Below are positions 1 to 64,000 of a DNA stretch of 64,000 nt, one piece after another. A program made the translations under genes and the position numbers. The stretch is from assembly GCA_943735955.1 (NCBI GenBank), contig OX030957.1, forward strand, positions 12,280,017 through 12,344,016. Reading direction: 5' to 3'. The notes below the pieces were generated by a model. It had not been told where the DNA came from and did no database searches. It saw only the letters and a list, made by a program, of their open reading frames with translations. This stretch comes from Piscicola geometra. Its lineage: Eukaryota; Annelida; Clitellata; Hirudinida; Piscicolidae. Numbering within the stretch: the first letter of the stretch is position 1; each line of letters begins with the position of its first letter.

Positions 1-57
1 GATTTGATTTTATCAAAACATTCCTCACAACATAACATCACCTTTACTTACCACCAG

Positions 58-3000
58 GAACGATCTTCCGTCTGAGGGGTTCCATTACCACCATCAACTT
101 CTTAGACTGCAACGCTTCGATGATGATTCCTGCCACAGAGCAGTGGAAAGAAGTTAAAGAAAAATCTTCTTCTTTCAGTAAGTTTGAAATTATTATTGTT
201 AAGAAGAACCTATGAACTTTCTTATGTGCCATGATTAAATGTTTTTTTTGAATATTTTTAGGACTTGTTAGATGCTGGAGTTTCGCTCATTTTTTGTTTA
301 TACGAAATGATTTGCAAAAGTGTCTTTCCTACCTAATAATAATAATAATAATATATAATATATAATAATAGCTATCTGGCTCTCATCCCGTCGAAACTCT
401 GCTCACACTTCCAAAGATCCAGTTCGCATTTGTCAGAACGAGATAATTCTTTCTGAAAGTGTCAGAAACCTAGGAGTTTATCTCGACAAAGACTTCACCA
501 TGACGACACACATCAACAAGATGCCTTAAACCTGCTTTGCTTCTTTACGTCAAATACGACCCATAAGATGGTTTTTGACCAAGGACTCAATAAGAACATT
601 GGCTTCTTCTTTGGTTCTCAGTCGAATTGACTATGGCAATGACGCAGCTGCAGAAAATTCAGTATGTAATCAACAACACAGCTAGGCTCATAACAGGTGC
701 TAGAAAGTATGATCACATCAGCCCTGTTCTCAAGGAGCTTTGCTGGCTTTGTGTTTAAATCAGAATTGAATACAAAAACATCTTGTTAATGCTAATGAGT
801 GCCCAGATTATTTCTCGAGTAGTATTGTCATGAGCAAGTCTTCCCCAGAGGGAAAGACTCAGGTCTTCCAGGTCAAGAGATGTGGTTCCACAGAGCTACA
901 AACTCAAATATGCAGGTGCAAGAAGCTTTTTTGTTGCAGCGCCGACTCTTTGGAATAGTCTTCCCAATAGACTCAAATCCCCGAGCTCGACCGCGATATC
1001 TAGCCGTTCCCTGAAAACGTAATTGTTCGACCGATCACAATAACTTACAAATTTACTGCTCATTTTCCATTAATAATTTCTTTCTTCCCAATTTCATCCT
1101 TTTTTTATTAATACTGATGGTCAATAATAATTGTAAAATAAATAATAAAAATTAATATTATAATTATTAAAATCTTTTAAGTTATTATTTTCTATTTAAT
1201 TTAATATTTTGAATATAATAATACCTTCTGGTTCTGGGGTATTAGTTTTATTGTTTGGCGAGTTCTTCGATGATAAAAAGTCTTGAAAAATTTCATTGAA
1301 CATTTTCTCTGTTCTCATCTCTGCTAAATTCGTAAGAAAGATATTTACATGCTTCTGAGCACCCAAAAGATTTAAAACTGGACTGGAGTGCTTGGCTTAA
1401 TTCTGATATAGGACATAGAACTGCATAGAGTAGGTAGTTGCACGGGTTTTTTTATTTTAACTTTTCGGAAATTAAATTATTATTTTTGGAAAAAAAAGTT
1501 TAAAACGAGAAAAAATATACCAAATATATTACAAAGCGATTATTAATAATAAAGATAGAGACATTTAAAAGTTGAAATTTGCTTGGGTAGTTTAACATTG
1601 TATAAGGCAAAAAAAGTGTGATGCATTCTTACATGAGTGTGTGGTTTGTATTTAAATAATTCACACTTTATTTTGTTTTATATAATAATTAAATTTCTTG
1701 ATTTGAAAAATAAAAGAAATTAAAAATACGTTTTTAATATCAAAAATGACACAATCAATGGAACAACGTCTTAGTTGTGAGATGCGTTCTTATACGAGTT
1801 TGTGGTTTGTATTTAAATAATTCACACTTTATTTTGTTATATATAATAATTAAATTTTTTGATTTAAAAAATAAAAGAAATTAAAAAGACGTTTTTTTGT
1901 TTTTTATTATCAAAAATGACACAATCAATGGAACAGCGTCTTTTGACAATTTTGTCATAGGCATCAACTTTGACGAGGAATATGTCAGCTCGTAAATGAC
2001 CACAAGGCTTGAAATTTCCGAAATTATATCAGACAATAACCAATATAAATTTAAAAAGCAAAAAATTGTGCATGATAAATCAAATAAGGCAGAGTATCGG
2101 ATCAAGAGATGCACTTTTGACATTTTTGTCAATAGGCATCAACTTTGACGAGGAATATGTCAGCTCGTAAATGATCACGAGGCTTGAAATTTCCGAAATT
2201 ATATAAAACAATAACCAATATAAATTTAAAAAGCAAAAAATTGTGCATGATAAACCAAATAAGGCAGAGTATCGGATCAAGAGATGCACTTTTGACATTT
2301 TTGTCAATAGGCATCAACTTTGACGAGGAATATGTCAGCTCGTAAATGACCACGAGGCTTGAAATTTCCGAAATTATATCAAACAATAACCAATATAAAT
2401 TTAAAAAGCAAAAAATTGTGCATGATAAATCAAATAAGGCAGAGTATCGGATCAAGAGATGCACTTTTGACATTTTTGTCAATAGGCATCAACTTTGACG
2501 AGGAATATGTCAGCTCGTAAATGACCACGAGGCTTGAAATTTCCGAAATTATATCAAACAATAACCAATATAAATTTAAAAAGCAAAAAATTGTGCATGA
2601 TAAATCAAATAGGCAGAGTATCGGATCAAGAGATGCACTTTTGACATTTTTGTCATAGGCATCAACTTTGACGAGGAATATGTCAGCTCGAAAATCACAT
2701 CGAGGCTTGAAATTTCCGAAATTATATCAAACAATAACCAATATAAATAGAAAAAGCAAAAAAGTTCTCATGAAGCATATTAAAATACGCAGAATCTAAA
2801 AACCCAAGAAAAAACATAATAAAGAAAACCACTCATTTTTCAAGGCAAATTTCTCCTCTCAAGTGCAAGCTAGAATTTATATAGACAAACCAAATTGTTC
2901 TCCTATCCATCCTGAACAAATTGATGTACCCCATGACTAGATAAGCAAAAGTGACATTTCCTAAAATAATATAAACGAAACACAGTATTGCCAGGCGAAG

Positions 3001-6000
3001 GCTCGCTATTAAGCTAATAGCGAGCCTTCGTTTATAGCATATACGCATAAGACTAGCATTGTCCTATCAGCGCGATTAAATACAATTTAAAGGGCCATGC
3101 AACTACCTAGCATAGAGAGTAGACATTGAGGCTAGAAATTTTGCATCCAGCGTTTCTGAAAGTGATCCTAATCCAATCTCACATAAAGCATCTTTAATAC
3201 TTGTTAGTTTGTTGTGAAATATACAAAGATTTCTAGTCCTAGCAATAAATCGAGTACTGCTGATTGACATCAGCCTACGATACTTTTTTGTGATGTTCTG
3301 TGTTTTCAAGAAATTTGTCTAATTCTTCCATTTCTCCTTCACTTGACTGTGCAATCTATATTAATGTGATTTAATAATATAAAACTAAGTTATTATAAAT
3401 GATTTCTGATATGCAGCAGAATGGGCCATCAATAAAAGACGTCCACAATTTTTTTTGCTTTTTACCACTCCCCTTTCCTCCTTATCCACTTTTGTCCACT
3501 TTTGACTAAACCCCCTCTCCCTCCCCCTAGTTGTGGACGTCTAAAACATATAATCTACCGAACTTGAATCAATGAACATTTTTTATGTTTTTATATTACT
3601 CACAGCCTGACAGACGCAGGCCATGTTACAAATATTCCAAATGTTTCCTGGTTTTTATGCGCCAGAACGCCACTCCAACGAACGTACACATCTTTCAATG
3701 CATACGTCGCTAATCACCGCATCATATACACCAGGTATATGATAGTTCACGGCTGCTTGTCCGGGATTCGAACTAGCAACCTTTAAGTTGCAAGTCCGAC
3801 CTCTACCATCTAAGCCATCCCCGCTACCCAATTCTTAATGAAATAATAACTGTTCAAAATCATTTTCAGTTAATAAGTGTAATAAAAATGTAACAAACAA
3901 ATTATCCACCATCGTTTAATCACAGGAAAAACTAATTTTTGAGAATTGTTATTTGAGATTTTATTGAGTTGACAAATCAAACTTTAACAACATATTTAAA
4001 AAATAATATTTAAGCGTATTAATTATTATTAAACCTATCGTTTCTAAATATAACCTGTTTGTGAAAGATTGTTTGCGTTTGCATCCCAACTCTTTTGCCA
4101 TTAAACTAGAAGTATTTTGCAGTAAACTTATGCAAAACTACTGCACTCAAAGGTCACTACGCACACAAGTCTAGTATCTTAACTCATTGGCTTATCATCT
4201 CCTGTCTCTATCTGTGGTAGTTCTTCTAGTAGGTGTCTTTCCATAATTGATGTCCGCTGTGCTGACGACGACACACATGAATACACATCCTGGATTTTGC
4301 CAAAACATGAAACTGCTGCTGCACTCTACTCTGTTGCATGGCTTTCAACCAGCTGTAGGTTATGGGACCAGCACTATGTGATGATAGCTCGTGAATATTT
4401 CTCTCGTGTACGGGCTTGCACACCTTGCTTTCTTCCCCTCATGTTCACTCCTCCATCATAGCCCTGGCTAACCATCTGGTCTGAGTTAATTACCATTGTC
4501 TTCAAGAAGTATTGTTGGAAAACTTTCCCAGGTTGAAGAAATAGTTTCAACTATAGCAATAAGACGTTTCTGTGGTATTCCTTTCAAAGTGGAAATTTGA
4601 AATATAGGCGCAATTAAGACTTAAATTCAAGTGCATTTTCATACATATCTGAATTATTATTTTATTGTTGATCTATAATTGTTAAAAAAATATGACATAA
4701 TCATGATAAACTATTGAAAACTGAAAATTAGTCCAAAATAATTATAATTTTACCAGTTTTTTTCCATTTTTATAGCGTACACTGATAGCAACTTGCATCT
4801 TGGTACTAGCATCTGTTGTTTCATCCATTAGAAATATTTCTCTGAATGGTTTATTTGTCAGAAGGATTGGCTTCAAAACTTCTTCAATTGTAAGTTTATC
4901 AAAAATCTTTATGAGACATGTAATTAGGGTTCATTCATGAAATCATCTAAATCTGGCATGAACGACCTGAAACTTTGAAGAAAACTTTGGAAATGACCTT
5001 CAGTACCGCGATCACCATGGAATGCAATATTCTCCATAGCTAACCATCGAAAATGCGGAAGAGACTGGTTAGGCCTTTTCAATTGCGGACTTCCGTGGCG
5101 CTGATAAATTTTTCTTTCACTGTCGAGCAACTCTGGTCATCAAATTGAATAATCCGTTGAGCATCTTTGCAACTCCTCACGTGCACATCACTTGAATCGT
5201 GCTTTGTCGCTTTTTCAATTAGTTTTTTCCAGTCATTTATACCCCAAAACCTGAATTCGTCATTTTTCGATTTGCTAATTGTTAACAACTTGCAATAAAA
5301 ACACTGCGCACCAGCAGTCTAAGGGATTATATTTGACCCAGTTGAATCGATCGTACTACGAGAGCTGAAACGACCGATTCTGGTTATTTTTTGGTATTTT
5401 ATCCAGGGTAATCCTCGTTAAATCAAAACGCAAAATAGCAGCTTGCCACACTAGAACAAATTATCTAAATTATCACTTATCAGACATGAGTTCTTATAGT
5501 AGGTATGCAAGGGCGGATCCAGAGAAGGTCAAATGAAATAACAGCGAAAAATCAAGGTTCCATGTTGTTCTATATAAACTGTGTTGTGGAGGAAAGAATT
5601 TCTTGCTATGGTTGTTGTTGTTGTTGTATTTCGTTGTGTTGTTCAGCAGTCTGGAGAGAATAGTCTCGCTCAGCTGCGCAACCCTGCCAGGCTCTTGAGT
5701 CAGTTCTCTTGTGTTCTTGCCCAGCCCGTGTTCCAGGGCTAGGCAGTCTGTCCAGAGATGAGTTTGTTGTCTCCTGGGCTGTCTTGCAGAGTCTGTCCTG
5801 GCAGGGTGGCCGAAAGTACCCACATTTGAGGCGCAAGCACCCCCCACCGCACCGCGTGGAGGTTGTGGGTATGCGGTAGTCTTGCTATGGTACCAAACTA
5901 TATTCGGGATCTTTGGTACTACAATTGGTAATGTTTTTTCGCGTCTTTTTCTGCTTACAAAAATTATTAAATATTTTTTCGGTCGATTTAATAAATGTTA

Positions 6001-6701
6001 ATATTTTAGTCATTCTGTTTTTGAGATAAATATAAAGTTTAAAAAAATACCTAAATGTTGTATCAGTGAATGTTTCAAATGATAGGTTTTGAAAGCCTTT
6101 TTGATTATTATAAAATTTTACAACTTTGTTACAAAGAGCACAATATGTTTTTTTTACAATTCTTGGAATATCCCAGCATTCCCAGAGTATCAAAATAACA
6201 AACATTTTGTGAAATCTTTCAGTCATTAATGACTTTGCTGAACGTGGAGTTGCGCTAATTCGAGATTTAATCTCTAGTTCTACACGCATTGACGAATAAA
6301 AGCAATATTTTTTATGTAGTTGAGGGCCATAGAAAACTTTTTTTAAAACTTACTAAATCGTCAGCATTTGGTGCCGAGATACAGTTAACAACCAAAGTAC
6401 GTAGATAAGTATTAAATATTAATTCGAATATTTTTGATTTTTACTCTGAATAAAGTTTCAAATATTAAAGTATATTCATCTTTCGCTCTACAGCTTTTTT
6501 TCGTGCTAGCTTTTATTGACTATAAAAGCATCCAAAGGGTTAAAAACTATAAATTATATTTGCCATTTGTTAATAATAAACACAGCACATACACATACAC
6601 AGCTCATACCTTTTTTGAAAATGTGTGTACAGAGAAATGTATATATATAGTAGGGGGAGGTTGCTCAAGATGAAAAGAGTCTATTTACAGCTATATTACT
6701 G

Positions 6702-6774
<73 letters not shown>

Positions 6775-9700
6775 GATACTTTCTTATTTTATTTTTTACA
6801 GCTGTCTTGCATGCACATTTGTATTTACGTTTCGTTTCTGAAAGTTGTCTTGTTCAATTATAATCATTTTAAAAAATTATTTCTAGAATATTTCTTGGGA
6901 GATGAAATTTTGCTGTTTTTGGCTCAACATCCGAATGAAGATAATTTTTATTTATTCTTATTAATTAGATGTAGCGGCCCACATTTGTAGTGGCCTTTTA
7001 TATAACGGTCCACTTCTAGGACTAACGTACCTTTGTCTTTCGTACTATATATAAAACCTTCTCGCTAATAAACTCTCTCTCTTATGTCGCTTATGCGACA
7101 TTGTCGCTTCAATTGGTGACCCCGACGTTCTAACCTCGTAGATTTTCCAACAAGCCTTATCATCCAGACAACAGCATGGAGGAGAGAAACAACAACAAAA
7201 AAAGAGAAGCAACAACTGAAACAAAAAAAGAGAAGCAACAACTGAAACAAAAACAAGAAAAGCAACAACAACATAAATAAGAAAGGTAAAAAAAACAAGC
7301 TTTATAACAAAAACAACTAAACATCAACAACAACAAGAAAAAACAAAAAAGAAGCTGATGTTTATTCGACCACGTGGGTTTCTCGTTTTGGCATTCCGCT
7401 TCATCTTGTAACGGAACGAGAACGCCAATCTGAGCCCGAACTCATGAGTTATTTTTCTGCATTGATCGCTCCCTTACCGTTTTCAAATTCACAAACCTCT
7501 GGTGAATGCCTTTTAGAACCAAACTCCACCGAAGTCTGATTGCCAGCAGCACCATCGGCCACATCTTTCAGAATACGTCTGCCCATTTGAGTACATACGT
7601 GCTTTTTGAAAATATTGTGGCAAATGCGCAAGGGTAGAAAAAAAAGAGAACAAGAGTAGAACAACAGTAGAACAACAGTAGAACAACAGTAGAACAAGAA
7701 TAAAATAACAGTAGAATAACATTAGAAAAACGAAAGAACAACAGTAGAACACAAAGAAATACAGAAGAACACATAAAGAAATACAATTTTCAAAAAAACA
7801 CGATTTGAAAAATAATTAATTCTCTGCTATCCGCGAGAGGACTATTGTACTGGCCTACATTTATAGCGGTCTACTTCTAGGGCTAACGTACCTTTGTCTC
7901 TCGTACTATATATAAGGAAGCCTTCTCGTTAATGAACTCTCCTCTCTTTTCTCTCCATACTCCCATTGTGCTCGCTACAATGCAAGTAGTAGAATTAATA
8001 ATTGAGGGATTAGCCTATTGTAACCATGGATGTGTTGCATGGTCATAGTTGCCTAAGATGAAACATAAGTAGATGTTTAAGATTAAACATTGATAAATCT
8101 TTCTCTGGCATCGGTCCATCTTGGGAGATGTTGGTAGCGCTTTGATAAACTTACATAGACTCTCAACAGTGAAATAGACTATATGTGTTTTAAATACACT
8201 ATTGAAAATCATTAAAAACCAATAATTTACTAGTTATTAAATAAAAACTGTTAGAATTCATTATCTTTGACACCAGTTTGTTCTTTTCATAGCTAAATCT
8301 CAAATTTGAATAGATGTAAACTTTCGTCTCATTAGTCTCTATAGACCGTAGACTAGAGGTTTGCACGGAAAAAGATTGAAGCAGTAAGTAAAGTAAAATA
8401 AAAAAAATCCTCTGGATAAAACGAGTTTATCTTATGTTATTCCAACATTATTCTGCAGAATTTACTTGAAAAGTAAAATTTTAACAGATTCTAAAACTTT
8501 TTTTAGAACGTTTGATAACGCTTTTAAAAAGGAACTGAGAGACTATATTTTACAGAAGAAATAAAGATTTGTTTGAATTATCAATAAAGTAAGGTTTAGT
8601 GAGCGGAAAAAATACTTCTTTAGATAATAAAGATTAAATTACAATTTAAATTACGTTCAAATTACAATTTTTATTACATACAATATCATTTCATCTGAGG
8701 CAACTGAGTATTCCATCTTGGAAACCCAGTGCTCAAGATGGAGTTTTTGAGAAATCATGTCTGAGGGTATAAACTCATATTTATTTATTTATATTTTTTA
8801 TGTTAAAGTTGATAAAGTTAGACAAAATAATGACTGGATAAATTTTCATTTACGTTATTGGTTATGCAATCGAGCTATGAGGCTACGTGTAGAAATCGTT
8901 CAATCTTGTGAAAACCCCCTATTTTATAGCGTCACGAACTGAAAAGCCTAGCAACAATATCTTGATATTTTCGGTTTTTTGAAACACCCTAATACTAGAG
9001 TGTTCAAAAATCAAACAAAGACCTATTTATTTTAAATAGCAAAGCTGCGATTGATCAGTAGTAGTATTTAATATGATGAGTAATCGATTGAACTTTCTAT
9101 TATTTTTCTTTTCATTTAACTCTAGCCTCCACCTCATTTACACTCCAAGGACAATCTCCTGCTTTGAAGAGCCGAGTTTCACCCACATCTTCAATCGAAC
9201 TCAACGTCGACAAGCAGTATGCCGTCATCTGTTCTGAAAAACAAGCTAGAGTAAGAATCAGATTGTTTTATAATTTTTTACAAATCAAATACATCTGTAT
9301 TTTCCGAGTAAAAAAAACTTTTATAAACTTTTATATTTAGCAAACCGCTCAGAGATATGAAAAATATTAAAATTTCGAAGAAGAAAAAAATATATTATTA
9401 AAATTTTGATATTTCATGACATCATTGATCTCATGGGTAGAGAACCTGAATTTTTCTATAACTTTAAGTTTTATGCAAAAGATTACATTTTTTTTCCGTA
9501 TTTTTCGTTCACGGAACTTTAGTTTATCTCAGCAGTGTCCATGTTCTTTCCAAGAAATGTAGGCTACTTAGGTGTGTGGGAATCGAACACACAGATTTAA
9601 GCCGCGATTCCTTAACCAATCGGCCACCTCTTCACTCATAAAAGGTACCAGCAGTGATATATCAGTAACTGAAACTAGAACTGAAAGTGAAATGCTGGGG

Positions 9701-12700
9701 TAGATATTTTTGATTCTGTCGAAACCGAAAGTTAACTGAAAAACTAAAATTTTAGTATTGGCCCAAAACCGAAATTAAGCCAAAACTGAAATCCCATTTT
9801 TGGCGGAAACGAAAATTAAGACGAAATTTTTACAAGATAAATAATATTTTATTGAAAGCAAAAATTTAATATTTAGCAATGACATAATACCGAAAGTCAA
9901 AAATAAAATGTGTTTTTTTCAGGATTAAATAATATCATCATTGAAACGTATGCCAATCATGGAACGGGCTATGTAAAAAGTTTTAATCCACTATTCCAGT
10001 TTATTTTTTTGAAAACTAAGTAGGACTTTTTTCTCTCAATAATTTAGGCTCATAATCAGCCAATTGGGACGATTGGAATTGCAATTCCTATTGCGTGAGC
10101 ATCATAATCACTTGAAATGCCCAGAAGTGTATTTTTTATTTAGGATTAACCACACATGAAAGCAATTCAATATCTAAATGTGAACCAGGGATGAACAGTT
10201 GTGTATGAAACAATGAGCAAATGACTGGGTAAATTGTGTTCTACGTAGCTCAACCTTGCAGATTCATGACTATAAACTTTGTAGTTAGAAGCGAAATTCA
10301 AAGAAAGCCCATTTTCTTTGCAGCCTTTTTAAATCTGTTGTTTGAAATACTAACAATATATTCAAGGTAAACCAAACTCAGTTTTATCATATAAAATTTT
10401 TTGTGAATTTAAATTTATGACAAAGTAGAGTTAACAAAAATACATAAACATTTATAAGCATGCCATCACAAAAACAAGTATATTTTTACCATCAAATCTT
10501 TGTTTATTTTGAGATCTTACTCTGAAGCTTTCAGATTTTTCGCTGAGTAGATGACGACATTGACTCATAATCTTGGTTTTGTTACTTAATTAGATCTTTG
10601 CACACACAATTGAATAATTGGCGAACCATAAGATACACGGTTTGGTGTCCCTGCTCACAACGGTGGTCCACATGTGCAGGCATAAAGGAGCTTTTTTGTC
10701 CATCCCTGCTGCTTCGAATAAAGCAAGATGACTAGTGGAAAAAGATGCTATAAACTTCAGAAAAAGATCTTCTTGATTGCATTTTGTGCTGTTAAAAAAA
10801 TGCGACAGAGCACACAGCTAAGCTCACATTCAGTTGGCTCACATGAACCACCTCGGTGCAGCAGTTTGTGTGCTTTCCAGAATTCTCTTCGAGCAAGATT
10901 GACATTTTTTTTCTCTACTGATTGATCTTCTGATGCACCCAGAAGTATATACAAAGGGCAGCATGTCTTTCTCATCCAAATCATTGGGATCATCGGCCAA
11001 ATCAGCTGAAGGAACTCTTTTTGAAGTAAAGGCTCCCATGGTTGCGCCGCTGATCACGATAGTATTGTCTATATTTTACAAAATACCATTCGTCTTACAA
11101 GGGGAAATGAAACTTTTTGAGTTTATTTTATATTAAATAAAGTTTCATTTTAAAAATAGGTTTCACAAATATGATAGAATCATTTCTATCGTATTCGTAG
11201 GAATCAGTTAAATCCTTATCGAAAATCCGCTTCAGGTGATCTCATTACCTTCTCAAACGTGCTGTTACAAGGTTAAAGTTACTGAAACATCATGTGTGGC
11301 AGTTGCTGAAGTTATCCCTTTTAAAGGTCATTTAACTTTATTTCTTCAAAAGACTATTTTTTTCTTATTCAAGTTTTCTAAGAAACTAGATTATTTTTTC
11401 TACCTTACAACTGCAACTTCCAGATAGTTCATGCCTCACGTGCTACGTCGCTAATGGCCACATATCAGTATTCAGTCTGCCCAGCTTGAAACCTCTCATC
11501 GACGTGGAGTACGTCAGTATTCCAGACATTCGGTTGGCTACTGATTATTTTATATTTTTTTATCTATTCATTTGTATATTTATCTATTATTGAGTTATCG
11601 ACTAGCAAATACAAATATCGTCTATCTTTTCTTACATCTACCAATTCATTCACACTTCCTTAGGTTTATCTACTAATTCTGTTATGCATCCATTCAGAGT
11701 TGCTAAGACTATATGCTTTTCAAGTTTCGGAACTTGCATCTTCATGCCTTCTCCCACGGAACTTCTCAAAACAACACTCTCTGCTGAAACCAGGTATATT
11801 TTATTCAAATTTATGCGAAACATATTAATAAAAAAATTATTCCTTTCAAAATGGATCTTTAGCCATTATTAGAATTTTTATCTCCTATAGCACGGTTTAT
11901 TAAATTATTATTTGAATACCTAAATAATAAAATTTTACTGAAATCTTTGAAGTCAATTTGATTTCTTGCTTGGTCTTTGTTTACTTTTAATAAAAAAAAT
12001 CTTTCGTAGGTAAGCGAAAAATATATTTGGAAAAACGCTGAGTTGTTGCAGAAGGTTCAATATTTTTATTTATTAATCCAAATTCTGTTGTACTACAAGA
12101 TTATAAAGTTTTAAGATAAAAAAGTTTATAAATATGTAAAATAACAATGAGGGAAATACCAATTCTTCATGAGCTATTTACTAAACTTAACAATCTGCGA
12201 CGAAAAAGCGAGAACTTTCACAGTGAAACCGAAGAAAAAACCAAAGACCATTACATTATTATGACCAATTCATACGAGTCAAAAAAGGCGTAAACTGTAG
12301 AGTTCAGACCTCGATTATTTTTTATTCCTGGTCCCGTCCCGTTCCCGCAATTCGATTCCTGGTTCCGACTCGTTCCCATCATCATCATCATTATCCTGTT
12401 CGATATACAACTACTCCGAAGACCGCTCTTGCACCAGAAGTGATATTACATGAAGGTGCTCAAGAATTGAGGACTGAGCATCTGTGTCGATTGGTGTAAT
12501 CCAGAGTCAGCTATAACTGCAACTTCCCCGTGGTTTGTATGCAGCGTGTTTACTGTATTGGAAATTCTAGGTCTTGATCTTTCAACCACTACCAAGTTCT
12601 ACTGCCGTAGTCGGCTGATACAGACTGACACAGAATAATGTCAAGTTTCCACTAAAAACCGTTTATTTATCTTGCGCTTTCTCGTTTTTGTGGAGTTGGC

Positions 12701-15700
12701 CCAATACGACTGCTCATTTATCTCGATCAACTTTCTCATGGACATGATTTCATTTCAGTCAAACTGAGTTTTAATTTGAAATTCTTTGAATTGCAAAATC
12801 TAAGAAACTTTTTACGAATCATTTCTTGATGAGCGCAAGATTTCTGTCTTGAAACGATAGGCAAATCTGTTTGCATTTATTTTCAAAAGAACCTATTTTA
12901 ATAACACTGAGTTAATGAAATTACTCAAAAGATTCAAAAGTAGCTTATTGAAAGTTTTGTTTTTCAATTTCTATTTCAGTTATGGTTATGTATAAAATTA
13001 CAGTAATAGTTAAAGTTAAAGTTGCAGTTAACTGAATCAGATTTTTCAGTTAATTTACTATTTCAGTTACAGTTAACTGGAACAACACTGGTCCGAATTT
13101 TACGTTTATCTAATATACAATAAAAATTCAACTTTAATAAAAATAGAACGATAACAAGGATACTTCAAAACTTCTGCTTAAATTGCCGTAAAAATATTTA
13201 AACTAAATGTATTTTAGGGAGAAAAACCAATTCAGGTCTTTTAACCTCTAATAGGAAAATTAGTATGGAAAGTTCATGAAATATTTTTTATTTATATAAA
13301 AATACTTATTTTGAAAAGAAATTCCAGTTATTGAAATATTTCCATAACAAAATATTCAATTTCTATAACAAATATTTGGGTGGGGGCTCAACACTATGGC
13401 GGGCTCAAACCTCTCAAGACCAATGGAGTCGGCGCCTATGTGACTTTTTATCTATCGTTTGTATACCATTAATTAATACTACGATACAATCCCCATTCAA
13501 GTGAGGGACTGAAAGAGGGTGCAGGAGAACTTTTCTTCCCATGCAACGTCCCAGAAGCACCAAGAATCAGCTTTTTTAAGAATCTCTTTGGGGGCTTGAC
13601 TGCTGTTGTTGATCGAGAAGAATTGTGTGAGTGATTATGTTTAGTGAGAGGAATAAATATTAAGTAATAATGCGTATTTATAATGCGCCAAGGCACATAA
13701 CTGAGGCGCCGCTCACAGTCATGAAACATTGCATCAAATACACTAGGTATATGATAGATTCTTCATTAAATCTCTGCTTCTACTAAATATGCGCCGTCAT
13801 TGAAGTTATTATTAAATTATTATAAAACAAAGAATTAAAACTTTTAGCTTATTTATTTATTTAGAAACGTGAAAAAATGCATAAATAATTTTCATGGAGA
13901 GGTCAGTATTTCTGAAGCTGTAACCCAAATTAACTCACAAGTCCAATAAAGATCATGGTGTTTATTCTGCATCTTGTAGACGTTTCAAAAACATCAGTGT
14001 GGGGACTTCAGTTGTTAGATCCACAAATATTTGGTAAAAGTAACCATTTTAGTCGATTTGAACGTCTATTCAGCTGGTCAGGGCACATGTAGAAAAACTT
14101 CAAATAAAACATTTGCATTTTTTGATCATTTATGGATTCATTTTTTTTATAAAAGTGAAAGAATTTTTTAAATAAATTCTTATGAAACTTTACTAGTTTA
14201 TATTAATAATAAATTTAAAATATTATTTTTTTATTATTTCAAATATGCTATAAATATTGCGTTAAAACACAATTAACTTTCGATTAAAATTTTTAATCGT
14301 TTAATTAACCGTGATTAAAATTTTCAATCGTCGAACAATTTAAAGTACTTTAGTTACATGTGAATTTAAATATAACTTTCGTATTATTGCTTGAAGAGAT
14401 GAAATAGAAAATTATAATAAGATTACGCTGAAACTTGAATTTACGGTAAAAAGTGATAACGGAAAATACAAACACATTTGAATATTCATTTTTCAAATGT
14501 ACGAAAATATAAGTATTTTTTCAAGTAATTCAAAAAATTAGTAATTGGTAAATATTTGAATTCTTTCTTCTTTAGTCTTTCTATTCTGAGTTTAAATAAA
14601 TTAGTCACAAAAATATAAACCTTCATTTACGATTATTATTACACAGACCAACAAAAAATTCCATTAGGGCCGTGAATTTCAGCTTTTTAGATAAGTTGTA
14701 TTTAAATAATCAGTTTTTACTTTATATGTTTACCTAATTTGATAACACTGTGCCATAGAAATCTTTGAATTTGTTGTAGAAAATTGAAATAAAGTTTCTA
14801 AGGCTGTTATATCCACATTCTTGAATAAAGAATCAAATGAGTTCAAGTAAAACAGCTGTTTGGATAATCCTAAAGTGTTTTGCTATATTTGTGGAGAATA
14901 TACGCTAAAAACTTTGTGTGATCCGTCTTGGGTCCATTATTATTTGTTTTATTTATCAACGATCTGCCAATCTACGCTTATGATTGTAAAATATATTAAC
15001 AAATGAGATCCAAACAAAGCTAAAAGAAGATATAAACAAACTATTGGAATGAAATCTGCAATGAGAGCTCAGACTTCATCCACATAAAGGCAAATATACA
15101 GAAATAAAAAGAAAGAAAGAGTTTATTCTTTACAGGATTATGAAGGGAGTCAAGTAGTTTTGGAGAGTATAGAGTATGAAAAAGACCTTGGTGTAATTAT
15201 AGACAAGAATTTGAAATTCGATCATCAAATCCAAAATCAAGTAAATAAAGCTAACCAAATAATAGGACTATTAAAAAGAAAGTTCAAATTTCTCGATATA
15301 AAAAAATTTAGATCATTATTAGGTAAAGTTAGATCTCATCTAAAATACCTTAGCAGTGTATAGAGCCCATCATTGAAAAAACAAACTGAATGCATTGAAA
15401 ATTTACAAAGTAAAATGCAACCTTATCGAAAAGACAAGACTTTTAATGATAGACTTGAAGCTATTAAATTTCCAACATTAAAATACCGAAGACTTCGAGG
15501 GAACACGATCGAAACCTATAAAATACTTAATAATAAATATGACAGTAATATAACAGAAGATATTTTTACACTTAATACAAGGCCATCAAGAAGAAATTCA
15601 CTAAAACTATCCAAAAAACAGTGCCGAAAAAATACAAGAAAAAAGTATTATACACAAAGAGTGGTAACAGTTTGGAATAACTTGCCTGATGAGATTGTAA

Positions 15701-18700
15701 AAGCTGAAAATAAAAATAAATTTTAAATAAAATGAAATAAGTACTGGGAAAACCATCCCATGATGTATTATTATTAATGAGATTATGACATAATAATACA
15801 AAATTAATGTATATACAATGTATGTATATATACATTATATAATATATTATACATACACATAAAAATATTTTATTTATAATTATAATTATTTTATACTTAT
15901 TAATTACTTTTTCTAATGTTTATTCATCTATTATATATATTATATAATACATGCATTTTATACGCATGTGGGTATATAAATGTTCATATGGGGAGCGGGG
16001 ATGGCTTAGTTGGTAGACGTCGGACTTGCAACTTAAAGGTTGCCAGTCCGAATCCTTGGAAGCAACCGTGAACTATCATATACCTAGTGTATATGATGCG
16101 GTGTTTGCGTATGCATTGAGAGATGTGTACGTCGTGTGGAGTGGCGCCTCGGCGCATAAGAACCATGGTTCTCAGAACCATTGTAACATGGCATGCGTCT
16201 GTCAGGCTGTGAATAGTATAGACCAAAAAAAAATATTTAAAAAAAAATATGGGTTAATCCAGAATCAATTACATACTTACAATTTTCCGTGTCTTACTTG
16301 TTTTTCAAAAGAATGGAAAATCATATCAAAGACTGGATGCATTTTTTTTAAAGAAAAGGAATATAAAAATATTATCCATGTAAAATTTTTATAATAAATA
16401 TTACTATATTATACTTTCTAGCTATTCAAAAGTTAAAAATAGACTAAAAACGCATGTCTTTAATTTGCTAACAGATCTTGAATATTAAGTATTTAAGTTT
16501 TTGTATTAGTTAGTTCTATCCGGTTTGATTTATTCAGTCGTAGGCTTATTTAAAGACGTGGTTTTGCTTCTCTCAACTTTAAAAAACATTATTTCATATC
16601 AGCTTTCGGCTATTTTGTTATTTTTCACAATTTCTCACTTCTGATTCTACCGTTTTTTTTCTTCTGATCATTGTGATTCATCAAGAAACAAGTGAGTACT
16701 AAATTTTTAATTTTTTTTATTAATACATGGGCATAGGAAGGTAAATTTATAATATCGGACTCTTGTTTCTTTTTTATTGAACAATATCAACAATATCATG
16801 CATACCCTGACGTTAGCAAAAAATTCCCTGATTCTCATTACACTAGTATTAGGTGTCACGACTTTACAGTATATTTTAAAGTTGTTTCATATTATTCATT
16901 GAATAAGGCAATGTTTTGAAAAATATTTTGATATAAGCTTCGTCTAATAATATTTTTAATGAAGGTTTTCAATTAATGAAATAAGATCAATTTTCCCGAT
17001 TCTGATAGTGAGATTTGAGTACATTGTTATGATCTTCTTGATAATATAGCTTGTTCCAATGCTATTTTTATTAGATGGCACATAATTGACCAAAAAAAAA
17101 GAAACCGAGAGGCTTCTCAACGCTATTGAGAACAAATGAAAACCGAAAACAGAAAAATATACAATGAACGTAAAAGAGCTGCAGCCAAAAAGTACAGAAA
17201 ATCTAAGAAAGCTTCATGCACCGTACGTGGAAAGCGAGCAGTACGAATGAGAGAAAAAGCGTCTGCAGCGGTCACGAAAGAAGCAGCAGCAGCAGGCTCA
17301 ATCTTCTCCACTTAACCTCGATCTACCAATAGCTGCCAGTACCAACAGCCCAGTTATCCTGCAGCAAACCTGTACCCCTCAAGTGTCCAGATCACTGAAT
17401 ACTGTTTCTGTGACCAGCACATCAAATTCTGGAACAACTAAAAATCGGAGCACCACCGCTCGCGATCGGGAGAAGCGCAAAGCGAGATGTGATTCGGCAG
17501 TGATGACAGCGGCTTCTTCGGACAGGCCTCATATGTCAGTGAAGATGGAATTGAAATCACCGTCTCGCACAATGCAGTGCGTCTAAAAACTCTCGTAATC
17601 GATAACCAACATTTCGCAAACTACTAAAACTATTCAAAGACGAGCATGTCTTCTGATGATTCATCTGATACTGATGATAGTTATGATTATTATTAAGGTA
17701 TGTAATCATTTCAGCCAGAATGAATTAAATTATCAAATTAGAAACCTCAACTTTTTGGCCGAAACCGAAATTAAACCAAAAATATAATTAGATTTTCGGC
17801 CGAAACCGAAGCTGAAACCAAAATTTTTTCCAACTTTTTAAAAAAATGAAAAAATAGTATTTAACGATGGCAATGCCAGTTTAATAAGTAAATCCAAACA
17901 AGCGTATATTTTAGGCCAAAAAAAAAGTTTTTCAACAACAAAATTTTTTTGTTGTTGACAGGCTTTGCTTTGGTCAGACTGACATTTTGTAAAAAAACTT
18001 CCAAATAGGATTCAACGACATTCTCACAATTTATTTTTGAATTAATTAATTGAAGCCAAATCTTCTCGTTCCTTCGACTTATATATAGTGTTTTTCAAAG
18101 AATGGATATCTAGAATTCCACATGCTTCTATATGTTATTCGTCTTATGTCACACATGAATCAATTACTCACGATATCTAATAGATATCTAAAAGAGATGA
18201 GAATCAAACCCAAACTCAATAATTCGATTGAGGATATACAGATACTTATTTTGACAAAAACCATTTTTTAAAACAAATGTTTTAAAAAATAGAATTTGCT
18301 TAAAAAAGTTTTGTTAAATATCATCATTGTATCCCAATTTACTTAAATTTCAAATACATGATTGTTCTTCCAGATACTTGTATATGTTATTCGAATAATT
18401 AGTCTGCTGACCCCATAAATCAATCAACCACGATAACTAATAGATATCTAATAGAGAATCGAATTCGAACTTAATAGTTCGATTGAGACTACAGATATAT
18501 CAGATAAACTACATAAATAAATAAAAATTTCGGGTTTTCGATAAATATGAGATCCATTCCGGCCGAAACCGAAATTGAACCGAAATTACAAAATCATTTT
18601 CGGCCGAAACCGAAAAATTGCCGAAACTAAGAAAATTGGCAATTTCGGCGCCGAAACCGAAACCGAACCGAATTTCGGTCGGTCTCTACTGTCAACAAAC

Positions 18701-21700
18701 GAATGGGAAAAATTGCATTTCATCAAAAAACTTTTCATTTGTTGAAGATTTGCAACAGAACTTTTAATGGGTGAAAAATACTTGAAATTTGCAATAGTGT
18801 ACTTGCAATTTGTCACTTTACAAAAAAAATATGCACTCCAGAAGATGATCCAGCTTGTGTCATTCGTTTCACACACAAAATTTATTCCCAAATTGGATCA
18901 GAGAATAAATCATCAGAATATCTAATGGTCAAGAATTACCACATCATTAAATCCCCGATTTAAAATTTTACAATGTTTTAAAAAAATGGAAAAGCTAAAG
19001 AAACTATAAGAAGAAATGAAAACCTCAAAAACTAAACAGCCTTCACCAACAAAAGACTGCAAACATATGTATCTTCAGATTCTGAGGATGAAGATAACTC
19101 AATGATTACTAAGTCAATCATTAAAAGTTATTGAAAAGAATCTGAGGTAGGCTTTGAGAGTTGTCCTCTTGTTTGGTGGCAACAACACGAAGGGGAATAT
19201 CCGACTCTTGCAAAACTGGCGGTACTTGTCATCTCTTGCAAATACAGCTCCATGTGAACGTCTATTCAGCTTGTCAGGATAAATAGTTAGCATGAAAAAA
19301 GTCTCTTTGGATCTAACGTATGTTGAGAAACTTATTTTCTTGAGTAACTGTGACAATTGCATTTTTATCATTTTTTTTCTTTAAAATGTTGATTACTTTT
19401 TATATAAAAATTCTAATAAAAGTTATAATACATTTGTAAGAAAAAAAAGTAAATACTATTTTATACTAATGTCAAATGTGCTTTTAAAAAATTTAGTTAA
19501 AATACGATTAATGCATGTATAAAATTTTTAATCAAACGATTAACGGCGATTAAAAATTTTAATTGTGGAAAAGCCATCATATATAGTATTAGAGGGGGTC
19601 TAAAATAGAGGTTGGACCGGGTACCCGATCTGACCGGGTACCCGCGGGACTCCTGCGGAAACGGGAATGAAAATAAATTTCAGGATGGGAAAAGTCGGGA
19701 ACCGGGAATAGGTTTTCGGGACGGGAACGGGAACGGGAATCAACATTCAAATCGGGAACGGGAAAAGACGGGAACGGGAATCAACTTTTAAATCGGGAAC
19801 GGGAAAAACGGGAATAACAGTTATTGGGATTGGATTCTTTAACAATGATTTTTCAGCAAACTTCTAAGTATGGAAATCTTTATTTCATCGATACTCCGTA
19901 CTTAAAATAAGTATTAAATGCAATAAAAATGTATAACGAAGCCACCATTGCTAATGTCGAAATCTCCAACACTACATTTAAGAAAAGTTATGGTGAGTCC
20001 AAAGATTAGGGAGGTTAGAACAAATGGGTGATGATGAAAACTTTTCAGATGGAATCAAAATCGTCAGTTATATTATTTTAATTTTAAAAATTAATACTTT
20101 GAATTTGAATTATTAATTTCCAAATGATTGCTCAGTTGATCATTTCGACAAAAGAAAATATGCCATTGATCTTATTCATATGACAGTTTGTCTGTTGCAT
20201 TCCCAGTATAAAATAGGAATTGGAAAAGAGTTTGGGATAGAAAAGAAATAAATACCAAGACTTTCATTAGAGAAAATTTAATTCTATTTTGTACAGCCAG
20301 ACCAAGCTGTAGTGCCGTTGAGAAAAAAACAAATGATGGTTATTTAGACCTATTATGTTTGTTTTTATAACGTAAAAATTATAATAAAATTTTTATACTA
20401 TCAAATTATACGAATGATTTTATATTTGCAGTTGTGGAGAATAAGAATGTTGTCAAAAAACATATTTCTAACATTATTGAAGAATAATGAACGAAGAAAA
20501 AAATTCAAAAGAGGATGAATTGTACAAGTATTCACAATTACGTCCCAAAAAAATTGAAGACTATAAAGATGTTTCATTTTATTGGAGTAAAATGATATAT
20601 TTTAAAATACTACAAGATTGAGCCAAAATTTTGTTCAGTATATCTGCAAGTTATATTCCCTGTGAACGGATTTTTCAATATGTGGTCGTTTAACTTCAGA
20701 CCCAAAATCATCTCATTTGAAAGCTGAAACTCTTAACGGTTTAACCCGTGTGAAAAGCAATAAAGACTTGATTGAATTACTCAAAAACAATGACTAACTT
20801 CAATACTTTCATTTCAATAAATTTTTGAAATTTAAATCGTGTTTTTTTCCATTTTATTAAAAGAAATATTTTCTGACTTTCAAATAATAAATTTTAAGAA
20901 ATGTTAGAACTAGCAAGTTTGGGACCAGTGAAAACGGCAGCGAAAATGAATAAAAAAACAAAAAAGTTTCGGGAACGGGTCGGGACCGAGAATCGAGATG
21001 CGGGAACGGGACGGGACGGGAATCGAAATTCTGATGTCCCTTCGGAAACGGGACGGGACGGGAAAACAAATTTCGGGAACGGGACGGGACGGGAATCAAA
21101 ATTCTGATGTCCCATCGGGAACGGGACGGGACCGGGAATGAAAAATCGTCCATGTCCGACCTCTGGTCTAAAAACCTGTTTTATTAAAAAAATTTATTTG
21201 AAAGCGATATAGAAATAGTTTTGAATGATCGATTCAACAGACAATTTTGTGTGTTTTCGCGAAATTAGTGGTCTTTTAACATAATTTCTTTACAATTGTC
21301 GTCTCTTTGTTGACAGCTTAAAATGCAGATTAAAATGTTTAATATTTAATTTTGTAATATAACTTTTTCAAATACTTTTATATTAGACAAATTTCATAAT
21401 AAAAAAAATTATTTAGGAATTAAGGTTTTTTACTCATTTGATAAAAATAGTGGGGCATACAAATGATTGTAAATTATATCTCAAAAATTCTTGCTGTTTG
21501 CCAGAGTTGAATTTAGCAGATTAAATTCATATAAAATCAGCTAAAAATATTTTGGCGCCAAAACAGTTGTTGACCAGTGTTATTGTTCACTATAATTACC
21601 ACCATTGTCATTATAGTTTTCAAAATTCATGACGCACTAAGGGTCTAAAAAATTATTTTTTGGAAAAATGATGGTGTTTGAACATTATAAGTTTCCGAAA

Positions 21701-24700
21701 ACATTACGTTGTATCTTATTTTTAAAAAATACGTAGTTCACGATTGCCTTAAACTGTCGCTCAAATAGGTTAATGAAGTTATATTAAAAATATTTGTTAC
21801 CTTCGTTGAACTTCTAGAGTGTTTGTATTATATGTTTATTCATTATAAAACTTGATGAAACGTTAGTTTTTTCTATTTAAGTAGACATCAATACCATCCA
21901 CAGTCGGCGAGAACAGTGGCAAGGCCTCCAAAGGTATGACCAAGTACACTGCAGGTCCTGCAGGCGTATCAATGGAGGCAAACAGCGCTTGCTCAGAGAT
22001 AGGCAGGGCCAAGATGGTTAGCGATAAAGTTTTTGCGCTTTTTAGAAGCATGGGTTATTTTTCAGAGCTGTGCTTTAAACTTATTTAACTTTCAATTAAC
22101 GTGTTAATAGATTAACGCTGTTAATAGCTTAACGCTGTTAATAGATTAACGCTGTTAATAGATTAACGCTGTTAATAGATTAACGCTGTTAATAGATTAA
22201 CGCTGTTAATAGATTAACGCTGTTAATAGATTAACGCTGTTAATAGATTAACGCTGTTAATAGATTAATGCTGTTATTAGATTAACGCTGTTAATAGATT
22301 AACGCTGTTAATAGATTAACGCTGTTAATAGATTAACGCTGTTAATAGATTAACGCTGTTAATAGATTAACGCTGTTAATAGATTAACGCTGTTAATAGA
22401 TTAACGCTGTTAATAGATTAACGCTGTTAATAGATTAACGCTGTTAATAGATTAATCCTGCCTGCTTTAATGGGTGCCTGGAGCTTTATTCACAGCTATA
22501 CAAACAGGCCGTTAATAACGCATTCCAAAAAAATAAAGAAAAAAGGTATTGCAGTCTGGATACAGCGCCTTATGCGCACTTGACTCACTGTCGTCTTCAG
22601 TGAGATTAAAGACCTTTGCAAGACTGCAGTCATTGATCATCATCTGCACAGACTTAACGTTGACGTTGCAGCCCTACAGGAAACGCGTCTTTCAGAGCCT
22701 GGATCCTTGAAGGAAGAATACTCCACGTTTTATTTGCAGGAGAAAGAGTAGGAGATCAGAAAACCCGTGCTTTTTGGCAAAAGTATGGCAAAATAGGCTC
22801 TGCCATCAAGAACACCCTGCTTTGCATGTTTGAACCTCTTTCTCGCGGCATAAAAAGGAACCTCGTCCTAACCCTTCTCACAGCATCTGTGCATCTATGC
22901 ACCTACTATGCAAGCCACTGGCTCACCATGGCATAAAAAAATAACGAAAACGGCCAGAGACTATTCAAATTCTGTTTTTACTACAATCAGTGTGTGCCAA
23001 ACACGTACTTTTAGAACAAGGCATGTCACAAGGTGTCCTGGACACATTTCAAGATCAAATCATGTGTTTGAAAATTACCAGGCAATATTATCTGAACAAC
23101 GTTCGCCGAACCACTCCCTGATCGCCTCAAAGATAAAGTTGCGCTCCGAGAAAAAATTCCAGCCAAGAATCAACATTTGTCAGACTATCTATAAAGTCAA
23201 GAACCAGGAATTCATAGATCAGATAAGGGAGCTGCAGAATTGCGACCAAGGACCTAATGCGGAAGTCAGATGGAACTCGTTCCAGAATACTATCTACAGA
23301 GTGCTATACTTATGTATGGTAAAAAAAATCCCAAGAACACCGATTCTTTTGAAGCAAACGCGGCAGATATTGATCCCGTAATTGATGCCGAATAAAATGC
23401 ATTGATCCACTACAAGTCAGTCCAACTTCGAAAAGCTGAAGACTGCTCGAAGTTGCGTAAATGGCTCCAACTGGCGAATAACATTCAACAAGCGTCAGAC
23501 GTTGCCAACGTAAAAAGCACGAATGAAGACATCAGGAAAGCAACAGGCAAATCATCAAAAAAGATTACACGCATAAAATCCAAGTCAGGGGAGACTCATA
23601 CAAACTAGAACAAGCAAATTGATAAGTGGGCCGAGCACTAAACTGCTTCTTGACCTTCCCTGAACGATTGTAAAAAGCACCTAACTTTTGAAAAAAGTGA
23701 AGTGATTTGCTCACAAAAAGATTGTGAAGTTCACAAAGCAGTTAAGTGATGCTTTAGTGTCTCTTATAACTGCCTTTCCTGATGAGCCACTGAATAAAAA
23801 GTATAGTATAAAACTTCTTGTCCTACAAGATGGCTGATCAGAGTATCTACAGTCTCTTCTGTGCTTGAACATTATGAAGTGGTACTTGTTAGCTTGGAAT
23901 CATTTGCTTCCATTGGTACTGCTGATAAACCAGCTGAAAGGCTTGAGGTTTTTTTTCAACAGGGCACTACTGCACTGGCCCTCAAGTTAGTTGTTTTAGT
24001 GTTTTCACTTCTGGAACAGTTAAACAAGTCATTGCAATCAGCAAATGCCAAGGTCAGTGGAATGGTTGCAGCGACTGATTCAGTTATGCAAAAACTGCGT
24101 CGCTTACGATCAGATGAACAGTTTAACGCCATTTTCAGAGATTTCAACAGTGTGGTTTTGGCTTATGATCTCGAGCTGATTGCTGTACCTCGAGTGCAAA
24201 AGCCACTACAAAACTTATGTAACAATAAAACCAGAGGAACATTATCGAGCAGCATATTACGCTGTCATAGACATTGCAATCATGCAACTCACAGAAAGGT
24301 TTAATCGAGATTCTCTTGGTTTGCGTTCAAACTTGCAGCTGGAGGCGATGTTGCTAACTGGTGAAGTGAACCATAATCAATCAATCAAATAGATTTCTAT
24401 AGCGCTCTTTCTTCAAATTCAAGAGCGCAATATTCGCAAGCAATATCGTGAGTTAAATGAAACTGGTCTTTGTTCACAGTTACCTATGTTAAAAGACCAG
24501 TTTGAATACAGAAATTTAGCACAAACGCAAAAAATAATGCAAGCTATGATCACGGAAGTCAGACATCTGTTTCCCTAGGTTGAAAAATTGATCAGGTTGA
24601 TGTTTGTGTGTCCAAAAACGTCATGTACTGCAGAAAGATCTTTTAGTGCTTTGCGGCGTCTTAAGACTTGGTTGCGTGCACCTATGACATAGCCTCGCTT

Positions 24701-27700
24701 GAATTCACTGGCTGTCTGTCATGCACATCACGATATACTTGACAGTCTGGATTTGAAGACTAGCTGAAGAATTTGCTAGTCGGTCAGAAATTCAAAGGGG
24801 TCTTATTGGAAAATGGAGTAAACGAGCTGTGGGGAGAGCGCAGGAAAACAGAGAGGGTATTTTATGTTATCTAAATGGCCCATAGTGGGCCAAAAAAAGT
24901 TCCCAATGTATATTTGTTTATAACTTCGGCAAATTTGAATCTATTTGTTATTTTTTAAACTATTTTACTCAGAAATGAATGGAAAACAAGATGTTATAAA
25001 ATTTCTTTGATGGGTTGATGGCTAGTTGTAATTGAATTTATATAGATGACAAATATTAAAAGGTAAATTGGAAGGCTAATCGGCATGGTGAAATATGGAG
25101 CAAAAATATTGGGGTTTCGGTTTATCGTGGGCAGGGAGGCATGGAAAAGTTTGATTGTAGGAAAGCTAATGTATGGTGTTGCAGCAGTTGGCTGGTCAGC
25201 TAAGGAGAGAAAGAAGTTAGAGGTTTTGCAGAATAAGTTTGGGAGATGGGTATGGTGGCTATAGACTAGTGTTTGGAATGTTGTAGTACATGGTGAAACA
25301 GCCTGGAGTACATTCTGGGAAAGAGAGACTAAGGTTATTACAGACTTTTTCATCAGGACATTAGAGGGGAAAGATATTGTAGAGAGAGTAGGTAGAGCAT
25401 GTGTAGAGGAAATAGGTAATAAATCTAAATAGTGGAGAGGTGTAGCCAAATTAGGGAAAAAATTGGATGTAGAGGTTATGAGCTCAATGGTACGTGGAGG
25501 GAAAGATGCACGAGCAAGAGTGTTTATGGTGGGCGTTTCAGAAAAGGAGGTCGGAAGGATGGGGGAAAGGGAACTAGTGAAGAAGATCCAACAAAAGGGA
25601 AGGCCGAAATGGGGGAATAAGATAGAGGAAAGTGAAAGACTGAAAAGGTACCGTGAAGAGAATTAGAAAGCAGGAAGTTGGAAAAATATGTAGATGGTTC
25701 AGATGGAGCGAAAGTTAGGATGATGTGTAGGGGGGATAGTTTGACGGTAAGGAATAATGAAATTGTTCACTGGAAGTATGAGAAGGAGAATAGAAAGTGT
25801 GTTTGTCAGAGGAAGAGAATGAGAAGCACGTTTTGCTGGAGTGTGGGTTGTCTGAAGAGTGGAGAGAAGAATGGCTGACGGTTTGGAGAAGGGAGCGTGG
25901 AGAACAGGAGCCGATGGAAGGAGTCCTTGGATACCAGGAGGAGGATCGGAGGATGGAAGAAGTGGTGCTGAGAAGTGTGGGTGCGATCTGGAGACAGAGT
26001 GAGAGGAGAGAAAGAGGGAGATGAAGAAAAATATACAGAGTGTCGAGACAAAGGCACTATAAAGACTACTACTACTACTAAAATCACTATTGTTTTTTTT
26101 CAAATGGCAATAGAAAAGTATTTTTATTGTTTGGTGATACAAATATAAATAGTTGATACAAAAATAATTTGCACTACAGTAAACAATACTGTATTGCTTT
26201 TACGGTCAATACCGGTTCTTTGATTCCAACCCTGGGAAGAACCCCCGCAAGATTTTCCGCAAATCGCCGCCCCTGATACAACTCACAATGTATTACTGTA
26301 TTAGCATTTTGTATCCCATGGTTGACAAATAGGCTCGTATCAAAATGAGTTTAGAAATGTGTATTTTTAAAAGAGTGAGGGGGTCCTCATAAAGATGAAC
26401 CCCAGGACCCCCTCAGGATTCCCGCCTACGCCATAGTGATAAAAAAAAGTAGGTGAAGGAGTATTTAAGTAAGCAAAAAATATTTTTGTTTTAGACAGCT
26501 ATCACTATAACTACACATACTCACAATGTATAAACATTTACTTTTATACTCATATCCAAATAGAAATTTTTGAATACAAAATGGTAAAAATGTGGGGGGG
26601 GGTCTCGATTAAGGTGGACCCTCCACTAAAAAAAAGTGGGGGGGTCCTGGGGTCGGGATCGCCGCCCATGGTTGACATGATCTTCGTGTGCCAGCTTCAT
26701 GAAAAGTGCAGAGAGCAGCGGATGCTGTTGTGTAATGCCTTTATTGACCTAACCTGAGCAGACATCTCCTCCAAAGCCAAAGACGTCCTTGCCGGTTTGG
26801 TCAAGTGCGTCGTATGCAAGAAGGTTGCATACCCCAGAGATTCTATATGGCAAGCCGGTTATAAGACACCGTCCAGTTGGTTGCTTGCCACTTTGCATCA
26901 AGGACGTTTTCAAACGTGATCTCAAACTTATGGGCCTTAACCTTGGCAGATAGGAAGAGCTTGCTGATGACTGAAGCGGCTGGCGCCAAACTGTCTACAA
27001 AGGCATCAACAAGAGCGAGGAAGAACGCAAGCTTCTTCTGGAATCCAGAGGGAAAAGAAGACAAATCCAGGTTCTGGATCCTCCATTCGACTTAACCTGC
27101 AGCCGCTACAACAGAAACTGTCGATTCAGGACCGGTTTGCTGAGACATTCCAGAAGCTGCTGCTAGAGACTGAACTGAAAAACATACCAGAGATGGATGG
27201 ATGCCAGATTAGATAGAATAGTTGCCAAATCATTTGACCCCTAATTCAAAATTTGCAACTTCTTTAAAAAATGTTCAAAAAACAAAACAGAAAGAGTTAA
27301 AAAATTAGGAGAAGACAAAAAAATCTCTAAAACTATAAAAACGTTACCAAACAAGTGACTGAAAACATATGTAGCTTCAGATTCTGAAGATGAAGATACA
27401 TCAATGATTTTATTCAACAGGGGCGGCGATCTGCTGCAAATCTTGGGAGGGTTCTAACCAGCATGGACGTTCCTGGAGGGTCCTGAGGTCCGGACCCACC
27501 TCCCCCCACTTGAAAAAACATTTTCTAACTCCTGTTTTGATACGAATATTTAAGTAAGCACTGAATAGTTTTGTTTTAGACAGCTATAACTATAACTAAA
27601 CATACTGACAATGTATTAATATGTAAAAAAATCTGTTTTATGCCATGTTTGACAATTATGTGCGCATAAAAACAAAAGTTTTAAATGTTTTTATTGAAAA

Positions 27701-28464
27701 AAGTGGGGGATGGGTCCTCATTAAGGCACTACTCTCACTACCAAAAAGTGGAGAGATCCGGACCCCAGGACCCCCCCCCTAAAATTGCCACCCATGCTAT
27801 TCAGCCTTTCAGGGTACATAGTAAGCAAGGATAGAGTCTCTATAACCAACTAATGCAGACATATTTTGCTTGAATATGTCAAATATGTGATATGTGAAAT
27901 TTAAATTTTTGATAGTTTATGCATTCATTGTTTTATCTTGTGAATATAGATTACTTTTATAAATAAATAAAACTTTTCTATTGCAATTGGAACAAAAAAA
28001 ATGAGAACACTCTTTTATACTAATGTCAAATAGGCTTATAATACATTGCGTTAAAACACGATTAACTTTAAATTAAAATCGTTAATCTTTCGAATAACTA
28101 AGATTAAAATTGCTAATTGTTCTTATTAACCTCGATTAAAATTGTTAATCGTGGAACAACTCTATTATTTTTACAAATTTAGTTTAGATGGTTTTTAAAC
28201 TCATAAGTGTTTTTAAATGATTTAAAAAACTATTTAAAAAACTCTTCATAAAATGATATATAAAATAATGCATACATTAAGACACAATATTCAACTTTAA
28301 GGTTAAAAATGCTAACTTGTTCCCAGGCTGCGTTGGAGAGGGGTGAGAAGTTGGGAGACTTAGAAGAAAGGACCGAGAGGATGAAGATGGAAGCTGAGCA
28401 GTTTTCGATTCACGCTCAACAGTTGAAGATGAAGTACAAGGAAAAAAAGTGGTACCAGTTCTAG
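58..28464 (+). CDS. STXBP5: Tomosyn (syntaxin-binding protein 5-like), C-terminal half, split gene
   Basis: Tomosyn is a cytosolic WD40 protein whose C-terminal R-SNARE motif occupies syntaxin/SNAP25 complexes and restrains secretion. I read eight exons: 58-177, 9126-9250, 11236-11326, 11424-11532, 11698-11793, 13502-13626, 21885-22016 and 28327-28464 (stop TAG 28462-28464). Recognisable pieces in order are GTIFRLRGSI, KQYAVICSEKQARVISLP, CYVANGHISVFSLPSLKPL, FFKNLFGG followed by VVDREEL, GENSGKASKG, and the SNARE segment ALERGEKLGDLEERTERM ending KYKEKKWYQF. These follow the human STXBP5 order. Junction phases agree at every boundary except exon 6 to 7: exon 6 ends in phase 1 while the exon 7 frame starts in phase 0, so a small exon is missing or one boundary is wrong. 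The N-terminal WD40 exons lie upstream of the window. Introns are very large (8.9, 8.3 and 6.3 kb) and full of transposons. Confidence 0.93.
370..1025 (+). mobile_element. CR1/L2-group LINE relic, RT C-terminal part
   Basis: Plus frames with stops read SRRNSAHTSKDPVRICQNEI, VRNLGVYLDKDFTMTTHINK, ASLRQIRPIRWFLTKDSIRT and SSLVLSRIDYGN. These are the thumb and C-terminal landmarks of CR1/L2-like RTs. It lies early in tomosyn intron 1 and is non-functional. Confidence 0.75.
1030..1617. other. AT-rich intron sequence, nothing recognised
   Basis: Tomosyn intron 1 between a LINE relic and the tandem repeats. Low complexity; no frame or repeat family identified. The same holds for 2771-3432 (apart from a hairpin GGCTCGCTATTA...TAATAGCGAGCC at about 3000-3028), 3830-4189, 5892-6700 and 7980-8559. 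Confidence 0.5.
1618..1935. repeat. About 160-bp tandem duplication
   Basis: Two copies (from about 1618 and about 1779) share TGTGGTTTGTATTTAAATAA, TTCACACTTTATTTTG and CAAAAATGACACAATCAATG. Directly precedes the 175-bp array. Confidence 0.7.
1936..2770. repeat. 175-bp tandem repeat, about 4.7 copies
   Basis: Unit starts near GCACTTTTGACATTTTTGTC at 2111, 2286, 2461 and 2635, with a diverged first copy at 1936. Periods are 175, 175, 175 and 174 bp. Includes GACGAGGAATATGTCAGCTC. Minus-strand ORFs across it are by-products of the periodicity. Confidence 0.9.
3433..3547. mobile_element. Tiny MITE, TIR AAAGACGTCCACAA
   Basis: About 115 bp bounded by AAAGACGTCCACAA and TTGTGGACGTCTAAAA. The interior is pyrimidine-rich (CCACTCCCCTTTCCTCC, CCCCCTCTCCCTCCCCC). 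TSD unclear. Confidence 0.45.
3600..3829 (-). mobile_element. tRNA-derived SINE, family A
   Basis: Minus strand: GCGGGGATGGCTTAGATGGT (A box), AGTTCGAATCCCG (B box), TATCATATACC and GATGCGGTG body, ending in CATGGCCTGCGTCTGTCAGG, which is shared with the 15990 copy. Confidence 0.8.
4190..5288 (-). pseudogene. hAT transposase relic (TTF zinc finger / DUF4371, ZMYM1-like)
   Basis: Minus-strand pieces in order: GINDWKKLIEKATKHDSSDV (TTF-type finger region), FRWLAMENIAFHGDRGTEGH, a DUF4371 block with FREIFLMDETTDAS at about 4830, and QGYDGGVNMRGRKQGVQART at about 4430. These match the domesticated-like hAT group that includes ZMYM1 and P52rIPK. Multiple stops and frameshifts make it dead. Lies in tomosyn intron 1. 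Confidence 0.75.
5613..5879 (-). mobile_element. Two-ended deletion derivative of the I/Ingi-type LINE (RIME-like SINE)
   Basis: A 267-bp element on the minus strand joins the first roughly 90 nt of the LINE (ribozyme plus start of leader, to GCCACCCTGCCAGGAC) straight to its last roughly 170 nt (HLWTDC-coding region to the (CAA)n tail). It is flanked by a perfect 12-bp duplication ACCATAGCAAGA (minus strand), at 5601-5612 and 5880-5891, so it moved as a unit. All protein domains are gone; mobility would depend on a full element such as 41633-46224. This is the structure of trypanosome RIME relative to ingi. It lies in tomosyn intron 1. Confidence 0.88.
5817..5879 (-). ncRNA. Second HDV-like ribozyme copy
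   Basis: The 63 nt at the start of the short derivative match 46162-46224 except at three positions, all tolerated by the fold: P1 G to A (a G-U pair becomes A-U), P4 C to T (a C-G pair becomes U-G), and the free N of the CNRA motif (CGAA becomes CAAA). P1 5879-5873 with 5850-5844; P2 5871-5864 with 5824-5817; P3 5863-5861 with 5853-5851; predicted catalytic C at 5828. P1 begins exactly after the 12-bp target duplication. Confidence 0.83.
6703..6770. repeat. (TA)n microsatellite
   Basis: 34 uninterrupted TA units. Confidence 0.95.
6970..7979 (+). mobile_element. Small LTR retrotransposon derivative (TRIM-like), two short LTRs
   Basis: Two related direct repeats: 6970-7111 (starts TGTAGCGGCCCACA) and 7846-7979 (starts TGTACTGGCC, ends GCTACA). 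Shared blocks include GGTCCACTTCTAG/GGTCTACTTCTAG, CTAACGTACCTTTGTCT, CGTACTATATATAA and CCTTCTCG. After the 5' LTR comes ATTGGTGACCCCGACG, a typical Gypsy-type primer-binding region, and before the 3' LTR a purine-rich GCGAGAGGA. The interior (about 730 bp) is CAA/AAC-rich simple sequence plus an unidentified stretch at 7440-7630; no gag-pol is present. No clear target duplication. Confidence 0.7.
8560..8995. repeat. Dispersed repeat, copy 1
   Basis: Shares GTGAGCGGAAAA, GTTAAAGTTGATAAAGTTAGACAAA, TTTACGTTATTGG and GAGCTATGAGGCTAC with 33425-33770 in the same order over about 350 bp. No coding capacity. Confidence 0.7.
9580..9643 (-). other. tRNA-like relic, Leu(TAA)-type anticodon loop
   Basis: Minus strand GAAGAGGTGGCCGATTGGTT has a tRNA-type D arm, CGCGG-CTTAAAT-CTGTG folds as an anticodon arm with anticodon TAA, and GTTCGATTCCC is a T loop. 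The variable arm and the acceptor stem are missing, so it is a pseudogene or a SINE head. Confidence 0.4.
9690..9845. mobile_element. Degenerate CCGAAACC-type element end
   Basis: Scattered AACCGAAA, AAACTGAAA and AACGAAAATTAAG motifs resemble the ends at 17757 and 18600. Heavily decayed. Confidence 0.3.
10728..11060 (-). pseudogene. Possible degenerate transposase C-terminus
   Basis: Minus strand reads MLPFVYTSGCIRRSISREKK, then CQSCSKRIL, recalling the YxxGY...C-x-x-C block near the end of P-element/THAP9-type transposases. The match is short. Lies in tomosyn intron 2. Confidence 0.25.
12296..12375. mobile_element. Solo end of the GGGAACGGGACGGGA hAT family
   Basis: TTCAGACCTCGATTA followed by GGTCCCGTCCCGTTCCCG closely matches the right end of the element at 19606-21165, read from the outside in. 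Confidence 0.5.
12965..13092. mobile_element. Possible hAT-type element end, AGTTAACTG repeats
   Basis: Several AGTTAACTG/CAGTTA motifs end at AACAACACTG (13092), which reads CAGTGTTGTT from outside, a common hAT terminus. No second end found. Confidence 0.3.
13660..13755 (-). mobile_element. tRNA-derived SINE, family A, 3' fragment
   Basis: Minus strand: TATCATATACCTAGTGTATT, a mutated GATGCAATGTTTCATGACT and GGCGCATTATAAATACGC. The tRNA head is missing. Confidence 0.65.
13990..14345 (+). pseudogene. hAT relic, same family (copy 3), 3' fragment
   Basis: Contains ERLFSWSGHM-coding sequence (14068 on) and the same GCGTTAAAACAC plus TTAATCG-rich end (14258-14340) as the other two copies. Confidence 0.5.
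14905..15735 (+). mobile_element. CR1-like LINE relic, RT 3' part
   Basis: A fragment of the LGP-LLFVLFINDLP block (14930) leads to YEKDLGVIIDKNLKFDHQI (15172 on), a tract with KCIENLQ-type thumb, LPTLKYRRLRGNTIE-like text at 15466-15510, and a C-terminus TQRVVTVWNNLPDEIVKAEN ending at 15726. The palm with the YADD box is missing. Lies in tomosyn intron 6. Confidence 0.75.
15990..16217 (+). mobile_element. tRNA-derived SINE, family A
   Basis: A tRNA-like head with A box (ATGGCTTAGTTGGTAGACG) and B box (CAGTCCGAATCC), then a conserved body with ACTATCATATACCTAGTGTA and GATGCGGTGTT. Family members: 3600-3829 (-), 28513-28686 (+), 51049-51212 (+) and a 3' piece at 13660-13755 (-). Confidence 0.8.
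16251..17095 (+). mobile_element. 5' part of a GGGTTAATCC TIR transposon
   Basis: Starts GGGTTAATCCAGAATCAATT and follows 34590-35400 with the same ACTGGATGCATTTTTT, TTAGTTAGTTCTATCCGG and CAACAAGTGAGTA-like landmarks. The other end is not found; it may run into the unrecognised frame at 17104-17586. Confidence 0.55.
17104..17586 (+). other. Unrecognised coding-like stretch
   Basis: Less AT-rich than its surroundings. One frame reads NERKRAAAKKYRKSKKAS with a following Ala-rich, basic stretch, another (17383-17586) reads a Ser/Thr/Arg-rich peptide ending RTMQCV. A short acidic end (MSSDDSSDTDDSYDYY, stop) follows at 17646-17696. It could be a degenerate transposase exon of the adjacent TIR transposon or a fragment of a bZIP-like protein. 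No family assigned. Confidence 0.3.
17740..18690. mobile_element. Non-autonomous hAT-like element with CCGAAACC subterminal repeats
   Basis: Both ends are packed with CGGTTTCGG/CCGAAACCG repeats (17757-17835, 18555-18682); the right end is CGGTCGGTCTCTA. No coding capacity seen between. A weaker similar end is at 9690-9845. Confidence 0.5.
18930..19575 (+). pseudogene. hAT relic, family with TTAATCG-rich 3' end (copy 1)
   Basis: LVWWQQHEGEYPTLAKLA is the WW-x-x-H block of the hAT dimerisation domain, followed in a shifted frame by CERLFSLSG and YVEKLIFLSNCDN. The 3' flank ends in repeats of TTAATCG/CGATTAA type (19530-19575). Two more copies are at 27230-28165 and 13990-14345. Confidence 0.65.
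19606..21165 (+). mobile_element. hAT transposon relic with exact 8-bp target duplication
   Basis: 1560 bp bounded by TAGAGGTTGGAC (19606) and GTCCGACCTCTG (ends 21165), imperfect inverted ends, with the 8-bp duplication GTCTAAAA at 19598-19605 and 21166-21173. Both flanks carry dense subterminal GGGAACGGGACGGGA repeats (19660-19815, 20970-21145). Inside, 20523-20800 reads SASYIPCERIFQ and later ETLNGLTR, VKSNKDLIELL, the hAT C-terminal dimerisation domain, with stops. Inserted in tomosyn intron 6. Confidence 0.85.
22103..22456. repeat. 17-bp satellite with palindromic core, about 21 units
   Basis: GTTAATAGATTAACGCT repeated almost perfectly. Each unit holds the inverted repeat GTTAAT-AG-ATTAAC. 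Lies 86 bp after tomosyn exon 7. Confidence 0.95.
22560..23640 (+). mobile_element. RTE-like LINE, degenerate endonuclease half
   Basis: Broken frames read HHLHRLNVDVAALQETRLSE, then FGKSMAK and IGSAIKNTLLCMFEPLSRGI, then NTYF...SWTHFK and RSNHVFENY, and finally a linker with IASKIKLRSEKKF. This is the endonuclease of an RTE element (LQETRL and FGIRN-like blocks). The catalytic set is destroyed by stops and frameshifts. It is probably the 5' part of the copy whose later piece is at 26680-27190, separated by later insertions. Confidence 0.65.
23820..24775 (+). pseudogene. hAT transposase relic (DUF4371 / dimerisation domain)
   Basis: Plus frames give LVVLVFSLLEQLNKSLQSAN, MVAATDSVMQKLRRLRSDEQ and FNAIFRDFNSVV, and later SCTAERSFSALRRLKTWLRA with LNSLAVCHAH, the hAT dimerisation region. 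An L2-like LINE tail is inserted at 24374-24425. Several frameshifts. Confidence 0.7.
24374..24425 (-). mobile_element. L2-like LINE 3' tail
   Basis: The (TGAT)n-type tail followed by GCGCTATAGAAATCTATTTG and GAGCGCTCTTGAATTTGAAG on the minus strand. Inserted in a hAT relic. Same family at 31499, 36333 and 60462. Confidence 0.65.
25060..26085 (+). mobile_element. LINE relic, C-terminal region with (ACT)n tail
   Basis: Broken plus frames contain KLMYGVAAVGWSAKERKKLE, VLQNKFGRWVW, ETAWSTFWERETKV and later the Cys/His block CLSEEENEKHVLLECGL, then (ACT)n at about 26066. The E-x-x-x-H-x-L-x-x-C text is usual near the end of non-LTR proteins. The clade is not resolved. Confidence 0.55.
26240..26680. 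mobile_element. One or two further copies of the GGGGCGGCGATC MITE
   Basis: Contains the same end in reverse (AAATCGCCGCCCCTG near 26275), G-rich text GGGTCCTGGGGTCGGGATCG near 26650, and the interior TTGTATCCCATGGTTGAC shared with the other copy. Borders are unclear. Confidence 0.4.
26680..27190 (+). mobile_element. RTE-like LINE, RT start fused to 3' end
   Basis: VDMIFVCQLHEKCREQRMLL and CNAFIDLT match the RTE palm entry, and the sequence then jumps to the C-terminus (ILYGKPVIRHRPVGC, CIKDVFKRDLKLMGLNLGR, GWRQTVYKGINKSEEERK, C-x-R-C...GLLRHSRSC). The middle of the RT is deleted. Several stops are present. Confidence 0.65.
27230..28165 (+). pseudogene. hAT relic, same family (copy 2), split by a MITE
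   Basis: The 5' part (27231-27418) matches 18930-19110 nearly base for base. After the MITE at 27419-27796, the text LFSLSGYIVSKDRVSITN resumes, then the CGATTAA-rich 3' end (28068-28165). Confidence 0.65.
27419..27796. mobile_element. MITE with GGGGCGGCGATC ends, nested in hAT relic
   Basis: Starts CAGGGGCGGCGATC and ends in a run of G/C with GCCACCCATG as the imperfect inverse. Flanks TTATTCAA and CTATTCAG agree at 6 of 8 positions, like an aged hAT-type duplication. Related ends occur at about 26240-26290 and 26590-26680. Confidence 0.55.
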
Positions 28465-28512
28465 CAGCGCTTTTCGACATGCTTAAATGCAGAGGTATGG
28501 TTTTAATCATTT

Positions 28513-28686
28513 GGCGAGCGGGTTGGCTTAGATGGTAAGTCGTTAGACCTGCAACTTAAAGGTCGCCAGTTCAAATCCCTGTACAGCCAACCGTGAGCTA
28601 TCATATACCTAGTGTATATGATGCGGTGTTTCACGACTTATGTCGTGTGAGTGGCGCTTCAGTTGCGTGCCCGGGCGCTATACAAA
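28513..28686 (+). mobile_element. tRNA-derived SINE, family A, shorter subtype
   Basis: GGTTGGCTTAGATGGTAAGT (A box), AGTTCAAATCCCTG (B box), TATCATATACCTAGTGTATA, GATGCGGTGTTTCACGACT, ending GGGCGCTATACAAAA. Lies 48 bp after the tomosyn stop codon, so within or near its 3' UTR. Confidence 0.75.
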
Positions 28687-28908
28687 ACTGACATTTATTT
28701 TATTTATTTGGCCACAAGCTTACACGACTTGAAAGGTGGCTATGGTGTTGTGATGTTTCTATTGTTGGTTTCATCACTACTTGAAAAAGTTTATACTGGA
28801 CGCTATGTGTTGTGTTGTTGATTATATTACCGTTTTGTGAATTCATTTTATGAAAAATCTTTATTTTGTTCATTTTTTGCTTGTATCATATTTTTATAGT
28901 TTTCAAGT

Positions 28909-29080
28909 ATGACGAGCATTATTATAGTGGCGTATAACCCGAACGGGCTTCCAGGCCACTTAGGCTGCATATTTTCATTTGCGCCCCTTTGGGTTACTAG
29001 GGCATTGGTTGCACTTGAACCTAGGACCATTCATTAGTGGTCAAGCCAAGAGTCGTTGACGACTCAGCTACCCGTTCACC
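28909..29080 (-). mobile_element. tRNA-like SINE, family B
   Basis: Minus strand: GTGAACGGGTAGCTGAGTCG (A-box-like) and TAGGTTCAAGTGC (B-box-like), then a conserved body ending CCACTATAATAATGCTCGTC. It matches 36018-36195 almost throughout. Confidence 0.7.
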
Positions 29081-30371
29081 CAGTATGGTGAATATTTATT
29101 AGTTGAACATCATCAATTTATTTTGTTATTTACTTTTCAAAAGTTTATTGATCTTGATGCTAAAAAGAAAAAGCATGTTTTGGAGGTTTTAACATTAGAA
29201 TAGTTAAACCCCATTTTTTGCATTAATCATTATTATACATATGGAAACTAGTCCTAAAAGAAATTTTATTTAATAATTATTTATATATGTCTCAACCATA
29301 TATTCATTCAACGATGTTAGAAATACTGTAATAAAATATTCTGTTTATTGTTGTGACAGATTTGTGAAAATGTTTCCATGTTTTAATAATTCATTATATT
29401 TTTTAATCTTATGGAAACTCAAACAGTTAATTAACTGGTTACTCCATTTTGCTCGAATTGTTTTTATTTTTTCTTTTTACAATTTCTTTGTCAAAATAAA
29501 ATTAATTGGTTAAATAAGCAAAAAAAACTTTGATATGATGAAAAATGTTCTGTCTAGAACCAAAAACATTTTCAAATTGTTTTTTTAACATTTTTTAATC
29601 GTTTTAATATAAAAAAAAATTAGTTAAAAATAAAAGTATTAAAAAAAGTAAAATTATTATATTTAAAAAAAAGTTTTTAAGCCATTTTTTCTTATTCTAG
29701 TTGTGTTTTTTTTTGCAAAGAGCGCACCTGGTTTGCTTTTCTGGTGAATTTTAACAATTTTCTAGCTTATCGAACCTAACAGGGCTTGGTACTCGTCTTT
29801 TTACAAGCTTGCCACTTTTGGTCTTCCACTACCTGAGGAAGAGTGACATATCAAAGGTAAGTTTTTTCTTCCTCTGTTGATATCCATCGTTGACATGAAA
29901 CAAGTGGATTGATGCCTTTGACATTTCTTATGAAATAAATCACTGATGCTTAAACGAAAGCATTTTGTATAAATTTTTGATTAGGCAAAACAATTAGAGG
30001 TCTAACTTCGGTCAATTTCTTTTTTTATGTCATTTTTTTAGATTCTGCACAACGAATTAATTGAATATTAAACAAATTATAGTAAAATTTGGGTTTACAA
30101 ATATAATATGAATCGCTGAAGTTGTTAACAATCTTTTTGAGGCTGATTTAAATAAGAGCTAACTGGTAGGGGGAATTTAATCACTAGAATCACTCTTTTT
30201 TTTATATTAAAATTTTCAAATAATTTCATATTATAACAATTTTATCAACATAACTAATCAATTTAAAGCTGATTCAGTTAAAAGACTGTCTATACTTTGA
30301 AACCCATACAATCAAAAAGAGAAATTCAATTCTACTTGAATTTCACTTGGAGCATTTTCTACTTGATGTGC
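29081..30371. other. Intergenic AT-rich DNA, mostly featureless
   Basis: Only the orphan exon candidate at 29766-29857 stands out. 30473-30767, 30944-31498 and 31559-32264 are also AT-rich with no recognised gene; 31354-31498 has an open plus frame (FGIGTIKVSPQGTTEELN) next to a LINE tail. Confidence 0.45.
29766..29857 (+). other. Orphan exon candidate
   Basis: A 92-nt stretch, clearly richer in G+C than its surroundings, bounded by TTTTCTAG and AAAG|GTAAGT. One frame is open (LTGLGTRLFTSLPLLVFHYL). No partner exon is recognised nearby, and I do not know the protein. Confidence 0.25.
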
Positions 30372-30472
30372 AAGTTTGAGATAAAATAGCCAACATGCCT
30401 CTTATCATCATCTAAGTATCTTATAGACTTAGATGATGATAAGAGGCATGTTGGCTATTTTATCTCAAACTT
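30372..30472. repeat. Perfect 46-bp inverted repeat, 9-nt loop
   Basis: Arm 30372-30417 (begins AAGTTTGAGATAAAATAGCC) is exactly the inverse of 30427-30472; loop ATCTTATAG. Confidence 0.95.
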
Positions 30473-30767
30473 ATAGACTTAATAATTATTCATTTTTTGC
30501 TAGTTATTTAAGTTATTTTATTCAAAACAATTTCAAACAGTTAAATTAGGAAAATAGCCTTCATAATACGGGTCACTTTCTAAATTTAAATTTAACTTTT
30601 CCAATTTACTTTTTTTGAATAGAGAAAAAATTTCAAATTTATTAGATCTAACTTTATTTTCATATTATTAATTTGTTTTAACTGATATTCCTAAATATTA
30701 TATTATATTATATTATATACTTCATCTAACATATATATTAATATATAAATATATATATATATATATA

Positions 30768-30943
<176 letters not shown>

Positions 30944-31498
30944 GATTAGCATTTACTTTTTTTTAAATACCTCAATTAGTTTTGCGGAAAAAATATTCAA
31001 CAGTTTTAAATCAAAACTTTATTAGTACATCCTATAATCATTCGTAATGATATGTGATTCGAAAAAATGTTATGTTTAAAATAATAATTTTCGGGTAATA
31101 TGTCGGGTTATATGAAATAGGCAGTTGAAATGAATTATCAACGTCATAAAACTTGTATTATTTTTCGTTTTTGAAATTTAAACTAATAATAAAGCAACAT
31201 GTTTTAAAACTTTTATTTATAGCTTTTTTAATATTCTATATTTTAAAGTGAACGAAAAAGAAAAAAAACTATATGAAACTTCTATTATATTGAATCGTAA
31301 AGGATGAAAACAAATTAGTGTCTATTTAAAAAAGTCACAAATAAAGTATTCTCTTTCGGCATCGGCACAATCAAGGTGAGCCCACAAGGAACAACTGAAG
31401 AATTGAATCCAGATTTCTTCTCGTTGATCTTGAGAAAATTGTTCACAAAAAAATCCATCCAGCATCTTTGTTATTTGGCATTTTTGCAGATGAAACGA

Positions 31499-31558
31499 AC
31501 AGTGCTCTTGAATTTGATTAAAGAGCGCTATAGAAATTTATTTGATTGATTGATTAAA
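31499..31558 (+). mobile_element. L2-like LINE 3' tail
   Basis: AGAGCGCTATAGAAATTTAT then TTGATTGATTGATT on +. Upstream (31354-31498) is an open but unrecognised frame that could be part of the LINE C-terminus. Confidence 0.6.
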
Positions 31559-32264
31559 CAGATCACTGGAGTCAGATTGAACGTTCAATTTTTATCAGGG
31601 TATTTACAATTTTAAATAAACTAAAGTAATATTGATATATTGAGAATATAAATTTAACTTTCCAGAAGTTTCTTACGTGGTTTGAGAAATGAATCTTCAA
31701 AATCGACAAAAGGCGATGTGAAAACGAAAATTAACAAAGATGCTTTTTAACTTCATGAAAAAATTTAGAAATATTATTCAATTAAAAGCCAAATTAAATA
31801 AGATAATTTTATAATTACATTGTATAATTATTTTTTAAGGGTTATTGCATATCTTTTGGACTGCTGCATTTTTAGTCATCTAATATATAGTGTCTCATAT
31901 TAGGCGACATGTTATCTAGACAAAAAATCTTTTCATACTTGCTGATAAAACTTTAAAAAAAAAAAAGAATTGTAAAAAAAACTTTTTTACTGCACGTTAA
32001 GATCAACATTTATTTTTAAAACACTTTTCAACATTTAGTATGAAACTTTGAAATTATGTTTGTCACAACTTTTGAAAGTCACAAAACACTTTTTGGCCTG
32101 AAACGAATGAAAGGCCAGCAATCAACTGAATTTTTTGCTGCATACCATCATTTCCATCTATCTTAAGCAGTTCATATTTTTTGAAAATATAAACTTACCT
32201 AGAACCTTTGTATCCCATATTACCAGACTATCCTATATTACCAGATTTTTCTCTATATATCTGT

Positions 32265-32465
32265 TCCATCCATATTAGGTCTCCCATCCGAATTTTTCTC
32301 GCGCATATGAAATAGGACTATTTTAAGCTATTTGTACCAAACTAGAAATTGTGAATTCACATGAATAATGAAGGTCTATCTAAACCAAAAATTTTAATTT
32401 ATAATAAATGCTTCAAAATAATAGAATTTTCAAACTAAAAATAATTAGTTAGATATTAATTTTTT
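32265..32465. mobile_element. Left end of the same long-TIR MITE, cut by a satellite
   Basis: ATATCTGTTCCATCCATATT and the next roughly 190 nt match 33838-34035 closely, then the 11-bp satellite begins. No right end before the satellite. Confidence 0.55.
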
Positions 32466-32559
32466 TATGTTATTATAGTCTAACTAACAATTGTAGTTAT
32501 AGTCTAATTAATCATTCTAATTATAGTCTAAATAATCATTCTAATTAGCTATTCTAATT

Positions 32560-33258
32560 AATCATTCTAATTATATTCTAATTATAGTCTAATTATATTC
32601 TAATTATATTCTAATTATATTCTAAATATATTCTAAATATATTCTAATTATATTCTAATTATATTCTAATTATATTCTAATTATATTCTAATTATATTCT
32701 AATTATATTCTAAATATATTCTAATTATATTCTAATTATATTCTAATTATATTCTAATTATATTCCTATTATATTCTAATTATATTCTAATTATATTCTA
32801 ATTATATTCTAATTATATTCTAATTATATTCTAATTATATTCTAATTATATTCTAATTATATTCTAATTATATGCTAATTATATTCTAATTACATTCTAA
32901 TTATATGCTAATTATATTCTAATTATCTTCTAATTATCTTCTAATTATATTCTAATTATATTCTAATTATATTCTAATTATATTATAATTATATTTTTAT
33001 TATCTTCTAATTATCTTCTAATTATCTTCTAATTATATTCTAATTATATTCTAATTATATTCTTATTATATTCTAATTATATTCTAATTATATTCCTATT
33101 ATATTCTAATTATATTCTAATTATATTCTAATTATATTCTAATTATATTCTAATTATATTCTAATTATATTCTAATTATATTCTAATTATATTCTAATTA
33201 TATTCTAATTATATTCTAATTATATTCTAATTATATTCTAATTATATTCTAATTATAC
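32560..33258. repeat. 11-bp satellite TTCTAATTATA
   Basis: About 700 bp of TATTCTAATTATATTCTAAT-type repeats with scattered single-base variants (TTCCTATTA, ATCTTCTAA). Confidence 0.95.
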
Positions 33259-33260
33259 TC

Positions 33261-33408
<148 letters not shown>

Positions 33409-33414
33409 TCCGGA

Positions 33415-33780
33415 ATGAATAAAGATTTTTTGGAATGATCAGTATTGAGTGAGCGGAAAAAAGTATTTTTTTAGATAATTAAGATATTCTGATATAAGTA
33501 AAGTGTTTAAAATACAATAGGATTTCATCCCAGGCACTAAGCATTCCATTTGCTCAAGATTGAATTTTTGAGTACTCATGTTTGAGGTCAATAAACTCAT
33601 ATCTCTTTTTTCATTATTTTTATGTTAAAGTTGATATAGTTAGACAAAGATTCAATATAATGGCTGGATAAAACTAAATTTACGTTATTGGATATGCAAT
33701 TGAGCTATGAGGCTACTTGTAATAATCGCTCCATCTTGTACAACCTCCTTCTACTGCATATTGGTTAAAACTCACTTGCA
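33415..33780. repeat. Dispersed repeat, copy 2
   Basis: The second copy of the 8560-8995 repeat, between the (TAG)n tract and the long-TIR MITE. Confidence 0.7.
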
Positions 33781-33837
33781 CTCTTCCAGATGTATTTGGA
33801 AAAATACCAATAAAAAGTAGGTTGGTTAACTTGACTT

Positions 33838-34584
33838 ATATCTGTTCCATCCATATTAGGTCTCTTGTCCAAATTATGTTCGCGCATATGAAATAGGACT
33901 ATTTTAAGCTATTTGTAACAAACTAGAATTTGTGAATTCACATGAATAATGAAGGGATATCTATACCAAAAATTTTAATTTATAATATATGCTTCAAAAT
34001 AATAGAATTTTCGAATTAAAAATAATTAGTCAGATATTACATTTTAAATTTAATTATAGTCTAATTAATAACGCTAATTTTATTCTAATTAGTAATTCTT
34101 TTACAGTTTATTTTAATTCAAACTCTAATATTTATTTTATATTCAAATCAGAAAAAGAAATATTTTAGATATTCTTTATAATTATAATCCCTAATGATTT
34201 TGCATTCTAACCTTATAAAAAGATATAAAATGTAATAATAATTATATAAAAATGTCAAACAAATTATATATAAAATTAATAACAATAATTGTCAGAAATT
34301 TCATACAAATTATTTTCATAAAATTAATAAAAATAATTGCTCTACTCCACAAGACCCTGGCACTTAGGATTCCTTGGACGGCCATTCACAATAGTGACTT
34401 TCCCAGACTATTCTCTTCACAGGCCTTCAAAATGATCTCAACTTTTCATAACACTTTATCAAATAAAAAATACTTTATAAATTGAAACCCAAATTCTAGT
34501 TTTAAACAAATAGCAAAAAACAGTCCTATTTTGCATGCCCGAACAAAATTTGTACAGAAGACCTAATATGGATGGAACCATATA
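33838..34584. mobile_element. MITE with about 97-bp imperfect TIRs
   Basis: Left end ATATCTGTTCCATCCATATT, right end the inverse (AATATGGATGGAACCATAT). The inverse similarity continues through CATATGAAATAGGACT and GCTATTTGT for about 97 bp. The interior is AT-rich. The 3.1-kb transposon at 34590 starts directly after its right end. Confidence 0.65.
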
Positions 34585-36017
34585 TATATGGGTTAATTCA
34601 GAATCGATTACAGACTTACAATTTGCAGTGTCTAACTTGTTTTTAAAAAGAATGGAAAATCGTATCCAAGACTGGATGCATTTTTTGAAGAAAAGGAATA
34701 TAAAAATATTATCCATGTAAAATATTCATAATAAATACTCTGATATTATACTTTCTAGCTATTTAAAAATTGAAAATAGGCTAAAAATGCGTGTCTTAAA
34801 TTTTTTTTAAACATCTCAAATATTAAATATTTAGATTTATGTTTTAGTTAGTTCTATCCGGCTTGATTTATTCACTCATAGGAATATTTAAAAACGCTTT
34901 TTTACTTCTCTAGATTTTAGAATACTCAATTTATATAAATTTTTGGCTTTTTGTTCATTCCAACAATTTCTGTTCTGATTTTAGAGTCTCGCTGATCATC
35001 GCGATTTGTTAAGCAACAAGTGAGTAATTTTTTTTTTTCTGAATACATTTCATGTGTAAAGAAAGATAAATGATAAGTATTGGACTCTTATGTTTCTTTT
35101 TCGTAAAACTGTATCATTATTTTATATCATACACACCATGACGTTAACACAAATGTCCCGAATCTCATAATACTATTATTAGTTGTCATCAATTTACGGT
35201 AGTCTTTTTAGTATTTTAATAATATCAATTGAAGATTGCATTGAATGAAAAGTCTAATAATTTATTTCATGAAGCTTCTAACCTAGCAAAATAGCACTAT
35301 TTGTTCCGATTCTCATAATGGTGAACGGGACAATACTAAACTATCATGATCTCCTTGTTAATAAATACTTTTTACAATACTAGGTTCTTTTAATATAATT
35401 AAGGTTTTGACGTTAAAAAGTAATTGAATATAAGCAGCCCCAATAGATTTTGAAACTTGTTCATTTTTTTTAATTGAAACGCTTAAATTGTAGATTTTAA
35501 TTTACTGATTTCAAATACGTAAACCAAATTTTAATTCTTTTGTTTAAAAAAAGTTATATCTATTTTAAAATTTAAAAAAAGCCCATTTTTTGTACCGTTT
35601 TTACGTCATAATCTATAAGCAATTCAAGGCCCCTTACAAGACAAAAATATTGTTTTTTTGTATTAACTTTTGTTCTTCCTAGTCTGTTCAAAATCACAAG
35701 TTTTATTTAGTTTGACTAAAGAATCAGAATTAAAAGTTAAAAGAATACATTTAAAATGACAAAGTTAGTTACATTTTTAAAGCTTCACTTAAGGAAGAAA
35801 TCAACTTTTACTTAGCTTATTTTTATTAATTATTATATAATTTTGTAAGGTTAAAAATAATTAGCTATTTATTTCTGAGGAATCTAAAATTCAAATTAGC
35901 CCTATTTATTTCTGAGAAATCTAAAATTCAAATAAATTAGCCCCAAAGGCCTGTATGTAAAATTATGAAGTCTAAAAGTTGTTAGTAAATAGTAAATCTT
36001 ATTAATTAATAATAATA

Positions 36018-36195
36018 ATGACGAGCATTATTATAGTGGCGTATAACCCGAACGGGCTTCCAGGCCACTTAGGCTGCATATTTTCATTTGCGCCTTTGGG
36101 TTACTAGGGCATTTGTTGCATTTGAACCTGGGACCTTTCATTATTGGTCAAGCCGAGAGTCGTTGCCGACTCAACTACCCGTTCACCCACTCAAC
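36018..36195 (-). mobile_element. tRNA-like SINE, family B, nested in the 3.1-kb transposon
   Basis: Same sequence as 28909-29080, with a (AAT)n tail at 36000-36020 and a short duplication of CACTCAACTACCCGTTCAC at its head. Confidence 0.7.
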
Positions 36196-36332
36196 TACCC
36201 GTTCACGAAAAATTACAAATAATATATCTTTACAACTCTAAATTAAATAAGAAAATTCACTTAAAAATCAAGAAAACAAATTAAGGTAATTAAACGAAGT
36301 ATCCTGTACTATTGCGATCGGATGTGTAGCAG

Positions 36333-36500
36333 ACAATCAATCAATCAATCAATCAAATCAATTTCTATAGCGCTCTTTCCTTAAATTCAAGAGCGCTGGT
36401 AAATGAATTTGTTAAACAGATATGTCTTCAGATCCGTACGAAAAGTAAATAATGATATAGAAGTAGTTAAATAAGGAGGTGATGAGTTTTAAATATATGG
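36333..36500 (-). mobile_element. L2-like LINE 3' end
   Basis: On minus: LINE C-terminal coding remnant, AGCGCTCTTGAATTTAAGGA, AGCGCTATAGAAATTGATTT and (TGAT)n. About 165 bp match 60462-60640. Confidence 0.65.
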
Positions 36501-36593
36501 ACATCGTTAAAGAAGGGTCATCTAAGTAAGGTAATAATTGTCTAATACGTCAGTTTTCAATAGATAATAGACATAAACAGTAATGTGTAGAAA

Positions 36594-36851
36594 ATTCGTT
36601 CTGACAGTCTGTCCTTCATCTGCAGAGCTCATTTGCCTTGTGAAGTAAGTAGCCAGTGGGTGCTTGCAAGCTGTGCACTGGTGTTCAAATTGAGGCCCTG
36701 GCACTTCTTCATAAACACAGTCATGTATTGAAGATTCGTTCTAACAGTCTGCCCTTCATCTGCAGAGCTCATCTGCCTTGTGCAGTAGGTAGCCAGTGGG
36801 TTCTTGCAAACTGTGCATTAGTGCTCAATTTGAGGCCTTGGCACTTCTTCC
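36594..36851. repeat. Tandem duplication, 140-bp period, inside the 3.1-kb transposon
   Basis: Two copies (36594 and 36734) share TTCATCTGCAGAGCTCAT, TAGCCAGTGGGT and TTGAGGCC...GGCACTTCTTC with about a tenth of bases changed. Confidence 0.8.
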
Positions 36852-38109
36852 TTTTAAAATAAGTTTTTATTGTAGTCCGTTAGACAGTTATTGGTTGAAG
36901 ATTTTAATTCCGAGAGCAAGATAAATTTAAAACCAGAAAACAAAAAAAGATATAAATTATGATTACTATAATTATTTGAAATTAAAAAAAACTAAATTAT
37001 TAGATAAGAAGACAAACTATTTAACAAAATCATTACGGTTAAAGCGGCTGCCAAGATGGCAGCTGCTAACCAAAGATGACAGAAAAAAATTTCAGAGATG
37101 TGCTGACTCGAACAATTTTGTCTTAATTCGTAAGCATATACACTTTTAGATCTATTTTGTATGCTCAAAAAAGTTTTTTTACACATTTTTTAAACTAAAT
37201 TTTATTGAGTATAACTTGTACTTCTTCAATAACTTTCTTAAGTAAAAACTATCTTTTTTAATTCCGGAATTACTAATTTTTAAACTTCACTTTTTGCTCA
37301 TTAGCATAAGTCGATTGGGGAGGCTATGAATATTAATAAAAATTATTTTCAAAAACCATTGCATGAAGTAATAATAGCTATTTTTGTATAAAATAATGTT
37401 ACGGAGATTTGAATGGCCGTCTTTACGGGCGCCATTTTTTAAAATGTGTTTTAAATTTCTTAATTACGCAGCAATGCAGCATAATTGTGTGAAAAAAAAG
37501 GAAAAAAGGAAACTAAACAAAACTTAAATTCAGAAATTTTTTAGTGTTCACTGATAATCTGAAAAACTCAATTAAAAAAGATTAATACAATTATTGTGTT
37601 TGAAATTATTTTTATACTTTATAAAACATACATAAGTATACATAAAGCAAGTTATTTTAAATTGAAAACCTAAATATAGAAAGACACAAAGTCTGTAGTC
37701 AAATCTGGATTAGCCCATATAGTATATTACTATGTGTATATAGATGGAACATATATAAGAAAACTTATAACAATGATTTTTTGTTAATGAAATATTTTTT
37801 GGGATAAATTAACTATTTGAAATGTTAGTTATGATGTGAGAATTAAAAATTTATTCATTTTTTTAAAATAATGTTATTTCAAATTAAAGTTTTTGAAAAA
37901 CATCTTTTCTTTCTTTCTTTTTATATTTGAAGCAATTAATAATTATTATGGCATTAAGACACAACCCTGTAATAACTATAAATAGAGGTGTGTTAACATC
38001 AAAATTGAAGATATGATTAAAAGTTGAGAAAATTAAAGTTATAATCGAAATTACAGATTTATTTAAAATTAAATGTATAATACAAATTAATGATAAAATA
38101 AAAAAATTA

Positions 38110-38755
38110 AGTTAATCGAAATTATGGTATGCAGAGACCTCATCCTAGGGGATCTCATCCTTGGAGAAACCATCCTTGAGACTTCTTCCTTTGAAGACCT
38201 AATCATAGAAGACCTCATCCTAAGAGAACTCATCTTGCAAGATCTCATCCTGTGGAGACCACATTTAACTGAAAATGTTAACATCAATCAGTAAAATGTT
38301 TATAATAGCTACTTAAATTATTTCTTAAAATGTAAACAAATTTATTTATTAAAATTATCTTTTCAGCTTTTAAAATATTTTTCTTATTGAATTTAATTAG
38401 CATTCCAATAATCAAAATGATTATTTTATTTTCTTTTATATTCTCTTTGTTTAGCATTTATCTCTTGAGCACTATACTTCGATTTGAGAAAGTTTAAAAT
38501 AGATTGGAAGGCTAATTAAATTCAATAAGTTTGAAAACTGAGATGATAACTTTAATAAATAAATAATAATATAATAAATTTTAAATTTGAAGAAATAATT
38601 CAAGTAGGTATATAAATAATTTTCTTGAACATTTCATTGATAAATATAAAAATGTCGCAATGAAATGTCTACAAGATGAGATCTCCACAGAACGAGATCT
38701 CCACAGGATGAGGTTTCCTAGGATTAGGTCTCCGTCAGTCGAAATTATAGACTTA
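38110..38755. repeat. Fold-back element with GATGAGRTCTCC repeats in both arms
   Basis: Left arm (38128-38265) repeats ATCTCATCCT/GGAGACC units; right arm (38665-38745) repeats the inverse GATGAGATCTCCACAG. The outer flanks also pair (AATCGAAATTATGG with GTCGAAATTATAG), and inside ATTGAATTTAATTAGC (38389) faces GCTAATTAAATTCAAT (38511). A smaller related piece is at 50920-50960. Confidence 0.6.
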
Positions 38756-38929
38756 TTAAAAATTAATTGTACAATCAAAATTAATGTTATAATCAAAACT
38801 AAATATATAATCAAAACTAAAGATAAAATCAAAACTAAATGTATAATATAAATAAAGTGTATATTAAAGATTAAATGTATAATGAAAATTTAAAGTATAC
38901 TAAAAATTAAGTGTGTCATAAAAATTAAA

Positions 38930-39415
38930 TGTATAATAATAAATTTTTGTTGGCGTTCTTCAGTCTAGGTAGACAATGGACTTTTTGTGCCGGAAAGAAC
39001 TTTTTGCTGATGGTTGTCGCTGTTGGTTGTTGGTTTTGTTCGTTTCTGGTTGTTGGTGGTTGCAGGTCGCTGCTGTTTTTTTTTAATGCAGAAGTGCTTT
39101 TCACTGGCAAGCCGACGAATTCCTGCTTCCCACGCCTCTAGTCCCATGCGCACAGCTTGTCTCCATCTGCTTTTATCTTCAGCAAGAGATTCCTAGGCGC
39201 TGACGGTGTTTCTGTAGATTTTAGATCGCGCTTGCAGACGTCCTTGTAGCGAAGGTATGGCCTGCCAGTTGCTCTCCAACCTGAGGCAAGCTCGCCGAAT
39301 AGCACGTCTTTGGGAAGTCGGCCATCATCCATCCAGCGTACATGTCCCAGCCATCGGAATCGTCTTTGACGGAGAAGAATAGTCATGCTTGAAAGGAATA
39401 CAGTCGATTCAGCCC
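38930..39415 (-). mobile_element. RTE-like LINE, 3' end
   Basis: Minus strand shows LLRQRRFRWLGHVRWMDDG, RLPKDVLFGELASG and YLRYKDVCKRDLKS, then in a shifted frame RMGLEAWEAGIRRLASEKHF. This is the conserved RTE/BovB C-terminus ahead of the family tail. Its 5' truncation point abuts the ACCGATTCACCC array at 39402. Confidence 0.8.
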
Positions 39416-39496
39416 ATAACCGATTCACCCCTTACCGATTCACCCCTTACCGATTCACCCCTAACCGATTCACTCCTAACCGATTCACCCCTCATA
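39402..39496. repeat. ACCGATTCACCCCTT minisatellite, left copy
   Basis: About six 15-bp units, then CATAATAGTTAAAAACGGAC, which is also found after the right copy (46785-46893). Confidence 0.9.
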
Positions 39497-39654
39497 ATAG
39501 TTAAAAACGGACTTTATTTTTAATATGTATTTTGCTGAAATAAAAAAAGAAATAACTATAATTTTTTTTAAATAAATGAAAAACTATGGAAAAAAATTAA
39601 AAAAATGATAAAATTTAAGAAAAATTGATAAAATAAATCAAATATGATAAAAAT

Positions 39655-41618
39655 TATTATTAATAATAATAATAAAAATCCTTTATATAGCGCTATGGAC
39701 CGCAACAGAAGCGCTTTTTGTCAGGTACTTAGTGGAATGAAATAAAATTAAATTTTAAATGTAAAAAAATTAATTCTTGAAATAAATTACTGAGTAAATG
39801 ACTACAACTGAATGACTAAGTAAATAAGTAAATGAAAGAAGAGAAAATAAGAAGAAAGATGATTAATTAAATGCTAGTTGAAAGTGATGAGTTTTTAATT
39901 GTTTCTTGAATACTGTTAGGGATGTGCTGTTTCTGATGTGTGGTGGTAGGCTGTTCCAGATAGATGGCGATGAGTGGCGGAATGCACGGTTCGCTATGTC
40001 GGTTCTTACAGGAGCTTTAAGTACTGTCGTAGTGGATGATGAACGAAGATGTTGATTGCTGTTTTTGATGGTGAGTAGGTTTATGAGATAAGAGGGCTGA
40101 GATGTTGTAGGGGTTTTAAAAGTGATGGGGGCAATTTTGCAAGGAATGCGAAATTTAACTGGAAGCCAGTGTAGACTTTTTAAATTTTTAGATGAACTGG
40201 TGTGTTGAATAGGTGTTAAATGTTTAAGGCGATTCAAGCGCCTTTGTTCATGATTCGTTGGAGTCGAATTTCTTGTTGATTGAAAAATGTTTTATAGTGT
40301 ACTGTTACAATAATCTAACCTTGATATTACTAAGCATCTGATGAGTGATGAAGCAATAGTTGTTGATAGGAATGGTCTGATATGTTTGATTGCTTTAAGA
40401 TGATAATTACATGATTGAGTTGTTAAGGTGATGTGATTATTGAAGTTTAGCTTTGAGTCGAGTGTGATGTCTAGTGTTTTTAGATGTGTGTTGATTGTGA
40501 TAGGTGTATCCTTGTCAATGGAAATTGACTGTAAATTATCAAGTGATTTCAGTTGTTGTGGAGTACCGAGCTTGATAATCTCTGTTTTTGTAGGATTTAA
40601 TTGCAGATTGTTATGAAGAAACCATGATTCTAGAGATGATATACATGAAATTAATTTGGCAATGTCAGGTGGTGGATTTTTCGGAATGACGGAGTAGAAA
40701 AGCTGAGTATCGTCAGCATATTGGTGGAAGGGCATATTAAATTCTTGAAATATGTGACTGACTGGAGATATGTATGTGGTGAAGAGTAATGGGCCTAAGA
40801 CAGAGCCTTGAGAAACACCATGTTCTAGTTTGACAGTGGAAGAGAAATGATTGCCCATCTTGACATATTGAGAGCGATTGCCCAGATAGGATTTTAACCA
40901 CGATAGAGCAGTGCCATTTATGCTGAAATCAAGGTTGAGTCTGTCAATAAGGATTGAGTGGGTGATGGTATCAAATGCAGTAGAGAGATCAAGGCTGGCC
41001 AAGATGGTGGTGTCTCTTGCGTTGCACGAAGTGAAGGTGCTGTCGAGAATATGTAGGAGGGCAGTCTCAGTGGAGTGATTGGTTCGATATGCAGATTGAT
41101 AGGATGTAAAATTGGGATTTACACTTAGATGAGATTGTAGTCTTTTCAGAGAAAGTCGTTCTATAATTTTTGATAGCGTACTGAGGTTAGATATTGGCCT
41201 GTAATTAGATGGTAGATAAGGTCTGATTTTTTAAGGAGAGGGTTGATTTGAGCCGTTTTTAAATAAGCCGGAAATTGACCTTCAGAGAAGGAGAGATTGG
41301 TAAGATAAGAGAATGCTTCTGATAGCACCTCACTGCAGAGAATGAGATTTTTGTTTGGGTAAGGATCTATAGGAAAATATTTTTTGCATGAGTCGTGCAT
41401 TCTTTTTTTGACCTCTGGTGGAGTGACTATTTCAAAAAGAGTTAGAAATGTTGGAAGGGATGATGTAGTGTGAATGTGGGCATGTGCAAGTTGAATCGTC
41501 GAGAAACGTTTTGCGATGTTTTGATGAAGTGTTTTGATTTTTTAAATAAAAAATTCATTAAATGTGTTAGCTAGTGTCTTGCATTGATTGTTGTTATCTG
41601 ATGACTTGTTGTAGAGAA
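39655..41618 (-). mobile_element. L2/CR1-group LINE, 3' half (RT), interrupted by the I/Ingi-type LINE
   Basis: Minus-strand RT with several frameshifts. 41600-41161 gives LANTFNEFF and LKTAQINPLLKKSDL; 41002-40292 gives LDLSTAFDTITH, GVSQGSVLGPLLF, an intact QYADDTQLF box and the thumb region; 40237-39863 gives SLHWLPVKFRI, PSYLINLLTI and AFRHSSPSIWNSLPPHIRNS ending near QLAFN. The 3' end carries a GCGCTATATAAAGGA tail followed by (ATT)n, typical of L2-like LINEs. The 5' continuation is at 46239-46785 beyond the inserted element. Confidence 0.85.
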
Positions 41619-41632
41619 TGTTGTTGAAGTTG
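41619..41632. repeat. Target-site duplication, 3' side of the I/Ingi-type LINE
   Basis: TGTTGTTGAAGTTG on +, identical over 14 bp to 46225-46238. It follows the (CAA)n tail and rejoins the reading frame of the interrupted L2-like RT. Confidence 0.9.
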
Positions 41633-41646
41633 TTGTTGTTGTTGTT

Positions 41647-44600
41647 TTAGTTCGTTTCGTTGTTCAGCAGTCTGGAGAGGATAACCTCAACCAGCTGCCC
41701 TGCCCTGCCAGGCTCTTGAGTTAATTCTCTTGTGTTCTTGCCCAGCCCGTATACTGCCCTATCTGGTTCCAGGGCTGGGCAGTCTGTCCAGAGATGAGTT
41801 GTTGTCTCATGGGCTGTCTTGAAGAGTCTGCATAAGTCTTCTTGGTCTAGACCAATTCTGCATTGGTAGGCTCTGATCGCCGGGTGGTGCCCTGTACGGA
41901 ACCTTCTCAGGTTGGTGCGAGCAAGTTTGGTGAGCTCTTCTTCAGCTTTTTTGAACCTGCCTTTGTATATGCCATTCAGTCTGTCGTTACTGAAGTGAGT
42001 TTCTTGTGGTCTGTGTCTTGCGACTGCTTGGCAGATCCCTGTTCTCGTTAGTTCCTGGTTTAGCGGGTTTAGCTGTGCCCTGATTCCTGTGGCTGCTTCT
42101 GCGTCAGCCTCATCGTTTCCGATCAGATAGCAGTGGCTTGGCACCCAGATGAAGAGAACCTTTTTGTTCATGTTGGTACACTGTGCAGTTAGCTCTGAGT
42201 TTCGATGGGAGGAGAGAGAGTTGGATGCCATTAGCGAAAGAAGCGGCTTGCAATCGCACACAATCTTTGCCATGCTCCCGTTCTCTCTCTCACTCAACCA
42301 TTTCAGAGCCTCTTCAACCGCAATTCTTTCAGTGTCCATTGGGTTACTCTTGTGTTTTGTGGGCTTGTTCTAGTTAGCTACTTTCTGATCGCTTTGGTAC
42401 ACCACCACCGCAGCACCACCAAGCTTTGCCACTCCTTGCACCGATCCGTCAGTGTAGATGGTAAAGTCAGCTTCGCCTACCTGAGAGATGGCATCTTTAG
42501 CTGCTTCCAGTTGCATGAGATCAGGGTCGTGCTTACTGGATTTGGAGTAGCTAATGTTGAGAGGGAAGTTGAACCAAGGCGGCTTTGGCTCGTATACCGC
42601 TTCGTGCAGTGGGTCTTCTGGGAGAAGTGCCTTTGTTTGGTGAAGGAATTTGGCCCTCCAGCTGTTTTGTTTCAGCTTCTTGGGGACATGTTTCTCTGCA
42701 AGTGACTTCCTCCAGTCTTCCTGCTTGTAGCTCACCCATTTAACAGCCCTTTTGAGGGAAGCTTGTTCAAACCTCGTCTCCATTTTGGCGAGGTCTGCTT
42801 CAACAAGGACAGTTTCAGAGGGCGTTGTTGCTGTAAGACAGGTGAAGATTTTGGCAGCACGAAGTTGGGCCCTTTCAATCTTGGTGATGTGGGTTTTTGA
42901 AGTCCAGGGTGTCCATGCAGGGCTGGCGTATTCCATTATGCTTCTTTGCAGTGCACAATATACACTTCTTAGCCCAGTTCTCTTCCATCCCCACTCCGTT
43001 CCTCCGAGGTTGCGGATGATATTGTCCCGTTTCCTTACCTTGTCCACTATCATGTCTGTGTGATGGCCAAAGTGCAGGAGTCTGTCATATTTGACTCCAA
43101 GAAAGGTCGGGTTCGGTTCGAACGGGAGTGGGATGTTGTTGATGGTGAGCGATGGTTGCCAATTGTGTTCAGAGACTGCTGTGGAGAAGAAGCTGCTCGA
43201 GCACTTGTTGTAGTTTAGGGCGAGGTGGTTTACAGAACTCCAATCCTGAACTTTGTTGATTTCGATTTGGAGTTCTGCCTGGATCTTCAGCTTGTCGTTA
43301 CCCGTGCGTGCAATTGCTAAATTGTCAGCAAAGGCACACACCGTCGAATCTTCCATAAACTTGCTGAGGAGGTCGTTTATGTAGATGACGAAGAGTATGG
43401 GCGACAGTACTGCTCCTTGAGGTAGTCCAGCCCTGAATACTCATGGGTTGCTGAGGTCTCCGTTGTATTTTGCCCTGGCTCGACGGTTGACAAACCACTC
43501 TTTGATGTAGGCAGTGAAGCGAGGAAGGATGCCGATGTCAACCATTTTGTTGAGCAGCCGTTTTCTCCACACAGTGTCGAAGGCTCGGCTGTAGTCGTAC
43601 TGGGTGAGAATGGTGCGTTGCGACGGTTTTGACTGGATCCCATCACTGACTGTTTGTGTGAGACGTAGGCATTGTTCCGTTGTGTCTCTGTCTGATCTGA
43701 ACTCCGACTGGTTGTCGCTCAGTATCTTCTTCTTCTCCAGCCACCACATCAACCTTGCTTTTATCATCTTTTCTAGAAGCTTCCCCACCACTGAGGTAAG
43801 GCTGATCGGGCGGTAGCTTGGCACATCAGCAGGGTTTTTGCCACGTTTCAGGATCGGGATGATGATGGCATCCCGCCATTGCTGAGGGCACTCGCTGCGA
43901 TTCCAGCAGATGTTGAATAGTGTCAGCAGGTGTTGTTGTGCACGGCTGGGTAGGTGTTTCAACATGTCGCTGCTGATGTTGTCAGGTCCGGGGGCTTTGC
44001 CTGTGGAGATGGAGCGGATACCTTGCTGGAGCTCTGACATCGTGAATGCCTTCTCGATCTTTTGCTCGGGGATCAAGCGGGTGTGGTTGAGGTTCCGATT
44101 GATGGAGACCTTAGTTTTCCGATGCTCCTTATCACTCTTGACTTGGTTGATGCTTGCGTTTTCCTGAATGAATGCGTTCGCACGCGCTTTGCTTGTGATG
44201 CAAATGCGGCCTTTGTAAGTGATGGACTTGTCTACGGATGTGCTAGGGTCTCCTCTCAAATTCTTGATCAGCCGCCACGCCTGCTCTGGGTCTCTAGATT
44301 TTCCAATATTGGCAAGCTTAGATCTCCAGATGCGCCCTTTTGCTTCAAGTATGAGCACCTAGAGCCGATCATCTGATTCTTTCCACTTGTGTCTGTCAGG
44401 ATCATATGACCTTGCCCAGTTCCTGACCCTGATGGCTTCTTCTATTTGGGCCGTCATCCAGGGGATGAAGCTTTGCCTTCTTTTCTTCTTAGGAATGAAG
44501 GATTCAGCCGATTCCAGGACGATGCTGCACCATTCGTTGTAGAAGAGCTTCACCGGTTGGTTCGTGTCCACTCCTGGCATTGCATCATCAACTGAGTTGG

Positions 44601-46170
44601 AAAAGCCATTCCAATCAGCCTTGGAGTAGTTAAACTTCCACTCGCTGACGGGTTTTCCGGCTGGACATCTGTCGAACCAACGGATGATGATCGGGATGTG
44701 GTCTGACGAGAGGGCATTGTCAGTGCTCCATTGGATCTGGTGGGCTTTGCTGCTGTGGCAGATGGTGACGTCGGGTGTTGAGGGTTTGGTGCTGCTCCTC
44801 GAGAACCTCGTCGGTGCACCGTCGTTGACTACCAGAAGTTTGTTGTTGTCGACCCATTCCTGGAGCAATGTGCCTCTGACATCAGCTGGCGATACGGGGT
44901 CCCACAGTGGATTGTGAGCGTTGAAGTCACCTGCGATGATGCCTTCTTGGGGTACTGGCATAAGATGAAACGCCGGCTTCTGTTCACAATGGTCATTTGC
45001 TGTTTTCCTGGTTGGTGGGCAGTAGATGTTTGTGAAGCAGATCTCTTTGTCTCCGTTGAGCACAACTACGCTGAGGAGTTCGATTGTGGATGCGGACAGT
45101 TCGGCTGTGCGGTGGTACGGGATTCCTTTTCTTATTAGGGTAATCAGCCCTCCACCACGTGTCTCGTAGCCTTGTCTCGCATGCTGTCGATCAAGCCTCT
45201 CGATGTTGTATTCGTAAAAGATCGGCGTTCGGTCTTTTGGCAGGAGTTTGGTCTTTTGAAGCAGAACGATGTCGGGGGCTTTACGATGCAACCATTCTTC
45301 GAGCTCGTCTTTTTTGCTCCATATGCCGTCGCAGTTCCACTGGATCACCAACACTGTGTCTTTTGTTGTTTTGATCACAGGTTGCTTGATTGAGCCTTCG
45401 TGCTTCTGCAGCTGGATTGGAGTGGTCGCTTGATTTGCTCGATCGTCGCATCTCTGGCAGCTCCATGTCCCATTGAGGCGCATGTCTTCGAGTGTTGGCC
45501 TTGGTTGCGTTGCACACTTGAAGTGGTGCGTCTTTTTGCACACGGCACATATGAGAGGTATCTTGCTTGCTCTAACGGTTTTCCCGCAACTTGGGCATGG
45601 TTGTTTGTGCGTGTGTTGAGTTGGTGGGTTGGGCTGCTGCGTAGGATGCGCCACTTGCGTTGTGTCGGAGGGGTCAGCCTGTTGGGTTGGAGTGCAACTG
45701 TCGCAGCTCCAGTTTGTCGGAGTTTGTTGCCTGCTTTGTCCTGAGCATATTTTGTGGAAATTGCCTTTGCGCTGCACGCATTGGGTTGGTAAGGTGCTTC
45801 TCCTGATGGTGTTGCCACAGTGTGAGCATTGCAGATGTGGTTGGCTCAACAAATGGCTTGTGACGTTTGTTGACGTTTGGGAGTTGCTGACGCTCTGGTT
45901 CTGGTCATTTGGGACAACTTGGTTTCGTGATAGGTGTGAGCATGTCGCATGTGCTGGATGATGGCAAACTGAGCACAGTATTGGGCGTGTGTTGACTCGG
46001 ATGGTTTTACCGCACACAAAGCATTTATTGTTGTTGTTGATATTGGGTCCAGGGTTGGACTCAATGTCTCCGGCCTGTTGTGACATGGGCAGTAGTGCGG
46101 CCAGTGCCACTACTGTCTTTAGAGAAAAAAAGCTGTTTTGGCCTGGCAGGGTGGCTGAGAGTACCCACAT
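41647..46170 (-). pseudogene. Single ORF of the I/Ingi-type LINE: zinc fingers, endonuclease, RT, RNase H (three nonsense codons)
   Basis: One frame runs from ATG 46170-46168 to the stop at 41647 (about 1507 residues) without a frameshift, broken by three stops: TAG 44359-44361, TGA 43441-43443 and TAG 42370-42372. Domains in order: a leader ending in GDIESNPGP; CxxC...CxxC...HxxC modules (CFVCGKTIR, CSHCGNTIR, CPSCGKTVR); endonuclease (VIQWNCDGIWS, GDFNAHNPLWD, SSDHIPI); RT (LQQGIRSISTGKAPGPDNIS, SYRPISLTSVVGKLLEKM, GLPQGAVLSPILF, FADN box); RNase H (YTDGSVQG, the Glu of ERIAVEEAL, WVPSHCYLIGNDEADAEA); and a C-terminal Cys/His patch. The RT box is FADN where FADD is normal, so this copy is probably catalytically dead. 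Conceptual ORFs starting at 46407 are artefacts: their first 79 codons come from the host LINE and the ribozyme. Confidence 0.9.
46045..46071 (-). other. 2A-like ribosome-skipping motif in the LINE leader
   Basis: Codons here read GDIESNPGP, the D-[IV]-E-x-N-P-G-P signature of 2A peptides, preceded by a hydrophobic stretch (VVALAALLPMSQQ) as in known 2As. It sits about 42 residues after the predicted start at 46170. By family knowledge the ribosome would skip between Gly and the last Pro, releasing a short leader from the zinc-finger polyprotein. Function is inferred. Confidence 0.8.
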
Positions 46171-46224
46171 TCGAGGCGCAAGCGCCCCCCACCGCACCGC
46201 GTGGAGGTTGTGGGTATGCGGCAG
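46162..46224 (-). ncRNA. HDV-like self-cleaving ribozyme at the LINE 5' end
   Basis: The first 63 nt fold as a nested double pseudoknot. P1 (7 bp): 46224-46218 CTGCCGC with 46195-46189 GCGGTGG. P2 (8 bp): 46216-46209 TACCCACA with 46169-46162 TGTGGGTA. P3 (3 bp): 46208-46206 ACC with 46198-46196 GGT, closing L3 TCCACGC (HDV has TCCTCGC). P4 (4 bp): 46186-46183 GGCG with 46178-46175 CGCC and a CTTG loop. J4/2 contains CGAA at 46173-46170, matching the CNRA rule, so C46173 is the predicted catalytic cytosine. P1 starts on the first base after the target duplication, which is where such ribozymes cut. The ORF start codon lies at the J4/2-P2 border. Confidence 0.85.
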
Positions 46225-46238
46225 TGTTGTTGAAGTTG
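46225..46238. repeat. Target-site duplication, 5' side of the I/Ingi-type LINE
   Basis: The second copy of the 14-bp duplication, directly abutting P1 of the ribozyme. Because the junction is exact, the 5' end of the element is fixed at 46224. Confidence 0.9.
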
Positions 46239-46785
46239 CGCCCCATGCATCTGTTGAAGAGATTATTTCATTGGATAGCTGAGCTACTCGTGATTCCATT
46301 ATGGAGTGTCGAACATCAGACTTGGCCAAGTCGTAGGCTTCCTTGTCAGCCCGCGACTTTGTCTTGAAGTACTGGCGTTCTTTCAGCCGTCGAGTTCTTT
46401 TTGCCAAGATTTCGTCATCAGATATTTAGTGATGGTGAGATGTGCCGTTGAGTCTAACTTTCGTTTTGCGCATTGGGACATAGTTGTTGAGTAGATCGAC
46501 GACTATGGTATTGATTGGTTGTAAATATTGTTCAGATGAAAGATTTTGATGATGAAGTATTGATGATTTTTTGAGTTCATTGTCGAAATTAAGCCAGTTA
46601 ATTTTTTAAGATTTTGATATTCTATTGTTTAATAGTTAGAATTGGGTTTGGAAATGCTAATGGTAAAAAAAATTATATGATGTTGAGCGGATAATTATCT
46701 TTGATATTAGGTTTATCATGTTTTGCGGAGTTATTAGTAGGTCCAATACATTACCTTTTACCTTTTTAGGTGATTTGGGATGCAG
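46239..46785 (-). mobile_element. L2/CR1-group LINE, endonuclease-RT linker (5' part of the interrupted copy)
   Basis: Reading minus from about 46780, NVLDLLITPQN resembles the end of an endonuclease domain; then NWLNFDNELKK, VVDLLNNYVPMRKTKV and RTRRLKERQYFKTKSRADKE follow, up to SNEIISSTDAWG at the insertion point. After removing the insert the frame resumes at NFNNILYNKSS with a small frameshift. The 5' end abuts an ACCGATTCACCC array, so the rest of the endonuclease is missing here. Confidence 0.75.
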
Positions 46786-46893
46786 ACAATTCACCCTTCA
46801 ACCGATTCACCCCTTAACCGATTCACCTTTTAACCGATTCGCCCCATAACCGAATTGACCCATAACCGATTCACCTCTTAACCGATTCACCCT
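46785..46893. repeat. ACCGATTCACCCCTT minisatellite, right copy
   Basis: About seven degenerate units, then AAAATAGTTAAAAACGGACT and GTATTTTGCTAAAATAAA, the same order and orientation as the left copy. The L2-like LINE lies between the two. Confidence 0.9.
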
Positions 46894-47034
46894 TCAAAAT
46901 AGTTAAAAACGGACTTTATTTTTTATAGGTATTTTGCTAAAATAAAATAATACATTATTATTTTTTAAATAATGAAAAAAAACATAAAAACTATAATTTT
47001 TAAAAATTAATTAAAAACTATGAAAAAATTATAA

Positions 47035-48180
47035 AATAAATAAATAAATAAATTTTTAAAGATAAAATGAATGGCAAATTATTTTTTTATATTCTAAAAT
47101 GTATCAAAAAAATAGATAAAAAATTATATATAAATAGATAATTATGAAATAAATAAATAAAAGTATAAAATGAATTGAAAATGATAAAGTAAATAAAAAG
47201 TGATAAAATAAAAATAATAAAAAAATTATAAAGTAATAAAAATATTATAAAATAAATAAAAAGTGATAAAATAAATAAAAAGTTATAAAATAAATAAAGT
47301 GATAAAATAAATAAAAAGTTATAAAACAAATAAAAAGTTATAAAATAAATAAAAAGTTATAAAATAAATAAAAAGTTATAAAATAAATAAAAAGTTCTAA
47401 ATTAAATAAAGTGATAAAATAAATAAAAAGTTATAAAATAAATAAAAAGTTATAAAATAAATAAAAAGTTATAAAATAAATAAAAAGTTATAAAATAAAT
47501 AAAAAGTTATAAAATAAATAAAAAGTTATAAAATAAATAAAAAGTTATAAAATAAATAAAAAGTTATAAAATAAATAAAAAGTTATAAAATAAATAAAAA
47601 GTTATAAAATAAATAAAAAGTTATAAAATAAATAAAAAGTTATAAAATAAATAAAAAGTTATAAAATAAATAAAAAGTAATAAAATAAATCAAAAGTTAT
47701 AAAATAAATCAAAAGTTATAAAATAAATCAAAAGTTATAAAATAAATCAAAAGTTATAAAATAAATCAAAGGTTATAAAATAAATAAAAAGGTATAAAAT
47801 AAATCAAAAGTAATAAAATAAATCAAAAGTTATAAAATAAATAAAAAGTTATAAAATAAATAAAAAGTTATAAAATAAATAAAAAGTTATAAAATAAATA
47901 AAAAGTTATAAAATAAATAAAAAGTTATAAAATAAATAAAAAGTTATAAAATAAATAAAAAGTTGTAAAATAAATAAAAAGTTATAAAATACTAAAAAAA
48001 TAATTTTATAAAATGATAAAATAAAAAAAAAGTAATTTCAAAAAATGATAATATAATAAAAAAAGTAATTTCAAAAAATTATAAAATAAGAAAAAAATTA
48101 TAAAATAAATAAAATTTGTAAAGTAATAAAAATATTATAAAATAAATAAAAAGTTATAAAATAAATTAATGAATTATTAA
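47035..48180. repeat. 19-bp AT satellite AAAAAGTTATAAAATAAAT
   Basis: Long near-perfect array with variants (AATCAAAAG at 47690-47830). Further AT-rich decayed repeats to 48310. The 80-residue minus ORF here is an artefact. Confidence 0.93.
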
Positions 48181-48310
48181 ATAAATGAAAAATTATAAAT
48201 AAAAGAATAATTATTAAATAAAAGAATAATTATTAACTAAAAGAATAATTATTAACTAAAAGAATAATTATTAAATAAAAGAATAACTATATGTAATATA
48301 TTATATAATA

Positions 48311-49674
48311 TAAAATAAATTATCAAATAAAAAAAATTCTTTAATATTAAATAAATTTTCAAAATAAATTTTTCAATATCATTTTAACATTACAAATGTA
48401 AAAAAACTTCATCATTCAGATCTGTATATAATTGACTCCGTTTTATTTGGTAGTTGTCATATTTGGGATCTCTTATGATGATTCCGGTCGCAGGTTAAAC
48501 CTCTATAACCAGATCATATTTTTGTATTTGCCTCCAGCACTCTCATTGGGGGCTGTCATTGAAGTTTGACTTTTTTGACGCTGAAGGTTTTTGAATTAGG
48601 AAGTTATTTTTTAACGCATACCTTCTTCTTTAACTTCAACTAAGTCACTCAGAACTTTCCGTCGAGGCCTGAAGACGTACTTGTTTGGGACGTGATAGCT
48701 GTGCGCTTTTGTTCGCTTAGTAAAGGGCGCTATATAAATTATTAGTGATTGATTGATTGATAAGGATGTTGTCAGATCTGAAAATTGCTTTTGAAGTCCG
48801 GCAGTTTTGTTGAAGATGGATATTGATGTTGGAGCTGTGAATAGTTGTTTGAAGCTGGAAACGATTGATTGAAATATGAAATGCTAACTACATCAGTCTA
48901 TACTTCTGTCACCAAGATGAGAATTTAATAAGTCCTTCAGAGGGAGCTTTAAGTCTGAGGTTGTTTCATGAACCTTTCCGGTGTTTAACCAGTGTTTTTA
49001 ACCATTTATAAAATACTTCGGCATTAATTTAAAAGTATTTGTTTTCAAAACTTCAAGATTTTGAATTTTTTACAAAAACATAAACGAGCTGATTAAATAC
49101 TTTTTTCTTCGGTGGATTCGTTGAAGTCATCTGATGAAAACTTTTTTATTCTTTCATTCATATAGTCTCGTATAGTTAATATTTTTCAACGTTTCTCTAA
49201 GCTTTGAAATAAAATATTGTTCGAAGCTATAATGACTTGCTGCAGAAAGTTGTACTAGCCATTTCTGATTGAATGGTGTTAGTTGAAGTGCTGTATTGTG
49301 GCGCTGTGGTGATGGTTGAAGTGAAAACAACGATTCTGTGGCAATGATGATCGTGGTGATGTGGGTAAGGTTGGATTATTGAGGTTAATTGTGTTTTTTA
49401 TATTGATTGATATACTTGGAGAAGGGGGGTCCAAAAAGCAGTTAAATTTAACAAAATTATTCAAAAGCGTAATATAATTAGTTTTAATTGAATGATTGGT
49501 TGATTTCTAGAGGCTTTTTCTCCAAAAGGCCGATTAGAGCTAGGATTGAAAAAGGATTTCAGTTTGGGTCAGAATAAGGAGTAAAATTAGGATTAAATTA
49601 ATTAAATTGAATATATTTTGAAAAACAAATTTTTGAATTTATAATATTAGTATAATATACTATAATAGTATAGC
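48311..49674. other. Intergenic, nothing recognised except a LINE tail
   Basis: Besides the L2-like tail at 48635-48765 the stretch has no supported frame. 50779-51048 and 51213-51705 (downstream of RBBP4) hold only the GATGAGGTCTCC piece and SINE copy described above. Confidence 0.45.
48635..48765 (+). mobile_element. L2-like LINE 3' end (second subfamily)
   Basis: TTCCGTCGAGGCCTGAAGAC, GTAAAGGGCGCTATATAAAT and TGATTGATTGATTGA. It matches the minus-strand copy at 63841-64000. Confidence 0.65.
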
Positions 49675-50530
49675 CTATATGGTGATGGACTTAGTAGGGT
49701 AGTTATTATCAAGAATAGTAGTAAGGGTATTATAAAAGAAATCGATGGAGTCAGGTAAGTTGTCTAAGTTGATTGTTAAGTCTGTGGCTGATAAGGAGTC
49801 GAGGCAAGTTTTGTGTTGGGATGGATGACGTCGACGAAATGTATGGGTTTGACGGGTGATGAGTTTATTAGATGAATTATTGTTAATTAAGGGATTAATG
49901 GACACACCAAGGTGCTTGGTGGTGGTGTGGGAGATGTATGTTTGTGAGATGTAGAGGTTGTTGTTAATGTTGGATCCATACACTCGGTCAAGGTTGTGTC
50001 CTAGGTGAGTGGGGCCGTAGAAGATGGGTTGGAGGCCAGAGTGAAGAATTTTTTGGTGTGGAAGTTGGTTGAAGTCACCACCAATGATAAACGTAGAGTC
50101 ATTGTCCAACATGGAATTGGACAACTCATCAATGTAGTCCATCAAGGTGGACTCTAGGTAAGTATGTTTTGGAGGGTGATAGATGCCGCATATGTGGTGG
50201 GGGATGTTATTGAATATGCACTTGAGGCATAGTACCTCTAGTGCATTGTCATTAGTCAGAGATGAAGTGGTTATAATATGAGCGGGGATGTCTTGTTTGA
50301 TGTAGATCATGACCCCTCTCCCTCGCCTAGTGATGCGGTCGTGCCTGAAGCACACGTAGCCCTTGATTGCCACAAGAGCATCGCTGTGGTGGGGCTTGAG
50401 CCATGTCTCGGTGATGATGATGATGTCTGGATGAAGGTGAAAAACATCACAGCGAAGATGTTCAATGGCATGGGGTTTGACGATGCTGGTGATGTTGAGG
50501 ATGCAGATAGAAGGAGGTTAATACACATTT
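49675..50530 (-). pseudogene. LINE apurinic-type endonuclease domain, isolated
   Basis: Minus-strand frame with DIIIITETWLKPHHSDA, RRGRGVMIYIK, HICGIYHPPKHTY, GGDFNQLPHQKILHSGLQ, PTHLGHNLDRVYGSN and a SxTTTKHLGVSI end in place of SDH. The family is a non-LTR endonuclease of the exonuclease-endonuclease-phosphatase fold. No reverse transcriptase follows: the frame stops at 49675 and AT-rich DNA continues. It belongs to a different LINE from the L2-like one nearby. An upstream frame (50778-50518) may be its 5' ORF remnant. Confidence 0.75.
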
Positions 50531-51048
50531 TTGGTCTTAGGTGTGTTATTAATTGCAGGTAATGGAATATTGATGAGGTTGCTGGAATTGGATCTATTAT
50601 GGTTACAGCTGAAGGGTTCAGCTTGTTGACGACTAGAGATTATTGTTGAAATAGGTCGAGGATGATCAGGATTCCAAATGTGATTATTAAAGAGAATTTT
50701 TCTAGTGGATCTAACGATGTGAGTTGATGAAGGAGAAAATTGCAAATTGTAAAGCTGATTAGAGGAATATTTAAGCATAAAGTAAATTTAGATAATAATT
50801 ATATAGTTATAAAAACTAAAAAAAATTTACGTCTCGCTTCAGAACGGTGTTTTCCTATCGCTTATAATAATTTAAACAAACATTTCATTGAGTGATAATA
50901 AAAGTTGCTCAGTTGAATGTCCACAAGATGAGGTCTCCAGGATAGGGTCTCCGCATACCCAAATATACACTGGCATTTTTATGGCACAGTCTTTGGTCTG
51001 CAATCTTGGCAGCCGCTCAAACCATCCGATAAATTTGTAGAATAAACA

Positions 51049-51212
51049 GTTTGGCTTAGATGGTAAGTCGTTAGACCTGCAACTTAAAGGTCACCAGTTC
51101 GAATCCCTGTTGCGCCGACCGTGAGGTATCATATACTTAGTTTATATGATGCGGTGTTTCACGTATGTCGTGTGAGTGCGCCTCAGTTGCGTGCCTTGGC
51201 GCATTATAAATA
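51049..51212 (+). mobile_element. tRNA-derived SINE, family A, shorter subtype
   Basis: TTGGCTTAGATGGTAAGTCG, AGTTCGAATCCCTG, GATGCGGTGTTTCACGTATG and GCGCATTATAAATACGC as in the minus-strand piece at 13660-13755. Lies about 490 bp past the 3' end of RBBP4. Confidence 0.75.
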
Positions 51213-51705
51213 CGCAAAAGTTTTATAATGTCAACTTAGCTGAAACCATATTGCGTTAAAACACGAAAAACTTTAGAAGAGAATTTTAAATCGTCAACTA
51301 TACTTTTTTATATGTATAATTTTTAAATTAGATACGGAAAGATCGAGAGCACGTGAAGAAAAAGTTTGTTACGAGCCACCAACTAATATTAAACAATTTT
51401 TACAGTCACCGTATAACCTTCAAATACTACACCCACTTTTTTCAGAAAAATCTTCTTTGACATGGATAAATTGATTTATTAAATTTTCATTCTCTAAAGT
51501 ATAGTGGTACAAAGTAGGATATTATAAATCATTACTTATCAAAAGATCATATTAAACTACACGTCGAACTTTATAGTAAAAAAATTATTAGTCAAGAAAT
51601 CCGAGAATACAAATATTACAGCATTTTTAATGCTCAGAACTGATCTTAGGTATGTCCACAATGATCCTCGTCACAGCATCTCGACTATCATTATCAACAC
51701 CCCAA

Positions 51706-55076
<3,371 letters not shown>

Positions 55077-55336
55077 TTGATGAACTAGGGTAATTTAAGA
55101 TAAAATATTTCCAAAAAAAAGAAACAGCAATGCGAATGGAATATGTAAAGCGGTCTTTATGTAAACACATTCTAGAGTGTGCTAGGTTAATAAATATATA
55201 AAAATAAATATTTTGTAAATACTAAAATATTTCAACAAGAAATAATTTTAACATTGAATAGTTTTAAAATTATGTTTTTAAATAAATAAATTTAAAATAA
55301 ATAGCTGATGACACTCATTTACATAAAATCATATAT

Positions 55337-55412
55337 GGGTAATCCAGATTTGACTACAGACTTTGTGTCTTTCTATATTAAGGTTTTCAATTTCAAAAAG
55401 ACTTTCTTTATG
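55337..55412. mobile_element. Solo end of the GGGTTAATCC TIR transposon
   Basis: GGGTAATCCAGATTTGACTA plus the next 55 nt match the copy at 57496 closely, then similarity stops at the hairpin minisatellite. Confidence 0.6.
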
Positions 55413-55420
55413 GTATGCTT

Positions 55421-55614
55421 TGGATTCGGCAATCCAAGGTTTCGGCAATCTAAAGTTTCGGCAATCTATGGTTTCGGCGGTCTATGATTTCGGTGATGCT
55501 ACTACTACTACTAAATCATAGACTAACAAAACCAAAGATTGCCGAAATCGTGGATTGCCGAAACCTTAGATTGCCGAAACATTAGATTGCCGAAATTTTG
55601 GATTGCCGAATCCA
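55421..55614. repeat. Palindromic minisatellite, ATTGCCGAAA units in opposed arms
   Basis: Left arm: about four units of TTTCGGCAATCTA type; centre GCTACTACTACTACTAAATC; right arm: about five inverse units (TAGATTGCCGAAAC). The ends TGGATTCGGCAATCC and GGATTGCCGAATCCA are exact inverses. Confidence 0.9.
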
Positions 55615-56016
55615 ATGTAATCCGGTAGATTAATACAGAGGGCGTAAAAAAAAGATTTCTATTATTTCTGCAAATAACTAAATAAATTTTAATATTTTAC
55701 TTTTTTTAAATCTTTCTGCCTTTTACCCTATCAATCCGCAGAATATAACGTGCAAAAGCTCATGTGCATTTAACACATGAAGTTTGTTTTCTTTCGTGTG
55801 CAGTTAACCTACAACCTATATATATAGTATTACTATAGGTATCAAAACTTTTGAAAAACTATTGATATTAATTTGGTTTTATTTTTCTTTTTGAAAACAT
55901 TTCAAAATTTTTATTTTTGTTGTTGAAAAATTAAATGAAAAAACTTTACTTTTCGATTTAAAAATCATATCTCGTCACAACTCTAAAGCAAGATTTACTT
56001 TTAGAATTTTATCAGC

Positions 56017-59000
56017 ATGGCGACATCGATTGAGAATGCTGAAAAAATAATAAATGATCAATCCAAAGCAGAAGAAGTAAGATAAATATTGTTTTATTGG
56101 TTGAAATGTATAATTTGAAATTTAAAAGTTAGGTAAAACTGCTCTGTAATCCCTTAATTTATTCACAACTATTAGACTCTAATAATTAGAGTCTAATTTG
56201 CAAAAAATAGTAGGAGTCTAATTATTAGACTCTTACTATTTTTTGTTGACATCTGAAATAACCTAGTTAAAAAGTAAAATTATAAGTAAAATTATTAAAG
56301 CATTTTTAAATACTGAATTTAAAAAAAAATTCATGTAAATTCATTTTAAATAATAATAACTGCATTTTGTCTGTTATAATTATTTTAATTATTAAAATAA
56401 TTATAAAGTATATTTTCAAAACCTGTCAAAGTGTTATTAAAATTTAATAACACTTTGACAGGTTTTGTAAATAGACTTTTTCGAAAGTGTTTGGATAAAA
56501 TATATAAAAAATACATAATTAATTAATTTTTTCTTTAATAAATTCTAATATAAATACAATTCACATATTTAGTTTTTATTAATATTAAAATAAATTGAAC
56601 TTACAAAATAAAACTGGGTCATTTTAAAGTGGGAGGAGTCTAATAGTTGTGAATAAATTAAGGGATTACAGAGCAGTTTTGCCTGGTTTAGTTTGGAAAT
56701 CGTACTTATAATTTATGCAAATGACATAGAAAAATTTCCTATGTTTAAATAGCTGTATGGTGACAAAACGGTATTGCTAACAGGCAAAATAAAATACTTT
56801 AAATTAATAAGATTTTTTTAATATTAGTTTAGTTTAGAGAGTTAAGAACCAGGCAGATCTTTTGACTTTTATAATATTACTAGTAAAACATTTTGCTGAT
56901 GACTTTTATTGCTCTGACCAAAAATATAAAGCTAAAACATTTTATTAAACAATTTAGCATAATATTTATAAATTTTTATAATATTTTTTGTTAAATAAAG
57001 TGGTTTCACCTATTTTTTGGGATTATGATGGACTCGGTAATTGTTTATGTACATAAATAGGACTAACAATTCAAATAATTTTAATGTAAACAGATTTGAT
57101 ATTACGGAGTAAAATTATTATTAATTAATCAAAAAATTATTCGTAAAAGAAGTAAAGAAGCCTAATTTATTGTTCATTTTACAATATATCTTGCCTCAGA
57201 TAGTTTGCCGAAATATATGTCGTGAACTATCATATAACTTTTAAAAAATATGTAAAATAAGAAGTAAAAGAAGCCTCAGTTATTGTTCATTTTACGATAT
57301 ATCTCGCCTCGGATAGTTTGCCGAAATCTAAAATAATATGGTCGCTTCTTGTTATTGTTAGTTACCAACAATCAGCTGATTCAAGAAATAAATAAACATT
57401 GCCATCAGCTGTTTTTATATTGCTCTGTCTATGCTTCCGAGTACGATTTCCAAAGTATCCCGTTTTGCCTAAAAGTTAAATATTTTCAATCATTTGGGTT
57501 AATCCAGATTTGACTACAGACTTTGTGTCTTTCTATATTTAGGTTTTCAATTTCAAAAAAACTTGCTTTATGTATACTCATGTATGTATTATAGAGTATA
57601 AAAATAATTTCAAACACAATAATTGTATGAATCTTTTTTAATTGAGAAAATAGTTTTTCAGATTATCAGTGAACACTGACAGCCATAAAACCTCATCTAA
57701 GAAAAATATAAAATTTCTGAATTTAATTTTTGTTTAGTTTTCTTTTTTTTCTTCTTTTTTCACACAATTGTTACTATATGCTGCGACGCAGCATTGCTGC
57801 GTAAATGAGAAATTTAAAATCAACTTTTTAAAATGGCGCCCATAATGACGGCCATTTAAATCTCTGTAACTTATTATTTTTCACAAAAATAGCTCTTTTT
57901 ACTTAGGTTTTTGAAAATAATTTAATTGATATTCAATTACTTTTTAACGTTAAAACTTCAATTATTTTAAAAGAACCCAGTATTGTAAAAAAATCTATAT
58001 TAACAAGCAAATCATGATAGTGTATTAATGTCCCGGACAAACAGTGCTATTTTACTAGTTTAAAAGCTTCATGAAATAAATTATTAGACGATGCATATCT
58101 CAAAATACTCTTCATTTAATGCATTCTTCAATTAGTATTATACAAATACTACATAAACTACTGTAAATTCGTAACACCTAATCCTAGTCCTATGGTAAAC
58201 GGAAAATTTGTGTTAACTTCATGGTGTGCATGATATAAAACTATACATAGTTAAACGAAAAATAAAAAAAAGAGCCCAATATTTAACATTTATCTTTTTT
58301 TACCAATGAAATGTATTCAGAAAAAAAATAAAATTTTATTACTCACTTGTTGCTCAATAAATCGCGATGATCAGCGAGACGCTAAAATCAGAACAGAAAT
58401 TGTTGGAATGAACAAAATAGCCAAAAACTCATATAAACTGAGTATTCTAAAATCGAGAGAAGTAAAAACACGTTTTTAAATATTCCTTTGACTGAATAAA
58501 TCAAACTGGATAGAACTAACTAAAACATAAATCTAAATAATTAATATTTGAGATTTGTAAAAGAAGTTTATAACATGCGTCTTTAGCTTATTTTCAATTT
58601 TTAAATAGCTAGAAAGTATTATATCGTAATATTTATTATGAATATTTTAGATGGATAATATTTTTATATTCCTTTTCCTCAAAAAAAATGCATCCAGTCT
58701 TGGATACGATTTTCCATTCTTTATAAAAACAAGTAAGACACTGCTAATCGTAAGTCTATAATCGATTCTGGATTACCCCATTTACGTTTTATATGTAATT
58801 TTCACCTAATTAGCAATCTAAGCTCTGATTGAGTTCATAATTATTTTTATTCAATTATGAAAAAATCTTTAATAAAACTACTTATTTTAATTGATTAAAA
58901 AAATAAATAAACATAAACTTTACAAAGGAGCTCTTAGACGAGCTTGATGACATTCCAGCACACATCAGGGAGGCGAGGATGGCGCAGTTCAGGAAAATGG

Positions 59001-59971
59001 CTGCTGAGCTGAATGACATGGAGCAGAAAGACCATGGCACATACCAGTGAACACATTTTAGAGCTTAAACGTGTACTTTCAAATTGATTTATTTAAAAAA
59101 TTATATTTCATTTGACTGCAACAGCACACTTTTACTTATTCAGTTTTTAATTTGATCAGTTAATTCACGTTAAATAATCTCGACCACCATGCCACAGGGA
59201 AATCATTGAGGAGAGGAAGTTTTTGGATATAACTTGCACAGAGGATCGATGTGTTGTCCACTTCTTCCACCCTGACTTCAGGAGGTGTTCCATTCTCGAC
59301 ACGCATTTGCAAGTCAGAAAGTTACGATTATAAATGTCATCCTATGTAGTTTACTTATTTTTACATTAAATTTTAAAAATAAAAGTGTAAATAATTCAAC
59401 TTTCCATCATTCAGACACTCTCGAACAAGCATTTTGAGACCCGCTTCATCAAGATCAGTGTCGACAATGCGAAGTTCTTTGTGAAAAAACTTTCAATCCA
59501 CGTCCTGCCCAGCTTGGTGTGCTTCAAGAAAGGGTTGGTGTTTGACAGGTGAGGAGGCACTGAGTCCTTTATGCATTATTATTATTTTTATTTTAACTTT
59601 TTACGTTTTTTGTTATAATTCATTGTCAATTTTTTTGATTAATTCGAATTTTAAATGCATACTTTTGTTGCAGAGTGATTGGCTTTGAGGAGCTGGGCAA
59701 CACTGACGCTTTTTTGACCAGTCAGCTGGAAGATAGGCTGACCAAATGCAGTAATACTTTTTGTGCTCACTTCATCTTTTTTATACATGATTTCCTAAAT
59801 TATCTTTGAAATTATAATTGAAATTTGGCATGAAAAAATGTTTATCCAAAATACCCAGACATCATATTTGGAGTCAGCAAGGAAAAGAAAAGTGTTTTTG
59901 CATTTCAGAAAAGTGGGAAAAAAATAAGAGACAGTTCGGGAAAGGAAGATGACACTGATGAAGATTATTGA
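56017..59971 (+). CDS. TXNDC9: Thioredoxin domain-containing protein 9 (phosducin-like), complete
   Basis: TXNDC9 (ApACD, PhLP3-like) is a cytosolic thioredoxin-fold protein that binds the CCT chaperonin and modulates actin and tubulin folding. Six exons: 56017-56076, 58928-59046, 59198-59312, 59415-59548, 59674-59750 and 59859-59971. All junctions are GT-AG with matching phase, giving 205 residues against about 226 in human. Visible are an N-terminal helical part (ELLDELDDIPAHIREARM), the GTYQEIIEERKFLD entry to the thioredoxin domain, VVHFFHPDFRRCSILDTHLQ, NKHFETRFIKISVDNAKF, the cis-Pro strand HVLPSLVCFKKG, VIGFEELGNTDAF, and a basic then acidic tail ending DDTDEDY. The active site lacks the CxxC of true thioredoxins (FHPDFRRC), as is usual in this family. 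Intron 1 (2.85 kb) holds a MITE at 56131-56684 and a TIR transposon at 57496-58778. A candidate AATAAA signal starts 2 nt after the stop. Confidence 0.94.
56131..56684. mobile_element. MITE with about 50-bp TIRs in TXNDC9 intron 1
   Basis: AGGTAAAACTGCTCTGTAAT at the left is mirrored by ATTACAGAGCAGTTTTGCCT at the right; the match runs about 50 bp. The interior holds further palindromes: TTAGACTCTAATAATTAGAG (56176 on) and a near-perfect one around 56424-56464 (CTGTCAAAGTGTTATT and inverse). Confidence 0.65.
56685..57495. other. TXNDC9 intron 1, between two transposons
   Basis: Contains a near-duplicate pair: ATTGTTCATTTTAC plus ATATATC...GCCTCGGATAGTTTGCCGAAAT-type text at 57170-57215 and 57275-57330, period about 115 bp. 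Otherwise AT-rich. Confidence 0.4.
57496..58778. mobile_element. Internally deleted copy of the GGGTTAATCC TIR transposon, in TXNDC9 intron 1
   Basis: Begins GGGTTAATCCAGATTTGACT and ends in the inverse GATTCTGGATTACCC. The 5-bp flanks CATTT (57491-57495, 58779-58783) are identical, a good target-duplication candidate. Opposite in orientation to the 34590-37716 copy; the landmarks around GGCGCCCATAATGACGGCC and the Lys-tRNA-like-free AT interior are shared. Confidence 0.65.
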
Positions 59972-59972
59972 A

Positions 59973-59978
59973 AATAAA
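59973..59978 (+). terminator. Candidate polyadenylation signal of TXNDC9
   Basis: AATAAA directly follows the TGA stop at 59969-59971, and a T-rich stretch follows. In DNA this AT-rich the hexamer is common, so position is the only support. Confidence 0.35.
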
Positions 59979-60229
59979 TGTCTAAATTTATTAATAGTTT
60001 CATTTTAGCTTTTTTAGTTTTTTTTTCGTTTTTCAATTTCAAAGTTTTTCATTAATTGACGTAATTTGAAATAAAATTGAAGCTTTAAAAAGTTATAAAA
60101 ATTCGTTTTCCTTTTGTACCAGGAACATCCCGTTGTCATGGTGTTAGCAATTTTCGTAAAAAGTAATTTAAATGTTATAATCCGCTCCATTAATTGAAAT
60201 TTCATTCTTTTAAATATATAAAAAATAGA

Positions 60230-62723
60230 ATGGAGAAAGAAGATGATAGATCTTGGAGAAGGCAGTTTTATAAAGTCTTTGATGAGACTAGCAAAAACTT
60301 GAAGACACTGAATCAAATCAGCAATGGACTTCAACATAACCATGACAGTGAAGTTTTTGCAGATGATGGTAAATATCGTTTTTTAGAATATCCTTGACTA
60401 TTTAAAATACTTCATAAATCTTTTTAGTTATTTTATATTCCTAGCATTATTGGGCTGGAAAACATCAATCAATCAATCAAATCAATTTCTATAGCGCCCT
60501 CTTTCTTCAAATTCAAGAGCGCTCGTAAATAAATTTGTTAAACAGATATGTTTTCAGATCCTTACGAAAAGTAAATAATGATTTAGAAGTAGTTAAATAA
60601 GGAGGTAGTGAGTTCCAAATATATGGACTTGCATTATGTGATGATAAATAGGAGTACGGCTAACAATTCTAGCAGCATAATTAAAATGGTTTTGAAGTAC
60701 TTTCAAGTAAATTATAATGGAGTGAATTACAATAGTCAATTCGAGATAGAAAAAGTGCAGAAACCAAACATAAATCTACTCTTTGTCAGTGATGCTTTTC
60801 TGGGGGTTCGTGTGATGTGGATTCTATGGTTCATGTGAACTCCTTGTTAATTAGAAAAGAAAGAATTTCTTATGGCGAAGTGACCCGGCTCTGTATAAGT
60901 TTTTTTAAAAAACTATTCAAAAGTTTTCTTGAATGGATAAACGATCGCAAGACAAATATTTTATAGCGGATTTGGCTTTAATGCGTTGCATTAATGTCCC
61001 GACGAGCCTTGTATTATTTGGAAAGGAGAGACTGGTTGTCTTTCTTCAAGATTGTCTTCGCCATCGAATGACCCTCAAGAGGTTTGCAGAGAACTGATCA
61101 GAGGCATAATTTAATGCCTTCTAAAAATCGTCGCAAAAATAAGGAAAAATGTGGATATAACTCAGATGCATTGAAATATATTTCCTCCGTTGAGAAGAAC
61201 CTTCCCAGAACAGATAGTGTGCTATTCTGCCCAATAATAATTAAATGGAAATATTAATATTTTAAGTTCAAAAAGAAATTGACTTGGGAAATGCGAAGCC
61301 CTTGGCAACATTCGGGAGAGCATCACAACTTTCAGAGTTTTTATTTTTCACCTACGATTTGTTCTCTTTCATGCAGGTTTGACAATCTATCCATCTTGCC
61401 CTGGGCCTTTCTTTGACGAGATGGGTCTGATTAATGAAAGTCGAAACAGAGAAAACTTATTGAATGCAGACGTAAAAAACGTATTTGTTAATTTGTTAAT
61501 TTTAATTTTTTTAACTTTATTTATTTATATATTTTTTAATGTTTAAAAAATGCAGGTAATTAATGAGATAAATGAGTTCATTATTCGTCAAAACAAAGAA
61601 AGAAATCTTCAAACTAAAATTCTATGGGAAATTAAAAGTTTGTGAATGCTTATTTCAATTAATGAGTACGTCAATGCCGTTAAATTAAATACAATTTATA
61701 GACTATAATTGATTCTCAAACGACTTTATTGACTGCGTTTACTAATAATGAAAAATTGAAAACATATTTTTGAATAATAATATTAATACTTAACTTTTTC
61801 ATTGCGGATTTTAATCTTCAGAAGAGTTCAAAGAACTCAAAAGCAGAAATACACACGATCTTGAGCATTACCTCATCAGGATTCTGTCAAACAAATTAAA
61901 TTTTCATGAAAACAATGATTTTGACGATACACATCATGGAATGGGAAAAAAAATTGAAAACTTTAATAGAGAGTTTGTGTCTAGAAAAAGTCTATACGAC
62001 ATTCCAACTAAGACGAAAAAAGAGAATGAAGGAGTTGACAATGAATTATTTTCGAATCAAATGATCGAAAAGCAAAATACGACTGAGAAAAGTATGAGCG
62101 AATGTGCAGAAAGGATGTGCAAATTGGAATCTATTTTTCAAAAAGTGTTAAATCAGCTTAATCAAAGCCAAGACGTTCAAACAAACTCGTTAAAGCCATC
62201 ACCAAACAGTACTGAAGTTGAAAAAGCAGCTCAATTCAATAAAAAAGTAACTTTTTCTGAGCAAGTTAATGATAACTTTTCTTCCATTTCTTCAAAGCAA
62301 CACAACCACGTTAGACATGAGGAAAGCATCAAGTACAATCCCAAGGCAAACATGCAATCCACAATAAAGTCCCATGACCTTTCTTCTCTACATCACCTCA
62401 CATTTTCAGATTTTCCCGATTTGCCAAATAGACTAAAAAACTACGAAATTTTTAGCGACAAAAATAACAATGCAAAAACCAGCATGCCAATAAATACTAC
62501 TGGTTATATCCGTCAAATAAAGGCAAATAAGTTTGAATTATTGGATAAAATAAGATCCGCTGGATTAAAAAATGAATCGATAAACTACAAGGCTATTAAA
62601 GATCAAAACGAAAACGAAACAAAAGAGCACATAAAAATACACAGTGTTGAAAAAAATTCCAAATGCCACAACGGTTTTTCAATGGGAAAAGTGACAAAAG
62701 TGAGGTGGGTTTCTGAATTTTAA
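60230..62723 (+). CDS. Unrecognised four-exon gene, about 405 aa
   Basis: I do not recognise this protein. Exons 60230-60368, 61377-61471, 61556-61637 and 61822-62723 have GT-AG borders and consistent phases (1, 0, 1), and join into one 1218-nt frame. It starts MEKEDDRSWRRQFYKVFDET and is polar and mostly helical in character. Exon 2 has a Pro/Cys-rich segment (YPSCPGPFFDEMG). Exons 3-4 form a likely amphipathic helix rich in K/E/N/I. The long last exon is Lys/Asn/Ser rich and low in hydrophobics, suggesting disorder, with KVTFSEQV and LSSLHHLTFSDFPDLPNRL as the more ordered patches. No membrane segment or signal peptide is seen. It starts 258 nt after TXNDC9 stops, on the same strand. Intron 1 carries an L2-like LINE tail. 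The end is uncertain: a possible donor (AAAA|GTGAGG) lies shortly before the TAA, so further exons may exist. Confidence 0.62.
60462..60640 (-). mobile_element. L2-like LINE 3' end, in intron 1 of the unrecognised gene
   Basis: Same family and same span as 36333-36500, including ATGTTTTCAGATCCTTACGA and AAATAAGGAGGTAGTGAG on +. Confidence 0.65.
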
Positions 62724-63840
62724 ATTTGAAAAGAAATGGCTTTCCATCTTACGTGAACTATATCTTTATATAAAGGCTGAAATGCCAGCTATATTGATAA
62801 TAATTATAAAACAACTTAAGACTTGTGCTGGAAAATCTTTTGTTGAGCCAGAAAAACGTTGTGTGACGCGCACAATTTTATAATCTGAAATTCGATCAGG
62901 ATGAACTTCTAGACGACTTAAACTTTACACTTTATCGTTCCGACCATTTCGTTTCTCGACCATGCGATATCGTCCCGTCGATTGAAGTTTCAAAGAGAAT
63001 ATTGATTACTTTGAAGGGAAAAAGAGTTGAAAATGTTCGCTGCTCTGTAGGAAAATTATATGAGTATCTCGTTTATAGAATGAAATGGTGCAATAGTCAT
63101 GTAAAATTAATTAAATTGCTTATTAAATTCATAGTTTTTTCTTTTCAAACTTGACCGACCATTGTAAGCTATCAAATTATCGACCCTCCACTATCTGAAT
63201 TATTTGTTCTCTTCTTTTAAACACGTTTCATGAATAATTGAAAGCTTTCAATAAAACATTTTATTCTTCTCATATTGTTAACGAGTATTTCCATTTAGAA
63301 TTGTATAGATTTAAAAATAAAATGTATTTTTTCATATTCTATTAAATTTAATAAAATAATTTTTTTATTCGATATAAAGATTATATCCAAAGTAATATTT
63401 TAAATAGTTCTAAATAAAATATCGCCCATCAATATGAGGATATTTCTTTTCAAAATTTGAAGGGAAATATCTTAATATTTGAAGTTCAAATTATCTTTCT
63501 GGTCTGATGGTTAACAGTCTGTTGTGGATGTTTTCTTTCCTCTTCACTGTCATTCAATAGATACATGAATTAATTTGTGTATTGTCAAACGTTTAGGCGC
63601 TCATCAATTGGTAACAATCCAGTTTTGGTGATCCACTCTAGATTATTTGAGTCAATAATACCTTTTTATTTAAGTATATATCATTATGCATGGTTCTTTC
63701 ATTTCTGGTTGATTTAGAGACTAATTTAGAGACTCGATAAGCGCTCTTTCACAGCATCAGAGCTGTTAAACATTAAAAGTTCACGTCAATTCATAATGCT
63801 GTTTTAACGTCAAGAAAGTTAAGCTAAAAAATCATTATGA
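62724..63840. other. Downstream of the unrecognised gene, nothing recognised
   Basis: AT-rich; no frame, repeat family or tRNA identified. It could hold the 3' UTR or further exons of the upstream gene. Confidence 0.4.
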
Positions 63841-64000
63841 ATCAATCAATCAATCACTAATGATTTTTATAGCGCCCTTTACTAAGTGAACAAAAGCGCT
63901 CAGCCATCACGTTTTGAACAAGTACGTCTTCAGGCCTCGACGGAAAGTAATGAGTGACTTAGTTGAAGTTAGACAAGAGGGTAAAGAATTCCATAAAAGA
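63841..64000 (-). mobile_element. L2-like LINE 3' end (second subfamily), running off the window
   Basis: The inverse of 48635-48765 with (TGAT)n tail and GTAAAGGGCGCTATAAAAAT; the coding part continues to the window end. Confidence 0.65.

What the first reader, a model, noticed from the sequence alone, without database searches (positions are those of the whole stretch)
46162..46224. HDV-like self-cleaving ribozyme exactly at the 5' end of an animal I/Ingi-type LINE
Seen: a full nested double pseudoknot (P1 7 bp, P2 8 bp, P3 3 bp, P4 4 bp), an L3 loop one base from that of HDV, and a CNRA motif in J4/2. P1 begins on the first base after an exact target duplication. Known: R2, RTE and trypanosomatid L1Tc elements carry such ribozymes to release their 5' ends. 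Inference: this lineage uses the same strategy with an RNase H-bearing LINE.
Basis: partly seen in the sequence, partly recalled or inferred. Interest (0 to 1): 0.87.

Follow-up and report, generated by a model that had tools for sequence, protein, structure and literature searches.

The report
HDV-like ribozyme starting an animal LINE
A family of jumping genes in an animal genome begins exactly with a small RNA that very probably cuts itself, a known way to trim a copied element out of a longer transcript, here in a layout so far best known from trypanosome parasites.

Summary
On the minus strand, 46224→46162 folds as an HDV-like double pseudoknot: P1 7, P2 8, P3 3, P1.1 2 and P4 4 bp, L3 UCCACGC, and CGAA with the presumed catalytic C at 46173. 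It starts on the first base after an exact target duplication. A strict descriptor finds two loci in the window, both at 5' junctions of this family, against one locus in 300 shuffled windows. The genome has 193 core matches. The key result is a second LINE family (RT 33–35% identical in near-full-length hits) with its own ribozyme within a base of its 5' end. Of 20 shared pairs, 13 changed on both sides and none is broken. Each family's model finds the other (E 0.0024 and 0.0046). The element is a single-ORF APE–RT–RNase H LINE with an N-terminal 2A motif and a ribozyme-bearing short derivative, the layout of trypanosomatid L1Tc/NARTc. Such ribozymes at LINE 5' ends are known, so this is a new member of a known kind. 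Cleavage was not tested, and Ingi-clade membership could not be.

The parts
46162..46224 (-). HDV-like ribozyme (P1, P2, P3, P1.1, P4, J4/2); predicted cleavage between 46225 and 46224
   Evidence: Pair check; descriptor; CM R2 built only from the second family hits 46226-46161 minus at E 0.0046
46189..46224 (-). P1: 46224-46218 with 46195-46189 (7 bp)
46162..46216 (-). P2: 46216-46209 with 46169-46162 (8 bp)
46196..46208 (-). P3: 46208-46206 with 46198-46196, closing L3 UCCACGC (46205-46199); L3 46204-46203 can pair with 46188-46187 (P1.1)
46175..46186 (-). P4: 46186-46183 with 46178-46175
46170..46173 (-). CNRA motif (CGAA) of J4/2; C46173 is the predicted catalytic cytosine
   Evidence: role of this cytosine by analogy with HDV C75 (recalled)
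46225..46238 (.). target site duplication, 5' side
41619..41632 (.). target site duplication, 3' side (first 1-4 nt on the minus strand could be element tail)
41633..46224 (-). family 1 LINE, full length; one coding frame broken by in-frame stops at 44361-44359 (TAG), 43443-43441 (TGA) and 42372-42370 (TAG); ends in a (CAA)n tail
   Evidence: five other matches lie in open frames of 1544-1609 aa, stop to stop
46168..46170 (-). AUG overlapping the J4/2-P2 junction of the ribozyme; in frame with the ORF in this copy and in 5 of 16 other distinct versions
46045..46068 (-). 2A (StopGo)-like motif DIESNPGP after a hydrophobic N-terminus
   Evidence: 14 of the 120 listed protein relatives also carry an NPGP motif within their first 100 residues
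45448..45597 (-). PHD-like zinc finger (PF00628); a further C/H-rich finger lies at 46023-45940
44686..45345 (-). APE-type endonuclease (PF03372/PF14529)
43189..43833 (-). reverse transcriptase (PF00078), interrupted by the stop at 43443-43441
42082..42468 (-). RNase H, interrupted by the stop at 42372-42370; pieces below Pfam cut-off here, whole domain above it (41.8 bits) in copy L071
5613..5879 (-). internally deleted non-autonomous copy: ribozyme plus the 3' end of the LINE and its CAA tail
5880..5891 (.). target duplication of the non-autonomous copy, 5' side (minus ACCATAGCAAGA); its second copy is 5601-5612

Best explanation
The 63 nt are an HDV-like self-cleaving ribozyme that defines the 5' end of a LINE RNA. 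The element is transcribed as part of a longer host transcript, or from an upstream start. The ribozyme folds co-transcriptionally and cuts just 5' of P1 (46225|46224, minus), using C46173 as general acid, and leaves an element RNA with a 5'-OH and no cap. That RNA is translated into a 2A-led APE–RT–RNase H protein and is copied by target-primed reverse transcription into CAA-rich sites, so each full-length insertion begins at P1. The same ribozyme on the short derivative lets it be processed and mobilised in the same way. Shown: the fold, its exact junction position in independent insertions, and its presence with compensatory change in a second LINE family. Inferred: cleavage, co-transcription, and trans-mobilisation of the short copies.
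For: (1) Complete fold with all helices, L3 and CNRA. (2) The strict descriptor hits only the two element junctions in 64 kb and 1 locus in 300 shuffles. (3) The 5' boundary sits on P1 in 47 distinct family 1 copies: column +1 is C in 47 of 47, while upstream columns are a CAA-rich mix, none above 0.89 of one base (copies whose match began after base 6 or ended before base 58 were dropped beforehand). Both window copies have exact target duplications. (4) A second family (RT 33–35% identical in near-full-length hits) has a ribozyme at its 5' end, found by a model of family 1 alone (19.8 bits, E 0.0024). The reciprocal model finds 46226-46161 (E 0.0046). Of 20 shared pairs, 13 changed on both sides, 1 on one side, 6 are the same and 0 are broken. 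L3 is 6 of 7 identical and CGAA is kept. (5) Copies of other LINEs (L110, L111, L114) give no descriptor or model hit. (6) Predicted catalytic C kept in 45 of 47 family 1 copies (one C-to-U change; one indel-shifted copy read out of register) and in 34 of 37 family 2 copies. (7) 193 core matches genome-wide with up to 2 mismatches, control pattern 0; 75 for family 2 with up to 3, control 0.
Against: No cleavage data. No Rfam family at gathering score, and the second-family ribozyme gives no HDV-type Rfam hit even at E 10. Within families there is no covariation beyond chance: 1 double change in A1, which 49 of 500 shuffles reach, and 0 in A3, where paired cells are no higher than in shuffles. 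Three family 2 copies at different insertions (L099, L102, L105) share the change C52 to G, so a line with an altered catalytic base did spread. MFE folding gives no signal, and the nested MFE of family 2 is a different fold. Only 12 of 38 further family 2 copies meet the full descriptor.
Confidence: 0.86

Rival explanations
1. The conserved 5' end is mainly an internal DNA promoter, as in trypanosomatid Pr77, and the fold is incidental.
For: Pr77 of L1Tc is both promoter and ribozyme (PMC4035085 Background section; PMC4748587 passages). The 5' ends of both families are strongly conserved.
Against: A promoter alone does not explain 13 of 20 pairs changing on both sides while pairing is kept and L3 and CNRA stay nearly fixed. 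The two functions could coexist; promoter activity was not examined here.
Confidence: 0.06
2. The sequence was once a ribozyme but is now only a structured, partly translated leader; cleavage is lost in current copies.
For: A catalytic C52 to G line spread to three loci. The reading frame runs into the ribozyme in both families.
Against: The family 1 copies nearest to the intact ones keep every helix, L3 and CAAA, and 45 of 47 copies keep the catalytic C.
Confidence: 0.06
3. Chance pseudoknot in a GC-rich 5' leader.
For: Rfam scores are below threshold and MFE z-scores are near zero.
Against: Descriptor rate of 1 in 300 shuffled windows, exact junction position, and a second family with compensatory changes found by model.
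Confidence: 0.02

Closest known systems
L1Tc / NARTc (ingi clade) of Trypanosoma cruzi, with the Pr77 ribozyme L1TcRz
   Same: HDV-like ribozyme at the exact 5' end, 2A sequence, APE, RT and RNase H, and a short internally deleted partner with the same 5' end (PMC4035085 Background section; PMC4748587 passages).
   Different: Animal host. Zinc fingers lie between 2A and the endonuclease. Flanks of insertions are CAA-rich. Promoter activity was not examined. Clade identity was not tested, and no L1Tc sequence was compared.
R2, R4, R6, Dong, RTE, SART and Baggins ribozymes of animal LINEs
   Same: HDV-like ribozyme at or near the LINE 5' end in animals (passage of PMC11620745; passages of PMC3774820). 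Dong is a close analogue in use: upstream TAA repeats and cleavage at the 5' end.
   Different: Different LINE families, and no 2A is mentioned for them in the passages seen. Their sequences were not compared here.
HDV ribozyme (RF00094) and drz-agam-1 (RF01787)
   Same: Fold, L3 one base from the HDV consensus, CNRA, P1.1.
   Different: Scores of 17.9 and 15.8 bits are far under the gathering scores of 50 and 37. P4 is very short.
2A-bearing APE-type LINEs of multicellular organisms
   Same: N-terminal 2A motif; the reference list of PMC12846837 (passage) cites Odon 2013 for such LINEs. Here 14 of 120 listed relatives carry an NPGP motif.
   Different: Odon 2013 itself is not held, so its families could not be compared. 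Whether those elements have ribozymes was not tested.

Membership tests
HDV-like self-cleaving ribozymes | Nested double pseudoknot P1/P2/P3/P1.1/P4 | tested here: met
HDV-like self-cleaving ribozymes | Conserved L3 and CNRA with catalytic C in J4/2 | tested here: met
   (C in 45 of 47 family 1 copies and 34 of 37 family 2 copies)
HDV-like self-cleaving ribozymes | Compensatory changes across relatives | tested here: met
   Between two families, 13 of 20 pairs changed on both sides. Within families no excess over shuffles.
HDV-like self-cleaving ribozymes | Self-cleavage 5' of P1 | not testable with these tools
   needs an in vitro assay
Rfam RF00094 / RF02682 / RF01787 as curated families | Score at or above the gathering threshold | tested here: not met
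   17.9 of 50, 18.2 of 44, 15.8 of 37 bits; so not filed as a member of these Rfam entries
Non-LTR retrotransposon (LINE), APE-RT-RNase H type | APE, RT and RNase H in one ORF, target duplications | tested here: met
   family 1. RNase H of family 2 was not established.
Ingi clade | RT phylogeny groups with reference ingi/L1Tc | not testable with these tools
   No named ingi, L1Tc or I reference among the 120 listed hits. A tree of 73 rows (70 of those 120, both families and one outgroup) puts families 1 and 2 in one 15-row group (support 90/85) of otherwise unnamed relatives.
Ingi clade | L1Tc-like layout: 5' HDV-like ribozyme, 2A, APE-RT-RNase H, ribozyme-bearing short derivative | tested here: met
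   searches compared
Ingi clade | C-terminal zinc-finger chaperone of the L1Tc type | tested here: inconclusive
   A C-x2-C-x8-H-x4-C motif is visible by eye near the C-terminus (sequence); not compared with L1Tc

The most novel reading that the evidence does not exclude
The cassette of 5' HDV-like ribozyme, 2A and APE–RT–RNase H, with a ribozyme-bearing short partner, is an ancient architecture of one LINE lineage shared by trypanosomatids and animals. In the animal families the ribozyme is also coding sequence: translation of the uncapped, self-cleaved RNA starts inside the ribozyme. The in-frame AUG lies at the 5' strand of P2 in family 2 (11 of 21 copies with AUG and an open frame) and at the J4/2-P2 junction in some family 1 copies, while the family 1 copies nearest the intact ones have the frame open into the ribozyme and may use a non-AUG start.
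Probability: 0.27. Interest if true: 0.67.

Novelty: new member of a known kind. Interest (0 to 1): 0.48.

Why it matters
It adds two animal LINE families to those whose RNA 5' ends are very probably made by an HDV-like ribozyme, with compensatory changes between them. It shows in an animal the L1Tc/NARTc layout (ribozyme, 2A, RNase H LINE and ribozyme-bearing short partner). That makes testable whether the layout is inherited from before the split of trypanosomatids and animals or was reached twice. The reading frame runs into the ribozyme in both families, which makes it testable whether a ribozyme can also be the translated leader. It also gives ribozymes below Rfam thresholds that could seed better search models.

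Tried and rejected
Within-family covariation as proof: rejected, because columns are on average 95-97% identical and copies mostly decay on their own. Alignment A1 holds 19 of the 22 variants; three (from L049, L017 and the indel copy L022) were left out, so its paired percentage is slightly flattered. An early reading that the second family lacks a ribozyme (note) was wrong: L070 is cut off at the CAA tract, and L069 carries the ribozyme further upstream. A draft statement that family 2 starts at an ordinary AUG after its ribozyme was also wrong: that AUG (AAAGATGGG) is out of frame in 20 of the 20 copies that have it (21 examined), and the in-frame AUG lies in the ribozyme (one search parsed only 12 of 21, all 21). 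AUG inside the ribozyme as a general start in family 1: only partly upheld. Of 16 distinct versions listed (identical 150-nt stretches counted once, and the script's pattern does not match the window copy itself), 5 have it in frame with 2A (one, L023, then meets a stop) and 11 do not. In family 2, 13 of 21 copies have that codon in frame (one with AUA in place of AUG, one with a stop after it) and 8 do not. A viral-contig scan for DNA of relatives found none. Naming the species by a host ORF gave no homologs; Wnt matches show only that it is an animal. A TSD test over 27 copies with both ends in hand gave 22 with at least 8 matching bases, but CAA-rich targets make most of these weak, so only the two window copies are leaned on. 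Candidates for further related families (L113, L114, L115) gave no new ribozyme; L113 is family 2 and partly withheld, so uninformative. MFE folding was uninformative. Literature: searches on ribozyme and Ingi in animals (3 papers listed) and ribozyme and 2A in LINEs (2 unrelated papers) showed, in titles and abstract starts, no report for animal Ingi-like LINEs; Ruminski 2011 and Odon 2013 are not held, so absence from print is not claimed.

Full report
What is in the sequence. The finding lies on the minus strand. Read 5' to 3' from 46224 the RNA is CUGCCGCAUACCCACAACCUCCACGCGGUGCGGUGGGGGGCGCUUGCGCCUCGAAUGUGGGUAC. All pairs of P1 (7), P2 (8), P3 (3), P1.1 (2) and P4 (4) are standard pairs. 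L3 is UCCACGC, and J4/2 holds CGAA with its C at 46173. Rfam finds nothing at gathering thresholds in the window. Below threshold its ribozyme matches on this stretch are HDV-F-prausnitzii (18.2 bits), HDV (17.9) and drz-agam-1 (15.8).

Junction. The minus-strand LINE runs from 46224 to about 41633. An exact 14-nt repeat lies at 46238-46225 and 41632-41619. The LINE ends in a (CAA)n tail, so up to 4 nt of the repeat could belong to the tail, but the 5' junction is sharp. A second copy in the same window, 5879-5613 minus, is an internally deleted derivative made of the ribozyme and the 3' end, with its own exact repeat ACCATAGCAAGA on both sides. Its 5' junction is again the first base of P1.

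Chance. A descriptor (P1 at least 6, P2 at least 5, P3 of 3, L3 NYCNNGN, P1.1, P4 at least 4, CNRA) over both strands of the window gives two loci, 46224 and 5879, and no others. In 300 windows shuffled within 200-nt blocks it gives one locus; this control keeps local base composition but not dinucleotides. A first run of 12 shuffles without the L3 rule gave 8 loci in all, and none with it.

Other copies. The window lies in a 171-Mb genome of 66 contigs. Wnt-family matches (55) show it is an animal. The ribozyme core pattern, with up to 2 mismatches, has 193 matches (102 + 91) against 0 for the reversed-pattern control. Among the fetched copies, 47 distinct ones align from near position 1 (copies whose match began after base 6 or ended before base 58 were dropped). 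Position +1 is C in 47 of 47, while upstream positions are a CAA-rich mix with at most 0.89 of one base. Five RT matches lie in open frames of 1544-1609 aa, stop to stop. Of 27 copies in which both ends could be paired, 18 measure 253 nt from the ribozyme start to the last matched base before the tail.

The second family, the main new evidence. An RT search of the genome shows a second family at 33-35% identity in near-full-length hits. The model R1, built from family 1 with P2, P3 and P4 only, finds in its copy L069 a match at 1676-1737 (19.8 bits, E 0.0024). The fold there starts at L069:1674: P1 AACGGC/GUCGUU, P2 GGUCC/GGACC, P3 GCC/GGC, L3 UUCACGC, P1.1 UC/GG, P4 UGCC-UUCG-GGCA, J4/2 CGAA. 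The strict descriptor hits L069 once, at 1674. A further 38 copies were fetched. Conservation begins at AACGGC within about one base, because position -1 is C in 34 of 38, which fits either the CAA target or one more element base. The reciprocal model R2, built from 37 of the 39 family 2 copies (L109 with a truncated 5' end and L084 with an indel were left out), finds 46226-46161 in the window at E 0.0046 and nothing else up to E 10 among 84,836 bases; it did not find the short copy at 5879. E-values of these models are rough. Across the two families 20 pairs can be matched: 13 are changed on both sides, 1 on one side, 6 are the same and none is broken; all six shared P1 pairs changed on both sides. 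The matching of helices was made by hand.

Tests that did not help or went against. Within family 1 (19 of 22 variants) 98.0% of cells pair, against 34-58% for slid structures, but there is one double change, which 49 of 500 shuffles match. Within family 2 (31 distinct rows) 95.0% of cells pair, against 34-48% slid, with no double change and no more pairing than in shuffles. That is what independent decay of dead copies gives. Three family 2 copies at different sites share C52 to G, so an element with an altered catalytic base did spread. Only 12 of 38 further family 2 copies still meet the full descriptor. The family 2 ribozyme gets no HDV-type Rfam hit even at E 10. MFE folding, which cannot make pseudoknots, is uninformative. 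Negative controls behaved: copies of other LINEs, L110, L111 and L114, give no hit.

The element. Copy L071 has RVT_1 (128 bits), APE-type endonuclease, RNase H (41.8 bits, above cut-off) and PHD-type fingers in one ORF of 1567 aa. The window copy is the same with three in-frame stops. Its N-terminus holds DIESNPGP (46068-46045), a 2A-like motif; family 2 has GDVHPNPGP. RNase H was not established for family 2. Among the 120 listed relatives (of 623 found), 14 have an NPGP motif, all within their first 100 residues. In an RT tree of 73 rows (70 of the 120, both families, one outgroup), families 1 and 2 fall in one group of 15 (support 90/85) with several 2A-bearing relatives. No named I, ingi or L1Tc reference was among the hits, so the clade name stays open.

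Translation start. In the window copy an AUG (46170-46168) overlaps the J4/2-P2 junction and is in frame with 2A. Of 16 other distinct versions listed, 5 have this AUG in frame (one, L023, then meets a stop) and 11 do not. Seven near-identical versions, among them the intact L071 element (as L032), have it out of frame, with the frame open back into or through the ribozyme and, in the stretch printed, no other AUG until six codons before the DIESNPGP core. In family 2, 21 copies were examined. The AUG at ribozyme positions 10-12 (J1/2 and the first base of P2) is in frame with 2A in 13 of 21; in one of these the codon is AUA and in one a stop follows, leaving 11 with AUG and an open frame. In 8 of 21 it is out of frame. 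The next AUG downstream, between ribozyme and 2A, is out of frame in 20 of 20 copies that have it. So in both families the 2A-led reading frame runs back into the ribozyme in most copies examined. Whether translation starts there is unknown.

Mechanism. By analogy with R2, Dong and L1Tc (PMC3774820 passages; PMC4035085 Background section), the ribozyme trims the 5' end of a co-transcript so that the element RNA starts exactly at P1, and reverse transcription to that end gives insertions that begin there. The junction data fit this. Cleavage itself is not shown.

What is known. HDV-like ribozymes are reported in R2, R4, R6, RTE, SART, Baggins and L1Tc (PMC11620745 passage). L1Tc has ribozyme, 2A, APE, RT and RNase H, and its short partner NARTc has the ribozyme too. 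So the kind is known, and RNase H is not a new context. What is added is two animal families with compensatory change, family 1 in the L1Tc/NARTc layout. Searches for earlier reports in the held library showed none for animal Ingi-like LINEs in the titles and abstract starts listed, but key papers are not held, so priority is not claimed.

Noticed in passing
window 5613-5879 (minus): Internally deleted short copy of the same LINE (ribozyme plus 3' end), with a 12-nt exact target duplication; an animal counterpart of NARTc/RIME-type elements. 18 of 27 end-paired copies have this 253-nt form.
   Followed up: yes
window 46045-46068 (minus); L069 1875-1898: 2A (StopGo)-like motif after the ribozyme in both families; in family 1 it follows a hydrophobic stretch, somewhat like the signal-type 2A sequences of PMC4981915 (abstract and passages seen).
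   Followed up: partly
46170-46168 in the window; ribozyme positions 10-12 in family 2: In both families the 2A-led reading frame runs back into the ribozyme, and an in-frame AUG lies inside the ribozyme in part of the copies; start of translation unexplained.
   Followed up: partly
L099, L102, L105: Three family 2 copies at different insertion sites share a change of the predicted catalytic cytosine to G, suggesting that a line with an altered ribozyme still spread.
   Followed up: no
5' flanks of both families: Both LINE families sit in CAA-rich sequence, and family 1 carries a CAA tail, much as Dong elements sit in TAA repeats.
   Followed up: partly
L056: Two short copies in tandem, the second starting directly in the CAA tail of the first: insertion into the family's own tail can build arrays.
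   Followed up: no
L069 about 1816-1852: In family 2 a 13-bp hairpin (one G-U; by eye) lies between ribozyme and 2A, inside the reading frame.
   Followed up: no
window 40292-41230 and 49675-50517 (minus): Remnants of another LINE type (RT and endonuclease ORFs, CR1/L2/Rex-like by eye), with no ribozyme hit in the window scan.
   Followed up: no
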